The position numbers and the translations under genes were made by a program. The notes under the pieces are model-generated. The model made no database searches, was not told the DNA's origin, and saw only the letters and a program-made list of their open reading frames with translations. Shown piece by piece: positions 1 to 43,708 of a stretch of 43,708 nt of DNA. Origin of the DNA: Anaerolineales bacterium (GTDB lineage Bacteria; Chloroflexota; Anaerolineae; Anaerolineales; UBA6663); assembly GCA_020845955.1 (NCBI GenBank), contig JADLEU010000261.1:1-43708 (forward strand), in the 5' to 3' direction. Each line of letters begins with the position of its first letter. Within the stretch, counting starts at the first letter, position 1.

Positions 1-1232
1 GCCGCCGACGGCCCGCTGAGCGCCGCCGCGGTTGCGTCGAGGATATCGGGCGCGAGGCGGCCCAGGCCCTCCAGCCAGCGGCTCAGCCGCGGCTCGCTGG
101 CCTCGTCGCCCTTGGCGGTTTCCTGCTCGATCCGCCGCAGCGTGCCCGTAATCTCTTCCTTGTCGACGGTCTTGTCTTCCGGCCGGGCCTCAACTTGCTG
201 ATAGATCTGCTCAAAGACCCGCGTGAGGTCGCCGCCCGGCCCCGCATAGGTCGTGGTGATCTTGTCGCCGCCGACGATATCACCGCCGGCCTGCTGCGTA
301 ATGGTCTTATTGCCGCCAACGAAGTCCCCGCCCACGTCGATCGGCCCGGCGTAGTAGCTGCCCCCGCCGGTGCTGATCACCCGCTTGCCGCCGGTGAAGA
401 CTTCCCCGCCGATCTGGGCGTTATCCCCAAACTGGATGTTGCCCGAGCCGGTCTGCGTCTGCACCCGCGCCGTCACCGGGCCAGCGGGCGGGGCCGCGTC
501 ATCATCCTCCGCCAGCGGCTCAAAACCCTGGTTGACCTGCAAGTCGTGAATGTCGAGGGCGTATAGAAAGGTCCGCTGGTTAGCGGCGCCGGTTGCGTTT
601 TCCAGGCGCAGGTGCTGCAGCACCTGTTCGCTGCCGGCCTCGCAGGCGCGCTCGAACGACATCGATCCAGCGCTGCCGCGGCCGCGGCCTTCGGGGAAGT
701 CTGGCGACAGCGCCTGGCTTTGTGCCGCGCCCGTGCATTCCACATACAAGTATTCCGTGCCGGCCAGCTCTTGCAGCACGCTGGGGTCAGTCAACTCGCC
801 TCGCTGCCAGGCCAGCGCCTTGGGCGCACGGCGCGCCTCCTGGCGCGTGCGCGTCAGCGACAGCCCGGCAAAGGTGTGGCCATCGACTACGACGACGATC
901 GGCAGCAGGTCATTGGCCAGGCACATCGTGGCGAAGAGCGCCACCAGGTCCAGGCAAGTGCCGCGCTTTTCGGCCAGGATGGTGGCCGGCTTGCGGATCA
1001 GCTGTGTCACGCCCGAGCGCGGGTTGAACGGCGCCAGGTCGTATTGGATAGCTGCTTTGCGCATCAGCCCAAAGAGCTGCCCGGCTACGCCGGTTGGGCC
1101 TTCGGCCTGCAGCAGGTCCAGGCGGTTGACGTACGTCGGCCACCTGAATTCCGCCGGCAGCGCGGCCGGCTGAAGAAAGCGGGCCAGCGCCCGCTCCTCG
1201 GCGCGGGCCCATTCGTAATGAGGTTTGCTCAT
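1..1232 (-). CDS. Transglutaminase-like protein with GGD-repeat module (partial, C-terminus off window)
   Basis: The frame is open from an ATG at 1232 to the window edge, giving about 410 residues with no stop. Residues 1-240 look like a papain/transglutaminase-fold domain: Cys93 in RGTCLDLVALF, His119 in VDGHTFAG and an acidic residue in YVECTG (165) form a plausible Cys-His-Glu set. This arrangement resembles the transglutaminase-like part of DUF4011-type proteins. Residues 260-330 are a Gly/Asp-rich segment with repeated units such as GGDFVGGNK and GGDIVGGDKI. An acidic helical tail follows (IEQETAKGDEASEPRLSRW, then LAPDI). Tails and GGDK linkers of this kind are known to me from bacterial conflict and effector-associated proteins, but the exact family is inferred. 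A GAGGAG ribosome-binding site precedes the ATG. The lipase stop lies 11 nt upstream, so the two genes form one unit. Confidence 0.75.
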   Translation of the reverse strand, partial: MSKPHYEWARAEERALARFLQPAALPAEFRWPTYVNRLDLLQAEGPTGVAGQLFGLMRKAAIQYDLAPFNPRSGVTQLIRKPATILAEKRGTCLDLVALFATMCLANDLLPIVVVVDGHTFAGLSLTRTRQEARRAPKALAWQRGELTDPSVLQELAGTEYLYVECTGAAQSQALSPDFPEGRGRGSAGSMSFERACEAGSEQVLQHLRLENATGAANQRTFLYALDIHDLQVNQGFEPLAEDDDAAPPAGPVTARVQTQTGSGNIQFGDNAQIGGEVFTGGKRVISTGGGSYYAGPIDVGGDFVGGNKTITQQAGGDIVGGDKITTTYAGPGGDLTRVFEQIYQQVEARPEDKTVDKEEITGTLRRIEQETAKGDEASEPRLSRWLEGLGRLAPDILDATAAALSGPSA

Positions 1233-1243
1233 GGTTCAGCTCC

Positions 1244-2689
1244 TCAGGCGGCCGCGTCAGCCACCTCGAAAACGCCGTGCACCGCGGCAGGCGCTCGCGG
1301 GCCGGCGGTCGGCGCCCGGGCCGTCACTTGGTACAGCCCGGGCGCCAGGGCTTCGAACACAATGGCGCGCGCTTCGGTCCCGCTGGCGTCCACGGTCTGC
1401 GCCGCGCCTGGCCCCGGCTGGCCCACGGGCTCGGCCTGCACGATCAGGGGCTGCGGCTGGTCATCCGCGTTCGCCAGCTTGGCCTGGAGGCTGACCGGCT
1501 CGCCCGAGAGGTACAATGGCTCGAGCCGCAGGCCGATCGACGGCCGCAGCACCTCGGGCTCGCCGTACAGGTCGACCGCGCCGGGCGCCGCCACCTGCCG
1601 GATCGTTTCCAGCAGCGGCTCGAGCGTCATCTCGTTGTTGGTCAGCCACCCGTGCCGCTCGACGGCGAAGCGCTGCACCCGCAGTTCTTCCAGTTCTGGG
1701 GGGATGGCTGAGAAGCGCGCCACGGTGCCGTCGCCATCGGCCAGGCTAGGGTCCAGGCCAGGCGGCGGGCCGTAGCTCACCTCCAGCTTGCCGGCGCGGA
1801 TCGCCGCCGAGTGCAGCGTATCCTGGCGCGTGCCCACCCAGGGAATCGTGCGCTGCTGATAGGCGGGCTCGCCGCGGTTGGCCAGCGCGGCCCGCCGGGT
1901 CGCGTCCAGGAAGTTGTCGCGCGCCTCGCGCGCCCGCGCGGGATCCAGGTTGGGGATGGCGTCTGTTTCGCCCGGGCGCACGTATTGGGCGCCCACCTGC
2001 ACCGCGGGGTAGGTAGGCAGAATCTGATAAGCCGATGGGAATGAACGGACGACTTCACTCAGATCGAAGAACAGCTTGCGGAAACCGTTGCTCACCACGT
2101 CCAGCGCGCCGATCGCGCCGCGGTGGGGTGAGCCGACCGTGATGACAGCGCGGCAGTCACGCCAGCCGCCCATTGCTTCCAGGTAGTGGCGCGCTACCAG
2201 GCCGCCCAGGCTGTGGCCGATCAGGATGGCTTGCGCGTCCTGGGCCCCGCTCCAGGCCCGCCAGCGGGGCAGCCGCGTGTCTACAAAACGCTTGAGCTGG
2301 CGCGCCGAGGCGCGGCAGTCGCGCCGCCAGTCGTAGGGGAAGGTGTAGAAGTTCGCGTCGTCGCGCGGCGCCCAGCGGTTGCTCAAAGTGACGTCGAAGT
2401 ACTCCTGGATCCGGCGTGTGATCACCGAATACCCGGCGTGCTCGACCAGGAAGGGGATCGAATGCAGATCCTGGATGATCTGCGTTCCCTGGATGCCGTC
2501 GCCCAGGTCGTCGACTTGCCAATCATCATTCGCAACCCGCAGGCTCTGCAGCGAGCCGCCCAGGGTGCGCAAGTACTGCCACAACGCCTGGCCCGACAGA
2601 CCCCAGATCTGGCCTTGGCCTTCCTTTTCTAGCACACTGCCCATGAGGCCGGGCACCAGGATAATCAGGTGGCGCATCTCAATCGGCAT
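1244..2689 (-). CDS. LCAT-family alpha/beta hydrolase (lipase/acyltransferase) with C-terminal beta domain
   Basis: This is a 481-residue protein of the lecithin:cholesterol acyltransferase type. It has the oxyanion region LIILVPGLMGS near the N-terminus and a PYDWR motif. The nucleophile elbow is GHSLGG (Ser160), the acid motif is DGDGTV (about 318-320), and the His is in ERHGW (346), so a full Ser-Asp-His triad is visible. The last 110 residues look like a separate beta-sandwich domain. No signal peptide is seen, which suggests a cytoplasmic enzyme acting on phospholipid or acyl esters. An in-frame start 27 nt further upstream exists. I chose the ATG at 2689 because AGAGGAG sits 6 nt before it. 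The enzyme is co-transcribed with the transglutaminase-like gene and may be its effector partner; that role is inference. Confidence 0.85.
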   Translation of the reverse strand: MPIEMRHLIILVPGLMGSVLEKEGQGQIWGLSGQALWQYLRTLGGSLQSLRVANDDWQVDDLGDGIQGTQIIQDLHSIPFLVEHAGYSVITRRIQEYFDVTLSNRWAPRDDANFYTFPYDWRRDCRASARQLKRFVDTRLPRWRAWSGAQDAQAILIGHSLGGLVARHYLEAMGGWRDCRAVITVGSPHRGAIGALDVVSNGFRKLFFDLSEVVRSFPSAYQILPTYPAVQVGAQYVRPGETDAIPNLDPARAREARDNFLDATRRAALANRGEPAYQQRTIPWVGTRQDTLHSAAIRAGKLEVSYGPPPGLDPSLADGDGTVARFSAIPPELEELRVQRFAVERHGWLTNNEMTLEPLLETIRQVAAPGAVDLYGEPEVLRPSIGLRLEPLYLSGEPVSLQAKLANADDQPQPLIVQAEPVGQPGPGAAQTVDASGTEARAIVFEALAPGLYQVTARAPTAGPRAPAAVHGVFEVADAAA

Positions 2690-2778
2690 GGCGCTCTCCT
2701 CTTGTGGCTGTGACACCCGTGCGAACTGGCGCTATTCGGCCGGCACTCGACTGATGGCCCGATCCTAACGCCAAATGC

Positions 2779-2807
2779 AGTATAGGGCCGCGGCGCGGGT
2801 CGAGCAA
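2779..2807 (-). promoter_or_regulatory. Probable promoter of the LCAT/transglutaminase unit
   Basis: On the minus strand, TTGCTC (2807-2802) and TATACT (2784-2779) are separated by exactly 17 nt, matching a housekeeping sigma promoter. Transcription would start about 80 nt before the lipase ATG. It is one of the few promoters here with a recognisable -35. Confidence 0.5.
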
Positions 2808-2922
2808 GCTGCGGCGCAATTAGCACTGATGTCCTAATCCTTGATTACGTCTGGAGAGCTAATTTTCTCGAATCGGCGTGGACCCTTACCAAAAATAAAC
2901 CAAAGGGAACTACCTCCTGTCC

Positions 2923-2928
2923 TATAAT
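2923..2928 (+). promoter_or_regulatory. TATAAT -10 box, possible promoter of the surface-protein/sortase unit
   Basis: There is a perfect TATAAT with no clear -35. If it is used, the transcript has a leader of about 325 nt before the ATG at 3262, which is long for this window. Confidence 0.35.
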
Positions 2929-3261
2929 GCAACCGACATAAACCGGGCAAGAGCGTGGATCACTACCTTCGAAACCCAACGCCCGGAAGCAGGTGAGCCT
3001 TCGGCCAATTCATCCGAATTCCTTCAACAACACGGTGTGCCGGTCGCTTTCTGAGAGACTGCTGCGATCTGGCACTTATCAGGGGTCAGCGCCTCCGCCT
3101 GATCCTATCCCAAGGTCGTTGCGGTAATTGCTCGCGTTGGGCCGCTCCAGCCGCTGCCTCTCGGCTGGGGCAGGTTGGTTGGCTAGAATGCGGCTGATGA
3201 GTGTTCATCCCAGTAGCCTCCACTAGACGAGCCGCTTGAGACGGCGAGAAAGGTCGCGTGT

Positions 3262-4872
3262 ATGCGCAAAGCTGGAGTGGCGATTGCCGTTGTCCTCGGA
3301 ATTGTCCTGGCTGCCGCCTTGGCCGTGCCCCAAACAGCCAGCGCGGGTATCGTGGATTACGTCATTGGTGACACAGGTGTTGTCATCACGCTGGTGACGC
3401 CCGACTCGCGCCAGCTTTGCTCAAGCGGCATTGATATTTTCGGCGCCAAGGTCGTTCCGCGCACAATACCGGTTCGCCTGCTTGGCTTTGTGAATGTGCA
3501 GTACGTCCTGGCCGACGGCAGCTTGCAGACGATCCCCGGCGGCTACTATGCCATCGATCAGAGCAGAAATTTCACCCTTCAGATCACCTACCCGCCGTTA
3601 GATCAGTGGCCGGTGCAGAGCGGCGGAATGGCTGAGATTCACGTCGATGTGGAGGTGGACGTCTACGTCAACGGCGTGTACGAGGCCACGATTGGCACGG
3701 CCCAGTCGTGGACCGTGCACTGCCAGGTGCAGCCGACGCCGACGCCCACCAACACCCCGGTAACACCGGTCGTGCCCAGCGCCACCCCGACCAACACCTC
3801 GGTGCCTCCCAGCGCGACGCCCACCAACACCCCGGTAACGCCGGTCGTGCCCAGCGCCACGCCGACCAACACCCCGGTAACGCCGGTCGTGCCCAGCGCC
3901 ACGCCCACGAATACACCGGAGACGCCAACGGCACCCAGCGCCACACCCACCAACACCCCGGTAACACCGGTCGTGCCCAGCGCCACGCCCACGAATACAC
4001 CGGAGACGCCAACGGCACCCAGCGCCACGCCGAGCAACACCCCGGTAACGCCGGTCGTGCCCAGCGCCACGCCCACGAATACGCCGGAGACGCCAACGGC
4101 ACCCAGCGCCACGCCGAGCAACACCCCGGTAACGCCGGTCGTGCCCAGCGCCACGCCCACGAATACACCGGAGACGCCGGCGCCGCCCACTGGCGAACCG
4201 CCGACCAGTACGCCCGAGACACCGGGAGTGCCCAGCGCCACACCCACGAATCCGCCGGAGACGCCGGCGCCGCCTACTGGCGAACCGCCGACCGCGGTGC
4301 CTCCCACGGATGTGCCGCCCAGCGGCCCGCCGGTGGACACGCCGCCGGCGAACGTCTGCGCCGAAGGCACCCCGGCCACGGTGACGATGAGTGTCACTCC
4401 GCAGCAGGTTCTGCCGGGTCAGGTAGTCGAGTTTGTCGTCACTGTCCACAACCCCCACGGGGTTACACTCTCGGGCGTCAAAGTGACCAACTCGCTTTCG
4501 GTCTTTGTCGAGTACCTTAATGCCGTAGCCACGTTTGGACAGCCGATGTACGATGCGGCCGCCCGAACGGTAACGCTTGAGATCGGTGACATGGCCATCG
4601 GCCAGAGCGTGGTCCTAAACATCTCGGGCCGGGTAGCCACGGGCGCCCAGGCGCCGAACGGAGTCAGCAATTCGGCCCAGATCTGCCAGCCGGGTGGCTG
4701 CTGCGCCACGGCCACCAGTACTGCCCAGATCATGCCGGGCGGCATCCCGGTGACCGGCGCCGGGCCGAGCCTGCGCGACATTGTGCAGATGGTCGTAGCC
4801 TTGGCTTCCGGCACCGCCACGGCCTTAAGCGGCGGATGGTTGGTCTTCCGCGATGAGCGCCGCTCGCGCTGA
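3262..4872 (+). CDS. Repeat-stalk surface protein with IPVTG sorting signal
   Basis: This 536-residue protein begins with a Sec signal peptide (cleavage likely after TASA, about residue 28). An N-terminal beta-rich domain covers roughly residues 29-155. A Thr/Pro/Ala/Ser stalk of near-identical 14-residue units built on PSATPTNTP spans about residues 158-365. Residues 370-485 resemble a DUF11/CARDB-type Ig domain (VTMSVTPQQVLPGQVVEFVV). The end matches a sortase substrate: IPVTG at 495-499, a moderately hydrophobic stretch, and the basic tail RDERRSR. A sortase gene follows 16 nt downstream. The protein is most likely displayed on the cell surface, and its ligand is unknown. GAAAGG lies about 9 nt before the ATG. 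Confidence 0.85.
   Translation: MRKAGVAIAVVLGIVLAAALAVPQTASAGIVDYVIGDTGVVITLVTPDSRQLCSSGIDIFGAKVVPRTIPVRLLGFVNVQYVLADGSLQTIPGGYYAIDQSRNFTLQITYPPLDQWPVQSGGMAEIHVDVEVDVYVNGVYEATIGTAQSWTVHCQVQPTPTPTNTPVTPVVPSATPTNTSVPPSATPTNTPVTPVVPSATPTNTPVTPVVPSATPTNTPETPTAPSATPTNTPVTPVVPSATPTNTPETPTAPSATPSNTPVTPVVPSATPTNTPETPTAPSATPSNTPVTPVVPSATPTNTPETPAPPTGEPPTSTPETPGVPSATPTNPPETPAPPTGEPPTAVPPTDVPPSGPPVDTPPANVCAEGTPATVTMSVTPQQVLPGQVVEFVVTVHNPHGVTLSGVKVTNSLSVFVEYLNAVATFGQPMYDAAARTVTLEIGDMAIGQSVVLNISGRVATGAQAPNGVSNSAQICQPGGCCATATSTAQIMPGGIPVTGAGPSLRDIVQMVVALASGTATALSGGWLVFRDERRSR
3730..4310 (+). repeat. In-frame 42/84-nt tandem repeats encoding the Thr/Pro stalk
   Basis: Copies of a 42-nt unit (14 codons, around PSATPTNTP) alternate between a VTPVV and an ETPTA version, giving an 84-nt higher-order period. 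Copies near 3985-4180 are almost identical at DNA level, so copy number could change by slippage or recombination without breaking the frame. Confidence 0.9.
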
Positions 4873-4888
4873 GTGATCGACCAGTAAG

Positions 4889-5644
4889 GTGAGCGGGTTG
4901 TGGGCTGGGCGGTTGTCTAAGCTGGCCCTGGCTGCGGTGGCCATCGGGCTGCTGTGGGCCGGCGCCGCCGCGGCTCGCGCGGCCTGGCCGGCCTCGGCGC
5001 CGGCCAGCCGGGCCGGCGAGCCGCCGGCCGCCGAGACGGCCGCCCCGGCGCGGGTTGAGGCAACCACCCCGCCTGGGCGGGTCGCCGCGGCGCCGGCGTC
5101 GGGCGAGGCGACCGCCCTGCCGGAGGCAATCGTGCTCGCTTCGCCTGCCCCCGCTGTGATGGATGAGCCGCGTGACGAGGCCGGGCTCGCGCCTGAGCCG
5201 GCCGAACCGCCGCGCCTGCTGATCCCGGACCTGGACGTCAATGCACCGGTTATCAGTATTCCGGTCAAGGATGGCAACTGGGATCTGTCCGAACTCAACG
5301 CCGAGATTGGCTGGCTAAGCACGACCGGGAGCCAGCCGGGCGATGACCTGGCCATGGCCTTTGTCGGCCACTTCACCCTGGCCGGGGCTAAACCGGGCCC
5401 GCTGGCCGGCATCTGGGACACGCGCCCAGGTGATGAGATCATCTACCGCGCCCGAGGCACCGATTACGTATATGCCATCGAGGGCCGCCAGACCGTCGGC
5501 CCCAACGACGTCGAGCACCTCTACGTCAACGATGGCGAGCGCCTGATCCTCGTGACGTGCACCAATTGGGATTTCCTCAACTGGGAGTATTCGGACCGCC
5601 TGGTCGTGCAGGCCGCGCTGGTGCGGCAGACGCCCTCGCCGTAG
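4889..5644 (+). CDS. Sortase (LPXTG-type transpeptidase)
   Basis: This 251-residue membrane-anchored enzyme has an N-terminal hydrophobic segment (about residues 10-33) and an Ala/Pro-rich linker to about residue 107. The sortase barrel runs from about residue 109 (LLIPDLDVNAPV). The catalytic residues are in place: His161 in FVGHFTLAG, Cys224 in LILVTC, and Arg237 in YSDRLVV. It should cleave an LPXTG-like motif and attach the protein to an envelope nucleophile. The IPVTG protein directly upstream is the obvious substrate. The GTG start at 4889 was chosen because it begins the hydrophobic segment; the ribosome-binding site is weak. The sortase class (D/E/F-like) is not decided. Confidence 0.9.
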   Translation: MSGLWAGRLSKLALAAVAIGLLWAGAAAARAAWPASAPASRAGEPPAAETAAPARVEATTPPGRVAAAPASGEATALPEAIVLASPAPAVMDEPRDEAGLAPEPAEPPRLLIPDLDVNAPVISIPVKDGNWDLSELNAEIGWLSTTGSQPGDDLAMAFVGHFTLAGAKPGPLAGIWDTRPGDEIIYRARGTDYVYAIEGRQTVGPNDVEHLYVNDGERLILVTCTNWDFLNWEYSDRLVVQAALVRQTPSP

Positions 5645-5672
5645 CCTGAGGCAGCCCCCTCGACAGAAAGCC

Positions 5673-5720
5673 AGTGACATCGCTGGAGCCGGCGCGGCCG
5701 CTGGCTCCAGCGATGTCACT
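5673..5720. terminator. Perfect 18-bp inverted repeat, terminator-like, without U-tract
   Basis: Arms 5673-5690 and 5703-5720 are exact reverse complements around a 12-nt GC-rich loop, starting 28 nt after the sortase stop. The hairpin would be very stable. No T-run follows on either side, so it may be a Rho-independent-like stop, an mRNA 3'-end stabiliser or a protein-binding site. Confidence 0.55.
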
Positions 5721-5769
5721 TGGGGCCTTGCCGTGACGGCCAGCTCGATGGGCTGGCGCCGGGTGTGGC

Positions 5770-5775
5770 TATAAT
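5770..5775 (+). promoter_or_regulatory. TATAAT overlapping the EamA start codon
   Basis: The box occupies 5770-5775 and the ATG is 5774-5776, so it cannot serve that start in the normal way. Either a downstream start is used or the match is fortuitous. Confidence 0.2.
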
Positions 5776-6676
5776 GGCCGGCCTGAACCGGGGCTGGATC
5801 CTCTACGCCAAACTGGTCGCCACGGTCATCGCCTGGGGCGGCTCGTTCATCGCCACCAAGTTGGCGGTGCGCGAAGCCGTGCCCCTCACCGTCGTCTGGT
5901 TGCGCTTTGCGTTTGGGCTGCTGGTGCTCGGCGCGCTGCTGGCCGCCCGCCGGCAGATGACGCTGGCGCCGCCGCGCGAGCTGGCTTACTTTGCCCTGCT
6001 TGGTTTCCTGGGCATTACGCTGCACCAGTGGCTGCAGTCCAACGGCCTGCTGACCGCCCAGGCCAGCACCTCGGCCTGGATCATGGCCACTACGCCCATC
6101 TTCATCGCGCTGCTTGGCTGGCTGGTCCTCCAGGAGGGCCTGCGCCTGATCCAGGTGGCCGGCATCGTCCTGGCCACCATTGGCGTGCTGCTGGTGGTCA
6201 GCCGCGGCGATTTGGCCGCGCTCACCGCGGGGCGCGCCGAAGCGGCCGGCGACCTGCTCATCCTGGCCAGCGCGCCGAACTGGGCGGTGTTCTCAGTGCT
6301 CTCGCGGCGGGGCCTGCGCCGCTTCCCCGCCGCGCTGCTGCTCTTCTATGCCATGGCGCTGGGCTGGCTGTTCACCACCGGCCTCTTTCTGGCCGGGCCG
6401 GGCCTGGCCGACGCCTCCCGGCTCAGCGCCACCGGCTGGCTGGCCGTGCTCTTCCTGGGACCGTTGTGCTCCGGCCTGGCCTACAGCTGGTACTTTGACG
6501 CGCTGGAGCGCCTGCCGGCCTCACGGGTGGGCGCGTTCATCTACTTCGAACCACTGGTCACGGCCGGTGTTGCAGCCGCGCTGCTGGGCGAAGCCCTGAC
6601 CTGGGCCGCGCTCGCGGGCGGCGCTGTGATCCTGCTCGGCGTCTGGCTTGTACAGCAGCAGGCAGCCAGAGCCTAG
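5774..6676 (+). CDS. EamA/DMT-family transporter
   Basis: This 300-residue integral membrane protein has about ten hydrophobic helices arranged as two homologous EamA halves. The first starts near LVATVIAWGGSFIATKLAV. The second, about residues 155-295, ends in a repeat of the same type (FIYFEPLVTAGVAAALLGE). Members of this superfamily export or import small metabolites, often amino acids or nucleotide-sugar-like compounds, but the substrate cannot be read here. The ATG at 5774 gives a normal N-terminus; an in-frame TTG at 5720 would begin inside the hairpin. Its stop overlaps that of the convergent gene in a shared CTAG (6673-6676). Confidence 0.85.
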   Translation: MAGLNRGWILYAKLVATVIAWGGSFIATKLAVREAVPLTVVWLRFAFGLLVLGALLAARRQMTLAPPRELAYFALLGFLGITLHQWLQSNGLLTAQASTSAWIMATTPIFIALLGWLVLQEGLRLIQVAGIVLATIGVLLVVSRGDLAALTAGRAEAAGDLLILASAPNWAVFSVLSRRGLRRFPAALLLFYAMALGWLFTTGLFLAGPGLADASRLSATGWLAVLFLGPLCSGLAYSWYFDALERLPASRVGAFIYFEPLVTAGVAAALLGEALTWAALAGGAVILLGVWLVQQQAARA

Positions 6677-8847
6677 CGGCTGAGTCCCTCGTCGGCTGCC
6701 GGCTGGCTGGCTGGTTTGAGCCGGGCGTCTCCCAACTCGCGCCGGCCCTCGAGCCGCAGCTCGCCGAACGCCGCCCGCGCCGCCCGGCCGTCGGCCGGCC
6801 GGTCGTTGGGGTCGAGCGCCAACAGCCGCAGCAAGCACAGTTCCAGCCCCAGCGGGATTTCAGGCCAGCGCAGCCGCGGGCTTTGCGGCTGGCTGTAGAG
6901 CTGCAGGGTCAGCCGCAGCTCCTCGGTCTCGGCGGCGAACGGGTGCGCGCCCAGGAACAGCTCGTAGAGCATGACGCCCAGCGCGTACACGTCGGAGGCG
7001 GGCAGGGCCGGCTGCCCGCGCAGTTGCTCCGGCGCGTGGTAGGCGGTGGCCGTGGAGCCCGCCGCCGGCGGAAAGAGCGGTGTCCGCGTCACGCGCGCCA
7101 GGCTGCCGGCCATTACCACATTCTCGGGGTGAAGATCGCCATGCGTCAGGCCGTGGGCGTGGATCGCCGCCACGGCCTCGCACAACTGCTCGCCTACGCG
7201 CCGTTGGTCCAGCCAGGCCGGTTGGCGGGCGCGCCACTCGCGCAGCGAGATACCGGCTGGCTCGTCACAGATCAATGCCACCCACTCATCGGCCTCGATG
7301 ATGGCCTGACCGGCGATCAAGCTCGGATGAGACACGCCCTGCCAGGCGCGCAACTCGCCCACAAACTGCTGCCGCGCCGCGCCGCCGCGGCGGCCGGCTA
7401 CCACTCGCACCCATAGCGGCGCCTGCGCTCCTAGCTTGCGTCCCAAGTAAACGGCGCCCAGCTCATCGACAAACAGCAGCGCCTCGAGCTGCAGCTGCCC
7501 GGCGATGGTGGCGGCCGCCAGCCGCAGATGGGCGGGGCCGGCTAGCGCGGCCAGCGCCTGCTGCCGGCTGCGGACGATGTGCAGCCCCTTGTCGGCGCCT
7601 GACTGCTCCAGCGCGCGCCGCACGGGCAGGGTCGGGGCCAGCACCGCCAGCGTGGAGCGTCCTAAGGCCCCGTGCTGGCGCGCCGTGTCGATCAGGCCAT
7701 TGATGCCGATAGGGTCGGCCGCGGCCAGCAGGGTCAGGTCCAGCAGCAGCCGTCCGCCTGGCGCGGCGGCCAGCATGGCGCCCAGCCGTTCCTGGGCCTC
7801 GGCCACCGTGCTGGCGTTGAGCTGCCCCGCCAGCGCCAGGGTCCAGATCCCGTTCTGCCGATCTTCCAACGTCTCCAGGCCCGGCGGCTGTCCCAGGAAC
7901 AGCTCCAGTCCCTCGGTGGCCACCATGACCGCGGTGTCCGGCGAAATCTCGTTGACGCGGGCGTACTCGCGCGCGGCCGTCGCGATCGCGTAGATCTGCT
8001 CGTCTGAGTGGGTCGGGTCGTGGTGGAACGTAATCAGGCGCTTGGCGCGCGCGCGCTCGGCGATATCCACGCCGATGATGGCCGAGCTGTGGCCCCAGTC
8101 GGCCTTGCTCAGAAAGACGTCGCGCAGCGAATACTGCGCGTCGAACACCAGCGCGTCGGCCCCGGCGAAAAAGGCCGTGTAACGGCGCAGGTGCGCTTCA
8201 GACAGCGCTTTGTATTCGCCGTCGCTGGCGAACACAAATACGCTCTCGCCGTCGTCGAAGCGATAGGCATAGGCGGTGCCCGGGTGGTAGAGCGACAGGT
8301 TCGAGACTACCGTCCGGCCGATGGTTACCGTCTCGCCCTCGCGCAGTTGGATGAACTCTTTATCGGCCGGCATGGCGTTGGGCGGGATGGGGAAATAGGT
8401 CGGCGCGAGCTGCTGGTGCTCGAGATAGGTCTGAGGGTGGTTGTTGACGGCGTAGAAGATCAAGCGGTTGCCCGGCACGTAAGCCGGCGTAAAGAAAGGA
8501 TAGCCCTGCAGGTGATCCCAATGGGCATGGGTCAAGAAGATGTGGGCGACGCCCTGGCCCCGCCCAAACTCGCGCGCCATCAGACTCAAGCCCAAGGCGC
8601 GCATGCCCGAGCCGCAGTCGATGATGATCGTCTCCTCGCCGGTGTCGACTTCGACGCAGGTGGTATTGCCGCCGACCACCGAGCGCACGCTGGGCGGCAG
8701 GCCGGCGAGGTAGGCCTGTACCTCGGCCGGGTTCGATAGGTCGACCCCGCCAGCGCCCGAGAGGGCCTGAAACAGCCGGTCATTGAGCTGTTCGTTGGAC
8801 AGCGGGGTGGGGATCGACCCACGTACGCCCCAAAATTTCACACGCAC
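6673..8847 (-). CDS. MBL-fold hydrolase / STAS-like / kinase-like fusion protein
   Basis: This 724-residue protein has three modules. Residues 1-320 are a metallo-beta-lactamase fold with GSIPTPL, the metal motif THAHWDH (His107, His109, Asp111, His112) and later histidines (YHPGTAY, GHSSAI, FHHDPTHSD). That end resembles RNase Z-like or cyclic-nucleotide phosphodiesterase-type MBL proteins. Residues about 330-445 resemble a STAS domain (LAGQLNASTVAEA, LLLDLTLL). Residues about 450-700 form a protein-kinase-like domain. It keeps HGDLHPEN (Asp571, Asn576) and a YHAPEQL/SDVYALG region, but lacks a recognisable DFG and the usual VAIK lysine (WVRVV instead). It may therefore be a pseudokinase or an atypical kinase. 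The start is GTG with no strong ribosome-binding site. The protein is cytoplasmic with no signal peptide, and its role is probably regulatory. Confidence 0.8.
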   Translation of the reverse strand: MRVKFWGVRGSIPTPLSNEQLNDRLFQALSGAGGVDLSNPAEVQAYLAGLPPSVRSVVGGNTTCVEVDTGEETIIIDCGSGMRALGLSLMAREFGRGQGVAHIFLTHAHWDHLQGYPFFTPAYVPGNRLIFYAVNNHPQTYLEHQQLAPTYFPIPPNAMPADKEFIQLREGETVTIGRTVVSNLSLYHPGTAYAYRFDDGESVFVFASDGEYKALSEAHLRRYTAFFAGADALVFDAQYSLRDVFLSKADWGHSSAIIGVDIAERARAKRLITFHHDPTHSDEQIYAIATAAREYARVNEISPDTAVMVATEGLELFLGQPPGLETLEDRQNGIWTLALAGQLNASTVAEAQERLGAMLAAAPGGRLLLDLTLLAAADPIGINGLIDTARQHGALGRSTLAVLAPTLPVRRALEQSGADKGLHIVRSRQQALAALAGPAHLRLAAATIAGQLQLEALLFVDELGAVYLGRKLGAQAPLWVRVVAGRRGGAARQQFVGELRAWQGVSHPSLIAGQAIIEADEWVALICDEPAGISLREWRARQPAWLDQRRVGEQLCEAVAAIHAHGLTHGDLHPENVVMAGSLARVTRTPLFPPAAGSTATAYHAPEQLRGQPALPASDVYALGVMLYELFLGAHPFAAETEELRLTLQLYSQPQSPRLRWPEIPLGLELCLLRLLALDPNDRPADGRAARAAFGELRLEGRRELGDARLKPASQPAADEGLSR

Positions 8848-9000
8848 GGCGGCTGAGAACCTTAGAAAATGGTTATTGGACGGGGAAGTGTAGCACGGAG
8901 CTGGGGGGAGGGCAATTCAACCCTGGTCCTCCCTGGCCGTTCGAACGCTCTGGTGGTCATGGACCCGATTGGTGATTGCTTCGGCGCCGCCCTGGCGCAA

Positions 9001-9027
9001 AGAGCGCTCCCTCTCGGAAGCGCCCTT
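9001..9027 (-). terminator. Possible terminator of the ABC exporter operon
   Basis: On the minus strand an imperfect 11-bp stem (AGGGCGCTTCC with GGGAGCGCTCT, including a G-U pair) and a GAGA loop lie about 50 nt after the exporter stop, followed by only TTTG. The U-tract is weak. Confidence 0.4.
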
Positions 9028-9075
9028 GATCCCCCGCCGTGCACCGTGACGCAGGCTGCGCCCCAGCGCCTGCGG

Positions 9076-11136
9076 CTACACCGCTACCTCCGCCACGCGC
9101 CCTGCGTTCCCGGCGACCGCCTCGGCCTCCGGCGTGTCGCGCCGGAATTGGCTCATGTACAGGTCGTAGTAGAACCCGCGCCTGGCCAGCAGTTGGCTGT
9201 GCGTGCCGCGCTCGATGATCTCGCCCTGGTTCAGCACCAGCACCTGGTCGGCGTTGCGGATCGTGCTCAGGCGGTGCGCGATCACAAAGCTGGTGCGGCC
9301 GGTCAGCAGCTTGTCGAACGCCTTCTGGATCAGCCGCTCGGTGCGCGTGTCCACGCTCGACGTCGCTTCGTCCAGGATCAGGATGCGCGGATCAGCCAGC
9401 GCCGCGCGCGCGATCGCCAGCAACTGGCGCTGGCCCTGGCTCAGCCCGCTGCCGCGCTCGCCCAGCGCGGTCTGGTAGCCGTTGGGCAGACGCTCGATAA
9501 AGCTATCGGCGTGCGCCAGCCTGGCGGCCGCCATCACCTCCTCGTCGCTGGCCTCCGGCCGGCCAAAGCGGATGTTCTCCATCACGGTGGTGCTGAACAG
9601 GAAGGTATCCTGCAGAACGATGCCGATCTGCCGGCGCAGGCTGTTGGCCGTCACGTCGCGCACGTCGAAGCCGTCGATGCGCACCGCCCCGCCGGTCACG
9701 TCGTAGAAGCGCGGCAGCAGGTTGACAATCGTCGTCTTGCCGGCGCCGGTCGGGCCGACGATGGCGATGGTCTGCCCAGGCTCAGCGGTCAGGCTGACGC
9801 CCTTCAACACGGGCACTCCCAGCTTGTAGGCGGCCGAGGCGTTGTCCAGCTCCACCCGCCCCTCAATCGGCGGCATCTCGATCGCGCCGGGCTTGTCCTG
9901 CACACCTGGCTGCTCGTCCAGCAGCCCAAAGATGCGCTCACCACCGGCGATGGCGCTCTGGATGTTGGTCCACAGCACCGCAATCTGCTGGATGGGCATG
10001 TTAAAGCGCTGCACGTAGCCGAGGAAGGTGATCACCAGGCCCAGTGAGACGGTCGTGCCCAGCAACAGCTCGCCGCGCAGCAGGTACAGCCCGCCCACGC
10101 CCGTCACAACGCCCAGCGCCAAGTAGCCCAGCGCTTCCAGGGTAGGCGCCAGGGCGCTGGTGAAGGCCACCGCCCGGATGTTGGCGTCGCGGTTGGCGGC
10201 GTTGGTCTGGCGGAAGTTCTCGATATTTCCTTCAGCCCGGTTGAAGGCCTGCACCTCGCGCACCGCGGCGATGCTTTCCTGCAGTTCGGCGTTCACGCTG
10301 CCCATCTCGACGCGCGTCTTGCGGAAGGCCCTGCGCGCCTGGTCCGAAAACCACAGCGTCGCCGCCACCATCACCGGCAGCACCGCCAGGCTGAGCAGCG
10401 CGAAGGCCAGGCTCTTGGTCAGCATGGTGTAGGCGATCCAACTCAGCAGTAGGAGGCCGCTCAGCACGTTAATTAGCGCGAAGTTCAGCGCCTGCTGGAT
10501 GGTCTCCGAGTCGCTGCTGATGCGGCTCATCAGGTCACCCGACTCGTGCTCGGCGTAATAGCCCAGCGACAGCTCGTGCAGGTGGCGAAACACGTCCTGG
10601 CGCATGCGCCGCAGCACGTGCTGGCCGGCCCACGTCATGGTATAGAACGCCATCCCGGTCAGCACCGCGCTGGTCACGTACAGGCTGATAATGATGGCGA
10701 TCAGCCGGCCCAACCCGGCCAGCCGGCCGGCGTCGCTCAGCGGCGTGTCGGAGCCGGCTGCCGGACGCGGAAAACCGCCCAGCGTCAGCAGGCCCTGCAG
10801 CGCGCGCTGCGTAAGGCCCAGGTTTTCGGGTTCGGCCGCCAGCCAGCAGTTTGACTGCGAGGCGCTTTCCTGGCCGGCCGGGGCCGAAGCGCCCGGAAAG
10901 CCGCCGAACGAGCTGGCCGCGGCCGGGGCCAGGTAGCAGTCCACAACCTGGCCGACGAGGTCGGGGTTCGTCACCTGGGTCCAGGTTGAGCCGATGACCA
11001 GCGCGGCTACTACCAGCAGCATCGGCCAATAAGGCGTAAAGTACTTGCCAAAGCGGCCGAGAGTCTCGCCCAGCCGCTTGGGCTTAAGCATCTCCTGGCT
11101 CATGATTCGGCGCATGCCTTCGGGTCCACCAAACAT
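9076..11136 (-). CDS. ABC exporter subunit with the canonical ATPase site (heterodimer partner B)
   Basis: This 686-residue half-transporter has six predicted TM helices in residues 35-400, with an unusual ~70-residue extracellular Gly/Ala/Ser-rich loop between TM1 and TM2 (about residues 68-138). The nucleotide-binding domain begins near 425. Walker A is GPTGAGKT (461-468), the signature is LSQGQ (565-569), Walker B ends in LILDE with catalytic Glu590, and the H-loop is IAHR (His621). The non-standard signature, together with the partner's altered Walker B, matches the division of labour in asymmetric exporters such as TM287/288 and BmrCD. AGGAGAGG precedes the ATG. It lies 27 nt after the partner gene and is probably a drug or lipid exporter under the MarR regulator. 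Confidence 0.92.
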   Translation of the reverse strand: MFGGPEGMRRIMSQEMLKPKRLGETLGRFGKYFTPYWPMLLVVAALVIGSTWTQVTNPDLVGQVVDCYLAPAAASSFGGFPGASAPAGQESASQSNCWLAAEPENLGLTQRALQGLLTLGGFPRPAAGSDTPLSDAGRLAGLGRLIAIIISLYVTSAVLTGMAFYTMTWAGQHVLRRMRQDVFRHLHELSLGYYAEHESGDLMSRISSDSETIQQALNFALINVLSGLLLLSWIAYTMLTKSLAFALLSLAVLPVMVAATLWFSDQARRAFRKTRVEMGSVNAELQESIAAVREVQAFNRAEGNIENFRQTNAANRDANIRAVAFTSALAPTLEALGYLALGVVTGVGGLYLLRGELLLGTTVSLGLVITFLGYVQRFNMPIQQIAVLWTNIQSAIAGGERIFGLLDEQPGVQDKPGAIEMPPIEGRVELDNASAAYKLGVPVLKGVSLTAEPGQTIAIVGPTGAGKTTIVNLLPRFYDVTGGAVRIDGFDVRDVTANSLRRQIGIVLQDTFLFSTTVMENIRFGRPEASDEEVMAAARLAHADSFIERLPNGYQTALGERGSGLSQGQRQLLAIARAALADPRILILDEATSSVDTRTERLIQKAFDKLLTGRTSFVIAHRLSTIRNADQVLVLNQGEIIERGTHSQLLARRGFYYDLYMSQFRRDTPEAEAVAGNAGRVAEVAV

Positions 11137-11163
11137 GGTTCCTCTCCTGCGGCGCGATCGCGC

Positions 11164-13122
11164 TTACGCGGCCACCGCGGCTGCTTCGGGTATCTCTTCC
11201 GCCGCGTCGCCGACCAGCTGCGAGCGGTAGATTTCCGCATAGATCGGGCTGTCTTCCAGTAGTTCGGCGTGCGTGCCGCGCGCTACGATTGCGCCCTTGT
11301 CGAGCACCAGGATCTGGTCGGCGTTCATCACGGTGGTGATGCGCTGGGCGATGACGAAGCTGGTGCGGCCCTTCATCAGCCGGTCGAGGGCGTGCTGAAT
11401 GTGGGCCTCGGTCGTCAAGTCCACGCTGCTGGTCGAGTCGTCCAGCACCAGCAGCCGCGGGTCCAACAGCAGGGCCCGCGCAATCGCCAGCCGCTGCTTT
11501 TGCCCGCCGCTCAGCGTCGTGCCGCGTTCGCCAACAGGCGTGCCGTAGCCCTCAGGAAACGACATGATGAAGTCGTGGGCGTTGGCTGCCGTGGCGGCCG
11601 CGACCACCTCGGCCCGGGTTGCCTCCGGGCGGCCAAAGGCGATGTTGTCGCGGATCGTGCCGCTGAAGAGCGTCGTCTCCTGCAGCACGATGCCGATCTG
11701 GCTGCGCAGCGAATCGAGCGTCACGTCGCGCAAGTCGTGGCCGTCGATCAGGATGCGGCCCTCGCTGGGGTCGTAGAAGCGCGGCAGCAGGTTGATGATG
11801 GTGGTCTTGCCCGAGCCGGTTGCGCCCAGCAGCGCGATGGTCTGGCCCGGCAGCGCCTCGAACGAGACATTGTTCAGCACCGGCGTGCCGCTGGAGAAGT
11901 ACCGGAAGGTGACGTTCTCAAAACGCACGTGGCCCGTCACCGGCGGCAAGGGCTGCGCCCCCGGCATATCGGTCACGTCGCTCTTGGCGTCCAGGATCTC
12001 AAAGATGCGGCCGGCTGAAACCGCGGCCTGCCCCAACTGGGTGATGATGAAGCCGAATTGCGCCACGGGCAGGAACAGGTAAACCAGGTAGAGGCTGAAC
12101 TCCTGCCATTCGCCCAGGCTGAGCGTGCCGGCCACGATCTGGCGGCCCCCAAAGTACAGCACCGAAGCCTGCCCCAGGTTGGCTACCAAGAACACTAATG
12201 GGAATAGCACCGTGAACAGCCGCGCCACCGTGATCTGCTGGCGCATGACCGCGTCGTTGGCCTGTTGGAACTTCGCCTCCTCTTCGCGCTCGCGCGTGAA
12301 GGCCTTGATGACGCGGATGCCGGCCAGGTTTTCCTGCAGGATCGTGTTGAGCGTCGACAGCTTCACCTGGACCTTGACGAACAGCGGGGCGCTGATCGCG
12401 CCGAAGGCCATGAACAGCACAAAGGCTACCGGCAGGATCGGCAGCGCTGCCAGCGCCAGCCGCGCGTTGGTGCTGAAGATGATGGCCAGCGTGCCGCCCA
12501 GCAGCACGATGGCGCCCACCAGCTGCACCAGGCCCTGTCCGATGAACAGCCGCACCTTGTCCACGTCGTCAGTGGCGCGGATCATCAGCTGTCCGGTCTG
12601 GTTACGATCGTGGTACGAGAATGACAGGCGCTGGATCTTGGCGAACAAATCGTTGCGCAGGTCGAACGCGACGCTCTGCGAGTTGCGCTCCGCCCAGAAG
12701 ACCTGCAGGAAGGCGAACACACCGCGCACGGCCGCGAAGACCACGATCGCCAGGATGGCGGTCAGCAGGGCGGGGAGCGCGCCGTCCTGCCGTGCTGCCA
12801 TCTCATTCGTCAACTGCTCGGCCGTCCAGTCCGCCGGCAGGCTTAGCGCCTCCAGCACCTGCGGCAGTGCTTGACCCAGGAAGGCGGCCGGAATCTGCTC
12901 CAGCCCGGCCAGCACCTGCTTGGCGATCACGCCTTCGGTCACCGCGTCGATGATGCTGCGCACCATGCGCGGAACCGCCAACTGCGCCAGGGTGGCGACA
13001 ATCAAGAACAGGTATGGCAGCGCCGCCTCGCGCTTGTAGCGCCCTAGATACTGAATGGCCCGGCGCAGGCCGTTGTTCTTGGGGCCGGCCTTGCGCCGGC
13101 CGCGCCATTTTGGTCTTTCCAA
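11164..13122 (-). CDS. ABC exporter subunit with degenerate ATPase site (heterodimer partner A)
   Basis: This 652-residue fused permease/ATPase starts at a TTG (13122), chosen because AGGAGA lies about 6 nt upstream; the longer frame would run back through the dehydrogenase remnant. TM helices fall in residues 30-375. In the ATPase domain, Walker A GATGSGKT (433-440) and signature LSGGQ (537-541) are canonical. Walker B reads LLVLDD, with Asp562 in place of the catalytic Glu, and the switch His is Gln593 (IAQR). So this subunit supplies the degenerate site plus the good signature, while its partner supplies the reverse. The pair should work as a heterodimeric multidrug/lipid exporter. The gene order is MarR, dehydrogenase remnant, A, B. 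Confidence 0.92.
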   Translation of the reverse strand: MERPKWRGRRKAGPKNNGLRRAIQYLGRYKREAALPYLFLIVATLAQLAVPRMVRSIIDAVTEGVIAKQVLAGLEQIPAAFLGQALPQVLEALSLPADWTAEQLTNEMAARQDGALPALLTAILAIVVFAAVRGVFAFLQVFWAERNSQSVAFDLRNDLFAKIQRLSFSYHDRNQTGQLMIRATDDVDKVRLFIGQGLVQLVGAIVLLGGTLAIIFSTNARLALAALPILPVAFVLFMAFGAISAPLFVKVQVKLSTLNTILQENLAGIRVIKAFTREREEEAKFQQANDAVMRQQITVARLFTVLFPLVFLVANLGQASVLYFGGRQIVAGTLSLGEWQEFSLYLVYLFLPVAQFGFIITQLGQAAVSAGRIFEILDAKSDVTDMPGAQPLPPVTGHVRFENVTFRYFSSGTPVLNNVSFEALPGQTIALLGATGSGKTTIINLLPRFYDPSEGRILIDGHDLRDVTLDSLRSQIGIVLQETTLFSGTIRDNIAFGRPEATRAEVVAAATAANAHDFIMSFPEGYGTPVGERGTTLSGGQKQRLAIARALLLDPRLLVLDDSTSSVDLTTEAHIQHALDRLMKGRTSFVIAQRITTVMNADQILVLDKGAIVARGTHAELLEDSPIYAEIYRSQLVGDAAEEIPEAAAVAA

Positions 13123-13313
13123 GGGATCTCTCCTGTTCGATACGATCGTGTCCGTCGTGCCGCCGCCTTGGCCGGGTTTCGGCCCGTGGGCGCGGCCGTA
13201 GGGCCGCGCTCGGCCAGCGCGCGCGTCGTTACTTGCCCGCTGCCCGGCGTAGCGCCGGTAACCAGACAAACGTGGCCGACCAGGCAGGGCCCGCTTGAGG
13301 CTGCTCCGGCCAT
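13123..13313 (-). pseudogene. Remnant of a short-chain dehydrogenase/reductase N-terminus
   Basis: An in-frame ATG at 13313 starts 2 nt after the MarR stop. It encodes a stretch that clearly recalls the SDR nucleotide-binding N-terminus: VCLVTGATPGSGQV, then RALAERG, then TGRNPAKAAA. The family pattern TGxxxGxG is nearly kept (Ile replaced by Ser), but the next strand is spoiled by GPTAAP where SDRs have GATVV. After about 50 residues the similarity ends and the frame runs into the ABC gene in the wrong phase. I read this as a deleted and decaying gene that once stood between the regulator and the exporter. Confidence 0.6.
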
Positions 13314-13315
13314 CG

Positions 13316-13780
13316 TCAGCCCTCCGGCGCGGCCGGTGGCTGGTCGAGCCGCTGGGCCAGGTGCGCCAGCTCTGCCATCAACTCAGTCGCGGCCGCGCGC
13401 CGCTCAGGGGGCAGGGCATCGGCCAGTTGTTCCAGCCAGCCCAGGCGAGCCTCGTACGCCCGCTGGACAAGCTCGCGGCCCTTTTCCGTCAACGATAGCT
13501 GCTTCATGCGCCGGTCGTGCTCGGCCTCGCTGCGCTCGAGCAAGCCTTGCTGGACGAGTTTGTCCACCATCTGGCTGGCCGCCGCGTTGGTGATGCCCAG
13601 GTGGCTGCCTACCTGCATGACGGCGCACGAGCCCTGGTGGAAGATCCGCATCAAGGTGCCATACTGCGCCATGCTCAGGTCGTGCTGCTTCAAATACAGG
13701 ATCAAATCGCGCATGGATCGGCCGACCAGGACCTCGATCCACTCCCGCATCCTGTCGTGCAGTTCGTTAGGAGTTGACAT
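13316..13780 (-). CDS. MarR-family transcriptional regulator
   Basis: This is a 154-residue winged-helix protein. The recognition region reads HLGITNAAASQMVDKLVQQGLLER, followed by the wing with the DRR motif (EHDRRMKQLSLTEKG); both are typical of MarR. N- and C-terminal helices would form the dimer interface. It is the first gene of a minus-strand unit ahead of the ABC exporter pair, so it most likely represses that exporter and itself, with release by a ligand. Repeats fitting an operator lie directly over its start (13779-13817). The C-terminal tail is Pro/Ala-rich. Confidence 0.9.
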   Translation of the reverse strand: MSTPNELHDRMREWIEVLVGRSMRDLILYLKQHDLSMAQYGTLMRIFHQGSCAVMQVGSHLGITNAAASQMVDKLVQQGLLERSEAEHDRRMKQLSLTEKGRELVQRAYEARLGWLEQLADALPPERRAAATELMAELAHLAQRLDQPPAAPEG

Positions 13781-13817
13781 AGTTAAGTGACCTATTTAGT
13801 TAAGAGCACGTAACTAT
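13779..13817. promoter_or_regulatory. Putative MarR operator: direct and inverted TAGTTAAG repeats
   Basis: TAGTTAAG occurs at 13780-13787 and again at 13797-13804, and an inverted TAACTA lies at 13811-13816. The outer ATAGTTA and TAACTAT form an inverted pair. The AT-rich block covers the regulator's start codon and probable promoter, as expected for autorepression. Confidence 0.5.
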
Positions 13818-13973
13818 ATCATGGCCTTGGCTGCTACTTCAAGAGGCAATCCCCTATCCGAATGGCCAGATCCTGGCCATGACGATAGACGCGAATTGTG
13901 GGCGAACAATGAGTTGCGAATGGAACGCAGGTGGAGGTTCAGCTGCCCATGCGCGGGGCCGGGGAGCCGGCGC

Positions 13974-14888
13974 TCAGCCGGGCGCGTTTCCGGCTGTCAA
14001 CAAGCGAATGGTCGCCACCCACACCAGCGCCTGCACGAACAGCGTTGCTCCGAACAGCAGGTAGGCGGCCTGCCGCTCGGATGCGCGCCCGTGCAGCCAG
14101 GCCCCGCCCAAGGTGTTCACCAGCCATGTCAAACCGGCGATGGCCGGCAGGATCAGCAAGCCGGTGGGCGGGCCAAATCGGTCGGGCTGGCCCTGGCCGT
14201 CGAAGTGCAGGGCAATCTGCGCCGGTAGTTGGCCCGCGATCAGCGCCAGGTAGCCCATCAGCAGCAGCCCGCCGACCAGCCCGGCGCCGATCAATGCCAG
14301 TGCCAGGTGATCTTGAATCAGCTTCCAACGCATCAGCGGCGGAACCACCGCCTCGGGCGTGATCTCTTCGTCCGGACCTTCGGCACGGCGCTTGGCAAGC
14401 GTCTCCAGGAACAACGCGGGTGGGTGGGGGGAGACGGCCAGCCAGGCGTCGGCGTGTCGCAGGAGCACCAGGCCCGGCTTTTCGGCCGCGGCCAGGAACT
14501 CCACTTCGCCCACGCCCGCCACGCTGCCGGGGCCGACCACACAGCCGGGCCACACCGGCCCGCGCGGCCGAAGCGGCGCTTCCACCTCTGACCCGGCGCG
14601 CACTTCGTCCAGCAGGCCCATTGGCAGCACGATGCGGCGGCTGCCCCATTCCACGATGATGGCGTTTCGGCTGAGGACGTAGCGCGACCGCAGCAGCCCG
14701 TAGCTGCGGTAAGCCAGCCAGGCGGCGGCCGGCACGCTGGCCGCCAGCAGGCATAGACTCAGGAATCCCGGCAGCGAGAGGGGATTGTTGCCCAGCACGG
14801 CCAGCAGGCCCGCGTCAACGGCCAGCAGGGCCAGCAGTCCGCCCACGCCCAGGGCCAGGCCGGTTGTGCGCGGAGGATGGAAAACCAC
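13974..14888 (-). CDS. Membrane protein with PH-like and DUF1648-like parts
   Basis: This 304-residue protein has two N-terminal hydrophobic helices (about residues 12-32 and 38-62). A cytoplasmic beta-rich region (about 65-165) follows; its RSRYVLSRNAIIVEWG start resembles a bacterial PH domain. Further helices lie at about 200-225, 244-262 and 274-300. The segment LPAQIALHFDGQGQPDRFG matches the DUF1648 signature. The start is a GTG at 14888 immediately after the TAA of the aminotransferase gene, so the two are translationally coupled. Function is unknown. An alternative minus-strand frame here (13939-14754) lacks any domain and is a shadow. Confidence 0.75.
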   Translation of the reverse strand: MVFHPPRTTGLALGVGGLLALLAVDAGLLAVLGNNPLSLPGFLSLCLLAASVPAAAWLAYRSYGLLRSRYVLSRNAIIVEWGSRRIVLPMGLLDEVRAGSEVEAPLRPRGPVWPGCVVGPGSVAGVGEVEFLAAAEKPGLVLLRHADAWLAVSPHPPALFLETLAKRRAEGPDEEITPEAVVPPLMRWKLIQDHLALALIGAGLVGGLLLMGYLALIAGQLPAQIALHFDGQGQPDRFGPPTGLLILPAIAGLTWLVNTLGGAWLHGRASERQAAYLLFGATLFVQALVWVATIRLLTAGNAPG

Positions 14889-15836
14889 TTAGTCGGCCGC
14901 CGAGGCCTCGGGCACGTACACCGGCGTGTTCCAGTGGCGATACTTGGCCACCCGGCCGCGGACGATGTCGAAGTACAGCTCGCGCAGATCGCTGACCAGC
15001 GGCCCCATCTTGCCGCTTCCGATGGGGCGATGGTCGATGCGCGTGATGGCCGCGATCTGCACGCCGGTGCCCGAGAACCAGAGCTCGTCGGCCAGATACA
15101 GCTCGCTGCGGTCGATCGACCGCTCCACCACTGGCATGCCCAGCTCGTCGCGCACCAGGCTGATGATCGTGCGCCGCGTGATGCCCTCCAGCACGTTGTC
15201 CGTCACCGGCGGCGTGATGACCACGCCGTCGCGCAGCATGAAGAGGTTCTCGGCCGAGCCTTCGGCCACGTGACCATCGCGGTTGAGCACCAGCGCCTCG
15301 TCATAACCGGCGCGCTGCGCATCCGTCTTGACAAATGCGGAATTGACATAGGCCCCGGTGATCTTGCCGCGCGCCGGGATGGTGTTGTCGCTCACGCGCC
15401 GCCAGGACGAGATGGTGACGTGCGCCCCCTCCTCGTTGTCCACGTAGCGCCCGAAGGGCACCGCGAAGATCGTCAGGGCGTCGTGCAGGTCGTGCAGCCG
15501 AACGCCAATCGTCTCGTCGGCCTTGTAGGCCAGCGGGCGGATATAGCAGTCCTGGCGCAGCCCCTCGGCGCGCAGCAGCTCCAGCGTGATGTTCACCAGC
15601 CCTTCTTCGTCCATGCCCAGCTCCATGCACAGCAGCCGGGCCGACTGCAGGAAACGCCGGTAGTGGTCGCGCGGGCGGAACACCAGCAGTTGGGCTTCGT
15701 CTTCGTTCCAATACCCGCGCAAGCCGCCGAAACAGCCGGTGCCGTAGTTGAGCGTGTGGGTCATCACCCCCACCTTGGCCTCGCTGTACGGCACGATGCG
15801 GCCCTCGAAGAAGGCGTAACTGGGTACGGCACTCAT
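14889..15836 (-). CDS. ilvE: Branched-chain amino acid aminotransferase
   Basis: This 315-residue class IV PLP enzyme transfers the amino group between glutamate and Leu/Ile/Val keto acids. The PLP lysine is Lys158 in RGKITG, by alignment with the NTIPxxxK region of E. coli IlvE. Other family signatures are LNYGTGCFGGLRGY, YIRPLAYK, GYDEALVLNRDGHVAEGS, ENLF and the phosphate-binding SGTGVQI near the end. Length is normal. An AAGGAG site lies about 11 nt before the ATG, and a TATAAT box on the minus strand (15901-15906) gives a leader of about 58 nt. It is followed without a gap by the PH/DUF1648 gene. Confidence 0.93.
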   Translation of the reverse strand: MSAVPSYAFFEGRIVPYSEAKVGVMTHTLNYGTGCFGGLRGYWNEDEAQLLVFRPRDHYRRFLQSARLLCMELGMDEEGLVNITLELLRAEGLRQDCYIRPLAYKADETIGVRLHDLHDALTIFAVPFGRYVDNEEGAHVTISSWRRVSDNTIPARGKITGAYVNSAFVKTDAQRAGYDEALVLNRDGHVAEGSAENLFMLRDGVVITPPVTDNVLEGITRRTIISLVRDELGMPVVERSIDRSELYLADELWFSGTGVQIAAITRIDHRPIGSGKMGPLVSDLRELYFDIVRGRVAKYRHWNTPVYVPEASAAD

Positions 15837-15900
15837 GGGTTAGGTTGGCTCCTTACCAAAGCCCCCAGGATGGGGAAATAGCTGGACCTTTAGCACGTGA

Positions 15901-15906
15901 ATTATA
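15901..15906 (-). promoter_or_regulatory. TATAAT -10 box of ilvE
   Basis: A perfect minus-strand TATAAT is preceded by GG and lies about 65 nt before the ATG. No matching -35 is visible, as for most promoters in this window. Confidence 0.6.
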
Positions 15907-15936
15907 CCGACTCCGAAAGCGCCCGCAAGCAGGCTC

Positions 15937-16007
15937 GGCTCGGGCCGCGCGGCGCCCTAATCCGCTGCCGCTGGCGGAAGAAGGATGCAGGCGGCGCGGC
16001 CCGAGCC
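15937..16007. repeat. 14-bp perfect inverted repeat between two minus-strand genes
   Basis: Arms 15937-15950 and 15994-16007 are exact complements. The 43-nt loop can itself form a small hairpin. It lies after the broken kinase gene and before the ilvE promoter, so it may act as a terminator or mRNA end structure; there is no T-run. Confidence 0.5.
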
Positions 16008-16059
16008 CTGGGCACTCTTCAGCCCCCGCATTCCCCTCGGCCTCTGGCTTTTATGGCAG

Positions 16060-16980
16060 CCACGCCACCGGCGTGTCGCGTCCGGCCGCGTTGGTCAGCC
16101 GGGCCTGGTCATCGCCGTCCGCGGCCATGACGTACACCTCGGGATTGCCGTCCCGTTCGCTGGTAAAGGTCAGCCGCGCGCCGGCCGGCGCCCACACCGG
16201 CCGGGTGTCGGCCGCGTCGTTATGGGTCAGCCGTGTCTGCGCCGTGCCGTCTGCCAGGGTTAAATAGATTTCAGCGTTCGCGTCGCGCTCACTCACAAAC
16301 GCGAGTTGCGTGCTGTTTGGCGCCCAAGCCGGCTGGGTGTCGGCCGCGGTGTTGCTCGTCAGGCGCAGCTCGCCCGCGCCGTCACTGCTCATCAGGTACA
16401 GCTCGGCGCTGGTTGCCTCGCCGCGCACGAACGCCAGCCACATCCCGTTGGGCGCCCACACCGGGTCCAGGTCGGCCCCCTCGGCGCTGGTGCGGCGGGT
16501 GGGGCTGGCGCCGTCAGCGCCCATCACGTAGATCTCAGGATTACCGTCGCGTTCGCTGACAAACGCGATGCGCGCGCCGTCCGGCGACCAGGTTGGATCG
16601 GTATCGGCCCCGGCCGCCTCAGTCAGGCGCGTCATGTTCGATCCGTTAGCCCGCATCACGTAAACCTCGGGGTTGCCGTCGCGCTCGCTGACAAACGCGA
16701 TGCGCGTGCCGTCTGGCGACCAGGCCGGGTCGGTGTCGGCCGCGCTGTTGTCGGTCAGCCGCGCTGGCCCGGAACCATCCAGATTCATCACGTAGATCTC
16801 ATCATTGCCGTCGCGGTTGCTCTGGAACGCAATCTGTTGCGCCGCCGCCGACCAGGTTGGGGCGCTGTCAACCGCAGTGTCTGGCGTACTGTTGCTCAGC
16901 CGGACCTGGCTCGACCCATCGGCAACCATCAAGTAGATGTTTGTCCGCCCGTCGCGCTCCGACTCGAACAGGATCACGCC
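16060..16980 (-). repeat. PD40/TolB propeller repeats (about 126 nt each)
   Basis: About seven units of roughly 42 residues repeat the pattern DPxWSPDG, RIAFVSERDGNPE and YVMxADG, ending in RLT. Several are close to identical at DNA level. They form the extracytoplasmic propeller of the broken receptor gene rather than a separate secreted protein: the only start is an internal TTG without a ribosome-binding site. Confidence 0.8.
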
Positions 16981-17181
16981 CTCCAACGGCGTGGCCGCCG
17001 CGGTCGGGGCTACGGTGGGCGCCTGGGTGGCGGTCGCGGCCTCGGCCGTTGCGCTCGCGGTGGCCGTCGGCGCCGGCGTCAGCGTCTCCGTTGCGGGCGG
17101 CGCTGTACCGGTCAGGGTCGGGGACGGGACCGTGGCCGTCTCAGTCGGCGGCGGCAGCGTGTGCGTGGCGCTGGCGGTGGG

Positions 17182-17195
17182 CGTTGGGCGTTGGG
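17182..17195 (-). other. 7-bp tandem duplication causing a frameshift
   Basis: CGTTGGG occurs twice in direct succession (17182-17188 and 17189-17195). Removing one copy restores the reading frame exactly, fusing the TSP3 region to the Thr/Pro linker and propeller (LPTPTASAT). Confidence 0.8.
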
Positions 17196-19494
17196 AGCTG
17201 TCCGGGATCTGGATCGACGTTGTCGTTCGCGCCGTCGCCGTCGGTGTCCGGGTTCAGGGGATCGGTCCCCAGGCGCACCTCGTCCAGGTTGGTCAGCCCG
17301 TCGTTGTCGCTGTCGGCTGCGGCGATGGCGTCGGCAGTCTGCCGGGCGATGGCCGTGCTGGTGGCGAACGCGCGCCGGCGCCAGTCGCTGGCGACCAGCC
17401 CCGCCGCCGACGCCAGCAGGCAGCCCATGATCAAGAGCAGGATCGGCGCCCACGGCGGCGCCAGTCCGCTGCTGTACGCCTCGGCCGCGTGGGTCTGCGC
17501 CTGGCCGGTCGAGTCGGCCACGCGCACCGTGAAGCGATGCGTTCGCCGCCCGCCGATCAGCCGAGTGTTCCGCGGCCCCGCGTAGAAGTCGGCCGTGCCA
17601 ATGTGCCCCGCCGGCACCGGCAGGCTGAAGCCCGGCGGGTCAAAAGCCAGGCTGCCTTCGGGGTCCTCCAAGGCAACGCGGTACGCCTCGGGCGTGTTGC
17701 CCTGGTTGTGGATGGTCACGCGCATTGGCCCTTTGGATCCTGCCCCTGGCGCGCTCAGTTCGCTGCGGAATTGGTTGAACGCCGGCACCGTCACCGCGAT
17801 CTTGGCTTCCACGGCCTGGTCTGGCTGCGATTGGCTGGCGACGCGCACCACCACCGCGTCACGGCCGGCCCGCGACTGCGGCGCGCGCGGCGGTTCGAGC
17901 GTGATGCGCAGTCGCCGGTACTCGCCTGGCGACAGCTGCAGGCTGGTCGGCGGGGCCGGCGGCGCGATCCAGCTTTGCGGCACGCCGCCCAGGGTCAGGC
18001 TGAAATGCTCGTTGTCCGGTCCCTGGTTGACCACAACCACCCCAGCCGAGCTCTTCTGGCCGGGCGTCAGCGCCAACTGCGGGACTTCGACGTAGACACC
18101 CACCCAGCCATTCGGGCTGAACTGCACCAGGTTGGCGTCGACCACGGCGCCGTCGAAACGGTACACGCTCGGCCGCGCCGGCGTTCCCATGGCTGTCGCG
18201 CCCAGCTCCAAGTACAGCCAGTGGTCGCCAATGAGCAGTGGCGCTTTCGGCTCCCAGATCGCGGGCATGCCCGGCATGAGTTTCAGGCCGCCCAGGTACG
18301 TCCCGCTCTGGCTGTCGAGATCCACGACCTGGTAGTGCGGGTCGTCAAACTCCACCCGGGCGTGCTGAGGCGCTACCGTGGGTTCATCCAGGATCAGGTC
18401 GTTGTTTGGATCGCGGCCGATGGTCAGGCCGTGCGCCTTGAGCGGCTCCCAGCGCACCGCGCCGGCGGGTCCCACGACCTTGACCCGGCCCGGCACCATG
18501 GCGCGCATGGCTTCCGGCTCCGCGCGCGCGGCCAGCGCCTCGGTCCGCGCTGCCGCCAGGCTGCGCTGGTAGGCCACCAGCAGGCTCACCAGCCAGGCGC
18601 CTGGCGCTGCCTGGGCGGCGGCATCCGTTACCTCGGCCAGGGCTTGCGCGTCGTCCAGCGCCTGGGCCAGCGCGGCCGGGTCGGGATAGCGCGCGGCGGG
18701 GTCTTTCTCCAGCGCGCGCAGGATCACGCCCTCGACGGACGCCGGTAAATCGGCCCGCCGCGCCCGCGGCGCCGGCGGCGTGGAGCGCGTGTGCGCGCGC
18801 ACCGCCTCCGAGATGGTTTTTACCGGAAATGGCTGCCAGCCGACGCACAGCTCGTAGAGCAGCACGCCGAGCGAATACACCTGGCTGCGCGCATCCACCG
18901 GTTCGCCCATCAGCTGCTCTGGTGACCAATAGGCATAGGCCGAGGTCTCGACCCGCTCAGCCTCCGGCAGCCACTCGCCCTCGCTCTCGCCCAATAGGCC
19001 CAGGCTGGTCAACACCGGACGATACGGCAGACCTTCGGCCTGGTCAGGCTTAAGCATGAGGTCGGACGGCTTGATGCCGCGTGCCGGCGCCCCTTGGTGC
19101 GCCAGGTAATCGAGCGCCACGCAGACCTGGCGGATGACGCCCACGGCCTCCGATAGCGGCAGCCACTGGTTATTGGCGCGCAGGTCCTGCAGCAGTTGGC
19201 GCAGGTTGCCGCCCGGCAGATAGTCCATGACCACATATAGCCGGCCGTTGGCGCGCCCAAAGTCGTGGATCTTGACGAGCCCCGGGTGATCGAGGCGGGC
19301 TGCCGCGCGCGCTGCAGCAACTGCTCGCCGGCCATGGACTGGCCCAGGGCGCTGACGTCGATGAGCTTGATGGCGACATCGCGCTGCAGCGTTGGATCGT
19401 GCGCCTGGAACACGGTCCCCAGGCGGCCGGTCCCCAGCCGCGCTGTAACTTGATACCGGTCGATCGCCTGACCGATCAGCTGGTTAATCCCCAC

Positions 19495-19976
19495 ATGCCT
19501 CCTCTGCCTGCCGGCCCGGCGGCGGTCGCGCTGGCGGTTCTGGCGGGTCTGTGCCCGCCTCCAGCGCCCGAGCCTTGCTAGTGCACGAACAGGGCGTGTC
19601 TTTGGAACCCGACGGCGGTGCGCAGGCTAAATGCCACCGGCTTGACCCGGGCGGCGGATTCCAAGCAGGTTCGCTGAGACAGCACGAGGTGGCGCGGTGG
19701 AACTGTATCGAGCCGCCAGCCTCTGGTGCGGTGGCACGGCCATACCTCGCAGATCACCAATGGCCGAAGGCCCCCCTGGCCGCGGCACCACCGTTCGAAA
19801 CCAGGCGAAGACGTCCCGCCGGCGCGTTAGATTCGGGTTATCTGCAATGGTATCGGTTTCGTGTAGGCCGCCGTATCCGTCTCCACCTGATTTGGTTGTA
19901 GGACAAGCGCTCACCACGGCATAGGCCAGGCGCCGACACCGAGCTGGTTTGACTGCTTCTACTTTATAATCACGGC
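19495..19976. other. Intergenic region of about 480 bp without a recognised gene
   Basis: This lies between the divergent kinase gene and azlC. Possible ORFs here have no recognisable domain, no ribosome-binding site and irregular codon use. Base composition is more mixed than in the neighbouring genes. Only the azlC -10 box at 19965-19970 can be named. Confidence 0.6.
19965..19970 (+). promoter_or_regulatory. TATAAT -10 box of azlC, predicting a leaderless mRNA
   Basis: TATAAT ends 6 nt before the GTG start at 19977, so transcription should begin at or next to the start codon. TTGACT at 19949 is only 10 nt upstream and too close to be its -35. Confidence 0.55.
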
Positions 19977-20732
19977 GTGCCTTCGCGTCGCGCGGAGTTC
20001 CTCGCCGGAGTGCGGACCGAGCTCCCGATCCTGTTCGGCGTGATTCCTTTTGGCCTGATCTATGGCGTGCTGGGCGTGAGCGCCGGCCTGCCGCCGCTGC
20101 TCGCCATAGCCATGTCTTCCGTCGTCTTTGCCGGCTCGGCTCAGTTCATCGGCGCCGAGCTCATCGGCCTGGGCGCGCCTGGTCCCATCATCGTGCTGAC
20201 CACGCTCGTCGTCAACCTGCGCCACATGCTCTACAGCGCCTCGCTGGCGCCGCACCTGCGCCACCTCTCGCCTGCCTGGAAATGGCTGCTGGCCTACTTG
20301 CTGACCGACGAGGCCTATGCCGTGACTATCCTGCACTACGAGCGGCCGGGACCGCCGGCCCACAAGCACTGGTTCTATCTGGCTGCCGGCCTGACGCTGT
20401 GGGCCGCCTGGCAGGCCTCGACTGCCGCTGGCGTTTTCCTGGGCGCGCGAGTGCCGCCCAGTTGGGGCCTCGACTTCACCCTGGCCCTGACCTTCATTGG
20501 CCTGGTTGTGCCGGCCCTCAGCGACCGCGCCGCCGTCGCCGCGGCCCTGGCCGCCGGCCTTGGCGCCGTGTTCGCCTATACTTTGCCACTCAAGTTGGGC
20601 CTCCTGGTGGCCGCCGCCGCCGGCATCCTGGCCGGCCTGCTCATCGAAGGCTCACAGAGCAACGGGCGCGGGCCAGCCAAACGCTCAGCGCCGCACACCC
20701 TGCCGCGAACCGAACACGATGCGCGCCTCTGA
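19977..20732 (+). CDS. azlC: AzlC-family branched-chain amino acid export protein
   Basis: This 251-residue membrane protein matches the large subunit of AzlCD exporters. The N-terminus PILFGVIPFGLIYGVLG and the segment MSSVVFAGSAQFIGAELI are characteristic, as are NLRHMLYSASLAPHL and the LLTDEAYAV motif. About seven hydrophobic helices are visible. The protein pairs with the small subunit AzlD, which follows 91 nt downstream, to export branched-chain amino acids or analogues. The start is GTG with no ribosome-binding site, and a -10 box directly upstream fits a leaderless transcript. The last 25 residues are a polar tail. Confidence 0.9.
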   Translation: MPSRRAEFLAGVRTELPILFGVIPFGLIYGVLGVSAGLPPLLAIAMSSVVFAGSAQFIGAELIGLGAPGPIIVLTTLVVNLRHMLYSASLAPHLRHLSPAWKWLLAYLLTDEAYAVTILHYERPGPPAHKHWFYLAAGLTLWAAWQASTAAGVFLGARVPPSWGLDFTLALTFIGLVVPALSDRAAVAAALAAGLGAVFAYTLPLKLGLLVAAAAGILAGLLIEGSQSNGRGPAKRSAPHTLPRTEHDARL

Positions 20733-20823
20733 TCCAGCCGGCTATCGCTTGCCAGTCTGCAGCCGCCAGCAGCCGGCCCCTGACTGTTGACCTCCCGCTT
20801 CTCAGCTCGCATCACGCCGGACC

Positions 20824-21138
20824 ATGCCGCTCCTTCTCACAATCCTCGCTATGGGCCTCGTCACCTATGCCATTCGCCTCTCGCTGATTGGGGGCTTGGG
20901 CCACCTGGAACTGCCGGCGCTCATTCGCCGGGCGCTGCGCTTCGTGCCGCCGGCCGTGCTCACGGCCATCCTCGTCCCCGAGCTGCTGCTGCCTGGCGGC
21001 ACACTCGACCTGTCGCTGGGCAACGCCCGCTTGCTGTCGGGCCTCCTGGCGGCCCTGGTAGCCTGGCGCAGCCGCAATGTCGTGCTCACGGTCGCCGCTG
21101 GCATGCTTGCCCTCTGGCTTCTGGAGGCGCTTAGTTGA
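20824..21138 (+). CDS. azlD: AzlD-family small subunit of branched-chain amino acid exporter
   Basis: This 104-residue protein has about four hydrophobic helices. The pattern ILAMGLVTYAIRLSL, then RRALRFVPPAVLTAILVPELL, and a C-terminal VVLTVAAGMLALWLL is typical of AzlD. It would associate with AzlC in the cytoplasmic membrane. Length is normal for the family, and it lies directly after azlC on the same strand. The ribosome-binding site is weak. Confidence 0.88.
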   Translation: MPLLLTILAMGLVTYAIRLSLIGGLGHLELPALIRRALRFVPPAVLTAILVPELLLPGGTLDLSLGNARLLSGLLAALVAWRSRNVVLTVAAGMLALWLLEALS

Positions 21139-21157
21139 ACCGCTCAAGGAGTCTGCC

Positions 21158-22165
21158 ATGCACTTCGACGCTGCTTTCTCTCCCGCTTCGCTCGCGCAGG
21201 TCCCGGCCCTGGCGCGCGCCGCCGAGGCCATTGGCTTCGACGCCGCCTGGACGACCGAGACGCAGCACAACCCCTTTCTGCCGCTGCCGCTGGTCGCCGA
21301 GCACACGTCCCGGCTGCGCTTCGGCACCGCCGTGGCCATCGGCTTCGCCCGCAGCCCGATCACGCTGGCCCATGTCGCCTGGGACCTGGCCGAACAGTCC
21401 GGCGGTCGCTTCATCCTTGGCCTGGGCACCCAGGTGAAGCCGCACATTGAGCGCCGCTTTGGCATGTCCTGGCCCGACTCGCCGGTCGGCAAACTGCGCG
21501 AGCTCATCCTGGCCCTGCGCGCCATCTGGCGCAGCTGGCAGACCGGCGAAAAGCTCAACTTCCGCGGCGAGTACTTCAAGCTGACACTCATGACGCCCTT
21601 CTTCAGCCCGCCGCCCATGCCGCACGCCCCCGTGCCCGTCTATATCGCCGGCGTCAACACCGGGCTGGCGCGGCTGGCCGGCGAGCTGTGCGCTGGCTAT
21701 CACGTCCACCCGCTGCATTCGCCCGGCTATCTCCGCGATGTCCTTCGCCCAGCCATTGCCGCCGGCGCGGCCAGGGCCGGCCGGGCGCCTCAGGCGGTGG
21801 CGCTTTCCGGAACGGTCATGGTGGCCACGAACCGGGCTGAGCGCGAGTTCACCCGCCAGCAGATTGCCTTCTATGCCTCCACGCCATCCTATCGCCCGCT
21901 GCTGGCGCACCACGGCTGGGAAAGTGTCGGCGCAGCGCTGTCTAGCCTGGCCGCGCGCGGCGATTGGGCGGCCATGCCCGGCCAGATCAGCGACGACATG
22001 CTGGCCGCCTTCTCCGTCAGCGGGCCACTGGGTGAGTTGGCCGCGTCGCTGCGCGAGCGCTATGCCGGCCTGCTCGACCGGATTACGCTCTATCGGCCCT
22101 TCGTCCCTGGCGAAGACGACGACGGCTGGCGGCGCCTGGCGCGTGAGGTCCAGGCAGAGGCCTGA
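21158..22165 (+). CDS. LLM-class F420-dependent oxidoreductase (TIGR03617-like)
   Basis: This 335-residue luciferase-like TIM-barrel protein has an N-terminal pattern (GFDAAWTTETQHNPFLPLPLVAEHT, then AVAIGFARSP) resembling the TIGR03617 subfamily of F420-linked oxidoreductases. GRFILGLGTQVKPHIERRFG and PVYIAGVN are further barrel landmarks. The substrate is unknown. ATG 21158 is preferred because AAGGAG precedes it by about 8 nt; the longer frame would overlap azlD. If F420 is the cofactor, the organism should also carry cofactor-F420 synthesis genes, none of which are in this window. Confidence 0.85.
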   Translation: MHFDAAFSPASLAQVPALARAAEAIGFDAAWTTETQHNPFLPLPLVAEHTSRLRFGTAVAIGFARSPITLAHVAWDLAEQSGGRFILGLGTQVKPHIERRFGMSWPDSPVGKLRELILALRAIWRSWQTGEKLNFRGEYFKLTLMTPFFSPPPMPHAPVPVYIAGVNTGLARLAGELCAGYHVHPLHSPGYLRDVLRPAIAAGAARAGRAPQAVALSGTVMVATNRAEREFTRQQIAFYASTPSYRPLLAHHGWESVGAALSSLAARGDWAAMPGQISDDMLAAFSVSGPLGELAASLRERYAGLLDRITLYRPFVPGEDDDGWRRLAREVQAEA

Positions 22166-22176
22166 GCCGAATACGG

Positions 22177-22182
22177 TATAAT
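22177..22182 (+). promoter_or_regulatory. TATAAT -10 box before the B12-binding protein gene
   Basis: A perfect TATAAT lies 11 nt after the oxidoreductase stop, giving a leader of about 29 nt before the ATG at 22218. No -35 is evident. Confidence 0.6.
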
Positions 22183-22217
22183 CGCACTCGTATTCACAAC
22201 CCGGCGGGTCTGCGCCT

Positions 22218-22631
22218 ATGTCTGAAACTGAAAGCAAGCTACGGGTCCTTGTCGCCAAGCCCGGCCTCGACGGTCACGACCGCGGCGCCAAGGTCATCGC
22301 CCGCGCCTTGCGCGACGCCGGCATGGAAGTCATCTACACCGGCCTGCGCCAGACCCCGGAAATGATCGCCGAGGCGGCGCTGCAGGAGGACGTGGCGGTG
22401 GTCGGGCTCTCGATCTTGTCCGGCGCCCATATGGCCCTGGTGCCGCGCGTGCTGGCGCTGCTGCGCGCGAATGGCCTGGACGACGTGCGCCTGTTCGTGG
22501 GGGGCATCATCCCCGATGAGGATGTGCCGGCGCTTAAGGCCATGGGCGTCGCCGGCGTGTTTGGCCCGGGCGCCAGCACCGGGGACATCATTGCCGCCGT
22601 GCGCGCCAGCGTCGCAGGCCAGACCAGCTAG
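22218..22631 (+). CDS. Cobalamin-binding small subunit of a methylmalonyl-CoA mutase-type enzyme
   Basis: This 137-residue protein is the B12-binding Rossmann-like domain of acyl-CoA mutases. It begins [19 protein letters not shown], where the DxHxxG motif supplies the histidine that ligates cobalt (His21). SILSGAHM and [11 protein letters not shown] are the other cofactor-contact stretches. As a stand-alone chain it must pair with a separate catalytic TIM-barrel subunit, which is not in the window. The chaperone gene meaB follows after 11 nt. It could serve methylmalonyl-CoA mutase or a related mutase such as isobutyryl- or ethylmalonyl-CoA type. Confidence 0.92.
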
Positions 22632-22642
22632 CCGTCTGGCCC

Positions 22643-23704
22643 ATGCTTGACGTCCCTGCCGTCTTGGGCGGCGACCGGCGCGCGCTGGCGCGTCTGCTGA
22701 CGCAGATCGAAAACGGCACGGCCGCGGCTGAGGCCGCCCTGGCCGAGCTTTATCCGCACACCGGTCAGGCTCACCTGATCGGCGTCACCGGCCCGCCGGG
22801 CAGCGGCAAGAGCAGCCTGGTCAATCAACTGGCGCTGTGCCTGCGGCGCGGTCGCGCGGCCCAAGGCGGGTTGCCCGCCCGCGCCCCGGCCAGCGTGGCC
22901 GTGGTGGCCGTCGATCCCAGCAGCCCTTTCACCGGTGGGGCCATCCTGGGTGATCGCATTCGCATGCGCGACCTGGCCGGAGATCCGAGCGTCTTCATCC
23001 GTTCGATGGCCAGCCGCGGCTCGCTGGGCGGCCTGGCGCGGGCCACGGGTGATGTAGTCAAGGCGCTCGATGCGGCTGGGTTCGACAAGATCCTGATCGA
23101 GACGGTTGGCGCTGGCCAAAGCGAGGTCGATATTGCCCGCGCCGCGCACACCACGCTGGTGGTCGAGGCGCCGGGCCTGGGCGACGACGTGCAGGCCATC
23201 AAGGCCGGCCTGCTCGAGATTGCCGACATCCTGGTCGTCAATAAGTCCGATTTGCCCGGCGCAGCCGCCGCGGTGCGCGCGCTCCGCGCTTCGCTCGACC
23301 TGGCCCACCCGGCCGCGCGCCGCTGGGCCACCGATAGCACCGGCCACCACGGCCCCGCGCTCGGGTCGGTCGTGGCGAGACCCGAGCCTGAGGCGGGGGC
23401 GGGGCCGTGGTGGGTTCCGCCAATCGTGGCCACGGTGGCGATCGAGAGTCAAGGTCTGGAGACCCTGCTGGACGCGATTGATCAGCACCAGGCGCATCTG
23501 CGCGCCACCGGCGAACTGGCCCGCCGCGAGCGCGAGCGCCTGGCGCACGAGCTGGAAAGCCGCCTGCGTGACCAGCTTTTGGCCGAGCTGCGCGACCGGC
23601 TGGGACCGCTGGCCCTGGACGCCGCCCTGAACCAGGTGGCGGCTCGCGAGAAGGATCCGGGCAGCGCCGCCCGGGAGTTGGCGGCCCAGGCCCTGCGCCT
23701 GTGA
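22643..23704 (+). CDS. meaB: MeaB/ArgK-type G-protein chaperone of B12-dependent mutase
   Basis: This 353-residue P-loop GTPase protects and reloads adenosylcobalamin-dependent mutases. Walker A is GPPGSGKSSLVNQ. The MeaB signature DPSSPFTGGAILGDRIRM is present, followed by FIRSMASRGSLGGLA, ETVGAGQSEVD and the base-specificity motif NKSD. The C-terminal helical region (about residues 285-353) fits the MeaB dimerisation arm. A 25-residue Gly/Pro-rich insertion (about residues 232-258) precedes the last G-domain strand. The gene is coupled to the B12-binding subunit 11 nt upstream. Confidence 0.93.
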   Translation: MLDVPAVLGGDRRALARLLTQIENGTAAAEAALAELYPHTGQAHLIGVTGPPGSGKSSLVNQLALCLRRGRAAQGGLPARAPASVAVVAVDPSSPFTGGAILGDRIRMRDLAGDPSVFIRSMASRGSLGGLARATGDVVKALDAAGFDKILIETVGAGQSEVDIARAAHTTLVVEAPGLGDDVQAIKAGLLEIADILVVNKSDLPGAAAAVRALRASLDLAHPAARRWATDSTGHHGPALGSVVARPEPEAGAGPWWVPPIVATVAIESQGLETLLDAIDQHQAHLRATGELARRERERLAHELESRLRDQLLAELRDRLGPLALDAALNQVAAREKDPGSAARELAAQALRL

Positions 23705-23753
23705 GCCGGCCCGTTTATAGGGGATTAGCCTTGCCCGATAGGAGCCCTCGCCC

Positions 23754-24341
23754 ATGATTCTCGGCCAACGGATTCGCCTGCGCCCGGTTGAAAAAGATGA
23801 TCTACCCCGCTACGTGAAGTGGCTGGCGGACCCTGAACTCCGCGGCTACCTCAACCACCATCTCCCCTTGAGCCAGGCCCTGGAGGAAAAGTGGTACGAG
23901 CGCAACCTGGCTGCCGGCGACGCCCAGTCCTGGGCCATCGATGCCCAGCCGGTCGACATGGCCGTCGGCCCCTGGGTGCACATTGGCGCCTGCGGCTTGC
24001 ACAACCTCGAGTGGCGCCACCGCTGCGCCGAGCTGGGCATCTTCATCGGCGCCCGCGACTACTGGAACCGCGGCTATGGCACCGACTCCGTTCAGACGCT
24101 CTCGGCCTGGGGCTTCTACACCCTCAACCTGAACCGTGTCTATCTACGCGTCTTTGCCGACAACGCCCGCGCCATTCGCGCCTATGAGAAGGTCGGTTTC
24201 CAGCACGAAGGCCGCCTGCGGCAGGATAACTTCTACAACGGCGCCTACCGCGACACCTTGCTGATGGGATTGCTGCGCTCCGATTGGTCGGCGCCGGCGC
24301 TCACCCAGGCCAGCCAGGCGAGCCAAAGCCGCCAAGCCTAG
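23754..24341 (+). CDS. GNAT acetyltransferase (RimJ/RimL-like)
   Basis: This 195-residue protein starts ILGQRIRLRPVEKDDLPRYV, the usual opening of RimJ/RimL-type N-acetyltransferases. The acetyl-CoA-binding part is IGARDYWNRGYGTDSVQTL, followed by NLNRVYLRVFADNARAIRAY and YEKVGFQHEGRLRQ. Substrate is unknown; family members acetylate protein N-termini, amino acids or drugs. The last 15 residues are a low-complexity Ser/Gln/Ala tail. The gene sits between meaB and prs on the same strand with short gaps. Confidence 0.88.
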   Translation: MILGQRIRLRPVEKDDLPRYVKWLADPELRGYLNHHLPLSQALEEKWYERNLAAGDAQSWAIDAQPVDMAVGPWVHIGACGLHNLEWRHRCAELGIFIGARDYWNRGYGTDSVQTLSAWGFYTLNLNRVYLRVFADNARAIRAYEKVGFQHEGRLRQDNFYNGAYRDTLLMGLLRSDWSAPALTQASQASQSRQA

Positions 24342-24360
24342 CCTTGGCCGCTGCAGCTTC

Positions 24361-25335
24361 ATGTCCCATCACCGCGATTCAGGCATGTACGGCGATATCA
24401 AGCTGTTCAGCGGCACCGCCTGCCCCGATCTGGCGGCTGACATCGCTCGTTATTTGGGCGTGCCGCTTGGCGGGCGCGACATTGTCAAGTTCCCCAACGA
24501 GAACATCTTCGTCCGTCTGCACAGCAGCGTGCGCGGCCAGGACGTCTACGTTATCCAGACCACCTCGGCCCCGGTCAGCGACAACCTGCTCGAACTGCTC
24601 ATTACCATCCAGACCCTCAAGCTCGACTCGGCCGCCCGCATCACCGCCGTGGTGCCCTACCTGGCCTACGCCCGCTCTGACAAGAAAGACCAGCCGCGCG
24701 TGCCCATTACCGCGCGGCTGGTGGCCGACATGATCGAGGTCGCTGGCGCCGATCGTTATATCACCCTGGATCTGCACGCGGGACAGATCCAAGGGTTCTT
24801 CTCCATACCCGGCGATGTGCTCACCGCTTTTCACATCCTCAGCGCCTACTTCGTCGAGAAGCGTCCCGAGCTCATCAACCCCGTCATCGTCACCGCCGAC
24901 CTGGGTTTTGCCAAGAAGGGCCGCAACTTTGCGGCCCGCCTGGGCACCGGCATGGCCTTTATCGAAAAGCGCCGCAGCGCCAACGACGCCAAGGCTCAGG
25001 CCATGACCGTAATCGGCGACGTGCGCGACCGTGACGTCATCATCGTCGACGACGAGGTCGACACCGGCGGCTCGGTGGCCCAGGCGGTTCAGATCGTCAA
25101 GGAACACGGCGCGCGCGACGTCTACCTCTCCTTCGTCCACCCCGTCTTCTCGCACCCGGCCGTCGAGCGCCTGCGCGTTCTGCCCATCCGCGAGATCGTC
25201 ACCACCGACTCCGTCCCCATTCCGCCTGCCAAGCGGCTGCCCAATCTGCGTGTGCTCTCGGTCTCGTCGATCCTGGGCGAGGTCATCCGCCGCGCCCACG
25301 AAGGCCGCAGCGTCGGCGAGATGTTCAACGAGTAG
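24361..25335 (+). CDS. prs: Ribose-phosphate pyrophosphokinase
   Basis: This 324-residue protein makes PRPP from ribose 5-phosphate and ATP for nucleotide, His and Trp synthesis. Visible family motifs are LFSGTACPDLA at the N-terminus, VRGQDVYVIQ, YARSDKKDQPRVPITARLVA, and LDLHAGQIQGFF. The ribose-phosphate loop is VDDEVDTGGS. The usual DDxxDTGGT ends here in Ser. Two starts are possible: 24361 and a second ATG at 24385, which would match the usual N-terminus better; neither has a clear ribosome-binding site. Confidence 0.92.
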   Translation: MSHHRDSGMYGDIKLFSGTACPDLAADIARYLGVPLGGRDIVKFPNENIFVRLHSSVRGQDVYVIQTTSAPVSDNLLELLITIQTLKLDSAARITAVVPYLAYARSDKKDQPRVPITARLVADMIEVAGADRYITLDLHAGQIQGFFSIPGDVLTAFHILSAYFVEKRPELINPVIVTADLGFAKKGRNFAARLGTGMAFIEKRRSANDAKAQAMTVIGDVRDRDVIIVDDEVDTGGSVAQAVQIVKEHGARDVYLSFVHPVFSHPAVERLRVLPIREIVTTDSVPIPPAKRLPNLRVLSVSSILGEVIRRAHEGRSVGEMFNE

Positions 25336-25476
25336 CCGCCAGCACGCTCACCGGCCACGTGTGCGGCGCCAGGGCCTGGGGTAGCCGCTCATTGTGCGTG
25401 GGCCATCCCTGATAGAAATCGGCGGCTGACTGCCTGCAACGGGTTGGCTCACCGCCGTCGGGTCCTCACCGCATGT

Positions 25477-25482
25477 TATAAT
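25477..25482 (+). promoter_or_regulatory. Extended -10 (TGTTATAAT) of the propeller lipoprotein gene
   Basis: TATAAT is preceded by TG as in extended -10 promoters. The ATG at 25491 begins 8 nt after the box, so the mRNA should be leaderless or nearly so. Confidence 0.65.
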
Positions 25483-25490
25483 CGCGCCCC

Positions 25491-26942
25491 ATGCTCGCCA
25501 AATTCGTGCCTGTTCTGATCCTGGTTCTGGCCAGCCTCGCCTGCTCGTATCTGGCCGGCAGCCAACCGGCCGAAACCCCCGCCGCTGTGTCCACCTCAGC
25601 CGCGCTCACCGCCACGGCCCTCGTGCCCGCCCTAACCGCGCCGCCGCCAGCCACCGCCACCCCCCAACCCGAGCCAGTCACCGTCACCCCCGAGTTCGAG
25701 CCAGCCACCGCCACCGCCGAGCCTGAGCCAGCCACCGCCACCGCCGAGCCTGAGCCAGCCACCGCCACCCCCGAGCCCTTTGTCTGTGCCCTGGCCTACG
25801 CCAACGCCGGCAGCCTCTTCTGCCTGGGCGCCGATGGCACGCCGCGGGTGCTGGCCAGCGGCAGCCAGATCCTCGATCCACGCATTTCGACCGATGGCAC
25901 GCTGGTTGCCTACCAGGTCGTCGTGTCCGAAGGTGTCAGCCAGTTGTGGGTCGTCGGCGCGGCCGGCGGCGATGCCCGCCTGTTGGTCGGGGCTGGGCAG
26001 ATCCCCAACGCCGATCCGGCCCTCGTCAATTCGCCGGGCCACGTCGAATGGCTGGCCGGCACGCACGCGTTGGCCTTCGACACACGCTACTTTCCCGCCG
26101 CTGGCCCGGTGGGCCCCGGCGAATACCTCAACGCCGACCTATGGACGGTCGATGCCGACAGCGGCGCGCTGAACCCGGTCCTGCCGGCCGGCAGCGCCGG
26201 CTCGTTCCGCGCGTCGCCCGACGGCCAGACCATCGCGATCGCGCGCGGCCAGGGCCTCGACCTGGTGAACGCCGACGGCAGCAACTATCGCCAGGATCTC
26301 ATCACCTTTCCCAGCATCATCACCTACAGCGAGTACACCTACCGGCCGCTGCCGCAGTGGGCGGCCGATGGCACGTTCTTCAACGTCGTGATCCCCTCCG
26401 CCGACCCACTGGCCGCCGACGTCCACGCCGACTTCTATCGCGTCGGCGTCGACGGCATCGTCCAATCGTTGGCCAGTCTGCCCATCAATATTGTCTTCGG
26501 CGGGTCGGTGAACCCGCCGCGCTTCTCGCCCAACGGCCTCTACGCCGCCTACTCACTCGGCCAGGCCGACGGCAGCGGTGAAGCGCTCCACCTAATCGAG
26601 GTCCAGCCTGACGGCATCGTCGGCGATGTGCCTTTCGAGCCGCGCCAGGGCCTGCAAGGCTGGGGCTGGTCGCCGGACTCGCAGTCCTTCGCCTACACCG
26701 TTATCCCTGGCATCGAGGCCGGCCAAGGCTTGGCCGGCGGCTTTTATCCGGCCATTTCCCAGACGTTTGCTGCCGGCCTGACGGCCTTGCGCAGCCTCGA
26801 CTGGCTTGACACCACGACCCTAGTCTTCCTGGGCCAGCTCAACCACGGGGACTGGTCCCTTTATCGGCAGATCCTGGGCGCCGAGCCGGCTCTGCTGGCT
26901 GGCGGCCTGAGCTTTGAGACTACGGTCGACGTGCGCAATTAG
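25491..26942 (+). CDS. Secreted lipoprotein with Thr/Pro linker and beta-propeller
   Basis: This 483-residue protein has a lipoprotein signal peptide whose lipobox is LASLAC (Cys18). Residues 25-98 form a Thr/Pro/Glu linker with three near-perfect 9-residue copies of EPEPATATA. The rest (about residues 100-480) has spaced WD/PD40-like strands (ISTDGTLVAYQV, ASPDGQTIAIARG, FSPNGLYAAYSLG, WSPDSQSFAYTV) and is probably a six- or seven-bladed propeller outside the membrane. The binding partner is unknown. A strong terminator follows at 26966. The architecture mirrors the propeller of the broken receptor gene at 16051-19494. Confidence 0.82.
   Translation: MLAKFVPVLILVLASLACSYLAGSQPAETPAAVSTSAALTATALVPALTAPPPATATPQPEPVTVTPEFEPATATAEPEPATATAEPEPATATPEPFVCALAYANAGSLFCLGADGTPRVLASGSQILDPRISTDGTLVAYQVVVSEGVSQLWVVGAAGGDARLLVGAGQIPNADPALVNSPGHVEWLAGTHALAFDTRYFPAAGPVGPGEYLNADLWTVDADSGALNPVLPAGSAGSFRASPDGQTIAIARGQGLDLVNADGSNYRQDLITFPSIITYSEYTYRPLPQWAADGTFFNVVIPSADPLAADVHADFYRVGVDGIVQSLASLPINIVFGGSVNPPRFSPNGLYAAYSLGQADGSGEALHLIEVQPDGIVGDVPFEPRQGLQGWGWSPDSQSFAYTVIPGIEAGQGLAGGFYPAISQTFAAGLTALRSLDWLDTTTLVFLGQLNHGDWSLYRQILGAEPALLAGGLSFETTVDVRN
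25690..25780 (+). repeat. 27-nt in-frame tandem repeat (EPEPATATA)
   Basis: Three nearly exact 27-nt copies encode the acidic Thr-rich linker just after the lipobox region. It is likely a length-variable spacer. Confidence 0.8.
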
Positions 26943-26965
26943 CGGCCAAAAAGCCGCGAATTTCG

Positions 26966-27000
26966 AACAAAGAGCCGGAGCCGCCCTCCGGCTCTTTGTT
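26966..27000. terminator. Strong bidirectional-type terminator after the lipoprotein gene
   Basis: A perfect 15-bp stem (26966-26980 with 26986-27000) and a 5-nt loop end in TTTGTTTG on the plus strand, with AACAAA on the other side. It isolates the lipoprotein gene from secA. A small GCGGC/GCCGC hairpin with an A-rich loop lies just before it. Confidence 0.85.
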
Positions 27001-27067
27001 TGCTCCAGCCTGCTGCCTGAGTGACGGCCCTATTTCCGCCGATCATCCTGCGCCGCGGTGCGCATGT

Positions 27068-27073
27068 TATAAT
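27068..27073 (+). promoter_or_regulatory. Extended -10 (TGTTATAAT) of secA
   Basis: The same CGCATGTTATAATC context occurs as in the promoter at 25471-25483. It gives a leader of about 28 nt, with AAGG about 8 nt before the ATG at 27108. Confidence 0.65.
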
Positions 27074-27107
27074 CCTCGCTCTATCGGTACGCACTCAAGG
27101 CATAGTT

Positions 27108-31286
<4,179 letters not shown>

Positions 31287-31340
31287 CGGCGGGCGCCGCC
31301 CCGGCCTCCTCAGTTCATCAGGTTGATCTGACAGCGCTCA

Positions 31341-31377
31341 GAAAAGAAAAGGGGCGGGCAGCCCACCTGCCCGCCCC
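31341..31377 (-). terminator. Rho-independent terminator of the ferritin-like gene
   Basis: An 11-bp GC stem (31351-31361 with 31367-31377) is followed on the minus strand by TTTTCTTTTC. It ends the gene at 31417 and probably also catches secA transcripts from the other side. Confidence 0.8.
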
Positions 31378-31416
31378 CATGGCCGCGAAGCCGGCCGGCG
31401 AGAGCGCCGGCCGAGC

Positions 31417-31842
31417 CTACAGAGGCCACTCGCTCAGGATGCGGGCGGTCTCCTCGGCGTGGCCGCTCTCGTCCAGGACCATGTTCTCGAGCTGGATCTC
31501 GAGCCCCTTGTCGCCATATTGGGCCGCCTGCTCGGCGCGCTCGGCGTAGTCCTGGGTGGCCTGTCTTTCGGCGGCCAGCACCGCCTCCAGCATTTTCTTG
31601 TTGGTGTGCGCCTCCGGCACGGGGCGCGGCTTGGTAGTGGGCTCGCCGCCCAACGCCACGATCTTGTTCGCCAGGAAGGTGGCGTGCCCCTGCTCGTCGG
31701 GCACCTCGGCCATAAAGAACTGCACGAGCTGCGGGCGGAAGGGCCCGTTCGCCTTGGCCGCATAGGTCAGATACTGGATCACCGCGCCCAGCTCTCCGGC
31801 CAGATCTTGGTTCAGATTGTCAATCAACGTCAGTTTGTCCAT
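31417..31842 (-). CDS. Ferritin-like/bacterioferritin-family diiron protein
   Basis: This 141-residue four-helix protein has one Glu in helix 1 (DLAGELGAVIQY) and an ExxH-like site in helix 2 (EVPDEQGHA). A further Glu lies in helix 3 (LAAERQATQDYAERAEQ), and a second ExxH in helix 4 (DESGHAEE). This is the diiron ligand pattern of ferritin-like proteins. It could store iron or detoxify peroxide as a Dps/bacterioferritin relative; a heme-ligating Met is not obvious. The ATG at 31842 has GGGAGG 5 nt upstream and is preferred to a TTG 12 nt earlier. It has its own terminator. Confidence 0.85.
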   Translation of the reverse strand: MDKLTLIDNLNQDLAGELGAVIQYLTYAAKANGPFRPQLVQFFMAEVPDEQGHATFLANKIVALGGEPTTKPRPVPEAHTNKKMLEAVLAAERQATQDYAERAEQAAQYGDKGLEIQLENMVLDESGHAEETARILSEWPL

Positions 31843-32000
31843 TTTGCCTCCCAAAAATCGGTTGTGATCACTGCGCTATTCTAGCGCGGCGCCGCGCGGT
31901 CCGGCCAGTGTCAAAGGGCACTCTCAGGCCATGACGCGGCGCCATTGGCGCGGCTCAGTTTGCCAGGCCTGTCTGTTGAGAGTATCATCCGCGCCTTACC

Positions 32001-33086
32001 ATGCGCACATCCCGCGGCGACAGCCTTCAGCGCGCATACCTGGCCCGCCTGCCCAAGATTGATCTGCACCGGCATCTCGAGGGTTCTCTGCGCCTGGCCA
32101 CCCTGCGCGATATTGCCCGCCAATACGCGCTTGACCTGCCCATCGGCAGCCTGGATGAGCTGCGTCCTTATGTGCAGGTTACCAACGATGTGCCCAACTA
32201 TCGCAATTTTCTGGAGAAGTTCAACGTCCTGCGGCGCTTCTATCAGTCGCCGGAGGCCATCCACCGCCTGACCTATGAAGCCGTTGAGGACGCGGCCCGC
32301 GACAACGTGCACTATCTCGAACTGCGCTTCACGCCGGCGGCCCTGGCCAGTGCCCAGCGATATGCCCTAGCGGACGTCACCGACTGGGTGCTGGCGGCGG
32401 TGGAGCAGGCCTGCCGCGACTATCCCCAGATCCAGGTCGGCCTGATCGCTAGCCTAAACCGCCACGAGCCCGTCGAGCTGGCCGAGCAGGTGACGCAGAT
32501 TGCGCTCGACCGCCAATCGCGCGGCATTGTCGGGCTCGACCTGGCCGGCGACGAGGTCAACTACCCCGCCGAGCCTTTTCGGGGCGTGTTCGCGGCAGCC
32601 GCCGCGGCGGGGATGGGGCTGGTGGCGCACGCCGGCGAGTGGGCTGGTTCGGAGGCGGTGCGCGCCGCCATCGAGGTGTTGGGCGTACAGCGCGTGGGTC
32701 ACGGCGTGCGCGTGGTTGAAGACCCGGCCGTGGCCGCCTTGGCGCGCGAGCGGAGCATCACATTCGAAGTCTGCCTGACTTCTAACGTGCAGAGCGGCGT
32801 CGTGTCAGCGCTGGCGCTTCATCCCCTGCGGGTGCTGTGCGCCCTCAAGCTGCGCGTCACGCTCAACTCGGACGACCCGGCCGTGTCCGGTATTACCTTG
32901 ACCGACGAGTACGCGGCCGCGGTGGAAGAGCTCGGCTGCGCCAGCGCGGATCTGAAGCACTTCATCCTCACCGCTGCCGAAGGCAGTTTCTTGTCCCCGG
33001 CCGGCCGGGCCGCGCTGGTCGAACGCTTTCGCCAAGCGCTGGCCCGCGTGGGCGCCGGCGAGCTGCCTCTGCGCGCCGACCTCTGA
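32001..33086 (+). CDS. Adenosine deaminase-family protein
   Basis: This 361-residue TIM-barrel metalloenzyme of purine salvage hydrolyses adenosine to inosine or a related purine. Metal ligands are visible in LHRHLEG (His23 and His25), in AHAGEW (His210, with catalytic Glu213) and in SDDPAVSG (Asp291-Asp292). GHGVRVVEDP and CLTSNVQSGV are further family motifs. HRH replaces the common HxHLDG with a Glu, as in several bacterial homologues, so adenine or aminodeoxyfutalosine deaminase remain alternatives. The start ATG follows a TATCAT-like box by 11 nt. Confidence 0.88.
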   Translation: MRTSRGDSLQRAYLARLPKIDLHRHLEGSLRLATLRDIARQYALDLPIGSLDELRPYVQVTNDVPNYRNFLEKFNVLRRFYQSPEAIHRLTYEAVEDAARDNVHYLELRFTPAALASAQRYALADVTDWVLAAVEQACRDYPQIQVGLIASLNRHEPVELAEQVTQIALDRQSRGIVGLDLAGDEVNYPAEPFRGVFAAAAAAGMGLVAHAGEWAGSEAVRAAIEVLGVQRVGHGVRVVEDPAVAALARERSITFEVCLTSNVQSGVVSALALHPLRVLCALKLRVTLNSDDPAVSGITLTDEYAAAVEELGCASADLKHFILTAAEGSFLSPAGRAALVERFRQALARVGAGELPLRADL

Positions 33087-33115
33087 TCGGGCCGGAGACA
33101 GCCGCCCGCTAGCTG

Positions 33116-33958
33116 CTAGCCTCCGCCCTGCTCCCAGTCGGCAATCGCCGCGCGGATCACGGCGCGCGCCTCTTCATCCGGCACGTCCTCCACCGACGGG
33201 TAGCTCTGCCCATCCAGGTGAAAGTTCGCCTCGCCGCGCGGGCCGGGCCGCATGTGGAGGCCGCGCTGGACGAGCGCTGTGTCTGCGATCCGGGCCTGGA
33301 GCGCGTCGTTGATTTGCTCGGCAATGCTCTTCGGCGGCGGCGGCAAGTTCTTGGCAAGCTCGCGCAGCACCTGCATTTGCTTGAAGGGGTTCATGCTCGG
33401 CGGCGGCAGCGGGCGGGGTTCGGCGGCCGGCCCGGTCGGCCGCGCCGCCCGGCCGGGCTGCGGCCGCGGCGCCGCCTGGGGCATGCCGGCGCTCACCGCT
33501 GGCAGCGCGCCGTGGGCGCCGGCCGGCGGCAGATGCGCGGCGGCCCCGGCGCCGGCGAAATCGCTCAGGTCGCGCAGGGCCGCCATCAGACCCTGCCGCA
33601 GGATAGGATCGGGCAGGTCGTCCAGGTTGGCGTAGCGCTGCCCTCCGATCTCGATCAGCAGCCGTCCGGTCAAGTTGTCGCGCAGCACGCGCAGCACCTC
33701 GTGGGCGGCGCCCCTGGGGCGCCCGCTCCCAAGCCGGTTGCCCAGGCCGGAGAGCAGGCTGGCACGAGCAGGCGCTGGGGCAGCCGGCGCCTCGGCGGGC
33801 GGGTCAGAGGGCAGCGCGCCGGGCGTCGCCCCGCTGGCCGCTTCCCTGGCCTGCCGGGCAGCGCGCTCCTCGCGCATCATCTGCACGCCGAAGACCAGCA
33901 GGATCAAGCAGCCAAGCAGCCCCAAGCTGCCGACAATGAGGAGGACGTAAGGGTTCAT
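33116..33958 (-). CDS. Membrane-anchored protein with a duplicated C-terminal module
   Basis: This 280-residue protein has one N-terminal TM helix (about residues 5-27), a charged segment, and Pro/Ala-rich linkers. Two related modules are visible: IEIGGQRYANLDDLPDPILR (about residue 100) and FHLDGQSYPSVEDVPDEEAR (about 245). Both share GQxYxxxxDxPD and a following helix. I do not recognise the family. It starts 6 nt after the mutM stop, so the two are co-transcribed. Its stop lies 29 nt from that of the convergent deaminase gene. Confidence 0.7.
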   Translation of the reverse strand: MNPYVLLIVGSLGLLGCLILLVFGVQMMREERAARQAREAASGATPGALPSDPPAEAPAAPAPARASLLSGLGNRLGSGRPRGAAHEVLRVLRDNLTGRLLIEIGGQRYANLDDLPDPILRQGLMAALRDLSDFAGAGAAAHLPPAGAHGALPAVSAGMPQAAPRPQPGRAARPTGPAAEPRPLPPPSMNPFKQMQVLRELAKNLPPPPKSIAEQINDALQARIADTALVQRGLHMRPGPRGEANFHLDGQSYPSVEDVPDEEARAVIRAAIADWEQGGG

Positions 33959-33964
33959 TCGCTT

Positions 33965-34789
33965 TCAAGGCAGTCTCTGGCAAACCGGGCAAAAGTGCGT
34001 TCCACGCTGGCCTACCACGATCCGGCGGATGGCTGTCCCGCAGCGCGGGCACGGCTGGCCGGCGCGATCGTAGACGCGAAAATGGTGCTGAAACTCGCCG
34101 CCGCGATAGACCCAATCGAGGCTGGCCCCGTTGTGGCGCAGCCCGGCCCGCAGCGCGCGGCGGATGCCGGCCCACAACGCGCGGACCTCGGCCGGGCTGA
34201 GCGAGTCGCTGCATCGGAGCGGGTGCAGGCCGGCCAGGTGCAGCGCCTCGTCGGTATAGATGTTGCCCAGGCCGGCCAGGAAGCTTTGGTCAAGCAGCAG
34301 GGGTTTCAACTGGCGTTTGTGCTTGGCCAGCATACGGCCCAGACGAGCGGCCGAAAACCCCCGCTCCAGCGGCTCGGGTCCGAGCCGGCCGACGATGTCC
34401 TCGGCCCGGCCCACCAGGAAAACCTTGCCGAACTTGCGCGTGTCGCTGAAGCGCAGGGCGGTGCCGTCGGTAAAATGGAAAACGGTGTGGGCGTGCTTGT
34501 CGCGCGGGGCGGCCGCGCCGACCAGGGTCAGGTCGCCGCTCATTTTCAGATGGATCAGCAGGACGTCGCGCGACAGATCGAAGACCAGGTACTTGCCGCG
34601 CCGGCGCACATTGCGGATGGTCTGGCCAGGCAGCTCGCGCTTGAGCACCGCCGCGGAGGGGGTGGCGATGTGGCGCGGCCAGAGCACGGTGACGCGGTCG
34701 ATGGTTTTTCCGACCACGGACGGCCCGCGCGCCGCGCTGCCCTCGCGCAGTTCACGGGCGACGATCTCGACTTCAGGCAGTTCGGGCAT
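33965..34789 (-). CDS. mutM: Formamidopyrimidine-DNA glycosylase (Fpg/MutM)
   Basis: This 274-residue bifunctional glycosylase/lyase removes 8-oxoguanine and ring-opened purines. The N-terminus PELPEVE supplies the catalytic proline (after Met removal) and Glu. RRGKYLVFDL contains the conserved lysine loop. LAGLGNIYTDEALH is the helix-two-turn-helix, and the C-terminal zinc finger has Cys247, Cys250, Cys267 and Cys270. A short insertion near residue 20 (AARGPSVVGK) is the only oddity. A TATAAT box ends 7 nt before the ATG, predicting a leaderless mRNA. Confidence 0.95.
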   Translation of the reverse strand: MPELPEVEIVARELREGSAARGPSVVGKTIDRVTVLWPRHIATPSAAVLKRELPGQTIRNVRRRGKYLVFDLSRDVLLIHLKMSGDLTLVGAAAPRDKHAHTVFHFTDGTALRFSDTRKFGKVFLVGRAEDIVGRLGPEPLERGFSAARLGRMLAKHKRQLKPLLLDQSFLAGLGNIYTDEALHLAGLHPLRCSDSLSPAEVRALWAGIRRALRAGLRHNGASLDWVYRGGEFQHHFRVYDRAGQPCPRCGTAIRRIVVGQRGTHFCPVCQRLP

Positions 34790-34796
34790 GTGGCGG

Positions 34797-34802
34797 ATTA
34801 TA
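34797..34802 (-). promoter_or_regulatory. TATAAT -10 box of mutM, predicting a leaderless mRNA
   Basis: On the minus strand the box is followed by 7 nt and then the ATG at 34789, leaving no room for a ribosome-binding site in the transcript. Confidence 0.6.
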
Positions 34803-34909
34803 CAACGGGGCCGCGGCGGCGCCGGGGTTGGCCAATGCCCCAGAAAACGCGGCAGTTCTTTCCGTTCGATCGCCTGTTGATTTTAAGAACGGCCGTGACT
34901 CGGCGGTAG

Positions 34910-34915
34910 TATAAT
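34910..34915 (+). promoter_or_regulatory. TATAAT -10 box of dnaE
   Basis: A perfect TATAAT lies 50 nt before the dnaE ATG, divergent from the mutM promoter. No correctly spaced -35 is seen. Confidence 0.6.
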
Positions 34916-34965
34916 CACGCTAACCAGCGCCATCTGAGCTGGACCCGGGCGCCCTCACCCGCTCA

Positions 34966-37900
34966 ATGTCCTTCGTCCACCTGCACTGTCACTCAGAGTA
35001 CTCGCTGCTCGACGGGCTGTCGCGCATTCCTCAGCTTGTCGCGCGCGCCAAGGCGCTGGGCCAGCCGGCCGTGGCGCTCACCGACCACGGCGCGATGTAC
35101 GGCGCGGTCGAGTTCTGGCAGGCCGCCGCGAATGCCGGCGTGAAGCCCATCATTGGCATGGAGGGCTACCTGGCGCGCGGGCGCATGTCTGAACGGCTGC
35201 CGGGCGAAGAGCATAAGCCCTATCACCTGCTGCTGCTGGCCAGGAACATGACCGGCTACAAGAACCTGCTCAAGCTGGCCAGCCTGGCCCAACTGGAGGG
35301 GTTCTACTACAAGCCGCGGATCGACAAAGAGACCCTGGCGGCCCACGCCGAGGGCCTGATCTGCACCACCGGCTGCCTGGCGGCTGAGATCCCGCGCCTG
35401 TTGACTGAAGACCGCCAGCCGGAGAAGGCCCGCCGCGAGATTGGCTGGTACTACGAGGTCTTTGGCCCGGACAACTTCTTCTTCGAGCTGCAGGACCACA
35501 GCCTGCCCGAGCTGCGCGAGCTGAACAAAGCCCTGGCCGAGCTGCAGCCGCACTTCAAGGCCCGCTTCGTGGCCACCAACGACGTCCACTACGTGCTGCC
35601 GGAAGAGGCCGCGCCGCACGACGTGCTGCTCTGCATCCAGACCTCCAAGCTGGTCACCGACCCGAACCGCATGAAGATGAGCGACGGCTCGTACTACCTC
35701 AAGAGCCGGGCCGAGATGGAAGCCATCTTCGGCGCCTTCCCGGGCGCGCTCGACAACACCTTGCTGGTGGCCGAGATGTGCGACGTCAACCTGAAGACCA
35801 GGGGCTACCACCTGCCCGTCTTCCAGGTGCCGGAAGGCCACAGCGCCGAAAGCTACCTGCGCCAGATCTGCGAGGCCGGCCTGCGCCAGCGTTACGGCAG
35901 CCGCGCCGGCGATCCGGCCGTGCGCGGCCGGCTGGAATACGAGCTCAAGGTCATCCATGATATGGGCTTCGACGCCTACTTCTTGATCGTGTGGGACCTG
36001 TGCGAGTTCGCCAGATCGCGCGGCATCTGGTGGAACGTGCGCGGCTCGGGCGCGTCGTCGATCGTCGCCTATAGCTCCTTCATCACCAATCTCGATCCGC
36101 TGCGGAACTCGCTGATCTTCGAGCGCTTTCTAAACCCTGGCCGCATCTCCATGCCCGACATCGACCTGGACTACCCGGACGACCGGCGCGGGGAGATGAT
36201 CGAGTACGCCGTTCAGAAGTATGGCCAGGACAACGTCGCCCAGATCATCACCTTCGGCACGCTGGGCGCCCGCGCCGCGATCCGTGACATCGGCCGGGCA
36301 ATGGACATCCCGCTGAGCGAAGTCGATAGGATCGCCAAGCTGGTGCCCTCCGGCCCCAAAGTCAAGCTCAAGGACGCCTTCGACAACCCCGAGTTCAAAG
36401 CGCTGTACGACTCGGAAGACTATATCCGCCAGTTGGTCGACACGGCCGCCCAACTCGAGGGCGTCAGCCGGCACGCCTCGACCCACGCGGCCGGCGTCGT
36501 GATCTCGGACAAGCCGCTGGTCGAATACGTGCCGCTCAACCGGCCCACCAAGGGCTCCGATGACGCCTCCCTGGGTGTGGTCACGCAGTTCCCGATGGAG
36601 ATCATCGAGAAGATCGGCCTGCTCAAGGTCGATTTCTTGGGCCTGGCCACGCTGACGATCATGCGCCGGGCCTGCGATCTGATCGAGCAGCGCCATGGCC
36701 GCCGGCTGGAACTGACTACGATCCCCTTCACGCGCCGCCCCGACGATCCCGAGGCCGACGCGGACGTGAGGCTCCTGTTCGACCTGCTCTCCTCGGGCCA
36801 CGTGGACGGCGTCTTCCAAGTGGAGTCGGAAGGGATGCGCAAGGTGCTCACCTCGATGAAGCCCACCGAGTTCGAGCACCTCATTGCCGTGGTGGCGCTC
36901 TATCGCCCCGGCCCAATGGACTACATCGCGTCCTTCGTCCGCCGCATGCATGGCCAGGAAGAGGTCGCCTACCATCATCCGGTGCTGGAACCGATCCTGC
37001 AAGAGACCTACGGCATCATCGTCTATCAGGAACAGATCATCCAGATCGCGGCCCAGATGGCCGGCTATTCGCCGGGCGAGGCCGACCAGATCCGCAAGGC
37101 GGTGGGCAAGAAGATCCAGGCCGAGATCGCGCGCCACCGCGAGCAGTTCATTGCCGGCTGTCTCAAGGGCGGCTACACCCCGGCCGTCGCCGAAGCCGTG
37201 TATGGCGATATCGAGTTCTTCGCCAATTACGGCTTCAACAAGGCGCACGCCGCGGACTACGCCATGATCACCTGCCAGACGGCGTATCTCAAGGCGCACT
37301 ACCCAGTCGAATACATGACCGCGCTGCTATCGGTCTGGCGCCACGACACCGGACGGGTGGCCCTGTACTGCGCCGACGCCCGCCGCCAGGGCCTCCCGGT
37401 GCTGCCGCCCGACATCAACCAGAGCGGGCTGGATTTTACTATCGAAGCGCGGCAGACCGGCTGGGGCATCCGCTTTGGCCTGGCGGCGGTCAAGAACGTG
37501 GGCGAAGGCGCGGTCCAGGCCCTCCTCGACGCGCGCCAGGCTGGCGGCCCCTTCAAGTCGCTGGACGACTTCTGCCAGCGCGTCGACCTGCGCCAGGTGG
37601 GCAAACGGCCGCTGGAATGCCTCATCAAGGTCGGCGCGCTGGACACCCTGGGCGTGTCGCGCGCCCAGGCGCTGGATGGGCTCGACCAGATCGTGAATGC
37701 CAGCGCCTCGCATTTCCGCGCGGCGGAAGCCGGCCAGCTCTCGCTGTTTGGCGGCGCGGGCAGCGGCGGCTTTGCCGGGGTGCAGCTGGGGCCGGCCAAG
37801 AGCGAGATCACGCGGCGCGAGGTACTCTCCTGGGAAAAGGACCTCATCGGGCTATACGTCAGCGACCATCCCCTTCAGCCGGTGATGGACGAGATCCAGT

Positions 37901-39072
37901 CTCTGTGCACCCACTACAGCCAGCAGCTGACCGAAGACGATCACGGCCAGCCGGTGGTCATGGCCGGCGTGGTAACCAACATCCGGCCGCACCACACCAA
38001 GAAGGGCGACCTGATGGGGTTCGTCAGCATTGACGACCTGCAGGGACACCTGGAGCTGGTAGTGTTCCCGCGCGCCTGGAAAGATGTCAGCCCCTGGCTG
38101 GCGCTGGAGCAGGTCATCGTTATTCACGGCAAGGTCGATTCGAAGGGCCAGGGCCAGCCCAAGATCATCGTGGAGCAACTGACGCGCGAGTTCAAGCTCA
38201 CGCGCCCCGCCGAGGCGCGGGTCCCGGCCGGCCGAATTCCGGCGCCCGAGGCGGCCCGCTCGGCGGGCAGCCGCGCCAGCCCTGGGCCGCTCGCGGCTCG
38301 CCCCAGGCCACCCGCGCCCGTGCCCGCACCCCTTTCAGCCGGCCCGGTGGATTGGGACGAGGACAGCGGGAGCGCGCCCTGGCTGGACGACGAGCTCCCG
38401 CTGCCGGACGACGACTGGCAGCCGTATGAGAGCGACCCCGGACCGACGTTGGCCGAGCCGGCCGCCGAGCCCCAGCCGGCCGCCACACCCCCGGCGGCCA
38501 GCGCCGGCCGTCCCGCCCACGCCGTGGCTGAGAGAGCGGAGAGCCAGGCCGGGGCCGGCGGCCAGGACGAGCCCAAGCCTGGGCCGGCCAGCGCCGGCCC
38601 GGCAGAGGCAGCCCAGCCAGCTCCGGCCCGGCACAGCGCCGGCCCGGCTGAAGCCTCCAGTGACGGCAACGGCCATTCCCAGCGCCACCACCAACGGCCC
38701 AGCTTGCCGGCGCGGCCCGCGGCCGGCAAGCTCGCCGCCGCCCCGAGCCCGATCGCCAGCGGCGCCGCGCGCGCCCGGCTGCGTGAGGCGCGTTCACCCG
38801 TCGTGCCCGCGGCTGACCAGCCGCCCCGCCGGCTGATCATTACGGTCCAGAGCAGCGGCGACAAGGAGCGCGACAAGCGCCGCATGCGGCGGCTGCACGG
38901 CCTGCTGACGTCTTACCCCGGCAACGACCGGTTTGAGTTTGCCGTGCTCGACTACGACGAGCGCAGTTACCAGCTGCGGTTCCCCAACGACACGACCGGC
39001 TTATGCCCGGCGCTGGAGCGCCAACTGCACGACTTGCTGGGCGCCGGTATGGTCGCCATCCAACCACTCTAA
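34966..39072 (+). CDS. dnaE: DNA polymerase III alpha subunit
   Basis: This 1,368-residue replicative polymerase starts with the PHP domain HLHCHSEYSLLDGLSR and has LTDHGAMYG. The palm carries the catalytic pair in MPDIDLDYPDDRRG (Asp398, Asp400), with a third Asp in KVDFLGL (about 555). A helix-hairpin-helix region and an OB fold (VVMAGVVTNIRPHHTKKG) follow. From about residue 1078 to 1288 it has a Pro/Ala/Gly-rich disordered linker not found in E. coli DnaE. A small C-terminal domain of about 80 residues (RRLIITVQSSGDKERDKRR) ends the protein. It has no separate epsilon-type Exo motif, so it is a DnaE1-like form. pfkA follows 8 nt later. Confidence 0.96.
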   Translation: MSFVHLHCHSEYSLLDGLSRIPQLVARAKALGQPAVALTDHGAMYGAVEFWQAAANAGVKPIIGMEGYLARGRMSERLPGEEHKPYHLLLLARNMTGYKNLLKLASLAQLEGFYYKPRIDKETLAAHAEGLICTTGCLAAEIPRLLTEDRQPEKARREIGWYYEVFGPDNFFFELQDHSLPELRELNKALAELQPHFKARFVATNDVHYVLPEEAAPHDVLLCIQTSKLVTDPNRMKMSDGSYYLKSRAEMEAIFGAFPGALDNTLLVAEMCDVNLKTRGYHLPVFQVPEGHSAESYLRQICEAGLRQRYGSRAGDPAVRGRLEYELKVIHDMGFDAYFLIVWDLCEFARSRGIWWNVRGSGASSIVAYSSFITNLDPLRNSLIFERFLNPGRISMPDIDLDYPDDRRGEMIEYAVQKYGQDNVAQIITFGTLGARAAIRDIGRAMDIPLSEVDRIAKLVPSGPKVKLKDAFDNPEFKALYDSEDYIRQLVDTAAQLEGVSRHASTHAAGVVISDKPLVEYVPLNRPTKGSDDASLGVVTQFPMEIIEKIGLLKVDFLGLATLTIMRRACDLIEQRHGRRLELTTIPFTRRPDDPEADADVRLLFDLLSSGHVDGVFQVESEGMRKVLTSMKPTEFEHLIAVVALYRPGPMDYIASFVRRMHGQEEVAYHHPVLEPILQETYGIIVYQEQIIQIAAQMAGYSPGEADQIRKAVGKKIQAEIARHREQFIAGCLKGGYTPAVAEAVYGDIEFFANYGFNKAHAADYAMITCQTAYLKAHYPVEYMTALLSVWRHDTGRVALYCADARRQGLPVLPPDINQSGLDFTIEARQTGWGIRFGLAAVKNVGEGAVQALLDARQAGGPFKSLDDFCQRVDLRQVGKRPLECLIKVGALDTLGVSRAQALDGLDQIVNASASHFRAAEAGQLSLFGGAGSGGFAGVQLGPAKSEITRREVLSWEKDLIGLYVSDHPLQPVMDEIQSLCTHYSQQLTEDDHGQPVVMAGVVTNIRPHHTKKGDLMGFVSIDDLQGHLELVVFPRAWKDVSPWLALEQVIVIHGKVDSKGQGQPKIIVEQLTREFKLTRPAEARVPAGRIPAPEAARSAGSRASPGPLAARPRPPAPVPAPLSAGPVDWDEDSGSAPWLDDELPLPDDDWQPYESDPGPTLAEPAAEPQPAATPPAASAGRPAHAVAERAESQAGAGGQDEPKPGPASAGPAEAAQPAPARHSAGPAEASSDGNGHSQRHHQRPSLPARPAAGKLAAAPSPIASGAARARLREARSPVVPAADQPPRRLIITVQSSGDKERDKRRMRRLHGLLTSYPGNDRFEFAVLDYDERSYQLRFPNDTTGLCPALERQLHDLLGAGMVAIQPL

Positions 39073-39080
39073 CGGTCAAC

Positions 39081-40046
39081 ATGCGAACACTTGCGATAAT
39101 GACGGCCGGCGGCGATGCGCCGGGAATGAACCCGTGCGTGCGAGCGGTGGTGCGCACGGCCCTGGGAAACGGCCTGCGCGTCAAGGGCATTCGGTGCGGC
39201 TTCGAGGGCTTGCTGGCCGGCGATTTCAAAGAACTGGGGGCGCGCGACGTGGGCGGCATCATCCAGAAGGGCGGCACGGTGCTGATGACCGGCCGCTTTC
39301 CCGAGTTCGCCGAGCTGCGCTACCAGCGGCTCGGGCTGCGTAAGCTGAACGAGGCCGGCATCGATGCCCTGGTGGTGATCGGGGGCGAAGGCTCCATGAA
39401 CGGCGCCCGCGCCCTGGGCCAGCTGGGCTTCCCGGTGATGGGCATCCCGGCCTCGATCGACAACGACATCTATGGCACGCAGATGGCGCTGGGCGTCGAC
39501 ACGGCGCTGAACACCATCATCGAGGCCATCGACAAGCTGCGCGACACCGCCTCGTCGCACCAGCGCGCCTTCGTGGTCGAAACGATGGGGCGCAGCTCGG
39601 GCTATCTGGCCCTCATCAGCGGCATCATCGGAGGCGCCGAGCTAGTGCTCATCCCCGAGCAGGACATCGCCACGGAAGAAGTGGCGGCGGCGGTGTCCGA
39701 TGCCTATGTGCGCGGCAAGACTCACGCCATTATCGTGGTGGCCGAAGGCGCCAGCCTGCACGGCCAGGCCCTGATCGACGCCTTGAACGCCATGAACACC
39801 GGTTTCCAGTTCCGGTTGACGATCCTGGGCCACGTCCAGCGGGGCGGACGCCCCACGGCTTTTGACCGTTTGCTGGCCGCGCGCTTTGGCGTGAGCGCCG
39901 TCGAGCGGCTGCTGGCCGGCGAGCACGGGGTCATGGTCGGCCTGCAGGGGCGCGAAATCTCGGCGATCCCGCTGGAGCAGGTCTGCACCGAGAAGCGGCG
40001 GGCGAACCTGGACTACTACCGCATGGCGCGCATGCTGGCCAAGTAG
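39081..40046 (+). CDS. pfkA: 6-phosphofructokinase (ATP-type)
   Basis: This 321-residue glycolytic kinase makes fructose 1,6-bisphosphate. The ATP site is MTAGGDAPGMN and GGEGSMNGA; Gly rather than Asp in the latter suggests ATP and not pyrophosphate as donor. SIDNDIYGT supplies the catalytic Asp. ETMGRSSGYLAL and LGHVQRGGRPTAFDR are the fructose-6-phosphate and allosteric-site motifs. The ATG at 39081, 8 nt after dnaE, matches the family N-terminus; no ribosome-binding site is clear. Its last 31 nt overlap the 3' end of the convergent methyltransferase gene. Confidence 0.95.
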   Translation: MRTLAIMTAGGDAPGMNPCVRAVVRTALGNGLRVKGIRCGFEGLLAGDFKELGARDVGGIIQKGGTVLMTGRFPEFAELRYQRLGLRKLNEAGIDALVVIGGEGSMNGARALGQLGFPVMGIPASIDNDIYGTQMALGVDTALNTIIEAIDKLRDTASSHQRAFVVETMGRSSGYLALISGIIGGAELVLIPEQDIATEEVAAAVSDAYVRGKTHAIIVVAEGASLHGQALIDALNAMNTGFQFRLTILGHVQRGGRPTAFDRLLAARFGVSAVERLLAGEHGVMVGLQGREISAIPLEQVCTEKRRANLDYYRMARMLAK

Positions 40047-40819
40047 GGCGGCGCGTACCCCACCACCGCGTTCATCACCAACCTGGTTGGAAAGCTTGGC
40101 GTCTCGCCGCGCGCTTCGGCCGCGGCCAGGGCGGCCTCGATGCGCGCCAGGCCGGCCTGGTAGGCGTCGTCGCTCAGCAGCGCGAGCTGCGACGTGCCCT
40201 GCTTGGTCAAGAAATGGTCGCCCAGCACCGCGCGGCCGGCAAGGGTCTGGTCGATGCGCTCGGCCACCTGCCAGGCGGCGCGCTCAAAACCGGCGGCCAC
40301 CATCCAGTCGAGCTGCTGCCCGACGGAGGCGAAGCGCGCCAGATCGGCCTCGCGCGTGCCGGGGAAGTAAGTGTAGAGGTACCACGACGCCGGCTGGGCG
40401 CGCGGGTCCAGCCCCACGATACACAGCGCGCCGCCCGGGCGCAGCAGGCGGCGGGCCTCGGCCACGAAGCGCGCGCGGTCGGGGAAGTGGTGCAGCGCGT
40501 TGACGCAGAAGACCAGGTCGAAGGCGCCGGCCGCGAAGGGCAGCTCGCCGGCCTGGCCGCGCACCAGCTCGCCGGGCGTGCGCAGGGCCTGGGCCTGGCT
40601 CAGCATGCCGGACGAATAGTCCAGCCCCGTGACGCTCCCCCCCAGCGCCGCCAGCCCCGCCAGCCAGCGGCCGGTGCCGCAGCCCACCTCGAGCGAGCAG
40701 ACGGCGCTCAATTCACGGGCCAGGCCGCGCAGCAGGGCGGCCACGCCCTCCAGGCGGTTGACCGCGTAGCGCCGGTGATAGTGAGCGGCGAGTTGGTCGT
40801 AGCCGACGTCAGGCGTCAT
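40016..40819 (-). CDS. Class I SAM-dependent methyltransferase
   Basis: This protein of about 267 residues has the SAM-binding motif LEVGCGTGRWLAGLA, the acidic loop VTGLDYSSGML, and LPFAAGAFDLVFCVNALHHF, then LRPGGALCIVG, as in Methyltransf_11 proteins. The acceptor is not known; the fold is shared by ubiquinone/menaquinone and small-molecule methylases. A GTG start 27 nt upstream is also open, but the ATG at 40819 has GGAG 8 nt before it. The C-terminal codons overlap pfkA tail-to-tail. Confidence 0.85.
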   Translation of the reverse strand: MTPDVGYDQLAAHYHRRYAVNRLEGVAALLRGLARELSAVCSLEVGCGTGRWLAGLAALGGSVTGLDYSSGMLSQAQALRTPGELVRGQAGELPFAAGAFDLVFCVNALHHFPDRARFVAEARRLLRPGGALCIVGLDPRAQPASWYLYTYFPGTREADLARFASVGQQLDWMVAAGFERAAWQVAERIDQTLAGRAVLGDHFLTKQGTSQLALLSDDAYQAGLARIEAALAAAEARGETPSFPTRLVMNAVVGYAPPYLASMRAMR

Positions 40820-40857
40820 CGCGGCGCTCCGCTCGCAAGCCAGCACCGCCGGCCAGC

Positions 40858-41427
40858 TCAGGGCCTGGCCCGCGCGGCGCGCCAGTCGACCGCGTGCAGC
40901 CCGTAGCGGAAGAACTCACGGCGTTCGGGGTAGCGGGCATCTTCTTCGGGCGTGTGCGTCTCGGGACGCAGGCCGATCTTCTGCATCACGCGCGCGGAGG
41001 CCAGGTTGTCTGGATGGCACTCGGCGAAGATGCGCTGCAGGCCGGCGCGCTCGAAACCGTAGTCCAGCACGGCCCGGGCGGCCTCGCTGGTGTAGCCCTG
41101 GCCCCAATAATCGCGACACAGCGCATACCACAGAAAGGCGTCGCGGCCGGGCGGCAGCACCGTCAGGCCGCATTGGCCGACCAGGCGCTCGTCCGGCAGG
41201 CGCAGCACGACGGCAAAAGGATATTGGGAGCGGGGCGGCGCCTCGGCCGCCGCGGCCTGGGCCTGGGCCAGGAAGGCGCGCGTGTCGTCGGGTGTGATCA
41301 CGGCACGCGAGCGATAGCGCAGCACTTCGGGATCAGCGTCGAGCGCGCGCAGCGCGTCGAAATCGGCCGGGACGAACGCGCGCAGCAGCAGGCGGGCGGT
41401 CAGGATCGGGTCCACCGCTCGGGTCAA
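40858..41427 (-). CDS. GNAT acetyltransferase (RimJ/RimL-like)
   Basis: This 189-residue acetyltransferase starts near VDPILTARLLLRAFVPADFD. It continues with LVGQCGLTVLPPG, the acetyl-CoA loop RDYWGQGYTSEAARAVLDYG and FAECHPDNLASARVMQKIGL. Substrate is unknown. I place the start at the TTG at 41427, which overlaps the TGA of the lipoprotein gene as TTGA and indicates translational coupling; a GTG at 41415 is the alternative. A longer frame reaching 41601 only reads antisense-like sequence of the lipoprotein. Confidence 0.82.
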   Translation of the reverse strand: MTRAVDPILTARLLLRAFVPADFDALRALDADPEVLRYRSRAVITPDDTRAFLAQAQAAAAEAPPRSQYPFAVVLRLPDERLVGQCGLTVLPPGRDAFLWYALCRDYWGQGYTSEAARAVLDYGFERAGLQRIFAECHPDNLASARVMQKIGLRPETHTPEEDARYPERREFFRYGLHAVDWRAARARP

Positions 41428-42605
41428 GGTAAGAGCGCGAGCTCCACCTCGGCCAGCGCAAAGGCGGTGGGACCGCCGCGCAGGCGCACGTGCCGCGCTT
41501 CCACCGGGCCAAAGGGCAGCGCCACGGGTGTGTTCTGCTCCAGGATCAGGCAGGCTGGCGTTTCGCCGCAGGTCGTGGCGGGCGCAAAGGCGGCGGCCCA
41601 CTGGAGCCCGTCGAGGCTGACGTCAATGCCTAGCAGGGTCGTGTCCTGGTCGCGGTCGCGATGCGCCACGAGGCGCAGGCCGGCCATGGTCCGCGGGCTG
41701 CCCAGGTCGAACAGCCAGCGGCCCTGCCCGTTGCGCAGGCTGGCCCAGGTGATGGTCTGGTTGTCACGCAGGTCGCTGGGGATGCCGAAGGGTGTGTCGC
41801 CCTCGGCCTGAACGGTGAAGGCGCGCGTGAATTCGGCGGCGGGATCAATGGACTCCGGGGCGGTGGACGCCGCGAGGGTGGCGCTGGTCTCCGGCTCGGC
41901 GGTGGCCTCGGGCGTGGCGCTGGCCAGCGGCTCGCCCACCGGCACCAGCCAGTAGAACTCGTCGAAGTGCAGCCGTAGGCAGCCATTGCTGCCGCGGGCG
42001 GTCACACCAATCCGGGCGTCAACGCCGGCCTCGGCGGTGTAGTCCACCTGCGCGCTGCGCCATTGGTTGTTCTCTAGGAAGGTGCGGGTCTCGCCGAAGA
42101 CGGTCTCCAGGGTGCAGTCGCCGCCGGCCGCGGTTTCAGAGCGATAGCGGAAGTGCAGCAGCACGAGGCTGGCCGCGGGCGCCGGCACCGTGCGCATCAG
42201 GCTGGCGCCGTCTTCGCCGCTGGCGTCAAGGCGGGCGTAGCCGTCATGCCACTCGACCCGCTCGGGGTCAGAAAGCTCCCAGCCGCTCAAGTCGACGTCG
42301 AAACTGCCGTTGTCAATCGGGATGCGGGTGAGCGCCTGGGTGGGGCTGGGGCCGGGCGTGGCCGTGTCGGGCGGGCGCGTGGTCGTGGGCGCTGGCGTGA
42401 GGGTCGGCGGCGGTGTGGCGGTGGGCGCGAGCGTGGCCGGGATGGTCGCCGTGGGCGGACGCGTCAGGGTAGGCAAGGGAGGCAGCGGCGAGGCAAACTC
42501 CAGTTCGGCGGGCTCGATGGGCTGGCCGCCGTAGGCGCAGGCGAGCGCGGCCGCGGCCAGGCAGCAGGCGGCGAAGAGTAGGCGGCGCGAGACGGGTGGC
42601 AGCAT
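41424..42605 (-). CDS. Lipoprotein with Thr/Pro linkers and a discoidin-like domain
   Basis: This 393-residue protein has a lipobox AAALAC (Cys23) after a hydrophobic signal. A Thr/Pro linker (about residues 40-92) is followed by a beta-sandwich similar to carbohydrate-binding domains (IDNGSFDVDLSGWEL, about 95-228). A second linker leads to a C-terminal domain (about 258-393) resembling F5/8 type C (discoidin): RWLFDLGSPRTMAGLRLVAHR, then LGIDVSLDGLQW and ARHVRLRG. It probably binds sugars or the cell surface. The Cys pair near residue 345 may form a disulfide. It is coupled to the GNAT gene. Confidence 0.82.
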   Translation of the reverse strand: MLPPVSRRLLFAACCLAAAALACAYGGQPIEPAELEFASPLPPLPTLTRPPTATIPATLAPTATPPPTLTPAPTTTRPPDTATPGPSPTQALTRIPIDNGSFDVDLSGWELSDPERVEWHDGYARLDASGEDGASLMRTVPAPAASLVLLHFRYRSETAAGGDCTLETVFGETRTFLENNQWRSAQVDYTAEAGVDARIGVTARGSNGCLRLHFDEFYWLVPVGEPLASATPEATAEPETSATLAASTAPESIDPAAEFTRAFTVQAEGDTPFGIPSDLRDNQTITWASLRNGQGRWLFDLGSPRTMAGLRLVAHRDRDQDTTLLGIDVSLDGLQWAAAFAPATTCGETPACLILEQNTPVALPFGPVEARHVRLRGGPTAFALAEVELALLP

Positions 42606-42732
42606 CCGACGCGATCCATCCTTTCAAGGTGCCAGGACTGGAATCGTAGCCGAATGGCGTGGAAGCGCAAGCCGGGGGCTGGACGCCGGAAACTGGAGGT
42701 TTGGCCCGGCTTCCAGCCGGGAGGCCAGGCGG

Positions 42733-43404
42733 CTAGACGGCCAGCGGCAGCACCAACTCGGGCGAGTCGGTCGTGGGGCTGTTGACACGGCTGGAGACGG
42801 CCACCGCGCGCATGTCCGCCGGGTTATAGGGACGCAGCAGCGGCAGCACGGCGTCGGCCGCCTGGTCGCCGGGCGCCAGCCAGAGATCGTAGCTCTCCGG
42901 CGGCAGGATGGCGGGCATGCGGTTGTGGATGCCTTCCAGGAGCGCGTTGGGTTCGGTGGTGATAATGGTGCAGGTCTTGAACAGCTCGTCCTGCGGCGAG
43001 CGCCAGACCTCCCACAGGCCGGCAAAGGCAAAAGGCCGGCCGTCCTTGAGATGGATGTACATGGGCTGCTTGCGGCCATCGAGCTTCTTCCATTCGTAGA
43101 AGCCGTCGGCCACCACCAGGCAGCGGCGGCGCTTGAGCGCGGCGCGGAAGGCGGGCTTCTCGGCCAGGGTTTCGGCGCGGGCGTTGATGAGCTTGTTGCC
43201 GATCTTGGGGTCCTTGGCCCAGGAGGGGATCAGGCCCCATTGGAAGAACTCGAGCTTGCGCTCGGGTTCGTTGGCGACCACGGCCACGGCCTGGCTGGGG
43301 GCGATGTTGTAGCGCGGGGCCAGGCCGGCTGGGGGCGGCTGGGCCAGGCCAAACTGCTTCTGCAGCTCTTCGGGGTCAACGGTGAGGGTAAATCGACCGC
43401 ACAT
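42733..43404 (-). CDS. SRAP-domain abasic-site DNA-protein crosslink protein (YedK/HMCES)
   Basis: This 223-residue protein of the SOS-response-associated peptidase family shields abasic sites in single-stranded DNA by a thiazolidine link. The catalytic Cys2 follows the initiator Met (MCGRFTL). Asn33 in RYNIAPSQ, Glu104 in ADGFYEWKK and His160 in IHNRMP are the other conserved active-site residues. LINARAETL and WGLIPSWAKD also match the family. A strong AAAGGAG site precedes the ATG, and a TATCAT-like box lies about 45 nt upstream. The family is often linked to SOS, but no LexA box was recognised here. Confidence 0.93.
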   Translation of the reverse strand: MCGRFTLTVDPEELQKQFGLAQPPPAGLAPRYNIAPSQAVAVVANEPERKLEFFQWGLIPSWAKDPKIGNKLINARAETLAEKPAFRAALKRRRCLVVADGFYEWKKLDGRKQPMYIHLKDGRPFAFAGLWEVWRSPQDELFKTCTIITTEPNALLEGIHNRMPAILPPESYDLWLAPGDQAADAVLPLLRPYNPADMRAVAVSSRVNSPTTDSPELVLPLAV

Positions 43405-43527
43405 GGGGTTCTCCTTTCGACCTGCTCGGTAAGCGGCGATGCACAGATATGATAGCTCAAATTTTCTAGAATCGCGAGGCCGAAAACTGGCGGCGCCCGC
43501 CCCATTTGCACCAGATTGAGCTTGTTT

Positions 43528-43708
43528 TCAGGCCGAATCCGGGCCGGGCGGGGGCTGCGTTTCGGGAGGCGGCCAGCAGAAGAGGCCCTGGGAGGCGGCG
43601 GCGGCTTGGATGGCGAGCTCGGCGTCGAAGAGGCCGCGCTCGATCAGGGCCTGGAGCAGCTCGGGGCCGCCGCCGGCCTGCATGGGGATGGCGTAGCTCT
43701 CGGGCCGC
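43528..43708 (-). CDS. C-terminus of an unknown protein (partial)
   Basis: An open frame enters from the window edge and ends at a TGA (43530-43528), giving about 60 residues. It includes the helical segment GPELLQALIERGLFDAELA and ends in a Pro-rich tail. I do not recognise the family. It lies upstream of the SRAP gene on the same strand. Confidence 0.5.
   Translation of the reverse strand, partial: RPESYAIPMQAGGGPELLQALIERGLFDAELAIQAAAASQGLFCWPPPETQPPPGPDSA

Follow-up and report, generated by a model that had tools for sequence, protein, structure and literature searches.

Two adjacent genes in the 43,708-nucleotide stretch of Anaerolineales DNA analysed here (the window, C261 among the 431 contigs of a 6.06 Mb assembly) encode a stalked surface protein that ends in an IPVTG sorting signal and a sortase, and it is quite likely that they form a dedicated sortase-substrate module in which the substrate is exported by Sec, cleaved at IPVT-G and transferred to peptidoglycan. 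The reading is supported by the adjacency of the genes, the repetition of the pair in relatives, the existence of fusions, the tracking of motif with enzyme, the rarity of such tails, the presence of only two sortases in the genome, the predicted fold of the enzyme and the peptidoglycan machinery of the genome. The features of the two genes are as follows:

3262–3345, forward strand: Sec signal peptide of the substrate, MRKAGVAIAVVLGIVLAAALAVPQTASA then G (read from the translation)
3346–3726, forward strand: N-terminal domain of the mature substrate (translation; no Pfam match)
3730–4341, forward strand: Thr/Pro stalk of the substrate (translation and repeat analysis)
4381–4680, forward strand: DUF11 (Ig-like, CLIPPER) domain of the substrate, residues 374–473 (PF01345, E 5.4e-9)
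4744–4758, forward strand: IPVTG sorting motif of the substrate (sequence; same motif in fusions L076–L078)
4777–4848, forward strand: hydrophobic segment of the sorting signal (sequence)
4849–4869, forward strand: basic cytoplasmic tail RDERRSR of the substrate (sequence)
4889–5644, forward strand: sortase gene, start GTG 4889 or TTG 4898 (PF04203, 65 bits)
4901–4981, forward strand: N-terminal signal-anchor helix of the sortase (helix 5–31, AlphaFold2 model)
5213–5635, forward strand: catalytic sortase domain, residues 109–249 (PF04203, alignment, AlphaFold2 model, Foldseek)
5369–5371, 5558–5560 and 5597–5599, forward strand: His161, Cys224 and Arg237 of the sortase (alignment)

The substrate open reading frame was confirmed at bp 3262–4872 on the forward strand (536 amino acids), and its translation bears out the signal peptide, the Thr/Pro stalk and the IPVTG-hydrophobic-basic C-terminus of the original prediction, whose Ig-like domain is the DUF11 domain. 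The stalk is encoded by a tandem repeat array (bp 3808–4270) with a 42/84 bp unit. A codon-by-codon check gives IPVTGAGPSLRDIVQMVVALASGTATALSGGWLVFRDERRSR as the C-terminal tail; in it the motif, a transmembrane helix and a basic C-terminus (IPVTG-...-DIVQMVVALASGTATALSGGWLVF-RDERRSR) follow one another in the order that defines an LPXTG-type sorting signal, and the curated LPXTG anchor models of NCBIfam gave no match to the substrate at E-values up to 1. Some DUF11 domains carry an intramolecular isopeptide bond (PMC12617251). The first strand of the domain has Met in the substrate (TVTMSVTP) where relatives have Lys (LVKRIS, IIKQVN), so this bond is probably absent here. The combination of stalk and DUF11 domain suggests an adhesin-type or spacer role.

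The sortase gene begins 16 bp past the substrate's stop codon on the same strand; the TTG at 4898, which has AAGG 8 nt upstream, is as good a start codon as the GTG at 4889 or a better one, and may be the true start. The 251-amino-acid protein consists of a helix, a long linker and the sortase domain, and it matches PF04203 (peptidase C60) with 65.1 bits against a curated cut-off of 26.6. The full His-Cys-Arg triad anticipated for this gene is present as H161, C224 and R237, all three of which are invariant in a 16-sequence alignment. In the AlphaFold2 model the domain has the sortase beta-barrel fold (pLDDT mostly above 90) with one N-terminal helix ahead of it, and the top Foldseek matches of the model are sortases, SrtE (E 4e-10) and SrtA first. 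The protein is a member of the sortase superfamily that passes no class cut-off: the best class-level sequence match, class F (NF033748), scores 37.7 bits, far under its cut-off of 166, classes C, D and E (NF033745, NF033746 and NF033747) score 21 to 24 bits against cut-offs of 160–165, and class GN (TIGR03784) scores 17.3 bits against an equivalog cut-off of 158. Elsewhere in the window, a 724-amino-acid protein encoded on the reverse strand (bp 6676–8847) combines a metallo-beta-lactamase-fold domain with a STAS-like region and a protein kinase domain.

The genomes closest to that of the window belong to the Chloroflexota, class Anaerolineae. Its description as a non-Gram-positive lineage holds taxonomically, but almost the whole order has sortase-domain genes (38 of 41 genomes). 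A profile search with PF04203 found exactly two sortases in the window's genome, that of the window and one at locus L001; genes of the L001 type, about 300–400 amino acids long, are shared by almost all members of the order examined, and L001 itself scores nearest to classes E and D, yet below their cut-offs. The acceptor, which had been called not obvious, is likely to be peptidoglycan, because profile searches of the genome found eight matches to PBP transpeptidase domains in seven open reading frames and no Omp85 (which is one marker only); these results fit a monoderm cell that makes peptidoglycan. Another member of the phylum, Litorilinea aerophila, is reported to have a layer resembling peptidoglycan, together with an intact pathway for its synthesis (PMC13319060). 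In the proposed mechanism the substrate would be exported by Sec, and its C-terminal helix would retain it in the membrane until Cys224 of the neighbouring membrane-anchored sortase attacks the Thr-Gly bond and cleaves IPVT|G; the stalk protein would then pass from the Cys-thioester to the amine of a peptidoglycan precursor (lipid II), and the DUF11/Thr-Pro stalk would project from the wall. Here we infer that the cut falls between Thr and Gly, that lipid II is the acceptor and that the enzyme is restricted to one substrate.

Homologs of the window sortase (E up to 1e-12) are present in at least 44 of 249 Anaerolineae genomes; the best ten candidates per genome were scored in this class-wide search with a strict E-value, and absences from it are weak. 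Seventy-one distinct relative sortases, that of the window included, were classed by what precedes them. In eight, again including the window's, the preceding gene product ends in [LI]PxTG-helix-basic; at the other loci (L059, L060, L080, L081, L090, L106 and L115) a DUF11 or stalk protein gene precedes the homologous sortase gene, and the tails read LPETGIGPGPREIV, LPATGVGPGPREIV, LPDTGIPPAP, LPATGIPPTR, IPTTGGGPGPGDIA, LPETGGFSG and LPETGVGVT, each followed by a helix. The adjacent gene with a sorting signal, by which a dedicated sortase system is recognized, is therefore conserved in relatives. Seven more sortases have [LI]PxTG-helix-loop-helix-sortase within one chain; in the sister-clade fusions L076–L078 and L054/L079, a single polypeptide of 1,900–2,200 amino acids contains IPVTG or IPNTG-helix-loop-helix-sortase. 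That relatives have the same enzyme and substrate fused supports the pairing (a "Rosetta stone" argument), and the original prediction of a dedicated pair in adjacent genes thus gains from both its repetition and its fusion. No adjacent motif was found for 27 of the 71, in part because some of the loci are short; linker matches in L073–L075 were counted as motif-free, and L077 and L078, which have a second IPLTG match, were classed by hand. As read from their loci, the two sortases nearest the window's by sequence are without a canonical partner: upstream of one (L058) lies the gene for a 1,545-amino-acid protein ending in VPDAINGPG-helix-basic, and upstream of the other (L102/L129) only a C25-like peptidase gene.

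Several further arrangements were seen among the relatives. In many of them a C25 (gingipain-type) peptidase gene immediately precedes the substrate-sortase pair or the sortase (L059:655-3489, L060, L082:2496-5195, L088, L110, L129:7842-10658 and L109; confirmed by Pfam in L059 and L082, and recognized by similar C-terminal sequence in the others). There is no C25 gene near the window pair, and one lies elsewhere in its genome. Clusters L053 (G014:C134) and L054 (G039:C221) each contain six or seven consecutive relative-sortase genes, and one sortase in these arrays is fused to a protein of ~2,200 amino acids with many SdrD_B-type repeats. The N-terminus of the L059:4380-5066 sortase contains LSAC, which resembles a lipobox, so this enzyme may be a lipoprotein instead of being anchored by a helix.

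In the sortase tree, the window protein falls in a 22-row clade (support 96/92) together with the IPVTG and IPNTG fusions; addition of L090 (IPTTG) gives a weakly supported 23-row group (84/65). The first motif residue is Ile in seven of seven motifs within this group and Leu in 37 of 37 outside it, counts which are not independent events since the change to Ile was probably a single evolutionary switch. The Ile in place of Leu to which attention had been drawn is thus a meaningful feature, specific to the window's sortase clade, and the pattern is as expected if the enzymes of that clade read Ile.

The motif is uninformative as a bare pentapeptide: [LIM]PVTG has 20 matches in the six frames of the genome, fewer than the 39 of a reversed control pattern, and such counts were rejected as evidence. 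Context is more telling. The window's IPVTG is the only one of the 20 matches that lies at a C-terminus with a hydrophobic segment and a basic tail, and tail profiles built from the window and related tails find only the site of the window substrate genome-wide (its own score being given by construction, as the profiles include it). Among 304 open reading frames of the longer loci, mostly those of relatives, a motif-helix tail occurs only beside sortases. A second IPVTG-helix protein is nevertheless encoded in the same genome (L135:5474-6601, reverse strand), with its motif in mid-protein: IPVTGG is followed by a helix, a basic loop, a second helix and then an unassigned domain at the C-terminus. 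This layout is that of the IPVTG-helix-helix-sortase fusions, but with no detectable sortase. A search of 60 genomes gave no convincing relative of it and one marginal match.

A direct read of 1.59 Mb (26%) of the genome for Leu-type tails found at least two convincing ones, LPGTGGLGRTELILIGLAG... and LPDTGFADEAGVPGLVLAG..., together with a third, weaker one; the two convincing tails are at L183 (LPGTGGLGRTELILIGLAGLCCCGG...) and L221 (LPDTGFADEAGVPGLVLAGLGLIVVVILARRLRMAIR). The proposed check of the genome for other sortases and [LI]PxTG tails thus yielded one other sortase and at least these two tails, and of the "one-substrate sortase" of the original prediction the dedicated pair stands, and the exclusivity is qualified by the Leu-type tails and by the L135 protein. 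The Leu-type tails also provide more than one candidate substrate for an enzyme with a general, housekeeping-like role, which would act on every LPxTG-type protein of the genome and lie next to one of them incidentally. We consider such a role for the window sortase improbable: L001, of a type present in nearly every genome of the order, is a better candidate for it, the pair recurs across families and has fused forms, and the Ile signature sets the motifs of the window clade apart from the Leu tails. The Ile/Leu split fits two separate sortases, since a second such enzyme is encoded in the genome alongside two or more Leu-type tails. The latter presumably serve L001, and the simplest division of labour would have L001 act on LPxTG and the window sortase on IPVTG, although L001 could act on IPVTG as well.

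Eighteen of the 71 sortases are the C-terminal domains of large proteins (open reading frames of up to about 4,000 amino acids) in which LPxTGF(A/S/P)xG or a close variant lies about 25 residues before the sortase domain with no helix between; these form a single clade (100/99), and the 14 that were aligned show no variation in the L, P, T or G of the motif. The model of one motif-sortase fragment has a mean pLDDT of 87 with the 14-sequence alignment (the five models differ, from 64 to 87), with values of 72 over residues 11–20 and 93 over residues 21–30, which span the motif and what follows it. The best Foldseek matches of these relatives are class C structures. Class C pilus sortases have a lid with a DP-aromatic motif in their N-terminal region. 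Alignments of the fragment model to several of them start at model residues 9–14, in the lid-bearing region, and continue through the domain; LPATG occupies residues 16–20, just after the start of the alignments, where class C enzymes have the DP-aromatic lid. This placement, together with the pLDDT values, gives a lead that the motif may sit lid-like near the protein's own active site, and in contrast to class C enzymes these proteins carry a cargo of up to 4,000 amino acids. It is possible, though we would put it somewhat short of an even chance, that the Anaerolineae have single-use, self-anchoring surface proteins each of them a single chain of up to about 4,000 amino acids that unites the cargo, its LPxTG motif and the sortase cutting that motif. 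The motif would be held lid-like in the protein's own active-site cleft until a peptidoglycan amine takes over, and the window pair would then be the separated, multiple-turnover form.

The likeness of these relatives to class C, and the fact that pilus sortases likewise adjoin their substrate genes, raise the question of whether the window enzyme is a class C-like pilin polymerase that links copies of its substrate into a fibre. This seems slightly less probable again than a general housekeeping role, as the first structural matches of the window sortase model are SrtE and SrtA, its class C score is far under the cut-off, and there is a single substrate gene in whose product Pfam and NCBIfam searches found no pilin-family domain.

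In another 11 of the 71 (L061, L082, L085, L086, L088, L089, L103, L110, L112, L116 and L117), the preceding gene product lacks a helix and has LP[EGR]TGRR-COOH as its end. Its stop codon and the start codon of the sortase gene share bases (ATGA) in all 11; frameshift read-through from the LPxTGRR stop into the sortase was considered less likely, as this overlap would better fit translational coupling. Several of the linked sortases begin with a twin-arginine-like RRRFLGVLAAA signal. These helix-less substrates would be hard to retain before transfer, which could point to an enzyme that chiefly hydrolyses the tail and releases the stalk protein unanchored, but for the window this is very unlikely, since the retention signal of its substrate is complete and peptidoglycan precursors should be there to act as the nucleophile.

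A different C-terminal tag without a following helix, [YF]LP[LFIV][VIAT]x[RKH]-COOH, ends many long proteins in the window's genome (G000; loci L137–L147, L149–L151, L179, L182, L193, L194, L206, L207, L209, L218 and L225). Examples are ...VYLPLATR, LYLPLVTR and VYLPFVAR, and several of the tagged proteins have features of secreted proteins. A strict DNA pattern of the tag matches the genome 15 times, mostly at plausible gene ends, and its reversed control 4 times; the tag may be an undescribed sorting tag. Several of the C25 peptidases end similarly (YLPLTRH, YLPILRR, YLPLVVK and FLPVILR).

Dedicated pairs are already known from the class GN sortases of Gram-negative bacteria, which act with a single adjacent LPXTG target (PMC3237569). 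The dedicated module proposed for the window resembles them in that, outside the classical Gram-positives, a sortase is devoted to a single target encoded next to it, but it falls far below the class GN cut-off, its motif is IPVTG and its lineage looks monoderm. With the Sortase A/LPXTG housekeeping system of the Firmicutes it has the triad, the fold and the motif-helix-basic sorting signal in common; it differs in being paired with one neighbour, in having Ile for Leu and in the presence of a separate, near-universal sortase in the genome. An older review mentions one Chloroflexus protein with a sortase-like region, its function unevidenced (PMC1586193), and in the open-access papers covered by our search for Chloroflexi/Chloroflexota sortases, C-terminal sortase fusions and self-processing sortases the present family is undescribed. 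The window pair, which is real and probably functional, is ordinary in principle and new in its lineage, motif and relatives, and the fused and helix-less variants outside the window are the striking part.

Sortase biology rests mostly on the Firmicutes and Actinobacteria, and the family described here belongs to a deep-branching, mostly uncultured phylum in which the genome itself allows a substrate to be assigned to its enzyme, as the two are encoded side by side or within one protein. The family offers a natural Leu-to-Ile specificity switch for study, and the fusions, if they work as proposed, would be self-anchoring transpeptidases of use in protein engineering. For the organisms themselves, the module points to one way, open to test, in which Chloroflexota filaments may decorate their layered envelopes.
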